Notes: a model not told the origin generated them from the sequence alone. Positions 1-64,000 are shown, counted from the first letter of the stretch. The stretch: 64,000 nt of DNA from Fodinicola acaciae (GCF_010993745.1 NZ_WOTN01000004.1:992001-1056000); one strand, 5' to 3'. A program made the numbers and translations.

Positions 1-2
1 CG

Positions 3-1232
3 GGCCGACGGTCCGCAGTGAGTCTGCCCAACGGAATTACCCAAAACTACCGTTATGACACCTCTAGCCGGCTCACCAGCATCGCCTACCAACGGGATCA
101 GGTGCGCTTCGGCGACCTTCGCTACAGCTACGATGCCGCCGGCCAACTCACCAGTATCGAAGGCCGACTTGCCAATGTAAGCATCCCTACCACGCAGGCT
201 CCCGCCACCTACGACGCCGCCAACCAGCTCACCGCGCACGGGACAACGCACCTGACCTATGACGCGAACGGAAACGTGACCTTCGACGGTCGCACCAAAT
301 ACAACTGGAACGGTCGTAACCAACTCGCGGCCACCGCATCCGGCGCCATGGCCACGCGGTACACATACGACGCACTCGGCAGGCGCACGAGCAAGACCAT
401 TGGGACATCGAAAACCGGCTACCTGCACGACGGCCTGAATGTCGCACAAGAACTCACCGGTGCCACCCCCTCCGCAGTCCTGCTCACCGGCGGCGTCGAC
501 GAAGTGTTCGCTCGCACCAATGGAGACGGAACGCAATCACTGCTCACCGACGGGCTCAACAACACGATAGGAGTCGCCGACGCCTCCGGAACCGTGTCGG
601 GCATGTACACTTACCAGCCCTTTGGCGCCACAACAGTTACGGGCCGCGACGGCGGAAACCCCACGCGCTACGCCGGGCGTGATGACGACGGAAATGGTCT
701 CTATTACTACCGATCCCGGTATTACTCCACCACCAACCAACGATTCCTCAGCCAAGACCCGATCGGCTTCGCATCAGGCGACACCAACCTCTACGCCTAT
801 GTCGGAAACCGGCCAACCGGCTATCTCGACCCGCTAGGCACAGACCCACAACCAAACGAATCGGAGCAAGCCAGCAGCAACCGACAAACCTTCACCTTCG
901 ACAGAGAGACATGGATGGAGCTTCAAGACCGCACCGGTGGAAGCCCACCCGAAAACGCCACGGAACCACCGCTAGCCACCAACCGCTGGCGAGACCTCAA
1001 TCTAATCCGAACCTGTGACTGCATCAGCGGGAGCCTGGCGCCGGTAAGAGGCACCACAGCGGGGATCTCGCCGAGCGAAGAATTTATGGTCGAAAAACAT
1101 CTCTCCTGCAAGTACCCGCAGCAACTCGGCTTCCGGGAATCGGCAAGAGGAGTCAGGGGTGCTGAGGCACTCATGGTACTTATCAAACTCATTGACGCCT
1201 ACCACACATTTAGAAAGCCATTCGACAAATGA
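3..1232 (+). CDS. Rhs-repeat protein, C-terminal part (5' end outside window)
   Basis: The frame is open to the left window edge, so this is the 3' part of a longer Rhs/YD-repeat gene. Successive YD repeats are visible (YDTSSRLTSI, YDAAGQLTSIEG, YDALGRRTSKT), followed by the Rhs core hallmark: YYYRSRYYS, FLSQDPIGF, NLYAYVGNRP and the terminal DPLG. Rhs proteins form a beta-cage that encloses a C-terminal toxin or effector released after the core motif. The roughly 130 residues after DPLG are the variable tip. They contain a CDC motif and no toxin family I recognise. No obvious immunity gene follows, because the next gene is a DyP peroxidase. The tip could be an orphan toxin or a truncated one. 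Confidence 0.85.
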   Translation, partial: GRRSAVSLPNGITQNYRYDTSSRLTSIAYQRDQVRFGDLRYSYDAAGQLTSIEGRLANVSIPTTQAPATYDAANQLTAHGTTHLTYDANGNVTFDGRTKYNWNGRNQLAATASGAMATRYTYDALGRRTSKTIGTSKTGYLHDGLNVAQELTGATPSAVLLTGGVDEVFARTNGDGTQSLLTDGLNNTIGVADASGTVSGMYTYQPFGATTVTGRDGGNPTRYAGRDDDGNGLYYYRSRYYSTTNQRFLSQDPIGFASGDTNLYAYVGNRPTGYLDPLGTDPQPNESEQASSNRQTFTFDRETWMELQDRTGGSPPENATEPPLATNRWRDLNLIRTCDCISGSLAPVRGTTAGISPSEEFMVEKHLSCKYPQQLGFRESARGVRGAEALMVLIKLIDAYHTFRKPFDK

Positions 1233-1279
1233 CCGCGCGGCAACTTATGTGCCTGCACAGCGAGCTGAGAGGACAGTGA

Positions 1280-2413
1280 ATGCACAGGCGAACAGCTCTG
1301 CGGTGCGGGCTGGTCACCGCAGCGACGGCAACGCTCACTACTGGATCGGCGAAGATGGCAATCCGGGACGCGGCCAGAAAGATGCCGAATCACCAACCTG
1401 GCATCACCTCCGTACCGCCGCGAACGGCTCTCTTCATTGGAGCCGATATCACGCCGGGCGCATTGGAGCATGTCTTCCGTGCGGCCAACCTCGCGACGCC
1501 AGACGCTGAGGTCACCATCGCGGTCGGCGCATCACTTTTCGACCGTCGCTTCGGCCTAGCGAAGCAACGTCCACGCCAACTCACGACAATGCCCAGCTTC
1601 CCCAACGACCTACTCGATCCAGCACAGTGCCACGGCGACCTTCTCCTACAGATCTGTGCGGACAATCCACACGCTGCGGAAGCCACCTGGTGCCAGATCA
1701 GTGCCGCGGCCAAGAGTCGGCTACGAGAGCGATGGCGCATCGACGGCTTCCGCGACCAGAACACCATCGGGACAACAGGACAGTGCAAGACCCGAGACTT
1801 GTTCGGCTTCCGCGAGGGCGCCGGCAACCCGGACACAAACAACCCCGGCGTCATGAACCAATTCGTCTGGACAGCCAATGATGGCAGCGAACCCGACTGG
1901 GCGGCTGGCGGCTCGTACCAGGTAATACGGCGGATCCAATTCGCCCCCACACTGTGGGCGTCCGAGCCACTCGAGCGCCAGGAGGCGATCATCGGGCGCC
2001 GGAAGATCGACGGAGCACCTCTGGGCCACGACCACGAGGACTCACCATTCGACTACGCCAACGATCCGTACGGCCGAACAATCCCACTAGACGCCCACAT
2101 ACGACGGGCCAACCCACGCACCCCACAAAGCCAATCAAGTCGAATCCTTCGCCGCGGCTACTCATATCGACGCGGTACCGAACCCGAGGGGAACCCCGAG
2201 GAAGGGTTGATCTTCGTATGCTTCCAACGCGACCTGCGTTCAGGCTTCGAAACAATCCAACGCAGACTGGTCGGCCAGGCCCTCGACAGGTATATCTTGC
2301 CGATCGGCGGCGGTTATTTTTTTGCTCTACCTGGTCGAACAAGTGAGACCAACGACTACGTGGGCCGACCTCTCCTGTCGCCTGACAGCATAACCAATCG
2401 ACGTGCACGTTGA
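1280..2413 (+). CDS. Dyp-type heme peroxidase with Tat-like signal
   Basis: 377 aa, ATG preceded by a GAGAGGA ribosome-binding site. The N-terminus (MHRRTALRCGLVTAATATL) resembles a twin-arginine signal, which fits an EfeB/DyP-type exported peroxidase. The heme-binding signature AHIRRANPR lies about three quarters along and carries the proximal histidine. The distal family motif is present as FGFREGAGNP, where DyP enzymes normally show GXXDG; here the catalytic Asp is replaced by Glu. DyP peroxidases oxidise dyes, phenolics or porphyrin with H2O2. The gene has no visible efeUO partners. Family assignment is firm; catalytic competence is uncertain because of the Asp-to-Glu change. Confidence 0.85.
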   Translation: MHRRTALRCGLVTAATATLTTGSAKMAIRDAARKMPNHQPGITSVPPRTALFIGADITPGALEHVFRAANLATPDAEVTIAVGASLFDRRFGLAKQRPRQLTTMPSFPNDLLDPAQCHGDLLLQICADNPHAAEATWCQISAAAKSRLRERWRIDGFRDQNTIGTTGQCKTRDLFGFREGAGNPDTNNPGVMNQFVWTANDGSEPDWAAGGSYQVIRRIQFAPTLWASEPLERQEAIIGRRKIDGAPLGHDHEDSPFDYANDPYGRTIPLDAHIRRANPRTPQSQSSRILRRGYSYRRGTEPEGNPEEGLIFVCFQRDLRSGFETIQRRLVGQALDRYILPIGGGYFFALPGRTSETNDYVGRPLLSPDSITNRRAR

Positions 2414-2555
2414 ACGAAAGCCGGTCGGGCGGCGCCAGCCGTCGTCGGGCGATCCGGCGTCGGCGCCCCCTGGATCAACGACAAACAGCAGCGATTCAAT
2501 GCTTCCCGGCCCGGTCCAGGTCACCCGCCCTAACAAACACGCGTGGCTTCACGGC

Positions 2556-2789
2556 TTTCACGTCGACTTCGCCGGCTTCGGAGAGAGTGGCGGCGCGCCG
2601 CGGCAGGCCCAGATGCCGGTGCGGAAGATCGCCAACATCAACGCCGTGGCCGAGTATGTGTCGACGCTCTCGTACGTGAATCCCAGGACGGTCGGCTATC
2701 TGGCCGTGTGCGCGAGTGCGCAGTACGTGCTGGCCGCGATCACCGGCGGCGGCGCGATCTCCTCGTTCGTGAGTGTTGCCGGCTGGTTC
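2556..2789 (+). pseudogene. alpha/beta-hydrolase fragment
   Basis: About 78 codons read like the N-terminal half of a dienelactone-type alpha/beta hydrolase. The oxyanion/strand region FAGFGESGG is followed by PRTVGYLAVCASAQYVL, where the nucleophile elbow would be (G-x-C/S-x-S region). Upstream in-frame sequence is not hydrolase-like, and the similarity stops at AGWF, exactly where an IS110-like fragment begins on the other strand. I read it as a gene truncated at both ends by mobile-element activity. The catalytic Asp/His half is missing, so no function is expected. Confidence 0.5.
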
Positions 2790-2933
2790 CAGGCTGGGAA
2801 AGACGCTGGTCAGCATGTCCCGCAGCCGGTTGATCATCCGCACGCGATCGGCGATCAGGTCCGCCCGATGCCCGGTCAAGACCGCAAGATTGCGGACCAG
2901 GTCGGTGTCAGCATCGATGACCGCCAAGTCCTG
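2787..2933 (-). pseudogene. IS110-family transposase fragment
   Basis: About 49 codons on the minus strand contain LTGHRADLIADRVRMINR followed by LRDMLTSVFPSLE. This matches the conserved helix between the catalytic and Transposase_20 regions of IS110-family (DEDD) transposases (typically L-T-x-x-R-x-D-L-x-x-D-R-x-R-x-INRLRD). No N-terminal DEDD core or C-terminal Transposase_20 domain is visible on either side, so it is a scar. Its 5'-to-3' end coincides with the break in the alpha/beta-hydrolase fragment. Confidence 0.6.
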
Positions 2934-3200
2934 GCGCAGGCGCGCGGACGACTCGTCGAAGGCGCCACCATCCACGGCTGGAAAGCCGCCCTCGGCGCAC
3001 TCGCCGTGGATCGCGAATCTTCGACTTGGCGCAGCCAATAACCCTAGATCTGAATAGCCGTATCCGTCCATGATGGGCTTCATTATTTCGTGCAGAGGAT
3101 GTTCACCAGGCCTTGCGGGCAGCGAGGGAACGGACGTCCAGTGTGAAACCGCGTGGTTACTTGTCGGCGGCGGGTGAAAACTGACCCGGCGTGGCACTTG

Positions 3201-4449
3201 GGTTCTAGGTCTCGTCGCAACACTTCATGATCAAATAGGGAGTGTTGATGGGCAGGCGCGGACGCAAGCGCAGACTGGTGATCGAGGCGGAGTACTGGCG
3301 GCTGCTGGCCTCCGGTATGGGCACGGCTGAGGCGTGCGGGCAGCTGGGGATCGGCCGCAAGACCGGGTACCGATGGCGGGCGGAGAATGGCGGCCTGGCC
3401 CCGCTGACGCTGCCGGAGCGTGCGCACTCGGGCAGGTACTTGTCGTTGCTGGAGCGGCGGAGAATTGCCACCCTGCGCCGGGACGGACTCACCGTCCGGG
3501 CCATCGCGACCGCGCTTGGACGTTCACCGTCGACCATCAGCCGCGAGCTGAAACGCAACACCACAGCTGACGACCGGTCCTACGACGGCGACCTGGCACA
3601 CGCCCGGGCACGCGAGCGAGCCCGTCGACCACGCCGCGGCCGCCTCCTTGCCGACACCGAGCTTCGGGCGCACGTGCAGTCCAAGCTCGAACTCGAGTGG
3701 AGCCCGGAGCAAATCGCGGCATGGCTGCGCACCGAATTTCCCGACAAACGCACCTGGAACCTGTGCCACGAAACCATCTACAGGGCCCTCTATCTGGGCG
3801 GGCCCGGCGGGCTCGATCGACAACTGACCAAGCGGCTACGCACCAGCCGACCGTTGCGCAAACGCCGCCGACGCCCCGACCAGCGCCGCCCACGATTCAC
3901 CGTCCCGGGCACCCCGATCAACCAACGCCCGCCATCGTCACCGAACGAACCCGGATCGGCGACTGGGAAGGCGACCTCATCGTCGGCCGAAGCAGCCGCT
4001 CGGCGATCGCCACCGCGGTCTGCCGCACCAGCCGCTATGTGAAACTCATTCACCTCCCGCACGGCCACTGCGCCGCCGCGGTCGACCACGCCTTAACCGC
4101 GTCATTCGCCCCGTTGCCAACCACTGTTCGCCTGACGCTGACCTGGGATCAAGGTTCGGAGATGGCCCACCACGACCGAATCGCGCAGCACTTCAGCGAG
4201 GGTGTGTACTTCGCCTTTCCCGGCTCGCCCTGGCTACGCGGCACAAACGAGAACACCAACGGACTGTTGCGCCAGTACTTCCCCAAGGGCACCGATCTAT
4301 CCATCCACAGCGCGGAAGAACTGCAACGCATCGAGCAACGGCTCAACGACCGCCCCCGCAAAACCCTCGGCTGGCGCACCCCAGCCGACATCTTCACCGC
4401 CGCTTTGACACCATGACCTAACAGCAACGTTGCGACGATCACTGGAATT
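3201..4449 (+). mobile_element. IS30-family insertion sequence (degenerate)
   Basis: An IS30-type transposase is enclosed by imperfect inverted repeats. The left end, around 3201-3221, finishes in TCGTCGCAAC (3212-3221). The right end, 4429-4449, starts with the complement GTTGCGACGA (4429-4438). Outside this perfect 10-bp core, a TTC-N-AG block matches as well, giving about 21 bp of partial inverted repeat. The length of roughly 1.25 kb is normal for IS30 family members. I could not recognise a target duplication. The transposase frame is broken, so the copy is probably immobile. Confidence 0.7.
3248..4416 (+). pseudogene. IS30-family transposase, frameshifted
   Basis: The first frame (from ATG 3248, or GTG 3242) encodes the IS30 N-terminal HTH (LTVRAIATALGRSPSTISRE) and the linker to about 3930. 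The second frame continues with the DDE catalytic core: IGDWEGDLIVG, LTWDQGSEM and the ENTNGLLRQYFPKGTDL block containing the catalytic Glu, ending at 4416. Homologous sequence passes from one frame to the other between about 3918 and 3935, in the GC-rich stretch just before the first catalytic Asp. IS30 transposases are normally one ORF, so this is a one-base indel or a sequencing error rather than programmed frameshifting. All three DDE residues are still encoded. Confidence 0.8.
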
Positions 4450-4943
4450 CACCGTTCGATCGCATAGCAGGGTCGCGTTATAAGTTTCTTGGCGACACGG
4501 GCCGATCGCTGCACTTATCGGCTGCACTAGAGCCGGGCTGCAGGCCGGCTGATCCGGTGCTTGACCTTGATCTCCTGCATTTCAGTCATAAGTCGTCAAT
4601 CGCCGTCTCTGTTGAACTCACACGCCGGTAGGCCGATTCTATCTAGCGTCGCGGTTGATCAAGGAGCCGCCTCATGCGACGGATCAGTCCGCGTGACGCG
4701 CAGCGCGAACGCCGGCACGGTGGCGCATCTGTCGGGGCGGGGCCGCGCGAAGGCGCCTGACGGCTTGGCCCGGCGGCGAGGGTGACCCCTTCCGCATCAA
4801 CGGCGTCCAGATCGAGTCGTGGCTCCGCTAAAGGAGCGGGGCTCGGAATCGCGGACAGCGCTGCCGTATTCCTGAGACATCTCCGGCGGCAAGTAGGTCT
4901 CTCCGCGGCCTCTTTACTTCTCAATTCTACGTTGGAGTGAACC
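4450..4943. other. intergenic stretch, no gene recognised
   Basis: Between the IS30 right end and the NlpC/P60 gene I find no coding sequence with family resemblance on either strand. The last 30 bases hold a purine-rich ribosome-binding site (GGAG at 4934-4937) for the gene starting at 4944. Confidence 0.5.
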
Positions 4944-5893
4944 TTGTCGAAGATTGCAATTTTCATTGCCTTCCCGGTTCTTCTTGTGTTTCTGATCGCT
5001 ACAATGATTTCCGGTCTCCTAGGAATGGGTGGCGACGCTGGTGTGTCGGCGTGTACGCCGATACGGCCAGCGGAGCTGGGCAGTAGCGGGATTACCGAGG
5101 AGATGTTCGGGAACGCGGCAACGATCGTTCGGGTGGGGCAGCAGATGCGAGTTCCCCAGCGCGGGTGGGTGATCGCGGTGGCGACAGCGATGCAGGAGTC
5201 AAGCCTGATCAATTCGCCTGATGGTGATCGGGACTCGGTCGGATTGTTTCAGCAGCGCCCGTCGCAGGGGTGGGCTCGGCTGAGCAGCTGCACGATCCGG
5301 TGTATGCGTCTCAACAGTTTTATAAGGCTTTGCTGAGGGTTCCTGGGTGGGAGCAACTGCCGCTAACGGTTGCTGCGCAGCGGGTCGAACGCAGCGCATA
5401 CCCAAACGCGTACGCGAAGCACGAGGCGATTGCCGCGCGAATCGTGACTGCGATCGCGACGGCCATCTGCGCCGCTGCCGGGCCATTCGGACAGCGCGTC
5501 GTCGAGTTCGCGTCGCGATGGCTCGGCAAGGCGGGCTACGACTGGGGAGCCGGCGACTTCCATGGCCCGACGGGAGGGAACTTCGACTGCTCGGGTCTCA
5601 CGCTGTATGCGGTATATCAAGCCAGCGGTGGGAAGATCCGTTTGTCGCACGCGGCCAGCGGTCAGATCTCGTTCGGCACCACGGTGTCCCGGATACAGGC
5701 TGCACCTGGCGATCTGATTTTCTTCCACGATCGTGGCGATTCGTCATCGTACTACCACCATGTCGGCGTATACCTCGGCCAAGGAATGATGATCCATGCC
5801 CCCGACTACGGCCAGCTTGTCGAGAAGTCTCGAGTATTCGGTGTGAAGTATTGGGAATCGCAAGACATCCGGTTCGTACGCTACGGCTTGTAG
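4944..5893 (+). pseudogene. NlpC/P60 cell-wall hydrolase of conjugative-element type, frameshifted
   Basis: TTG start at 4944 preceded by TTGGAGTGA. The N-terminus has one hydrophobic segment (IFIAFPVLLVFLIATMISGL), then a lysozyme-like part (AVATAMQESSL, GDRDSVGLFQQRPSQGW). After GW the homology jumps to another frame (GSAEQLHDPVYASQQFYKAL...). One missing base in the GGGGTGGG run near 5264-5274 explains this exactly. The second half is an NlpC/P60 domain with catalytic Cys in FDCSGLT and His in YYHHVGVYLG. Bifunctional proteins of this kind open peptidoglycan for actinobacterial conjugation or secretion machines. It is either broken or a homopolymer sequencing error; no other transfer genes adjoin it. 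Confidence 0.8.
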
Positions 5894-5907
5894 GTTCTAA
5901 TCGTATC

Positions 5908-5964
5908 TGTCGCTTGTCTCATCGATCTGTCGCCTAAATGTCGCTTGCGACAAATTGGTGAGAC
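5908..5964 (+). repeat. transposon-end-like repeat, left-type copy A
   Basis: Begins TGTCGCTTGTCTCATCGATC and contains a near-perfect palindrome TGTCGCTTGCGACA (5939-5952), ending GGTGAGA. It aligns almost without gaps with 11825-11880, which begins TGTCATTTTCTCATCGATC. It lies just before a truncated tnsA-like gene. TGTC termini carrying several short internal repeats are characteristic of Tn7/Tn5053-type transposon ends, where TnsB/TniA-like transposases bind. Assignment to that class is inference. Confidence 0.5.
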
Positions 5965-6039
5965 GGTACGGCGTGTCGAGGCGTCCGGCGAGTCGTGCTG
6001 CTGGGACCCTTCGGTATGGCGTCGAGTGCTCGTCGGCGG

Positions 6040-6330
6040 GTCGAGAGCGTAGCCGTGCACTATCGCCGCGCGGACGACGTCGTGGTGGACACAACTCTTG
6101 ATCGAGTTGCCGTCGATGATGTTGTTGCCGGCCTGCCTGTGAGGGAGTTTCGATCTTATAAGGGCAGGCGCCACTATTCCGGCCGGTACGGTCCGCGACG
6201 ATCAGCGGCCTGCTGGCGTATGAGAGCCGCTTGGAATTAGCGCGGATTGTGTTGGCCGACTTTGATCGAAACGTTGTCGCGATCGCGTCGCAGCCGTTTC
6301 AGTTAGTAGGCGCGGACGGAAACCGTACGC
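6040..6330 (+). pseudogene. TnsA-like endonuclease remnant 1
   Basis: Two frames together give a TnsA N-terminal signature. LPVREFRSYKGRRHYSG is in the first frame (to about 6200). AYESRLELARIVLADFDRN, followed by AIASQPFQL, is in a different frame (from about 6201). In the TnsA-like heteromeric transposase subunit this block carries the first catalytic Glu (YESRLELAR) of the restriction-endonuclease fold. The downstream Asp and Gln-x-Lys residues are absent because similarity ends near 6330. The gene is both frameshifted and 3'-truncated. It sits immediately inside repeat copy A, the usual position of tnsA at the left end of a Tn7-like element. Confidence 0.6.
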
Positions 6331-6415
6331 GTTCGCGAGCAGTTGGCAGTTCCAGACAGTTGCCGCGCAACAGGACAGGCGAGACGCTTGGAGCAAACTC
6401 GGCGAACGGGAGTCT

Positions 6416-7261
6416 TTAGCCGTTGAGCATCAGCGTGATGGGCAACGCCGCGCCGAGGACGGCGTTAGTGATGAAATGCGCCGTGATCAGCGGGATCAGT
6501 CGCTGCTGTCGGTGGTAGATCCAGCCGCTGACCAGACCCCAGCAGAAGAACGACACTCCGAAGACGATCATGCCGGCGGCGCTGAAGGCGTACAAGGTGT
6601 GCTGCAGGCCGAAAGCCACGGCCGGCAACGCGATCGCGAGCGGCGCGCCAACGCTGGCCACGAGTCGCTGTTGCGCGTACGCGCGATAGGCCATCTCCTC
6701 GACGATCGGGTTGGTGATGGCGAAAATGACCAGGTTGGCGACGAAGACAGTCTGCGGCAGGGTGAAGACCGCGCCGGCCTGGGAAGCCTCGCCGACAAAT
6801 GTCTTCTGATACATGGCGGAGAATTCCGCGGCGGTGTGTGGCTGGAACAGCAGGATGGGCAGGAGGCTGGTCACCAGCCAGAAAATCGTGGTCAGCACGA
6901 ACAGCCAGAGCACCCCCCAGCAGATGTCGGCCACCAGCCGCTCGCGGCGATAACCGACGAGCTCGCGAAACCGGGTCGGTTCGCGACGCAGCGCTGATCG
7001 CAGCATCAGGACGGTCACGACGTTCAGCAGGTTGATGACGCTCTGTGCGATCAGAATACCGACGGTCAGTCCGTACGGACGGCCTTGGAGGGCGAATGTG
7101 GCAGTGACCGTGCCGACGATGGCGAACAAGATCACAAACCGGCCGTAGCTGATAGCCAGAGGCCAGCCAGGGCCGATCCCTTTGGCGGCCAGGTCGTCAA
7201 GACCGTTGCGATTGGCGAGTTGCTTCACAGTGTCATCGTCACCACGAGGCGTGCGTATCAC
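6416..7261 (-). CDS. CPBP-family intramembrane metalloprotease
   Basis: Start chosen at GTG 7261 (alternative GTG 7228), giving about 281 aa; the open frame runs further upstream but has no family similarity there. Several hydrophobic segments are evident. The CPBP/Abi hallmarks are present in order: EEMAYR (EExxxR, about residues 188-193), FGLQHTLY (about 218-225) and HFITNAV (about 262). These supply the metal ligands and catalytic Glu for cleavage inside the membrane. In bacteria the family includes bacteriocin-immunity and prenyl-protein-protease-like members; the substrate here is unknown. It stands alone, transcribed away from the two-component genes that follow. Confidence 0.85.
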   Translation of the reverse strand: MIRTPRGDDDTVKQLANRNGLDDLAAKGIGPGWPLAISYGRFVILFAIVGTVTATFALQGRPYGLTVGILIAQSVINLLNVVTVLMLRSALRREPTRFRELVGYRRERLVADICWGVLWLFVLTTIFWLVTSLLPILLFQPHTAAEFSAMYQKTFVGEASQAGAVFTLPQTVFVANLVIFAITNPIVEEMAYRAYAQQRLVASVGAPLAIALPAVAFGLQHTLYAFSAAGMIVFGVSFFCWGLVSGWIYHRQQRLIPLITAHFITNAVLGAALPITLMLNG

Positions 7262-7630
7262 ACGGTCCCGAGGGTGGAAATTCCCTCCACCTAGCGGGAT
7301 GGGCGATCGCGCCGCCGAGGCTCTGGTGAGGTTGATCCTTGCAATCTGGCCGCGGTCCGCGCGTCGGTGTGGTTGGGAAGCAGATTGAGGGAGGCGAGTG
7401 AAAGGGTTTGCCAGATCAGCTCGGTGACGAGAAGCCCAGGATGCGGTCGACGTCGCGGAAAAGGTCGCGACCGACGACGAGACGCGGGGGACGAGACGCG
7501 GGAGATGAGACCCAGGAGACGCGGCGCGGGAGATCCTGGCCGTCATCAACGAGGCACCGCCTCCGCGGGTGGACAGCGGCTCCACCCGCGCTCCGATGGC
7601 GGTCGCGGCACCGGAACGCATACTGGAGCG

Positions 7631-8724
7631 ATGAAACGTCCGTACGTCGGCTGGCTGCTGGCCGGAGCTGGCTACGCGTACGGGCTCTTCGCCGCCAGCA
7701 CAGCGGTGCAGCCAGTTCTGCAACGACTGGGCTGGCCGGGCCTCGTGCTCCTGTGCTGCCTGAGCGCGATAGTCGGCGGCGCTTATTGCCATGCCATGAC
7801 TGGCGTGCACTCCGCTTGGCGGACCGCGGCGGCGCTTGTCAGCCTCGCTGCGGCACTGTGGATCGGCGCGCTGGGACCGTTTTACAGCCCGCTCGGCTTC
7901 ACCTATGTCATTCTCTCTGGATCGCCGCGTTCCGGTTGCCACTGCCGGCCGCGATCGCCGTGGTCGTCCTCGATGCGCTCGGGATCACCGTCGAGTATCT
8001 GCTGATCGGCACCGTCGACTACGGCCTCATTTTCGGGATGGCGATGGGCACGTTGGCCCTCGGCGCGTTCGCGATCGTGGTCCAGTTGCTGATCGCCGCC
8101 CGCCGGCAGAATGAGATCACCGCCCGGGCCCGTGCGCAGGCCGCGGTCCTGGCCGAACGGCAGCGGTTGGCCCGCGAGATGCACGATCTGCTGGCGCACA
8201 CGTTGTCAGCACAGGTCGTCCATCTTGAAGGTGCCCGGTTGCTGCTTGAACACGATCGCTTCGAGCAGGCCAAAACGCAGGTGGCGCGGGCCGTACGGTT
8301 GGCCAGGGACGGCCTGAGCGAGACCAAACGGGCGCTGGAGGCCCTACGCGGCGATGATGTCCGGTTGGCCGACCGACTCGGGGAGTTGGCCAGTGATTTC
8401 CACGGAAACTGCGAAGTCCACGTCGTCGAGCCGGAAGGACTGACCGTGGAAGCGCAGTGGGCCATCCTGCGCACCGCGCAGGAAGCTCTCACCAACGTAC
8501 GAAAACATGCCAGCGGTGCCCGGATTTCGGTCATCCTGCGGCGAAAGGGGGCATCGTATGAACTGGAGGTCGCGGACACCGGCGGACAGCCCGGCGAGCT
8601 TTCCGATGCCGGCGGCGGCTACGGCCTGACCGGCATGCGAGAGCGGGCCGAGTTGTTGGGCGGTTCGCTCGACGCCGGGCCGAACGGTGCCGGCTTCCGG
8701 GTACGGCTGACGGTGCCGGCATGA
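7631..8724 (+). pseudogene. NarL-type sensor histidine kinase, frameshifted in membrane region
   Basis: The likely start is ATG 7631. The first frame encodes about four hydrophobic segments (MKRPYVGWLLAGAGYAYG, VLLCCLSAIVGGAYC) and reaches FTYVIL near 7915. The homologous protein then continues in another frame (LWIAAFRLPLPAAIAVVVL) up to 8724. The shift falls in TTCTCTCTGG; removing one CT pair or adding one base restores one frame. Downstream are the HisKA_3 dimerisation box (REMHDLLAHTLSAQVVHLEG, phospho-acceptor His) and HATPase_c (AQEALTNVRKHA, GYGLTGMRERAELLGG). The stop overlaps the response-regulator ATG (ATGA). It may be a true mutation, a slippage-prone tract or an assembly error; an internally initiated kinase core remains possible. 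Confidence 0.75.
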
Positions 8725-9359
8725 CCCGGGTTTTGGTGGTGGACGACCAAACCGTCGTACGCGAGGGGCTCGTCCTGATCCTCGGGCTGCTGACCGATGT
8801 CGAGGTCGTCGGCACCGCATCCGATGGCGCGCAAGCACTCCGCCTGGTCGCCGAACATCGGCCCGACGTCGTGTTGATGGACCTGCGCATGCCACGGATG
8901 GGCGGGGTAGAGGCGACCCGCCGGATTCGCAGCGAATTCCCGGACATCGGTGTCGTGGTCCTAACGACGTACTCCGACGACGAGTCGGTGCTGGCCGCAT
9001 TGCGCGCCGGAGCACGCGGATATCTCACGAAAGACGCATCGCCGGAAGCCATCGGTCGCGCGATCGCGGCCGTACGGGACGGCACCGCGCAGTTCGATCC
9101 GCGCGTCCAGCGCCGGCTGGCCGACGCCGTCACGGCCGTCGTGACGCCACCGCCGGACGGCCTCACCGGCCGCGAGGTCGAGGTGCTCGCGCTCATCGCC
9201 GGCGGCCAATCCAACGCCGAGATCGCCGCCGAGCTCGTCATTTCGGCCGCGACCGTGAAGACGCACATCAACAATATTTTCGCCAAAGCGCGGTTGCGTG
9301 ACCGCGCGCAAGCCGTCGCGTACGCCTTCGCCCACGGTCTCGCCGAACCGAAGAACTGA
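8721..9359 (+). CDS. LuxR/NarL-family response regulator
   Basis: 212 aa, overlapping the kinase by 4 nt, which indicates translational coupling. The receiver domain occupies about residues 1-120, with acidic pocket D8/D9 (VVDDQ), phospho-acceptor D54 (LMDLRMPRM) and conserved K104 (YLTKDAS). The LuxR-type HTH is at about 148-205 (LTGREVEVLALIAGGQSNAE, then VKTHINNIFAKARLRDR). It is the cognate DNA-binding output of the adjacent kinase; targets are unknown. It is intact, although its partner is frameshifted. Confidence 0.92.
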   Translation: MTRVLVVDDQTVVREGLVLILGLLTDVEVVGTASDGAQALRLVAEHRPDVVLMDLRMPRMGGVEATRRIRSEFPDIGVVVLTTYSDDESVLAALRAGARGYLTKDASPEAIGRAIAAVRDGTAQFDPRVQRRLADAVTAVVTPPPDGLTGREVEVLALIAGGQSNAEIAAELVISAATVKTHINNIFAKARLRDRAQAVAYAFAHGLAEPKN

Positions 9360-9389
9360 TCCAGCAGCTTGCCCATTGACCGTTCGGAG

Positions 9390-9494
9390 TCATGCCGTTA
9401 CCGCGAACGCGCATCGCTCACGGGCGCTTGCGACCAGCCGATCGACTGTCGTCTTTCCGACCGCAGGCGGACCTGTCAGCACCACAACACGCAT
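9390..9494 (-). pseudogene. P-loop kinase/ATPase N-terminal stub
   Basis: 34 codons: MRVVVLTGPPAVGKTTVDRL followed by VASARERCAF and a stop. The Walker A motif (GPPAVGKT) is perfect, but the protein ends right after the first helix, where P-loop kinases of this type continue with their acidic second strand. I read it as the 5' remnant of a zeta-toxin/AAA-like small-molecule kinase cut off during rearrangement near the transposon-end repeats at 9.7 kb. Confidence 0.5.
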
Positions 9495-9695
9495 ACACCA
9501 ATCATCCATAGCGCAGCCTGAAGGCCCCGGGACCCTGCTGATCACCCTGCCCGCGATCACCGGCATCATCGGTGTTCCGGAACCGTGCGAGCCAGGACCA
9601 TGACGGCACCCGACGAAGCGCCCGAAAGAAACTGAACAAGTCAATGAAACGGACCAGGGCAAAACGATGAGAAAAGCCTGCGAAATACTGGAACC

Positions 9696-9815
9696 ATATC
9701 CGCTACGGAGCCGGAGCGAGGTCCAATGAGGAAATGGACAGAAAGATGAGAAAATTCGTAGGACAAGACGATGAGACACCTTGCGAAGTCCCTGGTCAGC
9801 GACGCTTACTGAGAC
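9696..9815 (+). repeat. transposon-end-like repeat, right-type copy B1
   Basis: Positions 9728-9815 align over 88 bp with 11929-12016 at roughly 80 percent identity by eye; weaker similarity starts at TATCCGC (9697 and 11899). The block holds GATGAGA motifs at 9745 and 9770, and another lies at 9666 just upstream. Each follows a GACA or GGACA, that is TCTCATC...TGTC on the other strand, the same vocabulary as copy A in inverted orientation. It can therefore act as the opposite end to copy A. Confidence 0.5.
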
Positions 9816-9846
9816 AAGTTCCGCGAGAACCTACAGCTGATGTAGC

Positions 9847-9915
9847 TTCTCAAAAGAGATGACCCATTCTCAAAAGAGTTGTCCATGATTTGTCCCATGG
9901 GACAAATAGATGAGA
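9847..9915 (+). repeat. repeat cluster B2 with 20-bp palindrome
   Basis: Two direct copies of TTCTCAAAAGAG (9847-9858 and 9867-9878) precede a perfect 20-bp palindrome, ATTTGTCCCATGGGACAAAT (9888-9907), then GATGAGA (9909-9915). A second tnsA-like remnant follows about 170 bp downstream, mirroring the arrangement of copy A and remnant 1. It is probably the left end of another, related element, only about 30 bp from the right-type block B1. Confidence 0.5.
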
Positions 9916-10081
9916 ATCGTTTGGGCGTGTCGCCGAAGTTTCGCCGTCGTCGGCTGGAAGCATGGCCCGATGGTGCGGGTGTCGGCAGACTCGGGCGCGC
10001 GCGTTGGGCTGCGGTACCGGTCGCGTCTGGGTGAGGTAGCCGGACTCGACGCTGGATCGTGTCACGGTTGACAGCCTAGCT

Positions 10082-10210
10082 TCGGCCTTGCCGATCCGAG
10101 AATTCCATTCGTATAAGGAAAGAGTTCACTACTCGCGCTGGTATTGGTCGTCGACGGCGGCCGACTTGGTCGCGTACGAGAGCAGGCTGGGGCTGGTCAG
10201 GCTGATGCTG
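10082..10210 (+). pseudogene. TnsA-like endonuclease remnant 2
   Basis: Contains LPIREFHSYKERVHYSRWYW and AYESRLGLVRLMLLA, a second diverged copy of the TnsA N-terminal block seen at 6.1-6.3 kb (shared pattern P-x-REF-x-SYK-x-R-x-HYS and YESRL). Similarity stops near 10205, where the 3' end of the GrpB remnant begins on the other strand, so the gene is truncated. The two remnants differ in sequence and therefore come from related but distinct elements. Confidence 0.55.
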
Positions 10211-10620
10211 TTAGCTCCTGGATCAGCTCGGTCTTGGCTCGGGTGTAGTCGCGCGCGGTCATGCCGGCGGCGGCGAGAGTCCGCTTGAGTTGTGCGTCGC
10301 GGTCCGCATCTCGTGGGTGGGTACGCAGGTGGTCACGCAGGATCCGCTGGTTGCGGTTCGGCCAGCTCTCCAGCGTGACTACATGCAGGATGTGCGTACG
10401 CGCACCGCGCACGTACAGCAGCCGATCGGCCATTCCGTTGAAATGACGGCGATAACCGAGACTTTTCAGGGAATCCCGATCGACCATGCCGAGGTCCGGC
10501 GCCGTCGCCATCAGGTCGATGATCGGTTTGGCCGCCAGGCCCAGGCGCCGCCGTCGACCCGATGTGCTCGATGTGGATCAACACAGGCAGCGCCTGCCTG
10601 AGCTCGACGCAGTCATTCGC
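10197..10620 (-). pseudogene. GrpB/UPF0157-family protein, frameshifted
   Basis: The C-terminal two thirds read DLGMVDRDSLKSLGYRRHF, HILHVVTLESWPNRN, LRDHLRTHPRDADRDAQLKR and YTRAKTELIQE, as in GrpB-family (UPF0157, nucleotidyltransferase-fold) proteins. The conserved N-terminal signature IEHIGSTAAPG is present in another frame immediately upstream. One extra C in CCTGGGCCTGGCGG near 10540 accounts for the shift (expected GLAAKPIID). Residues before the signature are poorly conserved, suggesting loss of the true 5' end. The function of the family is not established. Confidence 0.7.
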
Positions 10621-10679
10621 GGACTCGGTGCAGCCGCGGCCCGCAGACCACTGCGGCACCGAGGACGCAACCACTCCGC

Positions 10680-11366
10680 TCACCCACCCTTCTCGATGTC
10701 GAGCGGCGTGCTGTGGCTGGTTGCGAGGGCGATCACCCAGGCGGTGTAGGCCAGGAATAGGACCCGGTCCGGCCAGCCACCGGCCGGGATGAGACCGGCG
10801 GCCTCAGGTACCCAGATCAGGAGCAGTCCGGCCAGTGGGAGCAGGGCCAGACGGTAGAGGTGGCGGCGGCGTGGAGTCCTGGGCTGGTGGTTGCGGGCGA
10901 TGCTGCGGGTGATCAGGAGCGCGGCGATGGGCAGGAGGATCAAGGCGCCGCCACCGAAGGCGGTGTGCAGCAAGCCGCGGGTGGTGAGCTGGTCTGGTGA
11001 GGTGGTCATGGGATCTGTGACGAAGACTCCGACGCCAGCGCTGCCGAGGGTGCAGACGAGCAAGATGACCAGCCCGATCCGGCCGGCGAGCCCGCGGGTG
11101 GAAGTACGGACGGCGATGGTGAGCATGCCGTAGGCCAGTGCCAACGCGAGGAACGCCGCGACCTGTAGCCAGCCATGGCGGGCGAGGGCGTATTCGCTGA
11201 GCTGTCGGGTCAGCGGGTTCCATTGAGGGTTCACGATGACCACGGCCGCAGATAGCAGCCAGTACGCCACGGTCGCGGCGATCGCGATCCGCGCCGGCAT
11301 GGGACTTCGGTGCGCCGCGACGACTAGGCGATTGGCGCGGATGTGGTTGGGAATGGGCAGGCTCAT
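10680..11366 (-). CDS. DUF998-family membrane protein
   Basis: Start taken at ATG 11366, with GGAAGAGAAAC just upstream (an in-frame GTG lies at 11393), giving 228 aa. About six hydrophobic segments are spread along the protein. The pattern NPLTRQLSEYALARHGWLQ after the first segment and the late GLIQ/TERV-like position (here IWVPEAAGLIPAGG) fit DUF998, a family of bacterial integral membrane proteins of unknown role. No partner gene is evident. Confidence 0.65.
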   Translation of the reverse strand: MSLPIPNHIRANRLVVAAHRSPMPARIAIAATVAYWLLSAAVVIVNPQWNPLTRQLSEYALARHGWLQVAAFLALALAYGMLTIAVRTSTRGLAGRIGLVILLVCTLGSAGVGVFVTDPMTTSPDQLTTRGLLHTAFGGGALILLPIAALLITRSIARNHQPRTPRRRHLYRLALLPLAGLLLIWVPEAAGLIPAGGWPDRVLFLAYTAWVIALATSHSTPLDIEKGG

Positions 11367-11552
11367 GGAAGTTTCTCTTCCGTTCAGGGACACCTCTGAC
11401 GTTGGTGCCCGTTCAGCAAGGACGTCGGCGCGGTGTGGGTGATCCGGACATCAGCCGTCGAGATTCGACGTGATGGTGCACGGCGCCGGCGCGGCGCAGG
11501 CCCTCCTCGTGCGCGGTGTCAGAGTGCGACGGGCCGGTTGGTGACTGCCCGG

Positions 11553-11732
11553 TTATCCGGCGTTGGTGAGACGAGCCGCTTGGGCGTGCAGGTAACGCTG
11601 ATGCGGCAGGCTGGTGGTGTGCCGGGCGGCGTCCAGGCCGGCGGTGCGGGCGCCGGCCGGATCGCCGGCCATCTCCAGCAGTTGGGCCCGGACGGCGTGG
11701 AACCGGTGTCCGGCGGTGATGCGGTCATCGCC
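11553..11732 (-). pseudogene. ECF sigma-factor C-terminal fragment
   Basis: About 58 residues (ITAGHRFHAVRAQLLEMAG and GLDAARHTTSLPHQRYLHAQ) resemble the TPR-like tail of DUF6596-type ECF sigma factors, where a typical ending is HAVRADLLRRLGR...AxxxALxLTxNxxERxFL. The sigma2 and sigma4 regions are missing, and the upstream sequence runs into the MITE-like repeat at 11825. It is a decayed 3' end. Confidence 0.45.
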
Positions 11733-11824
11733 GGCGACTGGACCAGCTACGTCGCCGACGTTAGCCAACGACCCACAAGAGGCATTCAGACAGTTTGAAC
11801 ATCTGACCATTCCATTTTCGTACT

Positions 11825-12016
11825 TGTCATTTTCTCATCGATCTGTCATCTCGATGACGCTTGCGACAAGTTCGCTGAGAATCAGCTGGTCACAGCTCTA
11901 TCCGCGATGCGGCGCCTCAGATTCCAGCGAGGAAATGGACAGAACGATGAGAAAATCGTGGGACAAAAACGATGAGACGTTTTACGAATGCGCAGGTCAG
12001 CGACGCCGATTGGGAC
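11825..12016. mobile_element. MITE-like element with both Tn7-like ends
   Basis: This 192-bp unit joins a left-type end (11825-11880, homologous to 5908-5964) directly to a right-type end (11929-12016, homologous to 9728-9815), with no gene between. The two ends share an inverted block, TTTTCTCATCGATCTGTC (11831-11848) against the complement of GACAGAACGATGAGAAAA (11938-11955), with one mismatch. This is the layout of a non-autonomous deletion derivative that a related TnsAB-type transposase could mobilise. The exact boundaries and target duplication are not resolved. Confidence 0.5.
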
Positions 12017-12563
12017 GGCCTAGGCCCGTTGATGCGGGTTGACCTGAACGTACGTGGTTTCAGCGGCGCGTCGGTATGTGCGTTCGTTATTTTGACCGTT
12101 GGCGCGGACCGTCGCGGATGATGTTGCACCGCCGTTTATTTGAACGTTCTCCGATGCTCGAGCTGAGCGGTGCGTCGGACCGGAAGCTGCTTTGTCATGG
12201 CGCCGCATGAGGGCCGCCGTCTTCATCCGCTGATTGGCTGACCGCCGGTTGATCAATGCAGGGGTTGATCCAGTGCGGCGGACGGTTCAGAAGGTCGCCG
12301 TCACCGTACGCTCAGAATGCGTCGAATGCAGACGACTGGCCCGCTCTGGGGGAACTCTGTGGGGTCTTGGCACCTGTGACTGTGCCCAGTACGGTCATCT
12401 GGGCACCGGATCGGAACCCAAACGGAATCCTCCGGCCATTCTCGTCACGAAACCTCGGGATTTCGCAAAGAAGGGCCAGGCTGCGGCTATCGCCTACCCG
12501 ATTCCTCGGCCACTTCTCTTGGTGGCGGCTCACCAAATCATCGTTACAACTGAAGGGGAAATC
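12017..12563. other. non-coding region upstream of integrase 1
   Basis: No gene recognised on either strand. The integrase frame is open through the second half, but the translation there lacks any family resemblance. A clear ribosome-binding site (GAAGGGGA, 12552-12559) marks the real start at 12564. Confidence 0.5.
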
Positions 12564-14057
12564 ATGCCTGCTGGATCAGTCACACGATACTGCCCATGTC
12601 GCGATCCCGAAACCGGCGCAGAGCTGGGATCGTCGTGCCGTCGTGCGAACAGCGCGAAGCATGTTGTGCGGTGGAAGGTTCGGCAAGAACTTCGTCCGGA
12701 TCCGAATAGCAAGAAGCGGCGGCTTTTCCGGCGGGGCGGCTACGGCACCAGTGCCGAGGCGCAGGCTGTGCACGACAGGGTGCGGACGATATTGGCAATT
12801 CCGGACCGCGATGATGAGGACGGCCAGGAGCGCGTCGCCGCGCTGTTGGCGCACCTGTCGCGTACCCGAGAGTCGCTGCCGGAGGTTGCGGATGTCCAGC
12901 GGCGGTTACGTTCCACGCTGGAGATCACATCGGACCTGACGGTGGCTGAGCTTCTTGACCTGTGGCAGGACTCGCGGCGCAAGCGTGGGCGGATGACGAA
13001 ACAGTACGAGACCGACATCCGGGTTCACCTCAAGCCGCGGATCGGCCGGCACCGCGTTCGCCGGCTCGGTGTGGGGCACTTGATCCAGATGTTCGATGAC
13101 ATTGATGAGGCGAATCTCGCGATCGAGGCCAACAACGCGGCCCGAAAGGATCTGGAAGCGACCATCAGCGTCACCGTCTGCCGGGCCGCGAGGAAGGTGT
13201 TGAAGGATCAGCTCCGGTCGATGCCGCCGTATCGGCGCGTCACTGGACCGACGACGCAGCGCAACATTCGGGCGACTCTGCGCGCCGGTTTGAACTGGTG
13301 GCTCAAACAGGAGCCCGGCAACGTCAACGTCGCGGCCTTTCTGGATATGGGTGACAGCAGCCCACGCAAGCCGATGGTCTGGACGAAGCAGCGCGTCGAG
13401 CGCTGGCAGCAGACTGGGGAGGTTCCGAGTCCAGTCATGATTTGGACGCCAGCGCTGACTGGTCAGTTCCTGGATTCCATCGCCGATGACCCGCTGCATG
13501 ACCTGTTCGAGTTCATGGCCTACTGCGGGCCTCGCCGAGGCGAAGCCTGTGGCGCGAAGTGGGAAGGACTGCGCGACGAGGAGAAGCTGCTGGACATCAC
13601 CTCGCAGCTGGTGCTGGACGGATGGGACGTTCTGGAAGCGCCGCCCAAAACCGAAAACGGCGTCCGCACGATCGGGCTCGACGACATCCCGCTGGCGGGG
13701 ATGCGCAGACGAAGGGCACGGCAGAACCGGGAACGGCTACGGTACGGGTCCGAGTGGAAGGACACCGGGTACATCTACACCGAGCCCGATGGGAGTCACC
13801 TGCATCCCGGCAAGGTCTCCGATCATTTCGAACGCCTCGTCATCGAGAGCGGCTTGCCGCCGGTTCGGCTCCATGACCTTCGCCACGGCGCCGCCACGTA
13901 CGCGCTCGCGGCAGGTGTCGACATCAAGATCGTCTCGGAAAACCACGGCCACGCCAGTACGGCGTTCACCCGCGATGTCTACACCAGCGTCCTACCGGAA
14001 CTCGCTGTGGCCGCGGCCGAGGCGACCGCGAAAATCATTCCCCGGCAGGCGTCCTGA
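12564..14057 (+). CDS. tyrosine recombinase / phage-type integrase (integrase 1)
   Basis: 497 aa from ATG 12564. The N-terminal part begins with a Cys-rich patch (CPCRDPETGAELGSSC) typical of many actinobacterial integrases. A SAM-like core-binding domain (LTVAELLDLWQDSRRKRGRM) follows, then the catalytic domain with Arg I in CGPRRGEACG, HxxR in LHDLRHGAATYA, His in ENHGHASTAF and nucleophile Tyr in TRDVYTSVLP. All tetrad residues are present. It reads towards the att repeat at 14196, 139 bp away, yet lies outside the AICE and faces the AICE integrase tail to tail. It probably belongs to an older element left of the att site; its own xis or rep genes are not visible. Confidence 0.9.
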   Translation: MPAGSVTRYCPCRDPETGAELGSSCRRANSAKHVVRWKVRQELRPDPNSKKRRLFRRGGYGTSAEAQAVHDRVRTILAIPDRDDEDGQERVAALLAHLSRTRESLPEVADVQRRLRSTLEITSDLTVAELLDLWQDSRRKRGRMTKQYETDIRVHLKPRIGRHRVRRLGVGHLIQMFDDIDEANLAIEANNAARKDLEATISVTVCRAARKVLKDQLRSMPPYRRVTGPTTQRNIRATLRAGLNWWLKQEPGNVNVAAFLDMGDSSPRKPMVWTKQRVERWQQTGEVPSPVMIWTPALTGQFLDSIADDPLHDLFEFMAYCGPRRGEACGAKWEGLRDEEKLLDITSQLVLDGWDVLEAPPKTENGVRTIGLDDIPLAGMRRRRARQNRERLRYGSEWKDTGYIYTEPDGSHLHPGKVSDHFERLVIESGLPPVRLHDLRHGAATYALAAGVDIKIVSENHGHASTAFTRDVYTSVLPELAVAAAEATAKIIPRQAS

Positions 14058-14195
14058 GACGAAACCAATGTTCTGGGCACGTCCTGGGCACATTCATGAT
14101 CCACATGCGCACACGTTGATGAATCAAGGAGCTAACCTGATGGCCGAACAACTGACAAACCCGCAGGTCAAGCTATGTATAACGGCGAGAGAGAC

Positions 14196-14241
14196 AGGGT
14201 GGCCAGGGGCGGGGTCGAACCGCCGACCTTCCGATTTTCAG
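14196..14241. repeat. attL of the AICE
   Basis: 46 bp identical to 27238-27283. The repeat runs from AGGGTGGCCAGGGG to CCGATTTTCAG and covers the 3' half of tRNA-Phe up to the anticodon loop. Past this point the left copy diverges (GCTGGGTGCCG) and the tRNA is not completed. Integrase 2 ends 77 bp away. Confidence 0.9.
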
Positions 14242-14317
14242 GCTGGGTGCCGTAGGGGGCTTTGTCGCTGGTCAGCCGCTTGTGGCCGACTCGGCGTGCC
14301 CCCTACGTGCCCCAAGG

Positions 14318-15448
14318 TCAGAGACCGTCCAGGTCCGGGAGCTGGGCCACATCGCCATGTTGCGCGATCTCGGAGAGCCGCTTAGCGATGGCCTCGTCTC
14401 GGCCGTCGACGCTGTGAAGGTACAGGCGCGCCGCCGCGTCTGTCGAGTCGCCGAGCCGCTTCCGGAGGTCAGCCATATTCGCGCCGGCCGCACCGGCAAG
14501 CGTGGCTCCCGTGTGGCGCAGGTCGTGAAACGTCAGATGCTCCAGGCCCACGCGCTTACGCGCACGCTTGTACGCCTGGTAGACCGTATTGCCGCGCATC
14601 GGTTCGCCTTTGCTGTCAACGAAAAACCGTACGCGACCGGCCCATCTCTCCGCGTGTTCCTTGAAATAGGGGAGTACGTGCGGTGGCAGGTGAACGGTCC
14701 GCTTGCCGGCTTCAGATTTGGGGTCTTTGTCATATTTTTTCTTTGACTCCAGGAGTTCCGCTCGGCTCTTGCGTACGCGGACCGTACCGGCTTGCAGGTC
14801 CACGTCAGCCGTCAGCACCGCGCAGACCTCACCGCGCCGCAGCGAGGCCCACGCCGCCAAAAGTACAGCGGCCCGGTATTTGGCCGGCGAAATAGCGTCC
14901 ACGAGCTGCTGCACCTGGACAGGTGTTGCAGTCTGGCGTTCCCGCGCGACGTTCGATCCGGCTCTCTTGACCATGCACGGGTTCTTGATCACCGCGCCTT
15001 CCCGGACGCCTGCGGACATCGTCGCCTTGAGAAATCGGTACGCCTGCGTGATGACGGTCCGACCGGCGCCGTTCCGAAGCGCGGCACCGTACCACTCCCG
15101 AACGGTCGCCGGGCCGATCGAGCGCATCGGCAAATCCTTCAGAATCGCCATATGCAGCCGGAGATTCCGCCGGCAGGTCTCGGCCCACCGTTCGCCGATC
15201 TCGCCGGCCGCGAGCTTGTCATCCAGCACCCGCAATGCGTACACGCCGAACGGCTGTTTGCCGAGATCTACGTTGAACCAGCCGCCCCGACTCATGTCGG
15301 TCTCTACGCCGGACAACCACGTCGACGCTGACGGCCGGTTAGGGAACGTGAACGGCGCATTGTGGCGCTGCCCGTCCGGTCCGATGTACGACGCCTGGAA
15401 CTTGCCGGAAGGCAGTTTCCGAATCTTGCCGAAAGTTCGACGTGCCAT
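14318..15448 (-). CDS. int: AICE tyrosine integrase
   Basis: About 376 aa; ATG 15448 overlaps the xis stop (GTGATG, with GTG 15451 as alternative). There is an AP2-like N-terminal arm-binding region (RTFGKIRKLPSGKFQASYIG), a core-binding domain (WAETCRRNLRLHMAILKDL) and a catalytic domain with Arg I in ASLRRGEVCAVL, HxxR in FHDLRHTGATLAG and Tyr in AARLYLHS. The usual second His before the Tyr (LGHSS) is replaced by Asp in RLGDSTDAA. It catalyses recombination between attP and tRNA-Phe, with xis directing excision. It is placed next to attL, as expected. Confidence 0.93.
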   Translation of the reverse strand: MARRTFGKIRKLPSGKFQASYIGPDGQRHNAPFTFPNRPSASTWLSGVETDMSRGGWFNVDLGKQPFGVYALRVLDDKLAAGEIGERWAETCRRNLRLHMAILKDLPMRSIGPATVREWYGAALRNGAGRTVITQAYRFLKATMSAGVREGAVIKNPCMVKRAGSNVARERQTATPVQVQQLVDAISPAKYRAAVLLAAWASLRRGEVCAVLTADVDLQAGTVRVRKSRAELLESKKKYDKDPKSEAGKRTVHLPPHVLPYFKEHAERWAGRVRFFVDSKGEPMRGNTVYQAYKRARKRVGLEHLTFHDLRHTGATLAGAAGANMADLRKRLGDSTDAAARLYLHSVDGRDEAIAKRLSEIAQHGDVAQLPDLDGL

Positions 15449-15684
15449 CACGCCACACCCCGACGAGCATTCAGTGTCTCGACACGAAGCGCGCGCAGGT
15501 ACGCGTCAACGTCGGACGAGGCGATCCGTACCGAGCGACCCACCTTGTAGAAGGGGATCGAGCGCTCACTGACCAGCCGCCGGACGTGCCGAACGCTCAT
15601 GCCCATCCGCTCAGCCGCTTCGTCCACGGTGAGCATTTGGCTATATGCCTGCATTTTCTTGTGTCCTCTCAAGTCCCCGTTCAC
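15448..15684 (-). CDS. xis: excisionase / MerR-like HTH protein
   Basis: 78 aa with a single winged-helix of the excisionase type: LTVDEAAERMGMSVRHVRRL, then IPFYKVGRSVRIASSDVDAYL. GTG 15684 overlaps the rep stop (GTGA), supporting this start over ATG 15651. Sandwiched between rep and int in a coupled operon, it should bind att arms and favour excision by the integrase. Confidence 0.9.
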   Translation of the reverse strand: MNGDLRGHKKMQAYSQMLTVDEAAERMGMSVRHVRRLVSERSIPFYKVGRSVRIASSDVDAYLRALRVETLNARRGVA

Positions 15685-17372
15685 GCCGCAGCCTCCGTTG
15701 CCGGAAGTTGTCCCGCTGCGAGCGCTTGCGCCTGGTCGAGCTCGCGGCGCCAGCGTTGTCGGTCGGCGATGGCGTGCATGAGCAGCTGTCGCCGGCCGAT
15801 GGCATCAGTGTCCGATGTGGACAGACGTTCCCAGGCGTACCGGTCGGGATTCTCGGTTGCCGAAACCTCGACGGCCGCCTGGTCGCCGTTGTGGTGTTTG
15901 AGTTTCTGGATCATGCTGAGGACCCAGCGGCGCCGGTCGTTGCGGGTGTCGGTCAGTGTCTTGCCGGACCATTTCCGCGACAGCAGGACGCGCCGGCCGC
16001 CGAAGCCGAGTGTGGCTCTTTTGTGCGCACGGCCTTTGCAGTGACCCGGAGTCAGACCGGCACGGGTGTTTTTCGGTTGTACGCCGTACATAAGCCAGTT
16101 GGCGCAGGTCGGCGAGCACGGCTCGAACCGCAGCGCGTCGGCGTACCGGTCCAGGTGTGCCTTCTGCCGGTCGGTGGTCGCTTCGTGGCACTCGTCCAGC
16201 TGTTTCGTGAGGTATTTCCCGAGGTACCCGATGAGCAGGTCGGCCCGTTCGGTGCCGGCCTCGACTCCTTTGGCGTCGACTTGCGCGCCGAACCGTACGA
16301 CGTGCGCCGGCTGGTCGTCCTCGCCGATGGCGTCGAGCGCCTGGTCCCAGGTCGGCAGCTGTTCGCCGTTGTCGGGGTCGACGTACGCGCCGAGCTGGTC
16401 ATCCCAGACCGGAAGATTTCCCGGCAGATAAACGGGTTCGTCGCACGCTGGCCACCACACTTGGTGGTACGTGGCCGCCGCCACTTGCTTGATCAGAGTC
16501 CGCGGAATGGTCCCGCGTATGGCCGCGTGCAGGTGCGGCGCCAAGCGGCGTTGTGGTTCCAGGGACGCGAAGTACTGCACGTCCCAGCCGACCGCGCGGC
16601 GCAGGTTCTGCCAGAACCGGTCAACGAGCTTGGGGAAGTGGATGGCATCTCGCGCGGCCCGCCGGTAGTCGTAGCTCGATCCGTTCACCGGAGCGCCATC
16701 GGGACCGACGCGGCCGTAGGAGTCACAGGTCAGCGTGATGAACATCGATGGCCGCCAGACCGTGCCGTCGTTGGCGGTGTAGGTCCGGCCGACCGTACGT
16801 TTATCGACTCGCAGCCGGGGCAGCTCGGCGGCGTCCTGGCGACGTTTGGTCGATCGAGTGCGCCGAGCCGGCTTGTCCGTCAGGGTGCCGCGTACGCCGG
16901 CCTGCCGTAGTTGCTCGTCGACCTCGGCCAGATGGACGTCCAGCTCCGCGACCTCGGGGTGATCGTCCCCGAGCTGCCCGGCCAATTCGTCACGATGGCT
17001 CTGAGCGTCAGCACGGGCTGTCGCTAGCTGCTGTTGCAATTCGGTCGGGTCGTCGGATTCCAGCGGTGGTTCTTCGTTGAGATGCCAGCCTTCCCTGCAT
17101 TGCGCCAGCCGGAGTGCCTTGGCCCGTTTGGCGCACGGCTCGCACTTGGACGCAAGCCGAGCGCCGCACGGGACCGGGATGATCTCCGTTGTCCCGGTGG
17201 TCGTATCTATGCGCCGCATCGCCATCGGTCGTACGCACACGCCGAATTGCAGCGCGACCGATTCCAGGACTTCCTTGGCCAGCGGCATCCTGGCCCGTTC
17301 GATCCGGGACAGGTTCCGGTCGCTTGGGTCAGACGTCGTTGTCATCGCGGGGTTCCCCGTGCCCTCGGTCAT
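15681..17372 (-). CDS. repSA: RepSA-type rolling-circle replication initiator
   Basis: 563 aa; ATG overlaps the traSA stop (ATGA). An N-terminal CxxC pair (CEPCAKRAK) is seen, as in RepSA. The HUH motif is RRLAPHLHAAIRGT (metal-binding His-Leu-His), and the candidate nucleophile Tyr is in LLIGYLGKYLTK. These are the hallmarks of AICE/pSAM2 initiators that nick the double-strand origin to start rolling-circle replication after excision. A central Glu-rich stretch with a predicted coiled coil (ATARADAQSHRDELAGQLG) separates the Cys region from the catalytic domain. Confidence 0.9.
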   Translation of the reverse strand: MTEGTGNPAMTTTSDPSDRNLSRIERARMPLAKEVLESVALQFGVCVRPMAMRRIDTTTGTTEIIPVPCGARLASKCEPCAKRAKALRLAQCREGWHLNEEPPLESDDPTELQQQLATARADAQSHRDELAGQLGDDHPEVAELDVHLAEVDEQLRQAGVRGTLTDKPARRTRSTKRRQDAAELPRLRVDKRTVGRTYTANDGTVWRPSMFITLTCDSYGRVGPDGAPVNGSSYDYRRAARDAIHFPKLVDRFWQNLRRAVGWDVQYFASLEPQRRLAPHLHAAIRGTIPRTLIKQVAAATYHQVWWPACDEPVYLPGNLPVWDDQLGAYVDPDNGEQLPTWDQALDAIGEDDQPAHVVRFGAQVDAKGVEAGTERADLLIGYLGKYLTKQLDECHEATTDRQKAHLDRYADALRFEPCSPTCANWLMYGVQPKNTRAGLTPGHCKGRAHKRATLGFGGRRVLLSRKWSGKTLTDTRNDRRRWVLSMIQKLKHHNGDQAAVEVSATENPDRYAWERLSTSDTDAIGRRQLLMHAIADRQRWRRELDQAQALAAGQLPATEAAA

Positions 17373-18976
17373 TCGCCCGCGTCCCCGAATTTCGGCCGGG
17401 GAAACTCGACCGTGTTGGAGTCGATGACGCCGGGCACCGCCTGGTCGCCGTCCATCGCCGCCAGCTCCGCGAACGTGTTGCGCCGGCCCGGTGCGTACCA
17501 GGCCGCGACGCGGTGAATCTCGTCGTCAGTGACCCAGCCGAACCGCAGCCGCACCGGTTCGGGCATGCCGTCCAGCACGACGTAGGCGACGCCTTCTTGC
17601 CCGGTGGCGTCGATCAGGTCGGCGTAGGCGCCGCGCTCTCTGGCGCCGTCGCCGAGCACCAGGTCGACTTGGCCGTCCTCGACCAGCCGCAGCGCGATCC
17701 GGGTGGGGAACAGGTCCCGGAACGGCAGCACCTCCTTACGCGGGTCCTGCAACGCGGCCAGCAGGTAGATACCGACCGCGCGACCTTGGGAGGCCAGCAG
17801 CGCGAGCGCGGCAGCGATCCGTTTCTTGGCCTCCCGGTCGATGACGTACGCGGTCAGCGACGCCAGCTCATCGATAATCACGACAACCGCCGGGCTGTCC
17901 TTGCTCGGCGTGTGATCCCGCGCCACACCACGCAGTTTCGCCTGCCTGCCTTGCATTTCGGTCACAAGGTCTTCGAGGAATTCGGCGTAGGCGATTTCGT
18001 AGGAGCGTTTGCGGTCGGGGTCGGCGGTGTCGTCTTCGCCGTAGCAGAACCGGTGAAACAGTGACCGGCCGAAGGCCAGTTCCATGCCGCCTTTGGGGTC
18101 GATGACCCACAGCTGCACCCAGCCGTCGTGTACGGCGCCGGCGAGTGCGCGGATGACGGACCAGATTACGGAGCCTTTGCCCGATCCGGTGGCGCCGGCG
18201 ATCAGCACGTGCGAGCCGGCCAGCCGGAGCGTGTAGAGCGCGCCATCCTCACGGACCGCGACCGGCAGGGCCTTCAGGTTGGGGACGCGTGGAATTTCCA
18301 GCGGCATAACCGTTTTCGCCAGCCGATCCCGCTTGATTAGTGTCAACACAACACGGTCGGGGTGGTCGCGGTAGCGGAGCCGGTCGAGCAGCCGCAGCAG
18401 CCACGCGAGGCGGCCGGTACGGTCCGGCGCGATCGGCGGGGCCGAGGAGATCCGACACTCACGAACACCGAACGTGCGCGCCAACTCTTCCGCGCGATAC
18501 GTGTAGTGGCCCGGTTTCTGGCCCATCAACATGCGAACGGTGACCCGATCAACCCACCGATTCGCCGATACCCACACCAACGCCGGCAAGTACTGGCGAT
18601 GGTTGTAGGTCGCATCCAGCTTGCACAGCGTCATCGCCGGCCGCCACCGGACCTGGTACTTCCACATGTGCCGAAACCGCGAGATCACCGGCCACAACGC
18701 GAACCGGCGAAAAACTGCCGGTTTCCAGACGGCCCACGCCGTGAGGGCCAGGCCGACGACGCCGACCGCGATAGCCGGGGCCGGCCAGCCGTACTGGACC
18801 CACAACCACCCCAGGCCGACCAGCGCGGCCACGTCGAGGGGATGCATCAGCACCCACCGCAGAAACCGGCCGATGGTCCGCAGAATCGCCAGCGGCACGG
18901 CCCACTTGCCGCGTACCTCGTCCTCGGATACGACCACCAGGCCGGTGGTCTGTTTTGCTCCGCGCGGCCCGATCAT
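17369..18976 (-). CDS. traSA: FtsK/SpoIIIE-type DNA translocase, conjugal transfer protein
   Basis: About 535 aa from ATG 18976, which overlaps the stop of the preceding small gene (ATGA); the frame extends upstream without homology. Two or three N-terminal hydrophobic segments (FLRWVLMHPLDVAALVGLGW and AIAVGVVGLALTAWAVW) anchor it. The motor domain has Walker A GATGSGKGS and Walker B VVVIIDELA, plus LLASQGRAVGIYLLAALQDP, the FtsK sensor region. As in pSAM2, this single protein would pump double-stranded element DNA between mycelia. Confidence 0.92.
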   Translation of the reverse strand: MIGPRGAKQTTGLVVVSEDEVRGKWAVPLAILRTIGRFLRWVLMHPLDVAALVGLGWLWVQYGWPAPAIAVGVVGLALTAWAVWKPAVFRRFALWPVISRFRHMWKYQVRWRPAMTLCKLDATYNHRQYLPALVWVSANRWVDRVTVRMLMGQKPGHYTYRAEELARTFGVRECRISSAPPIAPDRTGRLAWLLRLLDRLRYRDHPDRVVLTLIKRDRLAKTVMPLEIPRVPNLKALPVAVREDGALYTLRLAGSHVLIAGATGSGKGSVIWSVIRALAGAVHDGWVQLWVIDPKGGMELAFGRSLFHRFCYGEDDTADPDRKRSYEIAYAEFLEDLVTEMQGRQAKLRGVARDHTPSKDSPAVVVIIDELASLTAYVIDREAKKRIAAALALLASQGRAVGIYLLAALQDPRKEVLPFRDLFPTRIALRLVEDGQVDLVLGDGARERGAYADLIDATGQEGVAYVVLDGMPEPVRLRFGWVTDDEIHRVAAWYAPGRRNTFAELAAMDGDQAVPGVIDSNTVEFPRPKFGDAGE

Positions 18977-19167
18977 CGGTAACCACCACGCTTGGCCGGC
19001 CACCCGACGGAGACGAACTTTCCGCGCGTACGGCCCAAAGGACCGAACGGCAGCTGCCCGTGGCAGGACGCGCATGCCGTGCCTTTTTCCAGGCCAGCCG
19101 CCGGCCATCCGCATCGGAGGCACCGCGTCCCGCGCATGCCGCGACCGCCCCGTTTACGCTTACCCAT
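18973..19167 (-). CDS. small zinc-ribbon-like protein
   Basis: 64 aa from ATG 19167. Very basic N-terminus (MGKRKRGGRGMRG), then CLRCG and CASCHG 14 residues apart, a two-CxxC zinc-ribbon pattern. The stop overlaps the translocase ATG, so the two are translationally coupled. Small Cys-pair proteins at this place are common in AICEs; the role is unknown, possibly DNA or RNA binding. Confidence 0.65.
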   Translation of the reverse strand: MGKRKRGGRGMRGTRCLRCGWPAAGLEKGTACASCHGQLPFGPLGRTRGKFVSVGWPAKRGGYR

Positions 19168-19287
19168 GCCAGACACTCGCTTTCCCCTCCCCGTGGGGAG
19201 ATCGGGTTGTGTGGTTACACCGTGTGCGAGGACCGGGACCGGCCAGGCCGCCAAACCGAGACCGGCCCCGTCCTCGCGCACCAGCCA

Positions 19288-19590
19288 TCAGCCGAGCTGG
19301 TGATTGATCTGTTGCGAATCCCGCACCGGTACGCGGACCCGAGTCAGCAACGCGGCACGGAACGCCGCTTTCGTCTCGTACTCCCGCAGGCCAGGGAAAA
19401 GTACCTCTGCCAACGAATGCGCCTGCTTGGCCTCGACGTACGCCGCATCGTGCAGCAGCCGGCCGCGCGCATCGCTGGACATGTTCGCCCGCCACGCATC
19501 GCCGACAGCCCGCGTACAGGCGACCATCTCGACCACAGCCGCCGCCAAAGCGGCCCGGTCAACGTCGATTTTCCTGCGGCTGTTGGTCAT
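19288..19590 (-). CDS. hypothetical AICE protein, paralogue a
   Basis: 100 aa. ATG overlaps the stop of the upstream gene (ATGA). The N-terminus VDRAALAAAVVEMVACTRAV matches the neighbour's VDRGAVTAAVIALVAGTRDM, and both later contain AKxxxxLAEVLFP / AKALYPE and an A-F-R-x-ALL segment. They are therefore tandem paralogues of an unrecognised helical family. No membrane segment or known motif. Confidence 0.65.
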   Translation of the reverse strand: MTNSRRKIDVDRAALAAAVVEMVACTRAVGDAWRANMSSDARGRLLHDAAYVEAKQAHSLAEVLFPGLREYETKAAFRAALLTRVRVPVRDSQQINHQLG

Positions 19591-19946
19591 GAGGCCACCG
19601 CCGCCGTTGACGGGCAGGTGCAGTCGGGACAGCGATCAGAGACCGCATTTCCCCGATGCAGCGCCGCATGCAGCAACGCGTCTCGGAACGCGTTCGCCTC
19701 ACCGTCGCCGGTCAAGAAGGTCTCCGGATAGAGCGCTTTGGCAACCTCATACATGCTTCGCGCGAAGAGCGCACAGGCCGCCTCACGCGAGTCGTCCTCC
19801 GTCGAGTCCAGCCGATAAACCAGCCGTGCCCCGGCAACCGTCATGTCTCGGGTGCCGGCGACCAACGCGATTACGGCCGCCGTAACTGCGCCCCGGTCCA
19901 CCTTCACGACATCCACTTCGGTCACGCGCACATTCGAGCCGGTCAC
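19587..19946 (-). CDS. hypothetical AICE protein, paralogue b
   Basis: 119 aa, 4-nt overlaps on both sides. Similar in layout to the next gene (helical, VDRGAVTAAVIALVAGTRDM, then YEVAKALYPE and NAFRDALLHAAL), but with an additional C-terminal DRCPDCTCP cysteine cluster. Product unknown; the coupling to the Pra-like and transfer genes points to a role in transfer, copy control or regulation. Confidence 0.65.
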   Translation of the reverse strand: MTGSNVRVTEVDVVKVDRGAVTAAVIALVAGTRDMTVAGARLVYRLDSTEDDSREAACALFARSMYEVAKALYPETFLTGDGEANAFRDALLHAALHRGNAVSDRCPDCTCPSTAAVAS

Positions 19947-20413
19947 GATCGCGCCCCAGCAGCCTCGACAGACGCCTTACCGGCCGCCTTGCCCGTACCA
20001 GCCGTACCGGTCGCCGCCGGCTGTTTGAACCCGGTGGCGAAGTAGGCCCACCCGATGCCCTTGAACTCACCCTGGCCGACCAGTCGAGGCGAGACCTGCA
20101 AGCCCTCCAGCTCCACCGGACGCATCCCCAGCACCGTCTCCCCGTTGCCGGCCGGAACAGGCTGCACGTCCGCGAGGAAGGTGATCTCGATCGAGTGATT
20201 CTTCGCCTTGCCGGCGGACTGGTCGATGAAGATCCCCTTCCACTGCCGCTTGCCCGTCACCTCGTCCACCCGCTGCCGCACCGGACGACCCGCCGCCCGC
20301 TCATCCCGCGACTGATACTCGGTGTCCGCCTCCACATCCCCGCAAAGCAGCAAACCCTGCGGGAACACCACCGACTGCGCCTCGGCGAACCGGTGCCTGT
20401 TCTGTACCGCCAT
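19943..20413 (-). CDS. pra: Pra-like activator of replication, integration and excision
   Basis: 156 aa. The layout FPQGLLLCGDVEADTEYQSR, GIFIDQSAGKAKNHSIEITF, PVELEGLQVSPRL and IGWAYFATGFKQP matches the family annotated as plasmid replication, integration and excision activators (Pra of pSAM2). The tail is Ala/Gly-rich and probably disordered. It heads the leftward transfer/replication operon, directly downstream of the repeat-containing promoter region, in keeping with being the KorSA-controlled switch. Confidence 0.75.
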   Translation of the reverse strand: MAVQNRHRFAEAQSVVFPQGLLLCGDVEADTEYQSRDERAAGRPVRQRVDEVTGKRQWKGIFIDQSAGKAKNHSIEITFLADVQPVPAGNGETVLGMRPVELEGLQVSPRLVGQGEFKGIGWAYFATGFKQPAATGTAGTGKAAGKASVEAAGARS

Positions 20414-20450
20414 GATTCCTCCGGTCGTTTGTTCACCCGCGTAACGGGTT

Positions 20451-20503
20451 AACCTGTCAAGTACAACTGTACGATATGCCGTTTAGATTTAGCCTGTCAA
20501 GTG
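20451..20503. promoter_or_regulatory. direct-repeat operator region upstream of pra
   Basis: Two copies of TARCCTGTCAAGT (TAACCTGTCAAGT at 20451-20463 and TAGCCTGTCAAGT at 20491-20503), exactly 40 bp apart, with the near-palindrome GTACAACTGTAC (20462-20473) between. They lie between the GntR gene and the pra-like gene, the place where KorSA acts in pSAM2. This is the promoter of the leftward operon by position. Confidence 0.55.
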
Positions 20504-20514
20504 TTTCTGGATCT

Positions 20515-21273
20515 TCAGCGAGACGTGTCGAGAAGTGCGCCTTCCAGGTTGAACCGGCCCTGGATCTCCTGCCGCGTGGACGGCATCGCCACATCAACAA
20601 CCATGATCGGATCGCCGGCCAGGTCGCAGACCGTCAGCAGGGTCGTCAGCACCCATTCTTTGGTAGTGAGCTTGAGAATTTCGCTCTCATCCTTGGTTGC
20701 CGGCCGGCACGAGATGACCTCGTGCGCGTAGTTCGGCTCAACGTTTCGCTCTCGCATCAGATGCCGTAGTACGCCGCCGTCCACCGGTTCTTGCTTGACC
20801 AGCTGGGTATCCGTCGTGAGCTGAACCGGCACGTACACCGAGATCAGCTCCGTTGGCCCCAACTCGTCGGACACGGCGAGCCGCTGGCGCTGCAACACGG
20901 GGCTTCCTGATTCGACTTCCAGTGCGTACGCGATCCGGTTGGACGCCGCCACGAACCCGACCCGGAGCAGGTTGACGTTGCTGGTCTCGTCCCCGTTGAG
21001 CAGATCGGCGACGTGTTCGGGGACCTCGGAGCGTGTCTTGGCGGGGTCGCCGATGATGATGCGGCCCTTGCCTTGGTGGCCGCGAATCCAACCGTCTTGC
21101 ATCAGGATGCTGACGGCCTTGACGACGGTCGGCCGGGAGACGTTGAACTCTTTGCGCAGCTCAACCTCAGTAGGCAGCATCGAGCCGGGCGGGTACGTGC
21201 CGTCCACGATCCGACGCTGGATCGCTTGCAACACCTGCACGTACTTGATCACCGGCATCTCGTACATCGACAC
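20515..21273 (-). CDS. korSA: GntR-family repressor with UTRA domain (KorSA-like)
   Basis: 252 aa. N-terminal winged helix (IQRRIVDGTYPPGSMLPTEV, then FNVSRPTVVKAVSILMQDGW) and C-terminal UTRA effector-binding domain (about residues 100-245: VLQRQRLAVSDELGPTELIS, TVCDLAGDPIMVVDVAMP). In AICEs this regulator represses pra and itself to keep the element integrated. A 12-bp perfect palindrome lies 27 bp upstream of its start and direct repeats lie downstream, before pra. Confidence 0.88.
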   Translation of the reverse strand: MSMYEMPVIKYVQVLQAIQRRIVDGTYPPGSMLPTEVELRKEFNVSRPTVVKAVSILMQDGWIRGHQGKGRIIIGDPAKTRSEVPEHVADLLNGDETSNVNLLRVGFVAASNRIAYALEVESGSPVLQRQRLAVSDELGPTELISVYVPVQLTTDTQLVKQEPVDGGVLRHLMRERNVEPNYAHEVISCRPATKDESEILKLTTKEWVLTTLLTVCDLAGDPIMVVDVAMPSTRQEIQGRFNLEGALLDTSR

Positions 21274-21299
21274 CGCTCACCATCCATATCGACAACCAA

Positions 21300-21311
21300 T
21301 TGACCGGTCAA
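21300..21311. promoter_or_regulatory. palindromic operator upstream of the GntR gene
   Basis: TTGACCGGTCAA is a perfect 12-bp palindrome, extended on one side by CAGGTTACCGG. It lies 27 bp before the GntR start, the expected place for an autoregulatory GntR operator. Confidence 0.5.
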
Positions 21312-21371
21312 CAGGTTACCGGAGTGTTTGCCCTGGTCGCAAACACCCTCTCCGCGCCTGACCAGACCACA

Positions 21372-21599
21372 TCAGGCCCGACGGCGCCGGCCGGGTGAGT
21401 TCGACTCGTCATCGTCGTCTAGTTGAAGTTGGATGTCGATCATGTCGATGATCATCTGGTACGCCATGGCCTTGCCGGAGAGATGATCGACCTTGCGCTG
21501 ATCTCCCTGGTTACGTGCGGTGTGCAGCAGCTGCGTAGCGTCCAGCCTGGCCTGTACGACCTGTCGCCGCAGTGACAAGAGTTCCGCGATCGTGCTCAC
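21372..21599 (-). CDS. small hypothetical AICE protein
   Basis: 75 aa, GTG 21599 overlapping the preceding stop (GTGA). Helical (AELLSLRRQVVQARLDATQL), followed by a strongly acidic stretch (QLQLDDDDESN) and a basic tail. No known family recognised. The coupling and codon use suggest a real gene. Confidence 0.6.
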   Translation of the reverse strand: MSTIAELLSLRRQVVQARLDATQLLHTARNQGDQRKVDHLSGKAMAYQMIIDMIDIQLQLDDDDESNSPGRRRRA

Positions 21600-21847
21600 C
21601 GGCCCGCCAACGCCGTCGTGTGGCGAGGAGCCGGCCGTGTCCGCCGCGCTGGTCGTTCGTCATAGGCCCGCGGATCGATCCCAGCCGCCGACAGCACAGC
21701 CTCGGCGACCGCTCGGATGTCGCACGGCCAAGCATCGTCACACCTACGGCAGAAAACACCGCTTCGCCGTACGTACGGCTGATGCGTACGCGAGTGCGTC
21801 AGCGCCGTTCGCGCCAGCACCGAGTCAGGCCGTATCAGGACGAGCAT
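21596..21847 (-). CDS. small Cys-containing AICE protein
   Basis: About 83 aa from ATG 21847 (the frame is open further upstream without coding character). The motif VFCRRCDDAWPCDIRAVAEA, with three Cys around a conserved W-P-C-D, is common in short actinobacterial proteins next to AICE or plasmid regulators and may bind a metal. Overlaps the following gene by 4 nt. Confidence 0.6.
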   Translation of the reverse strand: MLVLIRPDSVLARTALTHSRTHQPYVRRSGVFCRRCDDAWPCDIRAVAEAVLSAAGIDPRAYDERPARRTRPAPRHTTALAGR

Positions 21848-22034
21848 GCAGAAGCCTCCAGGGAAAGAAAGGACTCCAGCTCGGCGCCACGGAGATGAGG
21901 ATCCGGGACCGTAGCGGCAACGTCCGAGCTGGAGTCCGTCGAAGGCCAGACAGGTCCGGGAGCCGCACTCCCGCCGCACCCCCGCGCCGCGACACGGCAG
22001 CGAGAGGTCTCAACCGGACCTGTCCGGCCGGCTT

Positions 22035-22328
22035 TTACTTGTATGTCCGCAAAAACTTCGACGCCGAACGCGTGACCGGCCGTGGAGCGATCAGCGAATC
22101 CGGCAACAGGCCGACTTCGGCAAGCGCCAGCTGCGCGTCCAGCCGTTCCACGCATCCGTTAATGAAGCCGGGACCGTCGCCGAGCTGCGCCGAGTCCCAC
22201 ACGCCGCCGCAGTACGAGCAGGTGCGCGTACCAACCTGCACGCCGTGCGGCCGGTGCTGCACCAGGACGAGATGTAGCTCGTCCAGGTCGCCGGGAGGCA
22301 GCGCCTCAGCTGGCCTCGACACGTCCAC
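22035..22328 (-). CDS. small hypothetical protein with CxxC
   Basis: About 97 aa from GTG 22328 (GTG 22322 possible). Contains CSYCGGVWDSAQLGDGPGF, an isolated CxxCG pair. The start overlaps the 3' end of the next upstream gene by about 20 nt. Function unknown; the start is uncertain because the frame is open far upstream. Confidence 0.5.
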   Translation of the reverse strand: MDVSRPAEALPPGDLDELHLVLVQHRPHGVQVGTRTCSYCGGVWDSAQLGDGPGFINGCVERLDAQLALAEVGLLPDSLIAPRPVTRSASKFLRTYK

Positions 22329-22500
22329 TCCCGAGGCAATCCATGCACGGCGTACGCGGGTGGTTGGACGTCGTTTCCGACATCGGTAGGACCCGCAGCA
22401 GGAAGACCAGCTTCCAGCCACGACCGTCACACGACCGGCACGCCTGTTCACCAGGTTCACCCGGCAAGCCGTCCACCCGCCCATCTGCTGACTTGTCCAT
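22306..22500 (-). CDS. DnaJ-type zinc-finger small protein
   Basis: 64 aa from ATG 22500 (ATG 22557 also possible). Two CxxCxGxG-like knuckles, CRSCDGRGW and CMDCLGSGR, as in the DnaJ central domain and in many short actinobacterial phage and AICE proteins. Probably binds one zinc; biological role unknown. Confidence 0.6.
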   Translation of the reverse strand: MDKSADGRVDGLPGEPGEQACRSCDGRGWKLVFLLRVLPMSETTSNHPRTPCMDCLGSGRVEAS

Positions 22501-22648
22501 GCGACAGAGCCTGTCGACTGGCAGCCTGCTATCCCATGGCGCGGCGGCATATGGCATGTAGTCATAGCCAAACGGCCTCGGTCACCCGTCGCGTGCCTAC
22601 AATCACTGTGGATGACGTTTCCGCAGCTACGGGGAAGGCAGCGACCGC

Positions 22649-24094
22649 GTGCCGGGGTATGACCCGATCCGACTACCGCCGGACTTCTGGACCGACCCGG
22701 CAGTCCGCGAAGCTCTGCGCGCACGCGACATCGGCCGGTTGCTCAAGATCATGACGAGCCCGCCGCTCAAGATCTCCCAGACCCGAATCGGTGTCGCCAT
22801 AGGCGGCAAGGATCAGGGCCAGATCAGCCGCATGATCAACAAGACCAAAGAAAAGACACTCGGTTCCCTCATTGACATCGCTGACGGCCTCGACATGCCG
22901 CAGAGCGCCCGCTACGACCTTCTACACGGCCTCCTGGGAGCCAGTCCACAGCCGGACCCGATCCCAACACCCGATCCGACTGTCGGCCTCATCTATCCGG
23001 CCGGGGACCAGCCAGACCGCGCCAGTGTCGCCGAGCTGCTGCGCGTCGATCTCGACGGGCACACAGCCGTGACGGATGCGGCTGTCAATCTCGACGCATG
23101 GAAAACGACTTACATGCAGTGGCTCCTGGCCGACACCGACCAGGCCGCGCCGGCTGACATCGGCCGTATCGCTGGTGTTGAAGGGATTCGCCGTACGACC
23201 GAGCTTTTCGCGCGCCTGGACAACCAATTCGGTGGCGGCCACGCGCGCCAGGCCCTCGTCCAGTACCTCCGCAGCGACGTACTACCGCTGCTCGACGAAC
23301 ACCATCCCGACCCCATCCGCGCCGAGCTGTACCGCGCCACCGCCGAGGCCGTGTTGTTGGCCGCGTGGATGTCGTACGACGCCGGCAACCACGGACTCGC
23401 GCAGCGATATTTCATCCAGGCCGCCAAAATCGCCGACTCAGCCGGCGACCGCGTACTGTCCGCCAGCATCCTGGACGCGATGAGCCACCAGGCCACTTTC
23501 ATCGGCAACTACACCGAAGCTGCGCAACTGGCCCAGGCCGCACAAGCCGGTACACGTGGCCGCGCCACCGCCACCCTGACGGCCCACTTCTCGCTCATGG
23601 AGGCCCGCGCGCTCGCGCGTCTCGGCGACGCCACCGGCACCGACCGCGCCATCTCCAAGGCCGTCACCCTTTTCGAGAAGCGCAGGCCAGACGATGACCC
23701 GGAGTGGATTCGCTACGTCGATGACGCCGAGCTGGCCGCCGAGATCGGCCACTGCTTCCGCGACCTCGACCGCCACCAAGCCGCCGCCGGCTACCTCCTG
23801 CAATCAGTCGGCGGAACCAGCGACGAATACCTACGCAGCAACTACTTCGCCACCATGGTCCTGGCCGATGCCCACCTAGCCGCTGGCGACCGTGAACAAG
23901 CGCAAGCTATCGCCCTCAAGGGAATTGAAGTAGGTGAATACCTCAAGTCCGCTAGGACAACGACTTACCTACGCGAGTTTAGAGCCCGTTTGGAGGCTTC
24001 AAGCTCCACCGTGGACACGGACTTTGTTGACGCTTTGAGTGGGTCCAATCTATGGCGCCGCGCCGAGGAAGAGCTACGCACGGAAAACCGCTAG
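22649..24094 (+). CDS. HTH-TPR regulatory protein
   Basis: 481 aa, GTG start. The N-terminus holds an HTH-like region (QTRIGVAIGGKDQGQISRMI). From about residue 190 onwards it is all-helical with TPR-like repeats (AEAVLLAAWMSYDAGNHGLA, RYFIQAAKIADSAGDRVLSA, TYLREFRARLEASSS). This is the architecture of actinobacterial HTH-TPR regulators, which often sit beside AICEs and sense a ligand or peptide through the TPR. It is transcribed opposite to the transfer operon, across a short divergent promoter region. Whether it controls element transfer is inference. Confidence 0.75.
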   Translation: MPGYDPIRLPPDFWTDPAVREALRARDIGRLLKIMTSPPLKISQTRIGVAIGGKDQGQISRMINKTKEKTLGSLIDIADGLDMPQSARYDLLHGLLGASPQPDPIPTPDPTVGLIYPAGDQPDRASVAELLRVDLDGHTAVTDAAVNLDAWKTTYMQWLLADTDQAAPADIGRIAGVEGIRRTTELFARLDNQFGGGHARQALVQYLRSDVLPLLDEHHPDPIRAELYRATAEAVLLAAWMSYDAGNHGLAQRYFIQAAKIADSAGDRVLSASILDAMSHQATFIGNYTEAAQLAQAAQAGTRGRATATLTAHFSLMEARALARLGDATGTDRAISKAVTLFEKRRPDDDPEWIRYVDDAELAAEIGHCFRDLDRHQAAAGYLLQSVGGTSDEYLRSNYFATMVLADAHLAAGDREQAQAIALKGIEVGEYLKSARTTTYLREFRARLEASSSTVDTDFVDALSGSNLWRRAEEELRTENR

Positions 24095-24117
24095 TCATGT
24101 CCGCTGCGTCGGTACAA

Positions 24118-25524
24118 TTAGTGCGCATCACGCATTCGATCTGCCGCTTCCCTGTACGCCTCCGTCCACTTTTCTACAATCCACGTCAATTTCTCGCGTA
24201 TAGCGGCAGTGAGCTGGTGCATTTGCGTAAACATTGCCGGGCCGTCGAGGAGAACCGTCGCGTCCTCTTGCTGAATTCTATCGACATATCGACCGATCAT
24301 GATCGAGGCGCCGGCGCCTAAAGTCACCTCGGGTGCGCCGCGAACATTTGAAATTCCTACCCAGATCTTGAGTGACGGCAGATCGCTATGAGGCTGGATG
24401 AATATCCCCCCGGCCATGGTAATAGGAGGCTCGGCGCCAAGTAGCTTCATTGTGGCTAGGGGGCCGACAATTGCCGCAATTTCCTCGGAAGCATCTGTAT
24501 TGAAAGGACCATTTAACATGCCTGGTGGACCACCGTACACGGGTATCTCAGCCCTTACGATGTCATCGTGCAAGACAGACGCCACCTCTTGGAAAATGGC
24601 GAATGCGTGTGCGACTCGTGCTCGCCTTTCCTCGCGGACTTTTGCGATATCGGTAATCCAGCGACTCGAATCTATAGCTTGTTGCGCAAGGGTCCTGAGA
24701 TCAGTTGGAGCTTGGCCAACTGTAAGAGGCGCATTCGAGATCCATGTCGCCAATTCCGACGAAACCGTGCGCATTGTAGGTCGGGCGTGAACATCCAAGG
24801 AAGTCATACGCTGAATAAGGGTATCGATCGCAGCAATGCGAGGATGCGGGTTGTACTGCGCGACAAGTCCCTGGCCCGGTGGATGTTCACCTGGCAATGG
24901 ATAGCGCTGGCCAGTCAGCAGAACCCAGAGAGACTTGGCCAGGCCATAGACATCGGCCGGCCGGCCATCGGCAACGTCGGCATTGTCCAACATCTCTGGG
25001 GCGATGTAGTGAACCGGCCCGACCTTTTTGTGTGCTGCGGTTAACGGAGGTGCGCCGGGGAAGTCAACCAGCCCGAAGTCGCCAATCGCCCATCCAGACT
25101 CTGTTTGAAAGAGGTTCTCGGGTTTGATATCTCGATGAGATAGACCGCGATCGTGAACAGTGGCTAACGTTGAGGCGATGGACTGAATGGCCTCAACGAT
25201 CTGTTCGACGGATTCGCCGTCTCCAAGAGCAGTCTGTAACGGAGTGGCCAGCTGCATAGCAAACCACGGATGATAATCATCTCCAAGAAGGCTATGGCCG
25301 AGTATCGTGACGATTCCGGGTTCGTCTCTCAACTCTTCCAGCTTTTCAATCTCGCGCATGAATCGTTTGTAAGGTTCTGAATCTGGGTTCTTTGCCTTTA
25401 GGAACTTGATCGCGACTTCGCCGATCGCTCCAGATGCTAGCCAGACTTCGGCGTTGCCGCCACTTCCGATATTTCTGACCAGCGTGTACCCGCCGACGAC
25501 CTTTCCCTCTGTGATACCGCGCAT
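24118..25524 (-). CDS. Hanks-type Ser/Thr protein kinase with unknown C-terminal domain
   Basis: 468 aa. Kinase domain about residues 10-285: glycine loop IGSGGNAEVW, Lys40 (VAIKF), catalytic loop HRDIKPEN (130-137), DFG at 149-151 and APE (YIAPEM). There is no transmembrane segment and no PASTA repeats, so it is cytosolic, unlike PknB. The C-terminal 180 residues (from about TDLRTLAQQAID) match nothing I recognise. Codon usage and base composition are visibly more AT-rich than in neighbours, indicating separate acquisition. As cargo of the AICE it could be a defence or stress kinase; no partner toxin is visible. Confidence 0.88.
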   Translation of the reverse strand: MRGITEGKVVGGYTLVRNIGSGGNAEVWLASGAIGEVAIKFLKAKNPDSEPYKRFMREIEKLEELRDEPGIVTILGHSLLGDDYHPWFAMQLATPLQTALGDGESVEQIVEAIQSIASTLATVHDRGLSHRDIKPENLFQTESGWAIGDFGLVDFPGAPPLTAAHKKVGPVHYIAPEMLDNADVADGRPADVYGLAKSLWVLLTGQRYPLPGEHPPGQGLVAQYNPHPRIAAIDTLIQRMTSLDVHARPTMRTVSSELATWISNAPLTVGQAPTDLRTLAQQAIDSSRWITDIAKVREERRARVAHAFAIFQEVASVLHDDIVRAEIPVYGGPPGMLNGPFNTDASEEIAAIVGPLATMKLLGAEPPITMAGGIFIQPHSDLPSLKIWVGISNVRGAPEVTLGAGASIMIGRYVDRIQQEDATVLLDGPAMFTQMHQLTAAIREKLTWIVEKWTEAYREAADRMRDAH

Positions 25525-25702
25525 TCATCCTCCCCGAGGGACCGAACCACGTCGAATACGGTATCGAACGTTCCGCAAGGTAGCTGGGACTATCCTGCCC
25601 GCTGGGGGAATCTCACGTGGGAGGTAGGCCGACAAGCCAGCCGTCCGTGGCTTAGGTATAACCGAATGGCCAACCCCAAGAGTCTTCCGACCTTAGCTGG
25701 GT

Positions 25703-26599
25703 TTAGTACGGCTTCCAGGTCCGACGACTCGCATCGTTTCGCAGCGACCGAATGCGCATTCGCACCTCGCCAGCAAAGTCGTCGTCCTCGCTGATCTTCT
25801 GAGTGAGCCAAGTGACCATAAGGTACTCGCGGAGGGACCGCAGGGCTTCGTAGCCGGGCCAGGTCATGATATCGAAGCCGTAGATCTGGACGAAGTCGTC
25901 GTACTCGGCCTTTTTATGCCAGCCGAAGCTGTCGTAGTACATCGCGGTGAGTACCAGGTCCCACTCGCGCGGGCCGGTGGCGAAGCCGTCCAGGTCGAGC
26001 AGGATCGGCTGGCCGGATGGGTTGAGGATGACGTTGCCGACACTGGCGTCACCGTGGATCGCTCCAGGTGGAAGTACGAAGTCAATTCCGGCGTAAGCCT
26101 TCTGCAGCTCGGGCAGACGCTCCACCAGGTAAGTCCGGTCTGCCTCGTCCAGGCCGGTGGCAGCGTCGAGACGTGGCATCACTCTGGCAAACGGGTCGAG
26201 CTGGGGGAGATCCAGGCTGGCAGGTGCGTCGAGCGCGTGGAGACGCTTGATCAGGTGCGCGACATCCGCGGGCTTGCCGTAGTTCTGCTCGTCTGAGATG
26301 GACTGCCAGAACACCACGACGCGATCGTCAACGACGATGGGCTGATCAACGGACACTGCACGTACGGCCGGATAGTCGACGGACTCCAGCCAGTTCGCCA
26401 CCGCGATCTCTCGCCGGTAGCCGGCAACGTCATCGGCTGTACGCGAGACGCGCGCGACGATGGCGTCGCGAAGGCGATAGACCGCATGCGAGCCGAGCCG
26501 CAGCAGCTCCGCGCCGGTCGCGTCGATCCCGACCTGAGCCGCCGCCGTTTCCAGCGTCGCTCGCGTACTTTCTTCCGTGAACTCCGCTCGGTCGGCCAT
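25703..26599 (-). CDS. APH/choline-kinase-fold phosphotransferase
   Basis: 298 aa. Aminoglycoside-phosphotransferase family: catalytic loop IHGDASVGNVIL (HGDxxxxN) and metal-binding ILLDLDGFATGPREWDL (DFD/DLD). Upstream, IVARVSRTADDV fits the nucleotide-binding lobe. Members of this subfamily frequently lie at the distal end of AICEs next to tRNA genes; the substrate is unknown and need not be an antibiotic. Confidence 0.85.
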   Translation of the reverse strand: MADRAEFTEESTRATLETAAAQVGIDATGAELLRLGSHAVYRLRDAIVARVSRTADDVAGYRREIAVANWLESVDYPAVRAVSVDQPIVVDDRVVVFWQSISDEQNYGKPADVAHLIKRLHALDAPASLDLPQLDPFARVMPRLDAATGLDEADRTYLVERLPELQKAYAGIDFVLPPGAIHGDASVGNVILNPSGQPILLDLDGFATGPREWDLVLTAMYYDSFGWHKKAEYDDFVQIYGFDIMTWPGYEALRSLREYLMVTWLTQKISEDDDFAGEVRMRIRSLRNDASRRTWKPY

Positions 26600-27237
26600 G
26601 CCAGCGACGTTACCGGGCGCCCGGGTGCGGTCCGATCCGATGTGCGCCAGGTCGCGTGGCCGGTATGCGCGTACGGCCGAGTGCGTATCGCTGCTGAATT
26701 GCTCTGTATTGGATCAAGGCGCGCCTCCGGCGCGCCCGGCCCGCCACACCGCCACTGCGGGCGGCGCTGGGGCGCCGTCCTCGGACGGCGGCCGTGCCGG
26801 ACGACCGGAGTCGCACCCGCTCCGCACCAGAAGCATTCAGCACGAGCAGCACCAGGCCGAGCTGCTGACCGTCCAGTTGCGCTGTGCGTACTCGGGGGTC
26901 CTCGCCGGCCCCCGAACCCCCTGGCGCCTCCGAGAAGCCCTCGACGTACACGCGGTACGTGGCACTGGTCGGCCTTCCCGTCGACGCCAAAGGCGACCAG
27001 ACCGGACTGCCAGGGTCAACCGACACCCCACGATTGACCCTGGCAGTCCGGCCCGGTAGGTCTGCGACCGCCGACGGGAAGACCAACCAGCACCACTAAG
27101 AGCCGTGCCCTTTGCGTGCCCCAAGCCCAGGCCAAAGCAGGGTTGAGCAGGTCATTCGAGGCCATCAAGATCCGGACAGCAAAGTACGCCGCTCAGGACG
27201 ACTGAGCAGCGAATACGTGGATGACGAGGAAGAAGGA
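26600..27237. other. non-coding right arm of the AICE
   Basis: No gene recognised in 640 bp; open frames on several strands lack family similarity. The region contains a large inverted-repeat structure at 26974-27081. It ends at attR. Confidence 0.55.
26974..27081. repeat. nested inverted repeat (large hairpin)
   Basis: Inner arms of 18 bp are perfect: CCGGACTGCCAGGGTCAA (27002-27019) and its complement (27034-27051), with a 14-nt loop. Outer arms CTTCCCGTCG (26974-26983) and CGACGGGAAG (27072-27081) are also perfect. Position inside the AICE, about 155 bp from attR, suggests a replication or transfer structure (single-strand origin-like or cruciform) rather than a terminator, as there is no T-run. 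Confidence 0.6.
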
Positions 27238-27283
27238 AGGGTGGCCAGGGGCGGGGTCGAACCGCCGACCTTCCGATTTTCAG
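27238..27283. repeat. attR of the AICE, within tRNA-Phe
   Basis: 46-bp copy identical to attL; includes 4 bp downstream of the tRNA and its 3' half to the anticodon loop. The tRNA remains whole on this side. Confidence 0.9.
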
Positions 27284-27315
27284 TCGGACGCTCGTACCAA
27301 CTGAGCTACCTGGCC
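27242..27315 (-). tRNA. tRNA-Phe (GAA)
   Basis: 74 nt. Acceptor stem GGCCAGG pairs with CCTGGCC. Anticodon loop CTGAAAA between TCCGA and TCGGA gives anticodon GAA. T-arm GGTTCGACCC. CCA is not encoded beyond the discriminator. It is the AICE integration site. Confidence 0.95.
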
Positions 27316-27346
27316 GTACGTCTCGGCCACGGGATGACCGAGCGAG

Positions 27347-27420
27347 CGACCCCGACCGGGCTCGAACCGGCGACCTCCGCCGTGACAGGGCGGCGCGCTA
27401 ACCAACTGCGCTACGGGGCC
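27347..27420 (-). tRNA. tRNA-Asp (GTC)
   Basis: 74 nt. Acceptor GGCCCCG pairs with CGGGGTC; anticodon loop CTGTCAC between CCGCC and GGCGG gives GTC; T-arm GGTTCGAGCC. Same strand as tRNA-Phe and tRNA-Glu, so probably one transcript. Confidence 0.95.
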
Positions 27421-27483
27421 TTGCTTCACTACCTAACGCGACCGGCTGCCGCGCCTCAACCATGGTACGACCTCGCGGTCGAG

Positions 27484-27556
27484 TGCTCCCAACGGGATTC
27501 GAACCCGTGCTACCGCCTTGAAAGGGCGGCGTCCTAGGCCCCTAGACGATGGGAGC
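27484..27556 (-). tRNA. tRNA-Glu (TTC)
   Basis: 73 nt. Acceptor GCTCCCA pairs with TGGGAGC; anticodon loop CTTTCAA between CCGCC and GGCGG gives TTC; T-arm GGTTCGAATCC. First gene of the Glu-Asp-Phe cluster, an order common in actinobacteria. Confidence 0.95.
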
Positions 27557-27687
27557 GGGCCGCACCCATGGTCTCACACCGGTCGGAGCCACTCGGCACC
27601 GACCAACCGCCGGAAGCCCGCTAAGCATACAGCCGGTACGTCGACAGGCCGACGCCGAGGGGTGCGCCTACGCGGCATGATGAATGG

Positions 27688-28923
27688 GTGTTCGGCAACA
27701 GTGAGGCGCGGCGGCAGGCCGCGGACGCCGCCTTCGAGGTGAAGTCCGCGGCGGCGCAGGCGTTCATCTCGATGGACACGACCCAGGACCACGTCGAGGC
27801 GCAGGTGCAGTCGTTTGCGCAGCTCGACGCGGGTCCGGCTGGCGACCGGATGCGGCTGGAGCTGCGGCCGCTGCTGGCAGCGGCGGAGCAGGCGTCGACG
27901 GCTTACCTCACCGCCGTCGAGCAGCATCCGATCGAGGAGGACACCAGGGTGCCGGCGCTGCGGCAGGCCGTGCAGGTCTTCGGCCAGGTACGCGACCAGC
28001 TCGCCGCGGCCGACGGCAGTCTGCAGGCCTTCGCTGACCGGATCGCGCCGGAGATGTCGCGTTTGGACGCGGCGCTGCAGGAGCTGGCCGGTACGCGATC
28101 GCGCGCGCGGGCCGGTCTGGAGAAGGCGCGGATGGCTGTGACCGGTCTCACCGCCGCCGGTTACGCCTCGGCCGCGGTGGCGGCCAAGCTCGACCAGGCG
28201 GAGCAGCGCTGGCGGGCGGTGAGTGCTGGTCCGGCGCCGGGGCGGGACGGGCTGGCGGCCGCGGTGCGGGCGGCGAAGGACGCGGAGTCGGCGGCGGCGG
28301 CGGTCCAGTCGGCGGCGGCCGCGTACTTCGCGATGGTCGACGACACGCGCAAGCGGCTCTCCTCGACGGCGACCAGGCTCGACGCGATCAGGCAGCGGAT
28401 CCCGGCCGCCGTGGACCGGCTGTCGGACCTGCGCCGGCGATACGCGCGCGGCTGCTCGGCCGACCTGGAGTACGTGCCGGACGACGTGCGCGAGGCGGTC
28501 GACGTGGCCAAGTCGGCGTTGGTGACGGCGGAGCGTACGGCCAAGCGCGGCAACTGGGAGGACGCCGCCACCGCGCTGGCCAACGCCCGCCGCAAGCTCG
28601 ACAGCGCCGAGTCAGGCCTGCGCGCGGTGGACAGCCGGGTGCGCGAGATCGCCGACGTGGCGGCCAACCCGAAGCAGGGTGCCGACCAGGCCTGGTTCGA
28701 GGTGCGCGACGCGCAGAAGTTCGTGCTGGCGGCGCCGGGTGGCGCGCTGCCGGTGGAGGTGCGCGAGCTGGACGCGCTGGTCGCCCGGCTGGAGGCGGCG
28801 CCGACGATGCTCAGTGGCGTGCATCCGGACTACTGGGCCTATCTGCAGGAAATGCGGACGATCTCGGTTGCCGCCAACGGAGTGGTCGAGCGAGCCAGGC
28901 AACGGCTCGCGAAGACGCCCTGA
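27688..28923 (+). CDS. coiled-coil protein of unknown function
   Basis: 411 aa, GTG start. Almost entirely alpha-helical and Ala-rich with heptad-like spacing (RAAKDAESAAAAVQSAAAAY, VDRLSDLRRRYARGCSADL). No signal peptide or membrane segment. It resembles conserved actinobacterial long-helix proteins found beside the tRNA-Glu cluster and is divergently transcribed from it. No function can be assigned. Confidence 0.7.
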   Translation: MFGNSEARRQAADAAFEVKSAAAQAFISMDTTQDHVEAQVQSFAQLDAGPAGDRMRLELRPLLAAAEQASTAYLTAVEQHPIEEDTRVPALRQAVQVFGQVRDQLAAADGSLQAFADRIAPEMSRLDAALQELAGTRSRARAGLEKARMAVTGLTAAGYASAAVAAKLDQAEQRWRAVSAGPAPGRDGLAAAVRAAKDAESAAAAVQSAAAAYFAMVDDTRKRLSSTATRLDAIRQRIPAAVDRLSDLRRRYARGCSADLEYVPDDVREAVDVAKSALVTAERTAKRGNWEDAATALANARRKLDSAESGLRAVDSRVREIADVAANPKQGADQAWFEVRDAQKFVLAAPGGALPVEVRELDALVARLEAAPTMLSGVHPDYWAYLQEMRTISVAANGVVERARQRLAKTP

Positions 28924-28941
28924 CCGTCCACTGTGGACGGA

Positions 28942-29592
28942 CTAACTTCCGAGTACGGCCAGTGAAATCCGGACGATCTCGGCGATCAGCACCTCCTGGT
29001 CGATGGCGCCGTCGGCGATCGACCACTGGTGTACGAGCTCGTTGATCGCCCCAATGATCGCGAGCGCGCCCAACCGGTAGTCGCGGTCCGGCGCCTCGCC
29101 GCGATCGACCGCGCGCCGCGCCTCGCCGACCAGCAGGTCGACGTAGTTGTTCCGCCAGTTGAGCCGGAAGCTCTCCACCGCCGGACTGACCCCGATGACC
29201 TCGACGTAGGCCAGCCGGGCCCAGCGGGGGTCCTCGGCCATGGTGCGCACGTACGCCCGGATGGCCCGTTCGACCCGCTCGGCCATCGTGCCGTCGGCGG
29301 CGTCGGTCATCGCGATGCCGATGGCGACCGCGGCCTGCTCCAGGATGCGGCCGTAGAGCGCGATCAGCAGCGCCTCCCGGCCGGTGAACTCCTCGTAGAA
29401 GTTGCGGGTGGAAACCCCGGCGCGAGAACACAACTTCTCGATCGAACTGGACGGATAGCCGAGGGTGCTGAAAAGCTCCAGGCCGGCCTGCATGAGCCTT
29501 TCCCGCCGCTCGGCCTTGCGTACGGAGGCACGGCGTCCGCCGTAAGAGCGCTGTTTCGGCTCCTCCGTGTTCACTGATTCTGGGCTGTTCAC
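28942..29592 (-). CDS. TetR-family regulator
   Basis: 216 aa. HTH at about residues 28-75: RRERLMQAGLELFSTLGYPS, then IEKLCSRAGVSTRNFYEEF. A Pro/Glu/Arg-rich linker of about 25 residues precedes it. The C-terminal domain (VRTMAEDPRWARLAYVEVIG) is of the TetR_C type with unknown ligand. Divergent from the methyltransferase gene, with two repeated 18-bp sites between them. Confidence 0.88.
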   Translation of the reverse strand: MNSPESVNTEEPKQRSYGGRRASVRKAERRERLMQAGLELFSTLGYPSSSIEKLCSRAGVSTRNFYEEFTGREALLIALYGRILEQAAVAIGIAMTDAADGTMAERVERAIRAYVRTMAEDPRWARLAYVEVIGVSPAVESFRLNWRNNYVDLLVGEARRAVDRGEAPDRDYRLGALAIIGAINELVHQWSIADGAIDQEVLIAEIVRISLAVLGS

Positions 29593-29734
29593 CGGTCCAG
29601 GTTACGGTACTTGTCGGAATCGCCAAGTCATTCCGCGCATAGTTTTGCCGCCGGCTATTTCCGCGCGCTCGGCTTCTTCGGTGTTATTGCTGGTGAAGTA
29701 GCGTTTGTCGGGTCCTCGCGCGGTCCGCGACCGT

Positions 29735-29851
29735 CCACAAAGCACGGTCGGACGGGCGGAATTTTAAATGCGCAAAACTCGAACGTGCAGATGCGCGTGC
29801 AGCCGGCCGGCGACGTAGTGTGGACGGATATCTCAACAAAACACGGTCGGA
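29735..29851. promoter_or_regulatory. duplicated operator-like motif upstream of methyltransferase
   Basis: CCACAAAGCACGGTCGGA (29735-29752) and CAACAAAACACGGTCGGA (29834-29851), 16 of 18 identical and 99 bp apart, lie between the divergent TetR and methyltransferase genes. The second copy ends about 14 bp before the methyltransferase start, a good place for repression by the TetR protein. Confidence 0.5.
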
Positions 29852-29865
29852 AAGAGGCAAACCGA

Positions 29866-30588
29866 ATGACTGGAGCGCTGCACCGGATCGTGCCGTTGCT
29901 GGACGTCCCGGAGGAGGAGCTGTCCGTACGGGACGGCTATTTCGACCTGCTCGCCGGCCAGCCCGTGCGCTCGACCAGACGCGCGCAGTCGATGTGGCTC
30001 AACGACATCGGTGCCGGGCTGTACGACATGGTGCATCCGGTCACCCGGCTGATCGCGCCGGAGAGCCGGCGAGTGCCGGAGCGGCTGGCGCTGGAATGGG
30101 GATCGACCGTGCTCGATCTCGGTTGTGGGCCGGCCAACATCACCGTCTCGCTCGCCCACGCGGTCGGTGAGCGAGGCCTGGTGGTCGGCCTGGACGTGTC
30201 GGAAAAGATGCTCGCGCGAGCGGTCCGCCGGACCGCCGAGCCGAATGTCGGTTACGTACGCGCCGATGCCGAGCGCCTGCCGTTGCGGGACGAGTCCGTC
30301 GACGCGCTCTGCTCCTCGGTTGTGCTGCAGCTGGTGGAAAACGTCGATGCGGTTGTCGACCACATCGCTCGGGTCGTACGGCCAGGTGGCCGCGTCGCGC
30401 TGTCCGCGACCGCCGCCGGCTACGGCCTGGCGCGGCGCCTGACGCCGCACGTCGGCAGCTTCGCCGGAGCGCACATGTTCGAGCCGGACGAGCTGCCCTC
30501 GCGGCTGGCCGACCGCGGCTTCACCGGCATTCGCAGCCGTACGCACGGCATGCTGCAGTTCGTGGACGCACGGAAGCGACCCGCCTGA
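29866..30588 (+). CDS. SAM-dependent class I methyltransferase
   Basis: 240 aa from ATG 29866 with AAAGAGG upstream. Motif I is VLDLGCGPANITVSLA and motif II region VVGLDVSEKMLARA; motif post-III is VRPGGRVALSAT. Ubiquinone/menaquinone-type methyltransferase fold; substrate not deducible. Likely the regulated target of the TetR neighbour. Confidence 0.8.
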   Translation: MTGALHRIVPLLDVPEEELSVRDGYFDLLAGQPVRSTRRAQSMWLNDIGAGLYDMVHPVTRLIAPESRRVPERLALEWGSTVLDLGCGPANITVSLAHAVGERGLVVGLDVSEKMLARAVRRTAEPNVGYVRADAERLPLRDESVDALCSSVVLQLVENVDAVVDHIARVVRPGGRVALSATAAGYGLARRLTPHVGSFAGAHMFEPDELPSRLADRGFTGIRSRTHGMLQFVDARKRPA

Positions 30589-30624
30589 ATCATCGCCGAA
30601 ACATTTCGCGCCGACAATCGAGGC

Positions 30625-31905
30625 GTGGAAAACGGCAGGCACTATGGCATCGGGGTCGTCGCGCCGCACGACTTCGCGCTCGACCGCGAGTTGTGGCGGT
30701 GGACGCCGGAAAACGTGTCACTTTACGTGACCCGCATTCCGTACGTCGCCGAGCCGGTGACGGTCGGAATGGCGACGACGATCAGCGAGCCCGACGTGGT
30801 GGCGCGGGCGACCCGCGACCTGCTGACCCCGCGGCCGAGTGTCGTCGCGTACGCCTGCACCTCCGGCAGTTTCGTCGCCGGGGTGACCGGTGAGCAGGCG
30901 TTGCGGCGGGTGATGCTGGCGACCGGCGGACCGGCCGCGGTGACGACGTCGAGCGCGCTCATCGACGCGTTGCAGACGCTCGGGATCCGCCGGCTCGCGG
31001 TGCTCACGCCGTATGTCGACAGCCTCACCGAGCGGCTGGTGGATTTCCTCCGCGGTTATGGCGTACGGACCACGAAAAGCGTGAGCCTGGGGATGCTGGC
31101 CGACATCTGGACGCTGCCATACCAGGACATCGTCCGCCACGTCCGCGCGCTGGACACCCCGGAGGCGGAGGCGATTTTCGTCAGCTGCACCAATGTCGCG
31201 ACGTACGACATCATCGCGCCGCTGGAGCGCGAGCTGGGCAAGCCGGTGCTGTCGGCCAACCAGGTGACGATGTGGGCCGCGTTGCGAGCGGCCGGGCTGC
31301 CGGCGCCGCGCTGTGGCCAGCTGCTTTTCCAGCCAGACGTGCCATCCGCGGCCGCGCCGGCCGACGCCGGAGCGCGATCGCTGTTCCGGATCAGGGTGAG
31401 AATGCCCGACGAGACCGGAAAACTCGCGCAGCTCAGCCAGGCGGTGGCGCTGTCCGGCGGTAACATCCTGGGTTTCGCGATCCATCCGGCCGAGGACGAG
31501 TCGGTGGTCGACGAGCTGGTCGTCAGCTGCCCGGAAACGGTGGAACCAAGCGAGATCTGCGAGCTGTTGTCGGCGACGACCGGCGCGCCGGTGCACCTGG
31601 CGCCGGCCGATCCGCACGACCTCGTGGACGGTCCGACCCGCGCGCTGGAGCTCGCGGCGGCGGTCTGCGCCGGCGAGACCGGGGTCGCGGCGGCCTTCGC
31701 CGCGCTCGTCCATGCCGACGATGTCAGCTATCAAACCGCGTCGCCGCCGAATCCTGGTGCGTACGTGTTGGTGCTGCCAAGTCCCTATCAGTCCGGATGT
31801 TTCGTGGCGCGCCGGGCCTGGGCTCCGTTCACGCCGGCCGAGCAGGCGCGAGCGCGGTCGTTCGCCGGCCTGCTGGCTCAGGTACGGGACGGCGTCAGCA
31901 TCTGA
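30625..31905 (+). CDS. Asp/Glu racemase-superfamily (maleate isomerase-like) protein fused to ACT domain
   Basis: 426 aa. Residues 1-235 form the Asp/Glu racemase, maleate isomerase and arylmalonate decarboxylase fold, with both catalytic Cys: C78 in YACTSGSF and C188 in FVSCTNVATYD. Residues about 248-300 look like an ACT domain (FRIRVRMPDETGKLAQLSQA, GGNILGFAIHP), and a further 100 residues follow that I do not recognise. Maleate isomerase converts maleate to fumarate, sensible beside a hydroxyquinol pathway, but the ACT fusion suggests amino-acid-responsive regulation and the substrate is open. Start codon GTG 30625. Confidence 0.75.
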   Translation: MENGRHYGIGVVAPHDFALDRELWRWTPENVSLYVTRIPYVAEPVTVGMATTISEPDVVARATRDLLTPRPSVVAYACTSGSFVAGVTGEQALRRVMLATGGPAAVTTSSALIDALQTLGIRRLAVLTPYVDSLTERLVDFLRGYGVRTTKSVSLGMLADIWTLPYQDIVRHVRALDTPEAEAIFVSCTNVATYDIIAPLERELGKPVLSANQVTMWAALRAAGLPAPRCGQLLFQPDVPSAAAPADAGARSLFRIRVRMPDETGKLAQLSQAVALSGGNILGFAIHPAEDESVVDELVVSCPETVEPSEICELLSATTGAPVHLAPADPHDLVDGPTRALELAAAVCAGETGVAAAFAALVHADDVSYQTASPPNPGAYVLVLPSPYQSGCFVARRAWAPFTPAEQARARSFAGLLAQVRDGVSI

Positions 31906-32004
31906 ATCGATGCTGCCTTGACACGCGTTGTGTCGCGGTTCACAGTGAGTGCTACCGGATAGCGACAAGATTGTACGCATCGCGTACAGGGCCGAAGGGC
32001 CGGA

Positions 32005-32532
32005 GTGCGCATCGATCCGCGCCAGCTGCGTAACTGCCTGGGTCACTTCGCCACCGGCGTCACGGTGGTGACCTGTGGCAGTGCGGAGGACCCGCACGGC
32101 GCGACGGTCAACTCGTTCACCGCGGTGTCGATGGACCCGCCTCTGGTGCTGGTCTCGCTGGACCGACGATCGCGGTCATGCGGCCTGCTGGAGGGAAATC
32201 CCTTCACTGTCAACGTTCTGCGCGAACCGCAGGACGAGCTCGCGTTGCATTTCGCCGGTCACCCCACCAGCAAACCGGTGCGCTGGGAGAAGCCGGCCGA
32301 CGGACTCGCCCCGCGGCTGGCCGGCTCCCTCGCGTACGTCGCCTGCACGCCGTGGCGCTGCTACGACGGCGGCGACCACGTGCTTTTCCTCGGTGAGGTC
32401 AAGGAGTTCGAGTTCCACGGCGGCGACCCACTGGTCTTCTATCTCGGCGCGTTCCGGCATCTGGGCGGCGCGTTCGAGGACGTGCCGTGGCTGGAATCCG
32501 CGGATCATCCCGGGCTCAGCTGGTTTTCCTGA
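32005..32532 (+). CDS. flavin reductase (HpaC/StyB-type)
   Basis: 175 aa, GTG start. FMN-binding split-barrel: [70 protein letters not shown]. It supplies reduced FAD/FMN to the monooxygenase encoded 11 bp downstream, a two-component flavin monooxygenase arrangement. Confidence 0.9.
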
Positions 32533-32543
32533 CAGGAGCTACC

Positions 32544-34079
32544 GTGACATCTCAAAACCAAGAGACCGACAAGCGTACGACCAGGCCGATGACCGGCGAC
32601 GAATACGTCGAGAGCCTGCGCGACGGCCGGGAGGTCTGGATCTATGGCGAGCGGGTCAGGGACGTGACCACGCATCCGGCCTTCCGCAACGCCGTACGGA
32701 TGACCGCTCGGCTCTACGACGCGTTGCACGACAAGGAAAAACAGGACGTGCTGACCGCGCCGACCGACACCGGCAGCGACGGTTTCACGCACAAGTTCTT
32801 CCGCACGCCCTATTCCAAGGACGACCTGCTCGGCGACCGCGGCGCGATCGCCGAATGGGCCAGGATCAGCTACGGCTGGCTTGGTCGCAGTCCCGACTAC
32901 AAGGCCGCCTTCCTCGGCACGCTCGGTGCCAATGCCGACTTTTACGAGCCGTACGCGGAAAACGCGCGCCGCTGGTATGCGGAGTCGCAGGAGAAGGTGC
33001 TCTATTGGAACCACGCGATCATCAATCCGCCGGTCGACCGGCACCGCCCGCCGGACGAGGTCTCCGACATTTTCATGCATGTCGAGGAAGAACGCGACGA
33101 CGGTGTGGTGGTCAGCGGCGCCAAGGTGGTCGCGACCGGCTCGGCGATCACGCATTACAACTTCATCGCGCATTATGGCCTGCCCATCAAGAAACGCGAG
33201 TATGCGTTGGTGTGTACGGTGCCGATGGGGTCGCCAGGCATGAAGCTGATCTGCCGGCAGTCGTACGCGCAGGTCGCCGACACGCTGGGCAGTCCGTTCG
33301 ACTATCCGCTGTCCAGCCGGATGGACGAGAACGACACCATCTTCATCCTCGACAAAGTGCTGATCCCGTGGGAAAACATCTTCATCTACGGTGATCCGGA
33401 CAAGGCCAGCACGTTCTTCCCCGGCTCGGGATTCCTGCACCGCTTCACCTTCCACGGCGTGACCCGGCTGGCCGTCAAGCTCGACTTCATCGCCGGACTG
33501 CTGCTCAAAGGCGTGGAAGTGACCGGCACCAAGGATTTCCGCGGCATCCAGACCAGGGTCGGCGAGGTGCTGGCCTGGCGCAACCTTTTCTGGGGCCTGT
33601 CCGACGCGATGGCCAACAAGCCGGACGAGTGGAAAAACGGCGCCGTGCTGCCGAATCTCGACTACGGCCTGGCCTATCGCTGGTTCATGACGCTCGGCTA
33701 TCCGCGCGTACGCGAAATCATCATGCAGGATCTCGGCAGTGCGCTGATCTATCTGCCGTCCAACGCGAAAGACTTCAAGAACGACGACCTGCGGCCCTAT
33801 CTGGACCGCTATGTGCGCGGCTCCAACGGATACGACGCGGTGGAGCGGGTCAAGCTGATGAAGCTGATCTGGGACTCGATCGGCAGCGAGTTCGGCGGCC
33901 GGCACGAGCTCTACGAGCGCAACTACTCCGGCAACCACGAAGGCGTACGAGCCGAGATTCTGTTGTCGCAGGAGGCATCCGGCCTGGCCGACCAGCACCG
34001 CGGTTTCGCCGAGCAGTGCATGTCCGAGTACGACCTGGACGGCTGGACCGTGCCCGACCTGATCAATCCGGGCCACTAG
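32544..34079 (+). CDS. HpaB-family two-component monooxygenase, oxygenase subunit
   Basis: 511 aa from GTG 32544, with AGGAG upstream. 4-hydroxyphenylacetate 3-hydroxylase family: [20 protein letters not shown] at the N-terminus, [20 protein letters not shown] and [13 protein letters not shown] in the middle, [15 protein letters not shown] and YCR-like C-terminal helices. The group includes HpaB, chlorophenol 4-monooxygenase TftD and resorcinol hydroxylase GraA. With a hydroxyquinol-type dioxygenase in the same cluster, a resorcinol or chlorophenol-like substrate is more likely than 4-hydroxyphenylacetate (inference). Confidence 0.9.
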
Positions 34080-34877
34080 ATGGTCAAGCCGGCCGACCAG
34101 AAGGACTATGTCCAGTCGCTCGACCGCGGACTGGCGGTGATCCTGGCTTTCGCCGACCGCAAACCGCGGCTGAGCCTGGCCGAGCTGGCCGAGGCGACCA
34201 CGCTCAGCCGGCCGACCGTGCGGCGGATCCTGATCACACTGGAACAACTCGGCTATGTCAGCGCCGACGGCCGGACGTTTTCGTTGACACCGCACGTGTT
34301 GGCGCTGGGCTATGCGTATCTCTCCTCGCTCAACCTCACCGAGATCGCGCAGCCGGTGATGGAGGCGCTGACCCGGCAGACCGGCCACACCAGCTCGCTG
34401 GCCGGCCTGGACGGGATGGACGCGATTTTCCTGCTGCGGGTGCCATCGCGGCAGGTGATGGGCACGATGCTGATCTCCGGCACACGCGTGCCGGCGTACG
34501 CGAGCGCCATCGGCCGCGTGCTGCTCGCCGAGCTGCCTGACCATGACCTGGACCACTTCCTGGACACCGTCGACCTGGCGCCGATCACCGCGCTCACCGT
34601 CACCGATCCCTGCCAGCTGCGGCAAACCCTTGCGCAGGCCCGGAAACAGGGATGGGTCCTCGTCGACCAGGAGCTGGAAGAAGGCGTACGGTCGGTCGCC
34701 GCGCCGGTGCGCGACGCCAGCGACCGGCCGATCGCCGCGTTGGGGATGTCGGTCGCCGCGCGTACGGTGAGTGTGGACGACCTGCACGCCGATTACCTGC
34801 CGGCGATCGTCGAGGCGGCCGCCGACATCAGCGAACGGCTTGGTGCCAACAATGCGAAGAAGGAGCGTCATGCGTGA
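34080..34877 (+). CDS. IclR-family regulator
   Basis: 265 aa; ATG directly abuts the stop of the monooxygenase. HTH at about residues 10-70 (QSLDRGLAVILAFADRKPRL, LAEATTLSRPTVRRILITL), then the IclR effector domain (TGHTSSLAGLDGMDAIFLLR, VPAYASAIGRVLLAELP). IclR members such as PcaR/PobR control beta-ketoadipate genes, which fits the thiolase and dioxygenase that follow. Confidence 0.92.
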   Translation: MVKPADQKDYVQSLDRGLAVILAFADRKPRLSLAELAEATTLSRPTVRRILITLEQLGYVSADGRTFSLTPHVLALGYAYLSSLNLTEIAQPVMEALTRQTGHTSSLAGLDGMDAIFLLRVPSRQVMGTMLISGTRVPAYASAIGRVLLAELPDHDLDHFLDTVDLAPITALTVTDPCQLRQTLAQARKQGWVLVDQELEEGVRSVAAPVRDASDRPIAALGMSVAARTVSVDDLHADYLPAIVEAAADISERLGANNAKKERHA

Positions 34878-36090
34878 TGCGGTGATCTGCGAGCCGGTCC
34901 GTACGCCGGTCGGCCGGTTCGGCGGCGTGTTCCGGGACGTGCCCGCGGTCGACCTGGCCGCGACGGTGATCGCCGAGCTGGTCAGGCGCACGCGGATCGC
35001 CCCGGACGCCATCGAGGACGTGCTTTTCGGGCAGTGCTATCCCAACGGCGAGGCGCCGGCGATCGGCCGCGTCGCCGGACTCGACGCGGGCCTGCCGGTC
35101 GAGGTGCCTGGCCTGCAGGTCGACCGCCGCTGCGGCTCTGGCCTGCAGGCGGTGATCGACGCGGCGATGCGGGTGCAGACCGGCGTCAACGACGTGGTGT
35201 TGGCCGGTGGCGCCGAAAGCATGAGCCAGGTCGAGTTCTACACCGACGGGATTCGTTGGGGCGTGAAGGGTTCCGGGGTGGAGCTGACCGACCGGCTGGC
35301 GCGCGGCCGGGTCACCGCCGGCGGTAGGAACTATCCGGTGCCCGGCGGAATGCTGGAGACGGCGGAAAACCTGCGCCGCGAATACGGCATTTCGCGGCAG
35401 GAGCAGGACGAGCTGTCTCTTGCGTCCCACCAGCGCGCGGTGGCGGCGATCGAGGACGGCCGGTTCGCCGAGGAGATCGTGCCGGTGACGGTGCCAGGCA
35501 AACGCGGAAAACCCGGTGAAACGATCTCACGTGACGAGCATCCGCGCGCGGACGCGAGCCTGGAGACACTGGCCGCGCTGAAGCCGGTGATGCTCAAGCA
35601 GGACGCCGGATCCACCGTGACTGCCGGAAATGCCAGCGGCCAGAACGACGGCGCCGCGGTTTGCCTGGTGACCACCGCGGAGAAGGCGGCAGAGCTCGGC
35701 GTACGGCCGCTGGCGCGGTTGGTGAGCTGGGCCAGTGCCGGCGTGCCGCCGCGGACGATGGGGATAGGTCCGGTCCCGTCGACCGAGAAGGCGCTGGCGC
35801 GCGCCGGGCTTTCGTTGGCTGACATGGACCTGATCGAGCTCAACGAGGCATTCGCGGCCCAGGTGCTGGCGGTGACCCGCGAGTGGAAGTTTGCCGAAAA
35901 GGACTTCGAACGGACCAACGTCAACGGCTCCGGCATCTCGCTCGGCCATCCGGTCGGTGCGACCGGCTGCCGCATCCTGACCACGATGCTGCGCGAGCTG
36001 GACCGCCGGGAAGGCCGCTATGCCCTGGAAACCATGTGCATCGGCGGCGGCCAGGGACTGGCCGCGGTTTTCGAGCGGGTGGCGCGATGA
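34870..36090 (+). CDS. pcaF: acetyl-CoA C-acyltransferase (beta-ketoadipyl-CoA thiolase-like)
   Basis: 406 aa; ATG 34870 preceded by GAAGGAG, overlapping iclR by 8 nt. Thiolase motifs: nucleophile Cys in VDRRCGSGLQAVIDA, AGGAESMSQVEFY, NVNGSGISLGHPVGATGCR and the second Cys near METMCIGGGQG (here LETMCIGGGQG). The beta-ketoadipate context suggests cleavage of beta-ketoadipyl-CoA to succinyl-CoA and acetyl-CoA; no CoA-transferase (pcaIJ) is present in the cluster, so the gene symbol is tentative. Confidence 0.85.
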   Translation: MRDAVICEPVRTPVGRFGGVFRDVPAVDLAATVIAELVRRTRIAPDAIEDVLFGQCYPNGEAPAIGRVAGLDAGLPVEVPGLQVDRRCGSGLQAVIDAAMRVQTGVNDVVLAGGAESMSQVEFYTDGIRWGVKGSGVELTDRLARGRVTAGGRNYPVPGGMLETAENLRREYGISRQEQDELSLASHQRAVAAIEDGRFAEEIVPVTVPGKRGKPGETISRDEHPRADASLETLAALKPVMLKQDAGSTVTAGNASGQNDGAAVCLVTTAEKAAELGVRPLARLVSWASAGVPPRTMGIGPVPSTEKALARAGLSLADMDLIELNEAFAAQVLAVTREWKFAEKDFERTNVNGSGISLGHPVGATGCRILTTMLRELDRREGRYALETMCIGGGQGLAAVFERVAR

Positions 36091-36947
36091 ACGAGCTGAC
36101 CGAGGAAGTCGTCCGCAGTTTCGACGGCGCTCCGCAGCGGCTGAAAACCGTCACGCAGGCGCTCGTACGCCATCTGCACGCGTTTATCGACGAGGTGCGG
36201 CTGACCGAGGCGGAGTGGACGTACGCGATCGACTTTCTCACGCGTACCGGCCACATCACCGATGACAAGCGGCAGGAGTTCATCCTGCTTTCCGACGTGC
36301 TCGGTGCCTCGATGGCGACCATCAAGGTCAACCATCCGGCCGGCGGCACGGTCACCGAGTCGACCGTCTTCGGCCCGTTCTATCTGCCCGACACGCCGAA
36401 ATTCGCCAACGGCGACGACATTTCCCAAGGCGCGCACGGACAACCGTGTTTCCTGAGCGGTGTCATCCGCGACGAGGACGGCGATCCGGTGCCGCACGCG
36501 GCGATCGAGGTGTGGCAGGCCGACGAGGACGGCTTCTACGACGTGCAGTATGCCGACCTCGACCGCGCACAGGGCCGCGGCCGGCTGGTCGCCGAGCAGG
36601 ACGGCCGTTATTGGTTCTGGACGGTGCATCCGGAGGCGTATCCGATCCCGACCGACGGTCCGGTCGGCGAGCTGCTGACCGCGACCGGCCGCCATCCGAT
36701 GCGGCCGGCACACGTCCATTTCCGAGTTGCCGCGCCGGGCTTCGACACCTTGACCACGCATGTTTTCACGTCAGACAGCGAATATCTGGACTCCGACGCG
36801 GTTTTCGGGGTGAAACGCTCGCTGATCGCCGACTTCCGCCGGCACGAGCCGTCCGAGCTCACGCCGGACGGCCGCACCGTTGACGTGCCGTATTACACCG
36901 CCACCTTCGACATCGTCCTCGCCAGGCAGCTTCACAGGCCGAGCTGA
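36087..36947 (+). CDS. intradiol dioxygenase, hydroxyquinol 1,2-dioxygenase type
   Basis: 286 aa, ATGA overlap with the thiolase. N-terminal catechol-dioxygenase helical domain (FIDEVRLTEAEWTYAIDFLT), then a beta core with Fe(III) ligands Y151 (DEDGFYDVQY), Y185 (EAYPIPTDGPVG), H209 and H211 (RPAHVHFRV). The N-terminal domain and length of about 290 residues are those of catechol/hydroxyquinol dioxygenases. It opens the ring to maleylacetate or muconate; no maleylacetate reductase or cycloisomerase is in the window. Confidence 0.88.
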   Translation: MNELTEEVVRSFDGAPQRLKTVTQALVRHLHAFIDEVRLTEAEWTYAIDFLTRTGHITDDKRQEFILLSDVLGASMATIKVNHPAGGTVTESTVFGPFYLPDTPKFANGDDISQGAHGQPCFLSGVIRDEDGDPVPHAAIEVWQADEDGFYDVQYADLDRAQGRGRLVAEQDGRYWFWTVHPEAYPIPTDGPVGELLTATGRHPMRPAHVHFRVAAPGFDTLTTHVFTSDSEYLDSDAVFGVKRSLIADFRRHEPSELTPDGRTVDVPYYTATFDIVLARQLHRPS

Positions 36948-38707
36948 CCGAGGCGGACGCTGATCCGGTGGTCGGTGGAGACGACCGGTGCCTCCTTGCC
37001 GACCCACGGATCCCCGCCGAAGTAGAGCCTGAAGATCTTCTCCGCCGTACGGGTCGACAGCGCCTGGTTGGACAGCGTCGGGTTGGGCCCGCCGAGACCG
37101 TTGGACAGCGCGGAATTGTCCGCGATGAACAGCCGCTTCACCCAGCGCGCCTCGCCGTTGGCGTCGAGCACCGAGTTGTTCTCCGACGTGCCCATCCGCA
37201 TCGACGACTGGACGTGCAGGATGAGCGGCGCCCAGTCGATCCGGTAGATTTTCTTGGCACCGGCGCCTTTCAGCAGCTCCGCGGCCTTGCGGGCCATGAA
37301 CTCGCGGTTGGCCAGCGTACGCGCGGACCGCTGGCGGCCGTGAAACTCCACCTTCGCGACCGGTCCGTTCCGGTCGGCCGGCAGCGCCGAGCGTACGACC
37401 CGGTTCTGCGCCTCGACGTCGTCGTCGGTGATCACCAGCACGTTGAGCAGCCGGTCGATGCCGTGGCTCATGATGTCGAGCAGCTCCTTGCCGAGCGGCC
37501 GGCCGGTCGGTCCGTCCCAGTTGCCGGTCTTGCCGCGGCCGTTGGCGTACGCGCCGCGTACGCCCGAGTCGGACAGCGCCAGCGTGAAGGCCTCCAGCGC
37601 CGGCGGCAGCCCGACGTTTTCCAGGCCTCCGTGGCCAGGAAAGTCGCAGCGCGCCGACGATCCGACACCCTTGCTGTTTCCGGTGTATTCGTCGAAAGTG
37701 CCGAGCACCCAGTCGAAGAAGTGGTCGGTGTAGCCGCGGCCGACCCAGTCGTTGGGGTTGGGCAGCTCGCTGTTGAGCCACAGCCGCGGGTTTTCCGTGC
37801 AGCCGGCGGACATCACGACCACCGTGGCGTCCTCGCGGTGCAGCTCGCCGGTGTTGGTGTCGCGCCAGGTGACTCCGGTGGCGGTCGGCGTGCCGTGCTT
37901 TTCCTCGTAATGCACCTGGTTGACGAACGCGTCGGTGATCAGCGTGATCGGCCGGCCAGCTTTTGCCCACACCTCGGCGGTCAGCGCCATCGGCACATAG
38001 CTGTTGTCCGTCGACCGCTTGGCAAACTGGTTGCGCGGCGCGTTGACCGGCTGCATGCAGCCCTGGAAACAGAAGCCACAGAACGTGCAGCCGGTCGCCT
38101 TCGGATAGACCAGCAGCTCACGGTCGCTGGTCCTGCCGGCGTTGCCGCCCGGCTGCAGGATCGCGTTTTCCTGCGGTCGATAGGCGAAACCCTTGGCGTC
38201 CTTGGTCGTCTGTACGGGGATGCCGAGCGTCTCGCAGCCGCGGAAATAGATCTCCTCCTTCGTCCCCATCGCCGCGGTCTGCACCGGCGCGGTGTGCTCG
38301 ACCCACTCGAAATAGGGCACCATTTCCTTGTATGTGAAAGGAAAAACATGCTCGGTGTCGTATGCGCCGCGGTCCGCGCCGGCATAGCCCTGGAAAACAC
38401 CTGGATAGGCACGCGGGTAGTTGCCGTAATAGTGTTGCGTCGTGCCGCCCACACCGGAGAGCTGCCAGAGGAACGAGTTCTGGTTGGTCTCCCGGAACCA
38501 CGCCGGTTTGGTACGGTCAGCCGGACCGAAGCGGAAAAATCCGGTCAGCGGGTTGTTGGCGTCATTCTCGTAATGCGTCCATTCCCGGCGCGGATTGGCA
38601 TGCCGCGGCCCCGCCTCCAGCAGCAGCACGTCCAGGCCGCGCGCGGCCAGCTCCTTGGCAACGACCGGGCCGCCACCGCCGGCGCCGATCACGATGACGT
38701 CGCGCAT
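36932..38707 (-). CDS. GMC-family FAD oxidoreductase
   Basis: 591 aa from ATG 38707 (TGATG overlap with the upstream gene). Rossmann FAD motif VIVIGAGGGGPVVAKELAAR; GMC C-terminal region with HVQSSMRMGTSENNSVLD and NGLGGPNPTLSNQA. A Cys-rich insert CTFCGFCFQGCMQPVN near residue 205 resembles the clusters of gluconate or cholesterol-type GMC dehydrogenases and may hold an Fe-S or disulfide site. Encoded with a Tat-exported partner, so possibly a periplasmic-side dehydrogenase complex carried as hitch-hiker. Overlaps the dioxygenase 3' end by 16 bp, convergent. Confidence 0.85.
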   Translation of the reverse strand: MRDVIVIGAGGGGPVVAKELAARGLDVLLLEAGPRHANPRREWTHYENDANNPLTGFFRFGPADRTKPAWFRETNQNSFLWQLSGVGGTTQHYYGNYPRAYPGVFQGYAGADRGAYDTEHVFPFTYKEMVPYFEWVEHTAPVQTAAMGTKEEIYFRGCETLGIPVQTTKDAKGFAYRPQENAILQPGGNAGRTSDRELLVYPKATGCTFCGFCFQGCMQPVNAPRNQFAKRSTDNSYVPMALTAEVWAKAGRPITLITDAFVNQVHYEEKHGTPTATGVTWRDTNTGELHREDATVVVMSAGCTENPRLWLNSELPNPNDWVGRGYTDHFFDWVLGTFDEYTGNSKGVGSSARCDFPGHGGLENVGLPPALEAFTLALSDSGVRGAYANGRGKTGNWDGPTGRPLGKELLDIMSHGIDRLLNVLVITDDDVEAQNRVVRSALPADRNGPVAKVEFHGRQRSARTLANREFMARKAAELLKGAGAKKIYRIDWAPLILHVQSSMRMGTSENNSVLDANGEARWVKRLFIADNSALSNGLGGPNPTLSNQALSTRTAEKIFRLYFGGDPWVGKEAPVVSTDHRISVRLGQLGL

Positions 38708-39606
38708 CAGCCTTCCACCTTCGTCCGGCCCTGGTAGTAACCCTTGAACTCGTCCCATCCCTCGGCGATGCCGTCATATCGGCTGATCGTCCAGCCGACC
38801 GGCTTGGCGGTGAGGGATTTGGTCTGCTTGTCGAAAACGGCGTATTCGGTGAACGAGCCGTACGCGGAGAATTCGATGAGCGCGCCGCCGACGAACTTCA
38901 GCACGCCGGACAGCGACTGGTGCAGCGGTTGCGGCAGGTTGACGTCCAGCGCCTCGACCAGATCGGCGTCGGTCTGCTCGACCATCCGCATCGCCTGCGC
39001 CTTCTCGGCCCAGCTGAGCCGCGCGAACGGCGACACGAAAACGCCGTGCAGCGAGGCCGGATTCACCTGGGTGGCGACCAGGTTCAGCGTCATCGCGATG
39101 ACCAGCGACAGCGGCACGGTCTCGTCGGTGGACAACAGCTTTTTCAGCGCCTCGTCGACGGTGTTCAGGTGCAGCGGCAAAAGCCTGGTCAGGTCGCCGG
39201 GCAACGGAATTTTGTCATCTGCGACCGCGGTGGCCAGCGCGGCGGCCACCGGTCGTACGTATTCGTTGGGCAGCGGCACGAAATTGTCGAGAGCCGACAT
39301 CAGGAAATCCGGCGTCCTGGCGTGGATCGCGCCGGGGCCGTTGGTGGAGACGCCCTGCGCCTGGGAATACGGGTCGGAGCCTGGCACCACGAAGGTGGTC
39401 AGGCCGTTGATGGTGTCCCTGGCCAGCTCCTGCAACGCCGGCCGGAGCAGCGCGATGACCGGATCCAGGCCGGCTTTGGTCTGGCCGGCGGCGAACGGCA
39501 GGCCGGTGACCGTCGGGACGATCGCGCCGGCGGCCACCGCCGCGCCGAGCACACCGGCGCGCGCCAGGAAGGCGCGGCGCGACAGTTGCTGTCGATGGGT
39601 CGTCAT
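38707..39606 (-). CDS. Tat-exported partner of GMC oxidoreductase (DUF5987-like)
   Basis: 299 aa. Tat signal with the motif SRRAFLARAGVLGAAVAAGA. The mature part is mostly helical (LLRPALQELARDTINGLTTF, RLSWAEKAQAMRMVEQTDAD), reminiscent of gluconate 2-dehydrogenase subunit 3 partners. It forms an operon with the GMC gene. Inference: it folds with the dehydrogenase and is exported with it through Tat. Confidence 0.7.
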   Translation of the reverse strand: MTTHRQQLSRRAFLARAGVLGAAVAAGAIVPTVTGLPFAAGQTKAGLDPVIALLRPALQELARDTINGLTTFVVPGSDPYSQAQGVSTNGPGAIHARTPDFLMSALDNFVPLPNEYVRPVAAALATAVADDKIPLPGDLTRLLPLHLNTVDEALKKLLSTDETVPLSLVIAMTLNLVATQVNPASLHGVFVSPFARLSWAEKAQAMRMVEQTDADLVEALDVNLPQPLHQSLSGVLKFVGGALIEFSAYGSFTEYAVFDKQTKSLTAKPVGWTISRYDGIAEGWDEFKGYYQGRTKVEG

Positions 39607-39737
39607 GGGGCCTCATTTCAGCCGCGTACGTGACCCGAGATGCATATCACTCAAAGGCCGCGATTCGGCCGCCCGGCTGCACAGAGTTACCGGTGCGCGA
39701 CTGTGCAGCTTGCCTAACCCAGCCCGCAGATGCGGTG

Positions 39738-40940
39738 TTATCGCAGGTCGTACGCCGCTAATGCGAGCCGGAGTTGCACCTGTCCGCGAGGGTCGTGCAT
39801 CGGCACCAGCAGCAGGTCTTCCAGCCGGTGCAGCCGGTTGAGCACGGTGTTGCGGTGGCAGTAGAGCCGGTCGGCGGTGCTGCTGGCCGAGCAGTTGGCC
39901 TCCAGCCAGGCGCGCAGCGTCTCCAGCAGCATCTCCTGCTCGCGCGCCGGCAGCTCCAGCAGCGGACCGAGCGCGACCTGCACCAGCCGCCCGGCCAGCT
40001 CCGGCGACTGCACCAGCAGTGCCTCCTGCAGCCGGTCGTCGAGGTTGGCCACCATGGTCGCGCCGGTGTTGACCGTACGCAGCGCCAGCAGCGCGAGCCG
40101 ATAGCCGGTCGCCACCTCGGCGAGGCCGCGTACCCGCGGCGAGATGCCGACCGGACCGCGGGCGATCCGGTCGAGCAGCATCATCAGGCCGGTCATCGCC
40201 GGCTGGTGGACGACCACCAGGCCGGTCAGGTTTTCCGACCGCTGCTGCCAGATCGACCGGATGCCGCGGATCGCCAGCATGTCGCCGGGCGTGCGCAGGC
40301 TCGGCCGGCCGTCGTCGGCGGTCGCCGCGGTGACGACGACGTAGTCGGCGTCGACCGGCAGGTCGAGGACGTTGGCCGCGGCGCGTACGACCGACGGATC
40401 CTCGGCGCGGTTGGCGAGCAGGTCGTCGACCAGGGCGAAACGGCGTTGCTCGTCCGTACGCAGCAGCTCCATCTCGGCGCGGTGGTAGGCGCCGGCGACC
40501 TCGGCGGACACCGAGTCGATCATGGCCCACACCGTGCTGGCCAGGTCGAGCAGCGAGTCGCGGTCGATGCCGTCGTCGCGTTTGGCCAGGTCGACCAGCG
40601 CCTCCCAGAGCACCCGGCCGCCGAGCCGATAGGTCGACAGGACGGTGTCCAGCGGCACCTGCTGCTCCGCGCGCAGCCGTCCGGTCTGGCGTGCGGTGTC
40701 GTACAGATGACCGCCGACGGGCTCACCGTTGCCGAGGATGCGTAGCAGTGAGTCGAGGTTGTCCTCGCAGCACCGGCGTACCTCGTGCCGGGGCAGACCC
40801 GCCGAGTTGTTCGCGGCGTGTGAGTCGTGCGGAAGCGTCTCCAGAAGCCGGTCCGCGAGCTCGTCCACCCGGCCCAGCAGGGTGCCGGCCAGCACGCTGA
40901 CCTGGTCAAAGCTCGCGGTCCTGGCCGCACTGCCAGTCAT
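39738..40940 (-). CDS. PucR/CdaR-type regulator
   Basis: About 400 aa from ATG 40940 (an upstream in-frame start at 40985 is less likely). C-terminal PucR HTH: NCSASSTADRLYCHRNTVLN, then RLHRLEDLLLV. Middle GGDEF-like helical region (RFALVDDLLANRAEDPSVVR). The N-terminal RsbT-co-antagonist-like segment (LSTYRLGGRVLWEALVDLA) is typical of actinobacterial PucR proteins. Upstream lies a strong hairpin shared with the divergent response-regulator gene. Confidence 0.85.
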   Translation of the reverse strand: MTGSAARTASFDQVSVLAGTLLGRVDELADRLLETLPHDSHAANNSAGLPRHEVRRCCEDNLDSLLRILGNGEPVGGHLYDTARQTGRLRAEQQVPLDTVLSTYRLGGRVLWEALVDLAKRDDGIDRDSLLDLASTVWAMIDSVSAEVAGAYHRAEMELLRTDEQRRFALVDDLLANRAEDPSVVRAAANVLDLPVDADYVVVTAATADDGRPSLRTPGDMLAIRGIRSIWQQRSENLTGLVVVHQPAMTGLMMLLDRIARGPVGISPRVRGLAEVATGYRLALLALRTVNTGATMVANLDDRLQEALLVQSPELAGRLVQVALGPLLELPAREQEMLLETLRAWLEANCSASSTADRLYCHRNTVLNRLHRLEDLLLVPMHDPRGQVQLRLALAAYDLR

Positions 40941-41005
40941 CTCAGACACGGTACGGCCTGTCGCCGATTTCCCATAACCACCCAATTGGTGGGGGCCGGG
41001 TCGGT

Positions 41006-41058
41006 GGTCGCATGGCCACCATGCGTGCGCTCAACGCAAGCATGGTGGCCATGCGACC
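41006..41058. repeat. 19-bp perfect inverted repeat in divergent promoter region
   Basis: GGTCGCATGGCCACCATGC (41006-41024) and its exact complement (41040-41058) enclose a 15-nt loop. It lies between the divergent PucR and response-regulator genes. No T-tract follows in either direction, so a terminator is unlikely; regulatory site or repeated extragenic palindrome are the options. Confidence 0.65.
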
Positions 41059-41179
41059 AAAAGGCTCGAGTGACGGGGAGTGAGCGAGGCGGCGCGAGAC
41101 GTGGCAGGCTGTGCGTACGCACAGGTGGCACACAGGAAGTCCACAGGCCCGGCACATCGGGTCAGACCACGATGAGGTC

Positions 41180-41956
41180 ATGTCGATGGCGAACGCGGCA
41201 ACCAGCCAACCGTCCAGCGAAACGGCACAGCCGTCCAAGCTGCGCAGGGCCGACGGCGAACCCATCCGCGTGCTGGTGGTCGACGACGAGCAGACGCTCG
41301 CCGAGCTGATCTCGATGGCGCTGCGCTATGAGGACTGGGAGGTGCGCAGCGCGGGCGACGGCAACGCGGCCGTACGGTTGGCGCGCGAGTTTCGTCCGGA
41401 CGTCGTCGTGCTCGACGTGATGCTGCCGGACATCGACGGCCTCGAGGTGCTGCGGCGCCTCCGCGCGGACGCGCCGCGCATCCCGGTGCTGTTCCTGACC
41501 GCGAAGGACGCGGTCGAGGATCGCATCGCCGGCCTGACCGCCGGAGGCGACGACTACGTCACCAAGCCGTTCAGCCTGGAGGAAGTGGTGTTGCGCCTGC
41601 GTGGCCTGCTGCGCCGCGCGCACGTCACCGAGGAGACCGACAGCGCGCTGGTGGTCGTCGGCGATCTGACGCTCAACGAGGACAGCCGCGAGGTGCGGCG
41701 CGGCGGTGACCTGGTCGCGCTGACCGCGACCGAGTTCGAGCTGCTGCGTTTCCTGATGCGCAACCCCAAGCGCGTACTGAGCAAGATGCAGATCCTCGAC
41801 CGCGTCTGGAACTACGACTTCGGCGGCCAGGCCAACATCGTCGAGCTCTACATTTCCTATCTGCGCAAGAAAATCGACGCCGGCCGTACGCCGATGATCC
41901 ACACCATGCGCGGCGCCGGATACGTGCTCAAGCCCGGAGTGGACCAGACGTCGTGA
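41180..41956 (+). CDS. OmpR-family response regulator
   Basis: 258 aa from ATG 41180. Receiver domain with VLVVDDEQ acidic pocket, phospho-Asp in VVLDVMLPDIDG and Lys in DDYVTKPFS. Winged helix: LTATEFELLRFLMRNPKRVL, VWNYDFGGQANIVELYISYL, MIHTMRGAGYVLK, as in MprA/TcrA regulators. About 25 extra residues (Ser/Gln-rich) precede the receiver. Coupled to the kinase by GTGA overlap. Confidence 0.92.
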   Translation: MSMANAATSQPSSETAQPSKLRRADGEPIRVLVVDDEQTLAELISMALRYEDWEVRSAGDGNAAVRLAREFRPDVVVLDVMLPDIDGLEVLRRLRADAPRIPVLFLTAKDAVEDRIAGLTAGGDDYVTKPFSLEEVVLRLRGLLRRAHVTEETDSALVVVGDLTLNEDSREVRRGGDLVALTATEFELLRFLMRNPKRVLSKMQILDRVWNYDFGGQANIVELYISYLRKKIDAGRTPMIHTMRGAGYVLKPGVDQTS

Positions 41957-43443
41957 TCCGCGATCGCCTGCGTCACCTCGTCCGTCCCGGCGAGTGGACG
42001 TTGCGCGGGCGGTTGCTCGGACAGCTGGTCGCGCTGGTCGCGATCGCCTGCCTGGTGATGGGGGTGGTCACGACCGTCGGCCTGCGCGGCTATCTGCTCG
42101 GCAAGCTCGACGGACAGGTCGGGGTCGCGGCCGACCGCGCGATGAACACGGTCATCGGGCCGGACGGCCGGATGGCGGACCCGGTGCCGCCGGATCCGCG
42201 CAACCAGCGTCCGAGGGTCTTCGGTGGCAACGCGACGGTCACGCTCAGCCTGATCGACGGCAACGTACGGTCTGCGTTTTTCGTCGACCCGCAACAACAT
42301 GGTGAGCCGCAGTTTCGACCGCTCGCCGCGTCGGTCATCGACACGCTGGTCCAGGCCGCCGCCACACCGGGGATTCACACGGTCGACCTGGACGGTCTGG
42401 GACCGTACCGCGTCACCGGAGTGCCGGGCCGGATCGCCGGCCAATCGTTCGTGGTCGGCCTGTCGATGGGCGAGGTGGAAGCGACGGTCGTCTCGGCCAC
42501 CTGGATCATGCTGGCCGTCGCGCTGATCGTGCTCCTGCTGACCGTGCTCGGCGGCGAGCTGATCATCACCTATACGTTGAAACCGCTCAGACGGGTGGCC
42601 GCCACCGCTGGCCGCGTCGCCGAACTTCCGTTGGAACGCGGCGAAGTCGCGCTGTCCGTACGCGTGCCGGACGAGGACACCAATCCACGCACCGAAGTCG
42701 GCCAGGTCGGCGCCGCGCTCAACCGGATGCTCGGCCACATCGCCAACGCGCTGGCCGTACGCCACGCCAGCGAGATGCGCGTACGAAAGTTCGTCGCGGA
42801 CGCCAGCCACGAGCTGCGAACACCGCTCGCGGCGATCCGCGGCTATGCCGAGCTGACCCGGCGCTCCGGCGACCAGGTGCCGCCGGACATCGCGCGCGCG
42901 ATGGGCCGGGTCGAGTCGGAGTCGGTGCGGATGACCGCGCTGGTCGAGGACCTGCTGCTGTTGGCACGCCTGGACGCCGGCCGGCCGCTGCGCCGCCAGC
43001 CGGTCGACCTCACGCAGCTCGTGGTCGACTCGGTGAGCGACGCGCACGTCGCCGGCCCCGACCACAAATGGCGGGTCGATGTGCCGGACGAGCCGGTGAC
43101 CGTGCCGGGCGACGAGGCGCGGCTGCGGCAGGTTTTGGCCAACCTGCTGGCAAACGCGCGCACGCACACGCCACCCGGCACGATCGTCAACGTGACCGTC
43201 GAGGCCGACGGCGGTGACGTACGGCTGTCGGTCACCGACGACGGCCCCGGCATTCCCCCGGAACTTCTGCCGGAGGTCTTCGAAAGGTTCGCGCGCGGCG
43301 ACAGTTCACGGTCGCGTGCGGCCGGCAGCACCGGGCTCGGCCTGTCGATCGTCGCCGCCGTGGTGTCGGCGCACAAGGGCACGGTCAGTGTGTCCAGTCA
43401 TCCCGGACACACCGAGTTTTCCGTGCAGCTGCCGGCTATCTGA
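41953..43443 (+). CDS. sensor histidine kinase (HisKA, two TM)
   Basis: 496 aa, GTG start overlapping the regulator stop. Two TM segments (LVALVAIACLVMGVVTTVGL near 25; TWIMLAVALIVLLLTVLGGE near 190) flank an extracytoplasmic sensor of about 140 residues; then HAMP, HisKA with His in FVADASHELRTPLAAIRGYA, and HATPase (LANLLANARTHTP, VTDDGPGIPPE, STGLGLSIVAAVV). TrcS/MprB-like. The cluster with secreted subtilisin and membrane glycosyltransferases suggests a cell-envelope stimulus. The 3' end overlaps the protease gene by 8 bp. Confidence 0.92.
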   Translation: MIRDRLRHLVRPGEWTLRGRLLGQLVALVAIACLVMGVVTTVGLRGYLLGKLDGQVGVAADRAMNTVIGPDGRMADPVPPDPRNQRPRVFGGNATVTLSLIDGNVRSAFFVDPQQHGEPQFRPLAASVIDTLVQAAATPGIHTVDLDGLGPYRVTGVPGRIAGQSFVVGLSMGEVEATVVSATWIMLAVALIVLLLTVLGGELIITYTLKPLRRVAATAGRVAELPLERGEVALSVRVPDEDTNPRTEVGQVGAALNRMLGHIANALAVRHASEMRVRKFVADASHELRTPLAAIRGYAELTRRSGDQVPPDIARAMGRVESESVRMTALVEDLLLLARLDAGRPLRRQPVDLTQLVVDSVSDAHVAGPDHKWRVDVPDEPVTVPGDEARLRQVLANLLANARTHTPPGTIVNVTVEADGGDVRLSVTDDGPGIPPELLPEVFERFARGDSSRSRAAGSTGLGLSIVAAVVSAHKGTVSVSSHPGHTEFSVQLPAI

Positions 43444-46400
43444 CCGCGTACGCGCGGATGATCGTCTGGCTCAGACCGGTGCCGCGCGTGTCGGTCGCGG
43501 TGGTCCGCAGCGAGACGTATCCACTGGCGGGGTTGGTCACCACGGCGACCCACCTGTTGTAACCGGCCGGCACCAGGCCGGCCTTCAGCCAGCTTTTCCC
43601 GTCGTCCGTCGAATATTCCAGACTCGCCTTCGTTATCGGCACGTTCGGGGCGCCGTCCTGCCGGTCGGCGTAGACCGGGATCACGAAGCGTCCACTCCGG
43701 GCGCTCTGGTTGTCGTCGAGTTTCGCGCCAAACCGCATCGCATAGAGCGGAAATGGCACGCCGTCGGCGTTTGTCGTTGGCACGGAAGCGAAAGTCCACG
43801 ATGCCGCGACGCTGGTCGAGACCGTGCTGAAGGTCTGGGTCACGTCGGCGTCGAGCCGATACGACCCGGCCGCCGCCGGCGCCGGATAGCGGAGCAGGCC
43901 GGACGGATCGGTGGACTCGGCGACCTTCGTCCCGCCGCGATAGAGCGCGGCGTGGTTTTTGGACGTGTAGTTGTAGTTTCCGTACGCGAAACCGCTGTGC
44001 GACGGAACGGAGTCGGAGAACAGCCGGAGGTTGAACTCCATCCCGTCCGGACGCTGGACGGCGTTTTGGGTGCGGCCGTCCGGACGGAAGGCCGGTCCGA
44101 GAATGCCGCGGTTCCAGGTTTCGGTGTAGGTGCCGCGATGGAGCTGCCGCGGTTCGCTCATCTGGATCAGGTCGGGATCGAACGCGCGGACGAGCTGCGG
44201 CATGAACGCGTAGCTCCAATACCCCGCGTCCGGACTGAAGTAGTCGACGTTGTCGATCGTGCCGGGTGTCTCCAGTGCGTACGTGTTGAACCGCGCCGTC
44301 ACTCCTGGCGCGAACTGGATGTCGGCGGAGCGCAGCACCGCCGGGTCACCGGCCGGCCGGACGTTTTTGTTGACCAGCTTGGCCATCTTCGACCGGGTCG
44401 CGTCCACGGCCGCGCCGGCCGGCGCCTTTCCGTAGGACGGCACCGCGATGTGATACCAGTCCGCCGGTCCCGGAATGCCGGGCGATGAACCGGACGGATC
44501 GGGAGTCGGGTCGGGAGTCGCCGACGGGTCGACCACGGGGCCGTCGTAGCCGCAGTCGGCGGCCAGCATCGACCGGTAGTCCGACGGCCTGGTCGCCGGG
44601 CCGAGGTTGCCGGTGTACAGAGAGGCCGCGGAGCCGAGGATGAACAACTCGCGGTGATATCTGCCGGCCACCAACGAGTCGAAGCTCGGCAGTGCGCAGT
44701 AGAACTTCGGTTGGTCGACGTTGATCGCAAACTGTTTGGCCGTACGGAAATCCGCCGTCACGGTGAGGTCGTGGTCGACGGTCAGCGACGGCTGGTCGAG
44801 CTCGGCAACCCTGAAGTCCTGCTCGCCGAGGACGGCGAGTGTCTCCAGGAGATAGCGGCCTTTGGGCAGCCGTACGGTGACCGCCCCGTTGCCGGTGTCC
44901 TGTGGCGTGTTGTCCACCGGTCCGGTCTGGTAGCTCACGAAGGAGGTGGCAAAACTGAGCGGCTTGCCGTCCAGCCCGACGCCGTGCAGCGTGACGTTGT
45001 AGCTTTCCGGCTCGCGCTCGGCCGTGAACGCGGTCGACACGTTTTGGTCTCCAGACGTGCCAACGACACGACCCTGGTAGCGGCCGTCAGGCCCGTCCAC
45101 GCTCGGTTTCACCGTCAGCGTCAGGTCGGCCTTGCCGCCGGCCGGAATCCTGACCGAGTTGGCGGACAGCGCGAACATGCCGGCTGGTGCCGGTTTTCCG
45201 TCCGGTCCGGTGACATCCAGCTGGACCGCGACGGTCGCCGGCTGGTCGCCGAGGTTCTGGTAGGTGAGCGTACGCTGCACCGGCTGGTCGTCGTTGTGGG
45301 GCCATGGCTGCGTCGGCACCAGGATGTTGGCCGGTCCGAGCAGAGTTTGCCGATATGCCTTGGCAACGTCGACGCGTCCGGCGCCGCCGTGGTAGATGTC
45401 GATGTCCGGCAACGGTTTCGCCGAGCTCATCAGCGCCGACTTGATCTGCTGGCCGGTCCAGCCCGGATGCTCGCCGGCCAGGATCGCCGCCGCGCCGGCG
45501 ACGTGCGGTGTCGCCATCGACGTGCCGGAAAGACCGACGTAGTTCGGATTGTCACTGGTATCGCCGATGGAACCGTTCTTCGCCTTGGCCGCGACGATGT
45601 TCACACCTGGCGCGGAGATGTCCGGCTTGGCGGCTCCGTCGCCGACTCTGGGACCGTAGTTGGAAAAGTCGGCCAGCTTGTCCTGTTTGGACACCGCGGC
45701 GACGGTCAGCGCCGCGTCGGCGCTGCCAGGTGAGCTCACGTACGGCGAGCCCGGCGGGTGGTTTCCGGCCGCGATGACGAAAAGCGCGCCGGTGCTGGCG
45801 GACAGGTCGTTGACGGCGGCTTCCAGCGGGTCGACGCCAGGCGTGTCGTCGCCGCCGAGGCTCAGGTTGACCACCTTGGCGTGCGCGGTCTGCACGGCCC
45901 AGGCCATGCCGGCCAGGATCGCCGAGTCGTCGCAGGATTCGTCGCCGCAGACCTTGCCGATGGCCAGTTTCGTGCCGGGCGCCACACCTTTGTATTTGCC
46001 ACCGGAGGCGGCACCGGAGCCGGTGATGGTCGAGGCCACGTGCGTGCCGTGGCCGACCAGGTCGTCGGTGTCGGGTGCGTCGGTGAAGTTCTGGCTGGCC
46101 ACGATCTTGCCGGCGAAGTCGGGATGAGTGGCATCGATGCCGGTGTCGAGTACGGCCACCGTCACGTCCTGGCCGGTGAAACCGGCCGACCAGGCGACCG
46201 GCGCGCCGATCTGCGGCACGCTCTCGTTCAGGTTGACTTTCCGCTTGCCGTCAAGCCAGATCTGGGCGATGCCAGGTGCCACGGAGCGTTGCGACGCACC
46301 GGTCGCGACACTGTTCCAGAAATCCGGTGCGTCCGCCTTGTCTTCGCGTACGGCCGCGGCGTGCAGCGACGGCAGGTCGCGTTTGACGTTTGCTGAGGCC

Positions 46401-46822
46401 AAACGCGGTCGTGCCGCGCGGCTGTTCTGGTCGTACCGGATGATCAGCGGCAGATCGCTGCGGTGCGCGTCGTCGTATCCACCGGCGATCAGCGCCGTGA
46501 CGTCGAAAAGCCGCGCGTCGAGCTTGCCGGCGTCGACCATCCGCAGCGCGTCCAGCGGGATCACCGAGATGTCGGATCCGGTTTTTCTGGTGACGAAAGC
46601 GACGTTCTTGCGGCCTGCGCCGGCGGTCGTACGCAGCTGGCCGGTCGGCAACACGGTGACCTTGTCGCCGGTGACCAGCGTGACGGTCCGCGAGGCGGCC
46701 GCCGCGCCGGCCGGTTTGGCCGCCTGCGCCAATGTCGTCGCGGCCAGGCAGGCCGCCACGGTGGCCGCCGCCGCGATGGCCGAGACGGCCGCGGCTTTCC
46801 ATCTTCGTCCGGATGAGTTCAT
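43436..46822 (-). CDS. secreted subtilisin-like serine protease (S8)
   Basis: 1128 aa. Signal peptide (KAAAVSAIAAAATVAACLAA...AQA). S8 catalytic triad D226 (VLDTGIDATH), H258 (GHGTHVAS) and S435 (GTSMATPHVAG), with oxyanion Asn in VIAAGNHPPG. A pro-region of about 160 residues precedes. The 600-residue C-terminal part, with Ig-like beta repeats (PATVAVQLDVTGPDGKPAPA), resembles large Streptomyces extracellular subtilisins. An acidic Pro/Asp linker (PSATPDPTPDPSGSSPG) interrupts it around residue 770. Confidence 0.92.
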   Translation of the reverse strand: MNSSGRRWKAAAVSAIAAAATVAACLAATTLAQAAKPAGAAAASRTVTLVTGDKVTVLPTGQLRTTAGAGRKNVAFVTRKTGSDISVIPLDALRMVDAGKLDARLFDVTALIAGGYDDAHRSDLPLIIRYDQNSRAARPRLASANVKRDLPSLHAAAVREDKADAPDFWNSVATGASQRSVAPGIAQIWLDGKRKVNLNESVPQIGAPVAWSAGFTGQDVTVAVLDTGIDATHPDFAGKIVASQNFTDAPDTDDLVGHGTHVASTITGSGAASGGKYKGVAPGTKLAIGKVCGDESCDDSAILAGMAWAVQTAHAKVVNLSLGGDDTPGVDPLEAAVNDLSASTGALFVIAAGNHPPGSPYVSSPGSADAALTVAAVSKQDKLADFSNYGPRVGDGAAKPDISAPGVNIVAAKAKNGSIGDTSDNPNYVGLSGTSMATPHVAGAAAILAGEHPGWTGQQIKSALMSSAKPLPDIDIYHGGAGRVDVAKAYRQTLLGPANILVPTQPWPHNDDQPVQRTLTYQNLGDQPATVAVQLDVTGPDGKPAPAGMFALSANSVRIPAGGKADLTLTVKPSVDGPDGRYQGRVVGTSGDQNVSTAFTAEREPESYNVTLHGVGLDGKPLSFATSFVSYQTGPVDNTPQDTGNGAVTVRLPKGRYLLETLAVLGEQDFRVAELDQPSLTVDHDLTVTADFRTAKQFAINVDQPKFYCALPSFDSLVAGRYHRELFILGSAASLYTGNLGPATRPSDYRSMLAADCGYDGPVVDPSATPDPTPDPSGSSPGIPGPADWYHIAVPSYGKAPAGAAVDATRSKMAKLVNKNVRPAGDPAVLRSADIQFAPGVTARFNTYALETPGTIDNVDYFSPDAGYWSYAFMPQLVRAFDPDLIQMSEPRQLHRGTYTETWNRGILGPAFRPDGRTQNAVQRPDGMEFNLRLFSDSVPSHSGFAYGNYNYTSKNHAALYRGGTKVAESTDPSGLLRYPAPAAAGSYRLDADVTQTFSTVSTSVAASWTFASVPTTNADGVPFPLYAMRFGAKLDDNQSARSGRFVIPVYADRQDGAPNVPITKASLEYSTDDGKSWLKAGLVPAGYNRWVAVVTNPASGYVSLRTTATDTRGTGLSQTIIRAYAVR

Positions 46823-47034
46823 GGCAACTGACTCCAGGTTTCTGAGTGGTTTGCCGGGTTGGATCGGGAAACCGGCATAAACCCGGACTCATCTCGGCGA
46901 CCGCAGGTTGCAGCGGGGACCGGATGCGGACAGACTCTGCCTTTTGGCGCAACGAGGATTCCGCCGTAACCATCACAGGCCGGACACAGCGAGCGCACAA
47001 CGGCGCCACAGCGGCTTTGGGAAACCTCGACCGT

Positions 47035-48996
47035 ATGACGACCGACCTCTCTGTTGCCGGCTCCATCCCGGCGGACAAGCGAAAGTCGTGGCCACACACG
47101 CTCGTACGCGGCCGGGAGTCCGACGCCGCCTGGGTCCGGCCGGCGCTGATCGCGCTGCTCGCGGCGACGGCCCTGCTCTATCTGTGCGGACTCGGTGCGT
47201 CCGGCTGGGCCAACTCCTACTATTCGGCCGCGGTGCAGGCAGGCGCGCAGAGCTGGGAGGCGTTTTTCTTCGGCTCGTCCGACGCGGCCAACGCGATCAC
47301 CGTCGACAAGACGCCACTTTTCCTGTGGCCGATGGAGATCTCCGCGCGGATCTTCGGGCTCAGCTCGTGGAGCGTCCTGGTGCCGCAGGCACTGGAAGGC
47401 ATCGCCGCGGTCGGCCTCCTGTACGCGACCGTACGCCGCTGGTTCGGACCGGTCGCCGGCCTGATCGCCGGCGCCGCACTCGCCATGACACCGGTCGCGG
47501 TCCTGATGTTCCGGTTCAACAACCCCGACGCGATGCTCGTGCTGCTGCTGGTCGCCGGCGCGTACGCCTGCACTCGCGCGCTGGAAAACGGCAGCGCGAA
47601 ATGGCTGATGCTGGCCGGCTCGCTGGTCGGTTTCGGCTTCCTGGCGAAGATGCTGCAGGCGTTGCTGGTGGTGCCGGCCTTCGCGATCACGTATCTGGTC
47701 GCCGCGCCACCAAAACTCGGCAAGCGCGTCTGGCAGTTGCTGCTTGCCGGAGTGGCCATGGTGGTGTCGGCCGGCTGGTGGATCGCGATCGTCGAGCTGT
47801 GGCCGTCGTCCAGCCGGCCGTACGTCGGTGGCTCGCAGACCAACAGCGTCCTTGAGCTGACCCTCGGATACAACGGTTTCGGCCGGATCACCGGAAACGA
47901 GACCGGCGGCCTGGGCAACCTGAACCAGGACGCCGGCATTTTTCGGCTCTTCGGCTCGGAGATGGGAAGTCAGATCTCCTGGCTGCTGCCGGCGGCCCTG
48001 CTGATGATCGTGGCTTTGCTGTGGCTGAGCGGAAAGTCGCCGCGGACTGACCGTACGCGTGCGGCTGTGCTGCTGTGGGGTGGCTGGCTGCTGGTGACCG
48101 GCCTGGTTTTCAGCCTGTCGCAAGGCATTATCCATCCGTACTACACCGTCGCCTTGGCACCCGCGATCGCCGCGCTCGTCGGCATTGGCGTCGTGCTTTT
48201 CTGGCGCCAGCGAGAGCAACTCGACGCGCGGCTCATCCTCGCGGTGACCGTCGCGGCGACCGCGGTCTGGTCGTTTGTCCTGCTGTCGCAGGCAGACTGG
48301 CTGCCGTGGCTGGCCTGGGTCGTGCTCGTCGCCGGACTGATCGGCGCGGTGGCCATCGCGGTCAGCAACCGGAGGGCCCGCTGGGTCACGGCGATCGCGG
48401 TCCTGGTCGCGATTTTCGCCGGAGCAGGTGGATCCACCGCGTACGCGGTGCAGACAGCGGGCACGGCACACACCGGCGCCATTCCGTCGGCCGGTCCATC
48501 CAGCCGACGTGGTGGTTTCGGCGGCGGCGGGCGGATGATCGTGATGGGGAACGCGAACGGGGTCCGGCCGCCTGGCAACGCCGGCAGCCAGGGCCGGCCA
48601 CCTGGTGCTGGTCAGCGCGTCTTCGGCGGCGGTGGTCTGCTCGACGCCGGTACGGTGCCGACCGCGGTTTCGGCTCTGTTGAGGCAGAACAGCGGGTCGT
48701 ACAGCTGGGTCGCGGCCGTGGTGCAGTCCAACAGCGCGGCCGGCTACCAGTTGGCGACCGGTCTGCCGGTGATGGCCGTCGGCGGCTTCAACGGTACGGA
48801 CCCGTCGCCGACGCTCGCGGAGTTCCAGCGGTTGGTGGCGCAGCACAAGATTCATTACTTCATCGGTGGAAACGGCGGATTTGGCGGCCGGCAGGCCGTC
48901 AGCGGCAGCAACGCCTCGCAGCAGATCGCGACCTGGGTCGCACAGCATTACCAGGCACAGACGGTCGGCGGAGTCACGCTTTACGACGTCTCCTAG
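47035..48996 (+). CDS. GT39-type membrane glycosyltransferase (ArnT/PMT-like)
   Basis: 653 aa from ATG 47035. About a dozen hydrophobic segments; the family signature region GWANSYYSAAVQAGAQSWEA followed by ITVDKTPLFLWPMEISARIF fits polyprenol-phosphate-sugar-dependent mannosyltransferase-like (GT39/GT83) enzymes. A Gly-rich extracytoplasmic linker (RRGGFGGGGRM) leads to a small C-terminal domain (LPVMAVGGFNGTDPSPTLAE). It probably transfers a sugar from a lipid donor made by the neighbouring GT2 to an envelope acceptor. Paralogue of the gene at 50345. Confidence 0.88.
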   Translation: MTTDLSVAGSIPADKRKSWPHTLVRGRESDAAWVRPALIALLAATALLYLCGLGASGWANSYYSAAVQAGAQSWEAFFFGSSDAANAITVDKTPLFLWPMEISARIFGLSSWSVLVPQALEGIAAVGLLYATVRRWFGPVAGLIAGAALAMTPVAVLMFRFNNPDAMLVLLLVAGAYACTRALENGSAKWLMLAGSLVGFGFLAKMLQALLVVPAFAITYLVAAPPKLGKRVWQLLLAGVAMVVSAGWWIAIVELWPSSSRPYVGGSQTNSVLELTLGYNGFGRITGNETGGLGNLNQDAGIFRLFGSEMGSQISWLLPAALLMIVALLWLSGKSPRTDRTRAAVLLWGGWLLVTGLVFSLSQGIIHPYYTVALAPAIAALVGIGVVLFWRQREQLDARLILAVTVAATAVWSFVLLSQADWLPWLAWVVLVAGLIGAVAIAVSNRRARWVTAIAVLVAIFAGAGGSTAYAVQTAGTAHTGAIPSAGPSSRRGGFGGGGRMIVMGNANGVRPPGNAGSQGRPPGAGQRVFGGGGLLDAGTVPTAVSALLRQNSGSYSWVAAVVQSNSAAGYQLATGLPVMAVGGFNGTDPSPTLAEFQRLVAQHKIHYFIGGNGGFGGRQAVSGSNASQQIATWVAQHYQAQTVGGVTLYDVS

Positions 48997-49103
48997 CCAA
49001 CGAACACGTGTCCGTCAACGCGGATGAAACGGTGGAAAAACCTCATAGCCGGTTCACAGGCCGAGCACATAGGCACCATAGCCGGGTTTCAGATCGTCGG
49101 AGC

Positions 49104-50348
49104 ATGACGACGACATCATCGCCACTGCCGGGGTCAGCCCGCGCGCTGGAGTCGCCGGCCGGTCCCGTCCTGGACGTGGTGATCCCCGTCCACAACGAGC
49201 AGGTGGATCTCGGGCCGTCGGTGCACCGGTTGCACGGTTATCTCCGCGCACATTTCCCTTATCCGTTCCGGATCACCATCGTGGACAACGCGAGCACCGA
49301 CCGTACGCCCACGGTCGCGGCCGGCCTGGACGACGAATTCACCGAGGTCGCTTTCCTGCGGTTGGTGGAAAAGGGACGTGGACGCGCGCTGAAAGCCGCG
49401 TGGAGCCAGTCGGACGCGGCGGTGCTCGCGTACATGGACGTGGATCTGTCCACCGACCTCGCCGCTTTGCTGCCACTGGTCGCGCCGTTGATCTCCGGTC
49501 ACTCGGACCTGGCGATCGGCACGCGGCTGTCTGGCAGCTCGCGAGTGGTGCGCGGACCCAAACGCGAGTTCATCTCGCGCACGTACAACCTGATTCTGCG
49601 CGGCACGCTCGGCGCGAGGTTTTCCGACGCACAGTGCGGATTCAAGGCGATCCGGCAGGACGTGGCCAGGCAGCTGCTGCCGATGGTCGAGGACACCGGC
49701 TGGTTTTTCGACACCGAGCTGCTGGTGTTGGCGCAGCGCGCCGGGCTGCGTACGCACGAGGTGCCGGTCGACTGGGTCGACGATCCGGACAGCCGCGTCG
49801 ACATCGTGTCGACCGCGATCGAGGATCTCAAAGGTGTGTGGCGGGTCGGTCGGGGACTCGCCACCGGAGCCATTCCAGTCAGCCGGGTCTATCAGGAGCT
49901 CGGGCGCGCGCCGCTGGACCCGCCCGGCGGCGACGTCTCGGCCGGGTTTTTCCGCCAGGTCGTACGGTTTTGCTGCATCGGCGTCGCGAGCACCGCCGCT
50001 TACGCGGTGCTTTTCGTGCTGCTGCGCGGACTCGTGCCGGCGCAGGCGGCCAACCTGCTGGCGTTGCTGATCACCGCGATCGCCAACACGGCCGCCAACC
50101 GCCGGCTCACTTTCGGCATCCGCGGTCCGCGGCGCGCCGGCATCCACCAGCTGCAGGGCCTGTTCGTTTTCGCCCTCGGCCTGGCGCTGACCAGCGGAAG
50201 TCTCGCGTTGCTGCACTCGGTCAGCGCGCAGCCGCATTATCTGATCGAGCTGGCGGTCCTGGTGGTTGCCAACCTGGTCGCCACGCTGCTTCGGTTCGTA
50301 CTGCTGCGCGGCTGGGTTTTCCGCGCACGGCAAGGAGAAAACCAGTGA
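49104..50348 (+). CDS. GT2 polyprenyl-phosphate sugar synthase fused to GtrA domain
   Basis: 414 aa. GT2 domain (about 20-250): DVVIPVHNEQVDL, VDNASTDRT, LAYMDVDLSTDLAALLPLV (DxD), FSDAQCGFKAIR, as in dolichol-phosphate mannose synthases. The C-terminal GtrA-like domain has four TM (VRFCCIGVASTAAYAVLFVL, NTAANRRLTFGI). It makes a polyprenyl-P-sugar and probably helps flip it. Between two GT39 genes, which would use the donor. RBS CGGAG 4 bp before ATG. Confidence 0.9.
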   Translation: MTTTSSPLPGSARALESPAGPVLDVVIPVHNEQVDLGPSVHRLHGYLRAHFPYPFRITIVDNASTDRTPTVAAGLDDEFTEVAFLRLVEKGRGRALKAAWSQSDAAVLAYMDVDLSTDLAALLPLVAPLISGHSDLAIGTRLSGSSRVVRGPKREFISRTYNLILRGTLGARFSDAQCGFKAIRQDVARQLLPMVEDTGWFFDTELLVLAQRAGLRTHEVPVDWVDDPDSRVDIVSTAIEDLKGVWRVGRGLATGAIPVSRVYQELGRAPLDPPGGDVSAGFFRQVVRFCCIGVASTAAYAVLFVLLRGLVPAQAANLLALLITAIANTAANRRLTFGIRGPRRAGIHQLQGLFVFALGLALTSGSLALLHSVSAQPHYLIELAVLVVANLVATLLRFVLLRGWVFRARQGENQ

Positions 50349-52372
50349 CGACCATTCTCGGCGACGACCTCACCGCGGCGGCCGAGCCGGCCCCGGTCCG
50401 GCGGACCGGCATCGCGTGGCACCGGCCCGCGCTCGCGGTGTTGCTGCTCGGCACGGCGGCGCTCTATCTGTGGAACCTCGGCGCGTCCGGATATGCCAAC
50501 GATTTCTACGCCGCCGCCGTGCAGGCAGGCACGCAGGACTGGAAGGCGCTGTTGTTCGGCGCGCTCGACCCGGCCAACTTCATCACCGTCGACAAGCCGC
50601 CGGCGGCGCTGTGGGTGATGGGGATCTCCGGCCGGATCTTCGGTTTCTCCAGCTGGAGCATGCTCGCGCCACAGGCGCTGGAGGGCGTGGCGTCCGTCTT
50701 TCTGTTGTACGCGGCGGTGAAGCGCTGGAGCGGTCCGCTGGCCGGCCTGCTCGCCGGCGCGATCCTGGCGCTGACACCGGTCGCCGTGCTGATGTTCAAG
50801 TTCAACAACCCCGACGCCCTGCTCGTGCTGCTGATGGTGGCCGCCGGCTATTGCGTCGTACGCGCGATCGACGCGCTCAGCGTCAAAGCCAGCACACTCT
50901 GGATCGCGCTGGCCGGCGCGGCCATCGGGTTTGGTTTTCTCACGAAGATGTTGCAGGTCCTCCTGGTCGTGCCGGCCATGGCGCTGGTCTTTCTGGTTGC
51001 CGCGCAGGGCGGCTGGTGGCGGCGGATCTGGCAGCTGCTGGTGGCTGGCGGCGCGATCGTCGTGTCGGCTGGCTGGTGGTTGCTCGCCGTCGCGCTGGTG
51101 CCGGCGTCGCAGCGTCCGTACATCGGCGGCTCCACCGACAACAGTCCGCTCGAGCTTGCCTTTGGTTACAACGGATTGCAGCGAATCTTCGGCGGCGAAC
51201 GCCGCGGTGGTGGTGGCATGCCCGCACCACCGGCAAACTTCGCACGTGAGCTTGAGCGCGCCGGTTTCACCAGCGGCGGTGGCCCTGGCGGTGGAGGATT
51301 CGGCGGCCAGTCCGGCATCACCAGGATGTTCGGGGAAAACTTCGGTACGCAGATTTCCTGGCTGCTGCCGGCGGCGCTGGTGGGTCTGCTGGTTGTCCTG
51401 TGGCTGACCCGAAAAGCCGCCCGTACGGACCGGGTCCGCGCCGGCCTGATCCTGTGGGGTGGCTGGATGGTGGTCACCGGCCTGGTGTTCAGCTTCATGA
51501 GCGGCATCATCCACGAGTACTACTCGATCGCGTTGGCACCGGGAATTGCCGCGACAGTCGCGATCGCGGTGACGTATCTGTGGCAGCGGCGCGCAGAATG
51601 GGTCGGCCGGATCACGCTCGCGGTGATCGCCGTGGTCACCAGCGTGTGGTCGTACGTGCTGCTGAACCGTACGGACTGGCTGCCGGTGCTGTCCTACATC
51701 GCCGCAGCGGCCGGAATCCTGACCGCCATCGCCCTGCTGGTCGGCATGAAACGCTGGCGCCACACGGCAACTGTGGCGATCGTCGCCGCGGTGCTCACCG
51801 CTTTCACCGGCACCGCCTCGTACGCGGTGGAAACCGCCGTGACCTCACACGACGGCTCGACGCCGAGCGCCGGTCCGGGTGGCAACACGCGAGGCGCCGG
51901 CCGCCTGGTCATCGCCACTCCACAAGGCACGTTCACCGGCCCGGCCAACGGCGGTGCGCCAAATCGGAACGCCGGTGGACGACCAGGCGGCACGACGAAC
52001 GCGGCGCTGGTGAAGCTTTTGCAAGCGACCAACACGCGCTGGGCCGCCGCGACGACCGGCTCGCAGGAAGCCGCGCCGCTGGAGCTGGCCAGCAAGAAGG
52101 CGGTTATGGCGATGGGTGGTTTCTCCGGTGGCGACCCGGCGCCGACTTTGGCGCAGTTCCAGCAATATGTGGCGCAGGGTCAGGTGCGCTACTACCTCCC
52201 GGGCGGCCGGGTGGGTGGCGGTCCGCCGATGCCTTCCGGTCAACAGGGCCAAAACCGGCTCGGCGGCGGTCGCGGTGACAGCGGCGAGATCAGCACCTGG
52301 GTCGCGGCGCATTTCACGGCGATCACCGTCGGCGGCGAGACGATCTACGACCTGAGCCAGCAGATCAAATGA
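50345..52372 (+). CDS. GT39-type membrane glycosyltransferase, second copy
   Basis: 675 aa from GTG 50345 (GTGA overlap, RBS AAGGAG). Same architecture as the 47.0-kb paralogue: SGYANDFYAAAVQAGTQDWK, FITVDKPPAALWVMGISGRI, about 12 TM, a Gly-rich loop (RGGGGMPAPPANF) and a C-terminal extracytoplasmic domain ending in ISTWVAAHFTAITVGGETIY. The three genes form one operon for lipid-linked sugar synthesis and transfer. Confidence 0.9.
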   Translation: MTTILGDDLTAAAEPAPVRRTGIAWHRPALAVLLLGTAALYLWNLGASGYANDFYAAAVQAGTQDWKALLFGALDPANFITVDKPPAALWVMGISGRIFGFSSWSMLAPQALEGVASVFLLYAAVKRWSGPLAGLLAGAILALTPVAVLMFKFNNPDALLVLLMVAAGYCVVRAIDALSVKASTLWIALAGAAIGFGFLTKMLQVLLVVPAMALVFLVAAQGGWWRRIWQLLVAGGAIVVSAGWWLLAVALVPASQRPYIGGSTDNSPLELAFGYNGLQRIFGGERRGGGGMPAPPANFARELERAGFTSGGGPGGGGFGGQSGITRMFGENFGTQISWLLPAALVGLLVVLWLTRKAARTDRVRAGLILWGGWMVVTGLVFSFMSGIIHEYYSIALAPGIAATVAIAVTYLWQRRAEWVGRITLAVIAVVTSVWSYVLLNRTDWLPVLSYIAAAAGILTAIALLVGMKRWRHTATVAIVAAVLTAFTGTASYAVETAVTSHDGSTPSAGPGGNTRGAGRLVIATPQGTFTGPANGGAPNRNAGGRPGGTTNAALVKLLQATNTRWAAATTGSQEAAPLELASKKAVMAMGGFSGGDPAPTLAQFQQYVAQGQVRYYLPGGRVGGGPPMPSGQQGQNRLGGGRGDSGEISTWVAAHFTAITVGGETIYDLSQQIK

Positions 52373-52388
52373 TGCGCCAACCCGAAAA

Positions 52389-52916
52389 TCAGAGGTCGCC
52401 GCAGGTGTCGAGCGAGGAGTAGATCGTCACCGAGCTGGCCTGGTCGTTGTCCGGGATGCCGACCTTCGGGTTCTTGCCGGACCGGCCGCTCATGCACCGC
52501 GAGGTGCCGGTGTTGTTGAAGCCGTACCACCAGCGTGCGTTGCGCGCGCTGGGGTTGTACCACGACGACATGATGTTGTCGAAGCCGTACGACGCGAGGT
52601 CATAACGGCCGGGGTAGTGGCCATTGAAGATTTCGACCTTCTTGTTGAGGTCGTACGGCCCGTTGTTGTAGTTGTCCGCCTCGTACAGGCAAAGCTCGAC
52701 CGCCAGCTCGCACAGCTCCAGGCCGTGACCGCGCAGGTAGAGCGTCGCCGCCGGCCAGACGACGCGGTCGCCGGAGACCTTCCATCCCGGCGCGAGCTTG
52801 TCCGCGTCGATGCCGTTGGCGGCGAGGACCGCGCGGTCGTTCACCGCCGCGGCCGCCGGCGCCGCCGGAAGGCTCATGACAGCGGCCAGAACCGCCGCGA
52901 GATATCGCATCCGCAT
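52389..52916 (-). CDS. secreted peptidase-inhibitor I36-like protein
   Basis: 175 aa. Signal peptide (YLAAVLAAVMSLPAAPAAAA). The mature domain has LCLYEADNYNNGPYDLNKKV, the crystallin-like repeat seen in I36/SMPI metalloprotease inhibitors, with Cys residues that probably pair (CELAVELC; C at 142 and near the C-terminus). Acts outside the cell; the target protease is unknown. Confidence 0.72.
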   Translation of the reverse strand: MRMRYLAAVLAAVMSLPAAPAAAAVNDRAVLAANGIDADKLAPGWKVSGDRVVWPAATLYLRGHGLELCELAVELCLYEADNYNNGPYDLNKKVEIFNGHYPGRYDLASYGFDNIMSSWYNPSARNARWWYGFNNTGTSRCMSGRSGKNPKVGIPDNDQASSVTIYSSLDTCGDL

Positions 52917-53062
52917 GCTTCCTCCTCAGACACACCGGCGACGTAGCGCCCGGCCACACGATGGCCGGCTCCGCTATGCCGCGACTAACCTCCCACTAAC
53001 GACAGTTGACGCTAACGTTAGTCAGAGCTAACGTATGGCTTCTCGACGACGAGGAGGACGAG

Positions 53063-53419
53063 TTGGGAAACGCGGTCGCGTTTTTCGAGATCACCAGCGA
53101 CAACCATCAGCGCGCGCAGGAGTTCTACGCCAAACTGTTCGACTGGAAGGTGCAGGCGGATCCGGCGATGGGTGGATACGCGGTGGTGGACACCGGAGCT
53201 GGCGAGAGTGCGGTGGCCGGCGGCATCGGGCCGTCGATGGCGCCCGGTGATGCCGGCGTGAAGATCTACCTGCGCGTCGACGACCTCGACGCGTACGTCA
53301 AGAAGGCCCAGGATCTGGGCGCGAAGGTGCTGGTCGAGCCGCAGGCACTGCCCGGTGACTGGGGGACCATCGCGGTCGTCAGCGACCCCGACGGCAACCC
53401 CGTTGGCCTCTGGAAATAG
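53063..53419 (+). CDS. VOC/glyoxalase-family protein
   Basis: 118 aa from TTG 53063, with GAGGAGGA at 53050-53057; an upstream in-frame ATG at 53006 is less well placed. VOC fold: VAFFEITSDNHQRAQEFYAK, VKIYLRVDDLDAYVKKAQDL, IAVVSDPDGNPVGLW. Small cytosolic dioxygenase or resistance-like members exist; substrate unknown. 2 bp before the ArsR gene. Confidence 0.85.
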   Translation: MGNAVAFFEITSDNHQRAQEFYAKLFDWKVQADPAMGGYAVVDTGAGESAVAGGIGPSMAPGDAGVKIYLRVDDLDAYVKKAQDLGAKVLVEPQALPGDWGTIAVVSDPDGNPVGLWK

Positions 53420-53421
53420 CG

Positions 53422-53763
53422 ATGGACGAGCGCCAGACCGACGACGCACTCCGGGCGCTGGCCGAGCCGCGCCGGCGCGCGATCCTGCGGCTGGTGGCGA
53501 CCGACGAGCTGGCCGCCGGGCAGATCGCGGCGGCCTTCGACGTCACGCGTACGGCGGTCAGCCAGCACCTGACCGTGCTCAAGTCGGCCGGCCTGCTGCA
53601 CGAGCGTCGCGACGGCACGCGGCGGCTCTATCGCGCCAGGCCGGAGGGGTTGGCCGGGTTGCGCCGGTTCCTGGACGAGATGTGGTCGTCCAGCCTGGAC
53701 GTGGCGCGCCGGCTGGTCGAGGCGGAACGAGGGCTCGATGACCAAGCCGAGCACACCGGCTAG
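53422..53763 (+). CDS. ArsR-family regulator
   Basis: 113 aa. Winged helix: ALAEPRRRAILRLVATDELA, IAAAFDVTRTAVSQHLTVLK, LLHERRDGTRRLYRARPEGL. No metal-site Cys pair, so it belongs to the ArsR group paired with AHSA1/SRPBCC proteins, as here. Likely autoregulator of this small operon. Confidence 0.9.
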   Translation: MDERQTDDALRALAEPRRRAILRLVATDELAAGQIAAAFDVTRTAVSQHLTVLKSAGLLHERRDGTRRLYRARPEGLAGLRRFLDEMWSSSLDVARRLVEAERGLDDQAEHTG

Positions 53764-53844
53764 CCGCCGGAAAGTCCGTTGGATGTGGACCAAAGCGCTG
53801 CACCGGGCCAGGCGGCTGGTGCGACTGGATGCGAGGAAGAAGCG

Positions 53845-54330
53845 ATGACCAGCACGAAGCACCAGCGGCCGCCGGTCCGGCAGGCGACCACCGTACGCAG
53901 CGACGTCGAGCACACTTTCGACGTGTTCGTCAGGACGATCGGCCAGTGGTGGCCGGTTGTGCCGATCAGCGCGGGAAAGGAGCGCGTACGAGAGGTCACC
54001 GTCGAGCCGGGCGTCGGCGGCCGGTTGTACGAGACCTGGGACGACGGCACCACCCGGACCTGGGGTGAGCTCACCAGCTGGGACCCGCCGCGCGGTTTCG
54101 TGATGACCTGGTTCGCCTCCGCCGAGCCGACCGAGGTCGAGCTGACCTTCACCGCGCTCGGCCCGTCGCTGACCAGGGTTTCGGTGGAACACCGCGGCTG
54201 GGAGGCGCTGTCCGAGGCGCAGACGCACGCCGACTGCGCGGTGCCTGGCGCAGGCGGATACGCGGAAGGCTCGTACGACTGGGGCTGGACCAAAATCCTC
54301 GCCAACTTCACCGCGGCGATCGGGGAATGA
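53845..54330 (+). CDS. SRPBCC/AHSA1-domain protein
   Basis: 161 aa from ATG 53845, with a GAGGAAGAAG site. SRPBCC features: VEHTFDVFVRTIGQWWPVVP, VGGRLYETWDDGTTRTWGEL, WDPPRGFVMTWFAS, VSVEHRGWEAL. It binds a small hydrophobic ligand in this fold; usual companion of ArsR. Confidence 0.88.
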   Translation: MTSTKHQRPPVRQATTVRSDVEHTFDVFVRTIGQWWPVVPISAGKERVREVTVEPGVGGRLYETWDDGTTRTWGELTSWDPPRGFVMTWFASAEPTEVELTFTALGPSLTRVSVEHRGWEALSEAQTHADCAVPGAGGYAEGSYDWGWTKILANFTAAIGE

Positions 54331-54668
54331 TGGAACTCGACTCCTACACGCTCGTCCTTTTCAAGGCCGGGCCGAAAAAACTCGACCCGGAGACCGAGCG
54401 GGAGCTGCGCGCCAAACATATCGCCGCGGCGATTCAGCGGCGTGAGGAAGGCCATCTGTTGTTGGCCGGTGCGGTGCCGGAGCCGGCGGCCGGCCTGCCG
54501 GTCACCGGTGTCGCGTTTTTCCGTACGTCCGCTGAGGAAACCCGCGAGCTGCTGGCGACCGATCCGGCCGGCCAGGCCGGCCTGTTCGAGACCGAGATCG
54601 TCACCTTCGTCTGTCAGAAAGGCTCGCTGCTTTCGCAGTCGGAACCCCCCTCGACGACGTCGCCATGA
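54327..54668 (+). CDS. YciI-family protein
   Basis: 113 aa, ATGA overlap. YCII/Dxy fold: YTLVLFKAGPKKLDPETERE, AKHIAAAIQRREEGHLLLAG, FFRTSAEETRELLATDPAGQ. The candidate catalytic His is in AKHIAA, and the conserved DP dyad is in ATDPAG. Function within the ArsR/SRPBCC/VOC group is not defined. Confidence 0.8.
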   Translation: MMELDSYTLVLFKAGPKKLDPETERELRAKHIAAAIQRREEGHLLLAGAVPEPAAGLPVTGVAFFRTSAEETRELLATDPAGQAGLFETEIVTFVCQKGSLLSQSEPPSTTSP

Positions 54669-54880
54669 GTGGTTGGATGCGCACTGAGCGCACGTCCGCG
54701 GAGCTGGCGGTGTGAGCTCTTGTGCAAGTGCGTGTTTTAGCGATCCAGTCCTGCCGTTTACGCAGGTCAGGCGGCCATTTTTTACCGAATGATGGCGACT
54801 GTGACGGTGTTGGAGCGCTACTGTCGGTAGTCGGCCACGTTTCCTTGGTCGAAACGCAACCCCTGCTGGTCAACGGGTGG

Positions 54881-54899
54881 CACGAATATGGGATTCTGC
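54881..54899 (+). promoter_or_regulatory. promoter-region motif, copy 1
   Basis: GGTGGCACGAATATGGGAT, identical to the copy at 55303-55321. It lies 87 bp before the first Asp-repeat gene; a second shared block (TTCCCGA-x-AGGC) lies just before both start codons. Conserved position implies a shared promoter or binding site. The rest of 54669-54967 has no gene. Confidence 0.6.
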
Positions 54900-54967
54900 C
54901 GGGGTGCTGACGGCTTAATGTCGTAGCTGTCAGCAGGACAGCATCCTTCCCGAGAGGCAGAGGCAGC

Positions 54968-55219
54968 ATGACCGACTACGACCTGAACCACGACGGTGTC
55001 ACGGACGCGGAGACCCACGACTACAACGGTGACGGTTACAGCGAGACCACCGTCTATGACCGCAACGAGGACGGCGTGGCCGACGCGGTCGGTGTCGACA
55101 GCAACGCGGACGGCTACAACGACACCGTCTACTACGACGACAACGAGGACGGACACGTCGACGGCTACTCGACCGACACCAACGGCAATGGCGTCGCCGA
55201 CACCTACCACAGCGTGTGA
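54968..55219 (+). CDS. Asp/Gly-repeat (EF-hand-loop-like) protein 1
   Basis: 83 aa composed almost wholly of repeats of the type D-x-N-x-D-G-x-x-D (LNHDGVTDAE, YNGDGYSETTVYDRNEDGVA, DSNADGYNDTVYYDDNEDGH). Such loops bind Ca2+ in thrombospondin type 3, dockerin and EF-hand-like proteins. No signal peptide or TM is present. Very acidic. A hairpin (TACGGGCCGG / CCGGCCCGTA, 55231-55266) follows the stop. Paralogous to the next gene. Role unknown. Confidence 0.75.
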   Translation: MTDYDLNHDGVTDAETHDYNGDGYSETTVYDRNEDGVADAVGVDSNADGYNDTVYYDDNEDGHVDGYSTDTNGNGVADTYHSV

Positions 55220-55230
55220 TCTGTCCGCCT

Positions 55231-55266
55231 TACGGGCCGGTTCTCCATCGCGGAGGCCGGCCCGTA
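55231..55266 (+). terminator. hairpin after Asp-repeat gene 1
   Basis: 10-bp perfect arms TACGGGCCGG (55231-55240) and CCGGCCCGTA (55257-55266), with a 16-nt loop. There is no U-tract, common for actinobacterial terminators; 12 bp after the stop. Confidence 0.6.
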
Positions 55267-55302
55267 CGCGTGTTCCGACCAGCGGTTTCGTGCGTTTGCG
55301 GA

Positions 55303-55321
55303 GGTGGCACGAATATGGGAT
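55303..55321 (+). promoter_or_regulatory. promoter-region motif, copy 2
   Basis: Same 19 bp as 54881-54899, 86 bp before the second repeat gene: the spacing is conserved to one base although intervening sequence differs. Confidence 0.6.
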
Positions 55322-55388
55322 GGTACGCAGTCGATCCGGTCGTAAAGTAAACGTCAACACCGGAAACATTCCCGAAAGGCCAAACGCC

Positions 55389-55706
55389 ATGTCCGACTAC
55401 TCCATCGACCACGACGGTGACGGTCACGTCGACGGATATCACCACGACTTCGCCGGCGGTGGCAGCGAAGACGTGGTCGACACCAACAGCGACGGTCAGT
55501 ACGACACGGTCTACGTCGACAGTGGCGGCGACGGCTACGTCGACCGGGTCTACACCGACTCCGACGGTGACGGCGTGCTCGACCACCGTTACGACGACAC
55601 CAACGAAGACGGCGTCGTGGACCGCACCTCGGTCGACTCCAACGAGGACGGCCAGATCGACTTCAGCTATCGCGGCGGCAGCGCGCCGGAATACGGCACC
55701 AACTGA
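55389..55706 (+). CDS. Asp/Gly-repeat (EF-hand-loop-like) protein 2
   Basis: 105 aa starting MSDYSIDHDGDGHVDGY, parallel to MTDYDLNHDGVTD of protein 1. Successive D-x-D-x-D-G loops (DTNSDGQYD, DSGGDGYVD, DSDGDGVLD, DTNEDGVVD, DSNEDGQID) about 12 residues apart. Cytosolic by lack of signal. A strong terminator follows. The two genes look like a duplication including the upstream control region. Confidence 0.78.
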   Translation: MSDYSIDHDGDGHVDGYHHDFAGGGSEDVVDTNSDGQYDTVYVDSGGDGYVDRVYTDSDGDGVLDHRYDDTNEDGVVDRTSVDSNEDGQIDFSYRGGSAPEYGTN

Positions 55707-55717
55707 TCGACCGAAGA

Positions 55718-55750
55718 CGGCCGGCTTTCCTGGAGAAGGCCGGCCGTTTT
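55718..55750 (+). terminator. rho-independent terminator
   Basis: CGGCCGGC (55718-55725) and GCCGGCCG (55739-55746), with a 13-nt loop, followed by TTTT. Sits between the convergent repeat gene and the VWA gene. Confidence 0.8.
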
Positions 55751-56905
55751 CTATTGGCTGCGCAGCTGATAGCGCTCGGCCCAGCCAGTCAGGTCGCCGC
55801 GGGACAACGCCTCGGCGAGCAACTCCGGAAAGGCGTCCGGCGTGCAGGCAAAAGCCGGCACGCCGAGCGTCGCCAGGGCCGCCGCGTTTTCCCGGTCGTA
55901 TGACGGCGCACCGGAATCGGACAGCGCCAGCAAGACGACGACCTGCACACCGGACGCCGTCATCGCGCGGATCCGGCGCAGCATCTCGGCGCGTACGCCG
56001 CCTTCGTACAGGTCGGAAATGAGCACGAAAAGCGTCTCGGTCGGCCGCGAGATGAGCGTCTGCGCGTACGCGATCGCCCGGTTGATGTCGGTGCCACCGC
56101 CGAGCTGCGTGCCGAAAAGTACTTCGACCGGATCGTGCAGCCGGCCGGTCAGGTCGACGACGTTGGTGTCGAAGGCGATGACCGACGTACGCAGCGCCGC
56201 GATGCTGGCCAGCACCGCGCCGAAAACTCCCGCGTAGACCACCGACTCGGCCATCGAGCCGGATTCGTCGATCGCCACGATCACGTCACGCTGGACGGCT
56301 TTCTGCCGCCGGCCGAAGCCGACCAGCCGCTCCGGGATGACCGTCCGCTGCGCCGGCTGATAATGCTTGAGGTTCGCCTGGATCGTGCGGCTCCAGTCGA
56401 CGTCCGGCAGCTTCGGCCGGTGCGTACGCGAGGCCCGGTTGAGCGCTCCGGCGACCGCCGACCTGGTCGCCTGCGCGATCCGCTTCTCGACCTCGGCCAC
56501 GACCGTCGCGACGACCTGCCGTGCGGTCGCCTTGGCCGTCTCCGGCATCGCCTTGTGCAGCGACAGCAGCGTGCCGACCAGGTGTACGTCCGGCTGCACG
56601 GACGCCAGCATCTCCGGCTCGAGCAGCAACTGCGCCAGGTTCAGCCGCTCGATGGCGTCGGCCTGCATGACCTGCACGACGCTGGACGGGAAGTACGTGC
56701 GGATGTCGGCGAGCCAGCGCGCCACCTTCGGCGCCGAGTCGCCCAGCCCGGCCGAGCGTGAGCCACCGCGCTCGGACGGCTCGTACAAAGCGTTCAGGGC
56801 GCCGTCGATCGCCTCGTCGTCACCGGAGACCGCGCCGAGCGCGGCACTTCCGGGATCGCCGAGCAGCAGTCGCCAGCGGCGCAGCCGCTCCCGCTCGTCA
56901 GCCAT
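55751..56905 (-). CDS. VWA-domain protein (CoxE/MoxR-partner type)
   Basis: 384 aa. Helical N-terminal 200 residues; C-terminal VWA domain with MIDAS motif DESGSM (VIVAIDESGSMAES), the second-site Thr in GGTDINRAIA and Asp in LISDLYEGG. Partner of MoxR ATPases: the VWA binds metal and substrate while the ATPase remodels it. Start overlaps the DUF5682-like gene by 8 nt. Last gene of the five-gene operon. Confidence 0.88.
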   Translation of the reverse strand: MADERERLRRWRLLLGDPGSAALGAVSGDDEAIDGALNALYEPSERGGSRSAGLGDSAPKVARWLADIRTYFPSSVVQVMQADAIERLNLAQLLLEPEMLASVQPDVHLVGTLLSLHKAMPETAKATARQVVATVVAEVEKRIAQATRSAVAGALNRASRTHRPKLPDVDWSRTIQANLKHYQPAQRTVIPERLVGFGRRQKAVQRDVIVAIDESGSMAESVVYAGVFGAVLASIAALRTSVIAFDTNVVDLTGRLHDPVEVLFGTQLGGGTDINRAIAYAQTLISRPTETLFVLISDLYEGGVRAEMLRRIRAMTASGVQVVVLLALSDSGAPSYDRENAAALATLGVPAFACTPDAFPELLAEALSRGDLTGWAERYQLRSQ

Positions 56906-59105
56906 CCGGCGGCACCCCTATCAGCAGCGCGACGGTGGCGACCGCGCCGGCGGCCCGGTCCGCGTCGATGTCGTCGGCGGCGCCGATCCTCACCCCGGTC
57001 GCGGTCTGCTTGAGTTTGTCGGCCAGGTTGCGCCGCTCGCCGCCCGGCAGCGCGCCAAACGTACGCCGCAGCAACGGCAGCACCGACACGAAATCCTCAC
57101 TGTCCAATGTGGACACCCAGTCGTCCAGGATGCGCAGCAGCTCCGGATCGTTGAGCAGCAACAGGCCGCCACCGGCCAGGAACCCCTGGATCCAGGCGGC
57201 TTTCGCGTTGGCGCCGGCGCCGACCGACAGCGCGGCCGACAGCCTTTTCGCCGCCTCCTCGGCCTCCAGCCGGCCGCTGTCCAGCAGCAGCCGTACGAGC
57301 CGGCCGACCAGCAGGCCGTGCACGTCGCGGCGGTCGATCAGGCCGGCCAAGGTGTCCAGCCAGCGATCGCGTACGGACTCGTCGTCACGCAACGCGACCG
57401 CGGCGTGCACCTCCTCGACGCTGCGGCTCATCTGCGCCGCGCCGGCGTCGTCGAGCGACCCGATGCCAGCCGGCAGACCAGCGCAAACGCGCACCAGGAT
57501 GGCGTCGGTGACGGCGCCGAGCGCGCCGGTGTCGGTGCCGCGCACGTCCCCATAGCGCAGCGACCGCGCGAGCGCCGGCAGGGCGGCCATCAGGTGCGCG
57601 ATGTCCAGGTCGACGGCGGCCTTCGCGTCCAACGCCGCGAGCACGGCGGCCAGCGCCTCCGGCAGGTCGGAGAGCAGCGTCCGCTCGACCGTGTCGGTCA
57701 CGCCGGCCAGCGTGTCGGCCGTCTCGGCGTCCTCGACCAGCCGGTTCGCGGCCGCTGCGGCCACGGTCGTGCCCCACCGCGCCGCGTCGATCACCGCGAC
57801 CGACAGCTCCGGACGCCAGGCGAGCGTCCACGACTCGGCGAACGTACCGGTGTGGCGGACCTGCGAGTCGGCCATCTCGGCCCAGTCGATGCCGATCGCC
57901 AGCAGCCGGTGCAGCAGCCGCGACTTGTCCCGGTCGTTGGGTTTGCGCAGGTCGAGGGTGATGGTCTTCTCGTTGGCGGAGATCTGCAGCCGCAGCCGGC
58001 GAGCCTGCGCGCGCAGGTCGGCCTCCAGCGGCACGGTCGGCGCGGCCGGTGGCACGCGGCCGAGCTGCTCGCCGATCACCAGTTTGCGGGTGACGAGATC
58101 CACCAGCATGTCGTCGCCTTCGCAGAGCACCGAGCGGGTCGCCTCGGTCAGCTCGGCCAGGCCGGCCAGCGATCGTCCGCGCAATGCCGCCAACGTCTCG
58201 GCCAGCCGCGCCGCCTCGATGACGTGCGCCGAGGACACCGGCAGGTCCTGCTCGCGCAGCGTGGCCGCGACCGCGGTCAGCCAGCGTACGACCGGCCGGT
58301 CGGTCGAGGTGAACAGGTGGTGATACCAGCCGGGCGAGATGATGCCGGCGCCATAGCCGGAAGCGGCGGCGATCCGCGTGTGCGTCCACGGCACCCAGGT
58401 CAGCTGCGCCTTTTTCTTCGCCAGGCCGGTGAGCAGCTGGCGATCGGCTGTGGCGGAAGGAAAAGGCGGCAGCAATGCCGGAGAATGCCACGCGCCGCAC
58501 ACCACCGCGATCGGGTCTTTGCCTTCCTTCACGGCTTTCCGGATGGTCGTACGCATGTGTGCTTCACGTTTGTCTTCCCAGGCCTTCTCGCCGGCGGAGA
58601 CTTCCGGAGCCGCCTGGCGCAGCTCGGTCATCGCCTCGATCACCGCCGGAAACGGGCTCACGCCGGAGTCCGCGCGGGTTTCGATGACCGCGTCCCACCA
58701 ACGCTCCGGATCGTCGTAACCGGCCGCAGCGGCCAGCATGCCGAGTGGATCGGCGGTCGCCTCGCCGTCCTGGTCGTCGTCCTTGTGCGCGAGGTTGGCG
58801 CTGGCCGGCAGATCGCAGAACCGTACGGGCACGCCTGCGCGCAAGGCCCACTGGATCGCCTGCCATTCCGGCGAAAACGTGCTGAACGGCCAGAACGAGG
58901 CCACCCTCGGCCGGTCCGGCAGATACGCCAGCAGCGCCACCGGCGGCACCATGTCCGGATCGCCGGCCAGCTCGACCAGCGCGTCGGCCTCCGGCGGTCC
59001 TTCGATCAGCACGATCTGCGGCCGCAGGCGATCCAGCTCCGTCACCACGGCTCGGGCCGAGCCGGGGCCGTGATGGCGAATCGGAAGGATGCTGACGACA
59101 CTCAT
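56898..59105 (-). CDS. DUF5682-like protein
   Basis: 735 aa. N-terminal region ILPIRHHGPGSARAVVTELD, followed by PQIVLIEGPPEADALVEL and FWPFSTFSPEWQAIQWALRA, then CGAWHSPAL near residue 225, recalling the GxxH/ChaN-TraB-TIKI-like hydrolase pattern (inference). The remaining 450 residues are helical repeats without known motif. Always read here as one frame with MoxR and VWA neighbours, so part of the same system. 8 bp after the MoxR stop. Confidence 0.72.
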   Translation of the reverse strand: MSVVSILPIRHHGPGSARAVVTELDRLRPQIVLIEGPPEADALVELAGDPDMVPPVALLAYLPDRPRVASFWPFSTFSPEWQAIQWALRAGVPVRFCDLPASANLAHKDDDQDGEATADPLGMLAAAAGYDDPERWWDAVIETRADSGVSPFPAVIEAMTELRQAAPEVSAGEKAWEDKREAHMRTTIRKAVKEGKDPIAVVCGAWHSPALLPPFPSATADRQLLTGLAKKKAQLTWVPWTHTRIAAASGYGAGIISPGWYHHLFTSTDRPVVRWLTAVAATLREQDLPVSSAHVIEAARLAETLAALRGRSLAGLAELTEATRSVLCEGDDMLVDLVTRKLVIGEQLGRVPPAAPTVPLEADLRAQARRLRLQISANEKTITLDLRKPNDRDKSRLLHRLLAIGIDWAEMADSQVRHTGTFAESWTLAWRPELSVAVIDAARWGTTVAAAAANRLVEDAETADTLAGVTDTVERTLLSDLPEALAAVLAALDAKAAVDLDIAHLMAALPALARSLRYGDVRGTDTGALGAVTDAILVRVCAGLPAGIGSLDDAGAAQMSRSVEEVHAAVALRDDESVRDRWLDTLAGLIDRRDVHGLLVGRLVRLLLDSGRLEAEEAAKRLSAALSVGAGANAKAAWIQGFLAGGGLLLLNDPELLRILDDWVSTLDSEDFVSVLPLLRRTFGALPGGERRNLADKLKQTATGVRIGAADDIDADRAAGAVATVALLIGVPPDG

Positions 59106-59113
59106 TCAGGCCG

Positions 59114-60196
59114 TCACCCGGTGACCTCGCGGCACGCTCGATAGAAATCGGCCCAGCCGTCGCGTTCGCGGACGACCGCCTCGAGATATTCCACCCAGGC
59201 AACGCGATCCGAGACCGGGTCGCGTACGACCGCGCCGAGAATGCCGGCCGCGATGTCGGCCGGCCGCAGCACGCCGTCGCCGAAATGCGCGGACAATGCC
59301 AATCCGTTGGTGAGCACCGAAATCGCCTCGGCGGTGGACAACGTGCCGGACGGCGACTTGAGTTTCGTACGCCCGTCTTCGGTGCCGCCCGAGCGCAGCT
59401 CGCGGAAAACCGTGACCACCCGCCGGATCTCGGCCACCGCGGCCGGGATTTCCGGCAGCTGCAGGGAACGTCCGAGCTGCTCGACCCGCCGTGCGACGAT
59501 CTCGACCTCTTCCTCGGCGGTCGCCGGCAACGGAAGCACGACCGTGTTGAAGCGCCGGCGCAGAGCGCTGGACAGCTCGTTGATGCCGCGGTCGCGGTCG
59601 TTGGCGGTCGCGATCACGTTGAAACCGCGCGCGGCCTGCACCTCGCTGCCGAGCTCCGGCACCGGCAGCGTCTTCTCCGACAGGATCGTGATCAGCGCGT
59701 CCTGCACGTCGCTCGGGATGCGGGTCAGCTCCTCCAGCCGGGCCAGCCGGCCTTCGCGCATCGCGGTCATCACCGGGGAGGGCACCATCGCACCCTCGGT
59801 CGGTCCTTCGGCGAGCAGCCGCGCGTAGTTCCAGCCATAGCGGATCGACTCCTCGGCCGTGCCGGAGGTGCCCTGCACGAGCAGCGTCGAGTCGCCGGAG
59901 ACGGCCGCGGCCAGGTGCTCGGAGACCCAGGTCTTGGCCGTGCCAGGCACTCCGAGCAGCAACAACGCGCGGTCGGTGACCAGGGTGGCGACGGCGACCT
60001 CGACCAGCCGGCGCGGACCGACGTACTTCGGCGTGATCACCGTGCCGTCGGTGAGCGTGTCGCCGAGCAGATACGTGACGACGGCCCACGGCGACAGCCG
60101 CCAGCGCGGCGGCCGGGGACGGTCGTCGGTCTTCTCCAGCGCCGCGAGCTCCGCCGCGTACTCCTGCTCGGCGTGCGGCCGCAGCAACTCGGTCAA
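59114..60196 (-). CDS. MoxR-type AAA+ ATPase
   Basis: About 360 aa from TTG 60196, which overlaps the previous stop (TTGA) and follows a GGAGGG site; a longer in-frame reading has no homology. Walker A GVPGTAKT (82-89). Sensor-1 region FNVIATANDRDRGINELSSA, arginine finger ALRRRFN. LEELTRIPSDVQDALITILS is the Walker B-adjacent helix of MoxR. It powers remodelling of a client through the VWA protein. Confidence 0.9.
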   Translation of the reverse strand: MTELLRPHAEQEYAAELAALEKTDDRPRPPRWRLSPWAVVTYLLGDTLTDGTVITPKYVGPRRLVEVAVATLVTDRALLLLGVPGTAKTWVSEHLAAAVSGDSTLLVQGTSGTAEESIRYGWNYARLLAEGPTEGAMVPSPVMTAMREGRLARLEELTRIPSDVQDALITILSEKTLPVPELGSEVQAARGFNVIATANDRDRGINELSSALRRRFNTVVLPLPATAEEEVEIVARRVEQLGRSLQLPEIPAAVAEIRRVVTVFRELRSGGTEDGRTKLKSPSGTLSTAEAISVLTNGLALSAHFGDGVLRPADIAAGILGAVVRDPVSDRVAWVEYLEAVVRERDGWADFYRACREVTG

Positions 60197-61683
60197 CGTA
60201 AACCCTCCAGCATGTGGCGTCGGATGTCGATCAAGGTCGCGGCGCGGCGCAACGCCGGCTCGGCGCGGCTCTGGCTGAACCGCTCGGCCAGGCCGCGGAG
60301 CAGCTCGGCGATCCGTACGCTCGACTCGTCGGCCACCGCGCGATAGCCGATCAGCTCGATCGTCGTGCGCGGCACGTACGACTTCGGATCCTCGGCCAAT
60401 GCTGCCAGCACCGCGGTCGACAGCTCCGGCGGCCACGGCCGCGCGCAGCTGCTGAGCAACGTCAGCGCACGCTGGCCGTCATGGCTGAGCGCGGTCGCGA
60501 CGGCGTTTGTGCGTACGTCCGGAGGCAGGAGCGCCAGCAGGGGTTGGCAGCGATACGGTCCGAGCGCCTTGACGAAGGCGGTGGCCCAGGTCAGCTCCTC
60601 CTCCAGCTGCGTGGCCTCCATCCAGCCGGTGCGCAGCTCGCCGCCAAAGGGCTGGTTGTCGGTCATCGCCAGCAGCTCGGCCGGCGGCAGCTGCTCCGAC
60701 CAGGTGCGCAGCGGCGTGGCCGCGATGACCTGCCGCAGCCAGAACGCGGAAAGGCCCTCGCCCTGTCGGCCGGGTTTCTCGGCGATGCCGTCCGCGCGCA
60801 TGCCGGCGTCATAGCCGGGTGTCGCGATCAGCATCCGGTGCCGCCCGAGCCGCCGCTTCTCGATCGTGACCAGCAGCCGCGCCCGCTCGGCCATCCGCTG
60901 GGAGCGGCCGGAGTCGGGCAGCCGGCGCAGCAGGTCCCAGGCGATCTCGCGCACCTCGCGGCGGCGGTCGGCGGCGGCGAGGTTGAGCGCGTCCTCGTCG
61001 GCGTCGGACAGGCCCTCGGCGAAGGCGGCCAGCAGGTCGCGGCGCTCCGGCAACGCCTCGGTGTCCCAGCCGGCCATCAGCGCCTCGCGGGCCGCGCCGG
61101 GGTCGTGCCGGCGCGCGGCCGCGAAGGCATCGCGCCGGGTCAGCGGGTCGGCGACGCGCCAGTCGTCCGGCAGCGGCGCGGCGATCTCGCCGTACGCGAG
61201 CAGCTTGCGCCACTCCGGCCGCTGCGCGGCCAGCCAGCGGCCCCGCTCGCCGACCACCTCCACCAGCGGCTTGGCCAGGTCGCCGTGCATCGCCGCACGG
61301 TCGAGCAGAGCCGGGATGCGGGCCTCCGGCGCGCGGAAGCCGGCAGCGGTCATCGCCGTCACCAGCTCGTCCAGCAGGATCGTGTCGCCGCCGGCGAGGA
61401 TGTCCGTCAACGCGGCGCTGACCAGCGCAGATGCCGTCGGCAGCCGGTCGTCCGGTGCCGGCCGCGGAGTCGCGACCGGCGACTGCAGCGGCTTGCCGGC
61501 GCGCCGATAGGCGGTCATGAACGCGGCCGCGTCGAGCAGCGTGCCAGGCGGGTCCGGCGGCTGGTGCAGGTCGGCCACCTCGCGCAGCGACCTGGCGACC
61601 GGCGGCGGCAGCTTGGCGATGTCGAGCCGGCGCCGCGCGGTGCCGACGGTGGCAGCGGCGACTACGTCGTCCCAGGTCGTCAC
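60193..61683 (-). CDS. DUF5691-like helical-repeat protein
   Basis: 496 aa from GTG 61683 (GTGA overlap). All-helical, HEAT-like: LVSAALTDILAGGDTILLDE, RREVREIAWDLLRRLPDSGR, RIAELLRGLAERFSQSRAEP. No catalytic motif recognised. Coupled to SWIM and MoxR genes; probably an adaptor or scaffold. Confidence 0.7.
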   Translation of the reverse strand: MTTWDDVVAAATVGTARRRLDIAKLPPPVARSLREVADLHQPPDPPGTLLDAAAFMTAYRRAGKPLQSPVATPRPAPDDRLPTASALVSAALTDILAGGDTILLDELVTAMTAAGFRAPEARIPALLDRAAMHGDLAKPLVEVVGERGRWLAAQRPEWRKLLAYGEIAAPLPDDWRVADPLTRRDAFAAARRHDPGAAREALMAGWDTEALPERRDLLAAFAEGLSDADEDALNLAAADRRREVREIAWDLLRRLPDSGRSQRMAERARLLVTIEKRRLGRHRMLIATPGYDAGMRADGIAEKPGRQGEGLSAFWLRQVIAATPLRTWSEQLPPAELLAMTDNQPFGGELRTGWMEATQLEEELTWATAFVKALGPYRCQPLLALLPPDVRTNAVATALSHDGQRALTLLSSCARPWPPELSTAVLAALAEDPKSYVPRTTIELIGYRAVADESSVRIAELLRGLAERFSQSRAEPALRRAATLIDIRRHMLEGLR

Positions 61684-62996
61684 AGGGACACCACCGCTGT
61701 CGGCGTCAAGGCGGAGACGACGCGTACGCCGGTGGCCGTCCACTCCGCGAGCACGTCCACCGGCCGCCCACCGGAGACCGCCAGCAACGGCCACGGATCG
61801 GCGGCGTACAGCGGCACGGTCGCGTCCGCGACCAGCAGCCACTCGTCGTCGTGGTGTACCGGCGTGACCTGGCTGAGCAGCACCGGCCACGACTCCAGCC
61901 ACGGGTTGGCGGCCAGCGCCTGCGACCAGCGCTTCGCCGCCTCCGCCATGGTCAGCTTGCCGTCGATCGCGGTGATCCGCTGCGGCTCGCCGCGGTTGTT
62001 GCCGGCCAGCGCGCGCAGGCCGTCGGAGGCCGGATAGAAGTGCAGGTCGGCGACCACTTCCTCGCCGGGCACGAACGAGTTGTCGAGCAGCTGGCCGTTG
62101 GCGGCGAAGGACAGGATGAGCGCCGGCCGTCCGGTCCGCGCGCCGCGCAGCCAGATGCGGCGCGTACGGATCCGGGTGTCCTCGCTGTCTCGCCAGCCGA
62201 GCACCTGCCAGGTGTCGGTGACCGGTGGGGTGGCCAGCACGTCCTCCCGGCTGACCGGATAGCCGATCTCGGCGCGTACGGCGGCGGCCAGCGGCGCCGG
62301 CAGCTCGCCGAGCCGGCGGTGTGCGCGTACGAGCAGGCGCAGCATGCCGTACTCGGCCAGCACCGCGTCGGTCCAGCCGGGACCGACCGTGCTCAGCCGG
62401 CGCAGCTTCGTCGCGATGCTCTGTGCCTGCGCGTCGACCATCCGCGCGGCCATCGCGTCCAACTGCGCGTATCCGCCGCGGGTCAGGCCGGCCAGGCCGG
62501 TGCGCACCTGGTCGCTCAGCCACTGGTCGAGCTCGTCCAGGCCGGCGCTGACCCTGGCCTCGCGCTGCTCCGCTCGCCGTGCCTGCGCGACCGGATCCGG
62601 CGTCCTCGGCGTCTTTTCCAGCGACTTTGCCGCGCGCTCCTCCAGCCACTCGGCGGCCCACGGCGGCACCGGCTTGTCCGTGACCTTGCCTTCCGACCAG
62701 TGCAGCAGCAGTGCGAGCGCGTGCTTGCAGGGAAGCTTGCGGCTCGGACACGTGCACTTGTATGCCGGGCCGGTCAGGTCGGTGACCACGCGGTAGGTCT
62801 TCAGGCCGCTGCCTTCGCAGATCCCCCAGACCGCGGTCACCGTCTGTGTGTCGGCGCTGCCGGTCTCCAGCCACGGGTTGCTCCTGGCGACCACGCGCGC
62901 CGCCCGCACCGACGCCTCATCCGACGCCAGCGCCAGCACGCGCTCCACCACCCAGGGCCGACCCACACTGGCGAGCGTATCGATGCCGGGTGACAT
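61680..62996 (-). CDS. SWIM zinc-finger protein
   Basis: 438 aa from ATG 62996. SWIM motif CTCPSRKLPCKHALALLLHW (CxCxnCxH) at about residue 80, a zinc finger that binds DNA or proteins. Long C-terminal region (ARTGRPALILSFAANGQLLD, EWLLVADATVPLYAADPWPL) is of unknown fold. First gene of the operon; upstream promoter region contains a hairpin. Confidence 0.85.
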   Translation of the reverse strand: MSPGIDTLASVGRPWVVERVLALASDEASVRAARVVARSNPWLETGSADTQTVTAVWGICEGSGLKTYRVVTDLTGPAYKCTCPSRKLPCKHALALLLHWSEGKVTDKPVPPWAAEWLEERAAKSLEKTPRTPDPVAQARRAEQREARVSAGLDELDQWLSDQVRTGLAGLTRGGYAQLDAMAARMVDAQAQSIATKLRRLSTVGPGWTDAVLAEYGMLRLLVRAHRRLGELPAPLAAAVRAEIGYPVSREDVLATPPVTDTWQVLGWRDSEDTRIRTRRIWLRGARTGRPALILSFAANGQLLDNSFVPGEEVVADLHFYPASDGLRALAGNNRGEPQRITAIDGKLTMAEAAKRWSQALAANPWLESWPVLLSQVTPVHHDDEWLLVADATVPLYAADPWPLLAVSGGRPVDVLAEWTATGVRVVSALTPTAVVSL

Positions 62997-63054
62997 CCCG
63001 GCGCCGTACGGACCGACTCGACCGACGACCCGCGCTGCCGCCCGACGTTCGCAG

Positions 63055-63091
63055 GGGACCCTTACATGCGTCAGGCGTACGTAAGGGTCCC
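63055..63091. repeat. perfect inverted repeat, 11-bp arms
   Basis: GGGACCCTTAC (63055-63065) and GTAAGGGTCCC (63081-63091), with further partial pairing inside. Lies between the SWIM gene (leftward) and the leader peptide (rightward). Could be a repeated extragenic palindrome or an operator; no T-tract. Confidence 0.6.
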
Positions 63092-63244
63092 GTGGCGCGC
63101 GTACGGGAATAGAAGGCGGGTCACAGGGCATTTGCATTGCTAACGCTCCGGGACGCGCCGTACGGTAGCGGATGACTCCGGCCGCGGCGGCCGGCTGGCC
63201 TCGCAGTGCGGCGGGACCGAGATCATGACTCTCGTGGAGGCGAC

Positions 63245-63319
63245 ATGCGCTGGAGGTTGGGTCTGACCCAACGCCGCCACGTCGACCTCGGCCGCGTCCA
63301 CAGCTCCACCTGTCGCTGA
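63245..63319 (+). CDS. leader peptide (actinobacterial Cys-type)
   Basis: 24 codons: MRWRLGLTQRRHVDLGR followed by VHSSTCR and a stop, with GGAGG 8 bp upstream. This fits the short actinobacterial leader peptides of the pattern T-x-RRH-VDL-x-RV-x-S-x-x-CR that precede sulfur/cysteine or oxidoreductase genes and are proposed attenuators sensing Cys or Arg supply. The downstream monooxygenase begins 80 bp later. Too short for ordinary gene calling. Confidence 0.7.
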   Translation: MRWRLGLTQRRHVDLGRVHSSTCR

Positions 63320-63399
63320 TTCCCGCCTTTCCGCCACCTGGCCGGCAGTCGGCGCGCGACGCCTGGGTTTCCGGCCGCCACGGCCCGAAACGGAGTCTC

Positions 63400-64000
63400 A
63401 TGCCAGCACTTTCCCGACCGATCCTCGGCATCGCCGCCGACGCGGCCGGCCATCACCCGGCCGGCTGGACGCAGTCGTCGGCCGATCCGCGTACGTTGCT
63501 CACCGCCGGCTATCACGTCGGCCTCGCTCAGCTGGCCGAACGCGGCCGGTTCGACTTTCTCACCATCGCCGACTCGTTCGCGCCGGGTCCGGAGACCGAC
63601 GCGACCGCCAGTGGCCGGTTGGACGCGTTGTTGACCGCGGCCAGGGTTGGTCCGGTGACACGGCACATCGGCCTGCTGCCGACCGTCACGACCACCCACA
63701 CCGAGCCGTTCCACGTGTCGAAATCGTTGGCCACGCTGGATTTCGTCAGCCTCGGCCGGGCCGGCTGGCAGGTCGAGGTGTCGCGTACGGCCGCCGAGGC
63801 CGCGCACTTCGGACGCAAAACCGTTGCTCCATCGGACAAACTCTGGTCCGAGGCCAGCGACGCGATCGATGTCGTACGCCGCCTGTGGGACAGCTGGGAG
63901 GACGACGCGGAAATCCGCGACGCCGCGACCGGTCGGTTCATCGACCGCGACAAACTGCATTATGTCGACTTCTCCGGTGAGTTTTTCTCCGTACGCGGAC
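63400..64000 (+). CDS. flavin-dependent (luciferase-like) monooxygenase, truncated by window end
   Basis: ATG 63400; frame open to the end, about 200 codons seen. LLM-class signature: ILGIAADAAGHHPAGW, GYHVGLAQLAERGRFDFLT, LPTVTTTHTEPFHVSKSL, LDFVSLGRAGWQVEVS and WDSWEDDAE, as in NtaA/SnaA/DszA-type two-component monooxygenases, which use FMNH2. The leader peptide upstream and the family suggest sulfur-source or related use (inference). C-terminal half not in the window. Confidence 0.85.
   Translation, partial: MPALSRPILGIAADAAGHHPAGWTQSSADPRTLLTAGYHVGLAQLAERGRFDFLTIADSFAPGPETDATASGRLDALLTAARVGPVTRHIGLLPTVTTTHTEPFHVSKSLATLDFVSLGRAGWQVEVSRTAAEAAHFGRKTVAPSDKLWSEASDAIDVVRRLWDSWEDDAEIRDAATGRFIDRDKLHYVDFSGEFFSVRG

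Follow-up and report, generated by a model that had tools for sequence, protein, structure and literature searches.

The five genes at the end of the window (the whole 64,000-nt stretch of Fodinicola acaciae DNA analyzed here) make up, as judged from sequence comparison, a five-gene version of E. coli yehLMPQ and not a new gene combination. Unnamed actinobacterial genes are thereby tied to an operon that 97% of E. coli genomes retain, and a probable enzyme can be named in it, YehM/DUF5682, of the Tiki type and with likely catalytic residues. The YehL group of MoxR ATPases was already known in part, without an assigned function; new here are the identity with yehLMPQ, two branches of the system with exchangeable solenoids, two kinds of gene fusion, and evidence that the enzyme is of the Tiki type.

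Layout of the operon

The operon (positions 55751-62996) consists of five minus-strand genes, the names of which were all confirmed by Pfam matches above the curated cut-offs. The genes and two flanking elements are as follows.

63055-63091, no strand assigned: perfect 11-bp inverted repeat GGGACCCTTAC-N15-GTAAGGGTCCC, approximately 58 nt upstream of the SWIM start
62996-61680, minus strand: SWIM zinc-finger protein, YehQ-like in role (ATG start, 438 aa; Pfam SWIM, 7e-7)
61683-60193, minus strand: DUF5691 protein (GTG start, 496 aa; Pfam DUF5691, 6e-105)
60196-59114, minus strand: MoxR AAA+ ATPase of the YehL type (TTG start, 360 aa; Pfam AAA_5, 3e-38)
59105-56898, minus strand: DUF5682 protein, YehM homologue (ATG start, 735 aa; Pfam DUF5682, 1e-269)
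56905-55751, minus strand: VWA protein, YehP homologue (ATG start, 384 aa; Pfam VWA_CoxE, 4e-48)
55701-55760, minus strand: GC-rich hairpin GGCCGGC..GCCGGCC at the operon end (folding energy, -25.8 kcal/mol)

The SWIM stop overlaps the DUF5691 GTG start by 4 nt, the DUF5691 stop overlaps the MoxR TTG start by another 4 nt, MoxR and DUF5682 are separated by an 8-nt gap, and the DUF5682 stop overlaps the VWA start by 8 nt. The original prediction of five coupled genes on one strand, with overlaps of 4 to 8 nt or an 8-nt gap, was confirmed in every particular, coordinates included. The closest alternatives to the MoxR start in the same frame are another TTG, nine bases inside the gene, and a GTG lying 240 bases upstream. 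The GC content by codon position in the operon genes, approximately 0.72/0.52/0.91, marks them as real actinobacterial genes. Since the flanking genes on both sides occupy the opposite strand, the unit is self-contained. Its expression as one unit is supported.

The 11-bp inverted repeat occurs as a single copy in the whole 8.86-Mb genome and was missing from the operon's upstream region in 69 relatives; it is possibly an operator. The hairpin at the other end is possibly a terminator; it has no clean T run and was not among the results of the terminator scan. Tail to tail with the operon, a short protein with repeated D-x-D-x-D-G calcium-binding-like motifs is encoded on the plus strand (window positions 55400-55706).

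Relationship to E. coli yehLMPQ

In E. coli K-12, yehL (MoxR), yehM (DUF5682), yehP (VWA), and yehQ (SWIM) stand in one row, with a 10-nt gap between yehL and yehM and an 8-nt overlap of yehM and yehP. The window MoxR was 41% identical to YehL over 361 columns (4e-81), the DUF5682 protein 27% identical to YehM across nearly its full length (5e-45), and the VWA protein 36% identical to YehP (3e-78). BLAST found no significant similarity between YehQ and the window SWIM protein; Pfam assigned YehM to DUF5682 and YehQ to SWIM. All the MoxR proteins adjoining a DUF5682 gene, YehL included, showed 41-85% identity to the window MoxR over the full length; among the further MoxR-like proteins compared from the source genome, the best match was 5e-19, and RavA gave none.

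The MoxR family is divided into seven or nine subfamilies, YehL among them (PMC3893208, PMC11432383), and because the operon is a yehLMPQ system, its MoxR subfamily is already in the literature under that name, without a function. The literature search found no functional study of yehLMPQ and no mention of DUF5682 or DUF5691. The gene combination is that of E. coli yehLMPQ with an extra solenoid gene, a relationship missed in the earlier description of the operon as a candidate uncharacterized AAA+-VWA system.

Of 5426 complete E. coli genomes, 5284 (97%) carry yehM, nearly always as a single chromosomal copy. The yeh region is dispensable, since the reduced strain DGF-298 is missing yehI to yehR (PMC10652928). 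As the same core is found in yehLMPQ, its function can be tested in a laboratory strain, and a set of y-genes becomes a testable hypothesis, that of an ATPase-driven hydrolase; if this is true, bacterial AAA+ machines would be joined by Tiki-type enzymes.

Distribution, branches, and fusions

The actinobacterial comparison set comprised 80 loci from Rhodococcus, Nocardia, Actinomadura, Kribbella, Amycolatopsis, and other genera. The order SWIM-DUF5691-MoxR-DUF5682-VWA was found in 73 of them, 53 with separate genes, 17 with SWIM and DUF5691 fused into one open reading frame (a fusion also seen in Hymenobacter), and 3 complete although a contig begins nearby. Since the order is the same in 73 of 80 relatives and the other 7 loci are interrupted by contig ends, the five-gene set is not due to chance. 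The same gene order was found in Deinococcus, Hymenobacter, Rhizobium, Methylosinus, and Methylobacterium, so that the set extends to Deinococcota, Bacteroidota, and Alphaproteobacteria, and the co-occurrence in distant phyla that the original prediction had called for is indeed seen. Among 296 Actinomycetota genomes, DUF5682 was present in 21 and DUF5691 scored above the cut-off in 18, all of them within the 21 (hypergeometric P of ~5e-26, phylogeny not corrected for).

A second branch, with the order DUF4132-MoxR-DUF5682-VWA-SWIM, occurs in E. coli, Iodobacter, Proteus, and some actinobacteria. In Sinorhizobium, the DUF4132 gene is placed between those for DUF5682 and VWA, and its product has a WGR domain at its start; in Fusobacterium, the place of DUF5691 is taken by a 637-aa open reading frame in which no DUF5691 match was detected. 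DUF5682 and VWA form one open reading frame in Streptomyces-type genomes, and in two genomes (G161 and G023) the SWIM-DUF5691 pair is divergent from the adjoining MoxR-DUF5682-VWA genes. The last three are present together in nearly every subtype. From the branch orders, the fusions, and the divergent pairs, MoxR-DUF5682-VWA can be taken as the fixed core and SWIM plus the large helical protein as a mobile module.

Several further copies deserve mention. A group of remoter DUF5682 paralogues (L030, L031, L184, and L185), frames of 1000-1400 aa matched only over the first ~500 positions, has MoxR standing between DUF5682 and VWA and makes up a further subtype. Two plasmid copies are decaying: in Hymenobacter radiodurans (L114:8971-11263) DUF5682 is broken up into three annotated parts, and on Methylosinus pOB3b3 (L115:11226-12364) the VWA gene is present only in fragments. 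Directly upstream of SWIM in Fusobacterium, and on the same strand, sequence reading identified a restriction-endonuclease-like and a DNA-methylase-like gene (L117:2826-4386).

The N-terminal domain of DUF5682

The AlphaFold2 model of the DUF5682 protein (mean pLDDT of 84) has an alpha/beta domain at residues 1-245, followed by a mostly helical C-terminal part. In an alignment of 21 divergent homologues spanning all the branches, from actinobacteria to E. coli and Fusobacterium, the residues H11, P14, A17, E35, S78, E80, D98, W137, E142, R163, R180, E181, M184, G204, and H207 were invariant in all 21 rows, while R10 and H12 each varied in two. H11, E35, R180, G204, and H207 correspond in order and spacing to H41, E67, R228, G249, and H252 of TraB, and H11, E35, and H207 each come directly after a predicted strand of the model. 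The catalytic 2His/2Glu residues of the Tiki superfamily are located near the core strands (PMC6254334); candidates for the second catalytic Glu of this set in DUF5682 are E181 and D98.

When the DUF5682 N-termini were compared with 24,736 Pfam models, only ChaN and TraB, beyond DUF5682 itself, were matched by more than one member (three each), with a further single match to DUF5694. The best E values (0.014 for ChaN, 0.019 for TraB, and 0.008 for DUF5694) all fell short of the curated cut-offs, and the matches lay in the corresponding register, once at the His/Glu end and otherwise at the Arg/GxxH end. With hhalign, the DUF5682 profile gave P values of 8e-4 for TraB and 0.018 for the Ere (erythromycin) esterases, in each case on the R...H motif, whereas the six controls (two reversed and four unrelated profiles) gave 0.08-0.5; TraB and the erythromycin esterases, which both count as accepted superfamily members, reached only 0.3 with each other. 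Searches of Actinomycetota with the Pfam models TraB_PrgY_gumN and ChaN returned one genome each, and the TraB profile was therefore made from seven sequences of plasmids or E. coli. Whole-chain Foldseek, swamped by the helical C-terminal part, returned helical-repeat proteins only, none with an E value of <0.001, and a sequence search of the PDB gave no match for the full alignment and one irrelevant match for the N terminus.

Each of these lines is weak alone; together they make it highly likely that the DUF5682 N terminus belongs to the Tiki/TraB/ChaN superfamily. The original prediction of a ChaN/TraB/TIKI-like N terminus is thus strengthened by the invariant His, Glu, Arg, and GxxH residues and the weak ChaN and TraB matches, and the conserved polar residues that it expected there are in place (H11, E35, and H207 in 21 of 21 homologues).

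The DUF5694 match came from the Proteus N terminus (L121:8983-9816), at its C-terminal GxxH end, and DUF5694 may itself belong to the group. The source genome also holds two genes of the erythromycin-esterase family (G000:C1:1383673-1384743 and G000:C2:144710-145702).

The other four proteins

The MoxR-VWA pair recognized by the original prediction was upheld by intact motifs in both proteins. In MoxR, the Walker A motif (G82-x-PGTAK88), the Walker B residues E155 and E156, the sensor-1 residue N199, and R214/R215 are conserved, and the MIDAS of the VWA protein (D213-x-S215-x-S217, T272, and D298) is conserved in at least 99% of 94 rows. The SWIM ligands C81-x-C83-x6-C90-x-H92 were kept in 99% of 82 rows and in 11 of 11 distant rows. 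DUF5691 was modeled by AlphaFold2 as nearly all helix (mean pLDDT of 92); Foldseek against the PDB returned importin, karyopherin, and HEAT (ARM/HEAT) proteins at E values of ~0.01 and low TM-scores, none at <0.001, and the protein is predicted, from its model, to be an alpha-solenoid, putatively of the ARM/HEAT type.

Proposed mechanism and alternatives

The mechanism that we consider the most likely, if still tentatively, is that MoxR-VWA twists and in this way matures or gates a Tiki-type hydrolase, for which SWIM and the solenoid would serve as the target receptor. In NorQD, a finger of the VWA protein enters the MoxR-type ring, and ATP rotates the VWA protein stepwise against its own N-terminal part, by which the client is opened for metal insertion (PMC13036017). 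By analogy with NorD in NorQ, the VWA protein of the operon would sit in the YehL-type MoxR ring and be twisted against DUF5682 as ATP is hydrolyzed; this would either put a metal into the hydrolase or shift the hydrolase between a closed and an open state. Metal loading or gating by MoxR-VWA is proposed because the DUF5682=VWA fusion, with the enzyme on the N-terminal side of VWA, puts it at the predicted site of force, in the position of the N-terminal/linker part of NorD itself. A receptor delivering the target (probably a nucleoprotein or protein peptide) might be formed by the SWIM zinc finger together with the DUF5691 solenoid, and in the yeh-type clusters a DUF4132 protein, sometimes with WGR, could take the receptor role. 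The solenoid slot (DUF5691 versus DUF4132) does look like the target-recognition part; the proposed equivalence of the two is based on position. The genes, their motifs, synteny, and fusions and the homology to yehLMPQ are established and the Tiki-type domain is supported, whereas we infer a complex, the hydrolase activity of DUF5682, its coupling to ATP, and the receptor role of SWIM-DUF5691. It is rather unlikely that the whole is a MoxR-gated intracellular Tiki-fold hydrolase or protease with exchangeable SWIM-solenoid receptors (DUF5691 versus DUF4132/WGR), that is, a machine for ATP-dependent degradation or processing that is unrelated to ClpXP, Lon, FtsH, and the proteasome and present in nearly all E. 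coli.

It is somewhat unlikely that DUF5682 is an adaptor without catalysis and that MoxR-VWA is a maturation chaperone inserting a metal or cofactor into an unlinked enzyme, as NorQD, CoxDE, and CbbQO do. This role is the known one of MoxR-VWA pairs (PMC3893208, PMC13036017), the window VWA protein falls in a CoxE-like Pfam family, and molR, a DUF4132/WGR-related neighbor of E. coli yeh, has an old link to molybdate (PMC8533742). Known clients, however, usually adjoin, and a search around the 80 loci for a sixth conserved neighbor found none kept across genera, the clusters of neighboring genes reaching at most 17 of 80 loci, mostly within single genera (Nocardia, Actinomadura, and Kribbella), and many of them being shadow open reading frames. 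The invariance of the putative catalytic DUF5682 residues over phyla would also be unexpected in a dead adaptor.

The operon might otherwise act in DNA-damage or nucleoprotein quality control, SWIM with WGR/DUF4132 or DUF5691 binding damaged or stalled nucleoprotein and MoxR-VWA-DUF5682 dismantling or cleaving it, which we regard as improbable. SWIM and WGR domains are known in nucleic-acid-linked proteins, and a WGR-DUF4132 protein lies within the Sinorhizobium cluster. The Deinococcus radiodurans DUF4132 and WGR proteins DRA0166 and DR2173 are under DdrO/IrrE control and go up after mitomycin C (PMC8533742), which would count here if the two belong to a DUF5682 cluster. Against this reading, no DNA-repair gene is linked to the operon, and the window itself has no DUF4132. 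Less probable again is an anti-phage or other conflict system, in spirit near the MoxR-vWA ternary systems on record (Kaur et al. 2020, PMC7159879), even though some copies of the cluster lie near restriction-modification or toxin-antitoxin genes and DUF5682 is patchy in Actinomycetota. Against it stand the near-universal, chromosomal yehM of E. coli, a PADLOC search of the operon with nothing above background (best E value, 0.01), viral contigs with no confirmed match, the lack of the system in any genuine phage record, and the absence of a variable effector and of a VMAP, iSTAND, or FtsH component. The conflict reading thus has little support, and the earlier proposal that DUF5682 is the effector of a conflict response is not supported; a stress role for the operon is possible. 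The sole match among phage records, MT835988.1 ("Bacteriophage sp."; L122, 1-14207), which holds MoxR-DUF5682-VWA, turned out to be a fragment of a bacterial chromosome, as judged by its RarA-like, polysaccharide-deacetylase-like, and Hsp70-like genes.

Comparison with known systems

The MoxR-vWA ternary conflict systems resemble the operon in having a MoxR-VWA core with extra subunits; unlike them, the operon has, by Pfam, none of the components named above and no beta-propeller third component, and SWIM, YehL, and TraB go unmentioned in their description (PMC7159879). The window MoxR scored marginally above the bpMoxR cut-off (28.9 versus 27 bits) but reached 131 bits with AAA_5, and YehL fell below that cut-off (18.4). 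NorQ-NorD, CbbQ-CbbO, and CoxD-CoxE share with the operon a MoxR ring with a VWA partner, and NorQ is the nearest bacterial solved structure to the window MoxR (6e-11). They differ in belonging to other MoxR subfamilies, in having a metalloenzyme client, usually linked, and in the lack of the DUF5682, SWIM, and solenoid genes present in the window operon.

With the Tiki/TraB/ChaN/erythromycin-esterase superfamily, DUF5682 shares a His after strand 1, a Glu after strand 2, an Arg helix, and then GxxH following the last core strand. The His-to-Glu spacing is 24 in DUF5682, 26 in TraB, and 28 in the VvRRSP and Bcr135 pairs (PMC6254334); DUF5682 differs in its large helical C-terminal part and its genetic coupling to an ATPase. 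The closest likeness is to E. coli yehLMPQ, which has the same MoxR-DUF5682-VWA order, nearly equal junctions, and a SWIM protein in the cluster. There, the SWIM gene comes last and not first, DUF5691 is lacking, and a DUF4132 gene, yehI, lies upstream; since SWIM comes first in the window operon and DUF5691 replaces DUF4132, the operon is a variant of the yehLMPQ type.
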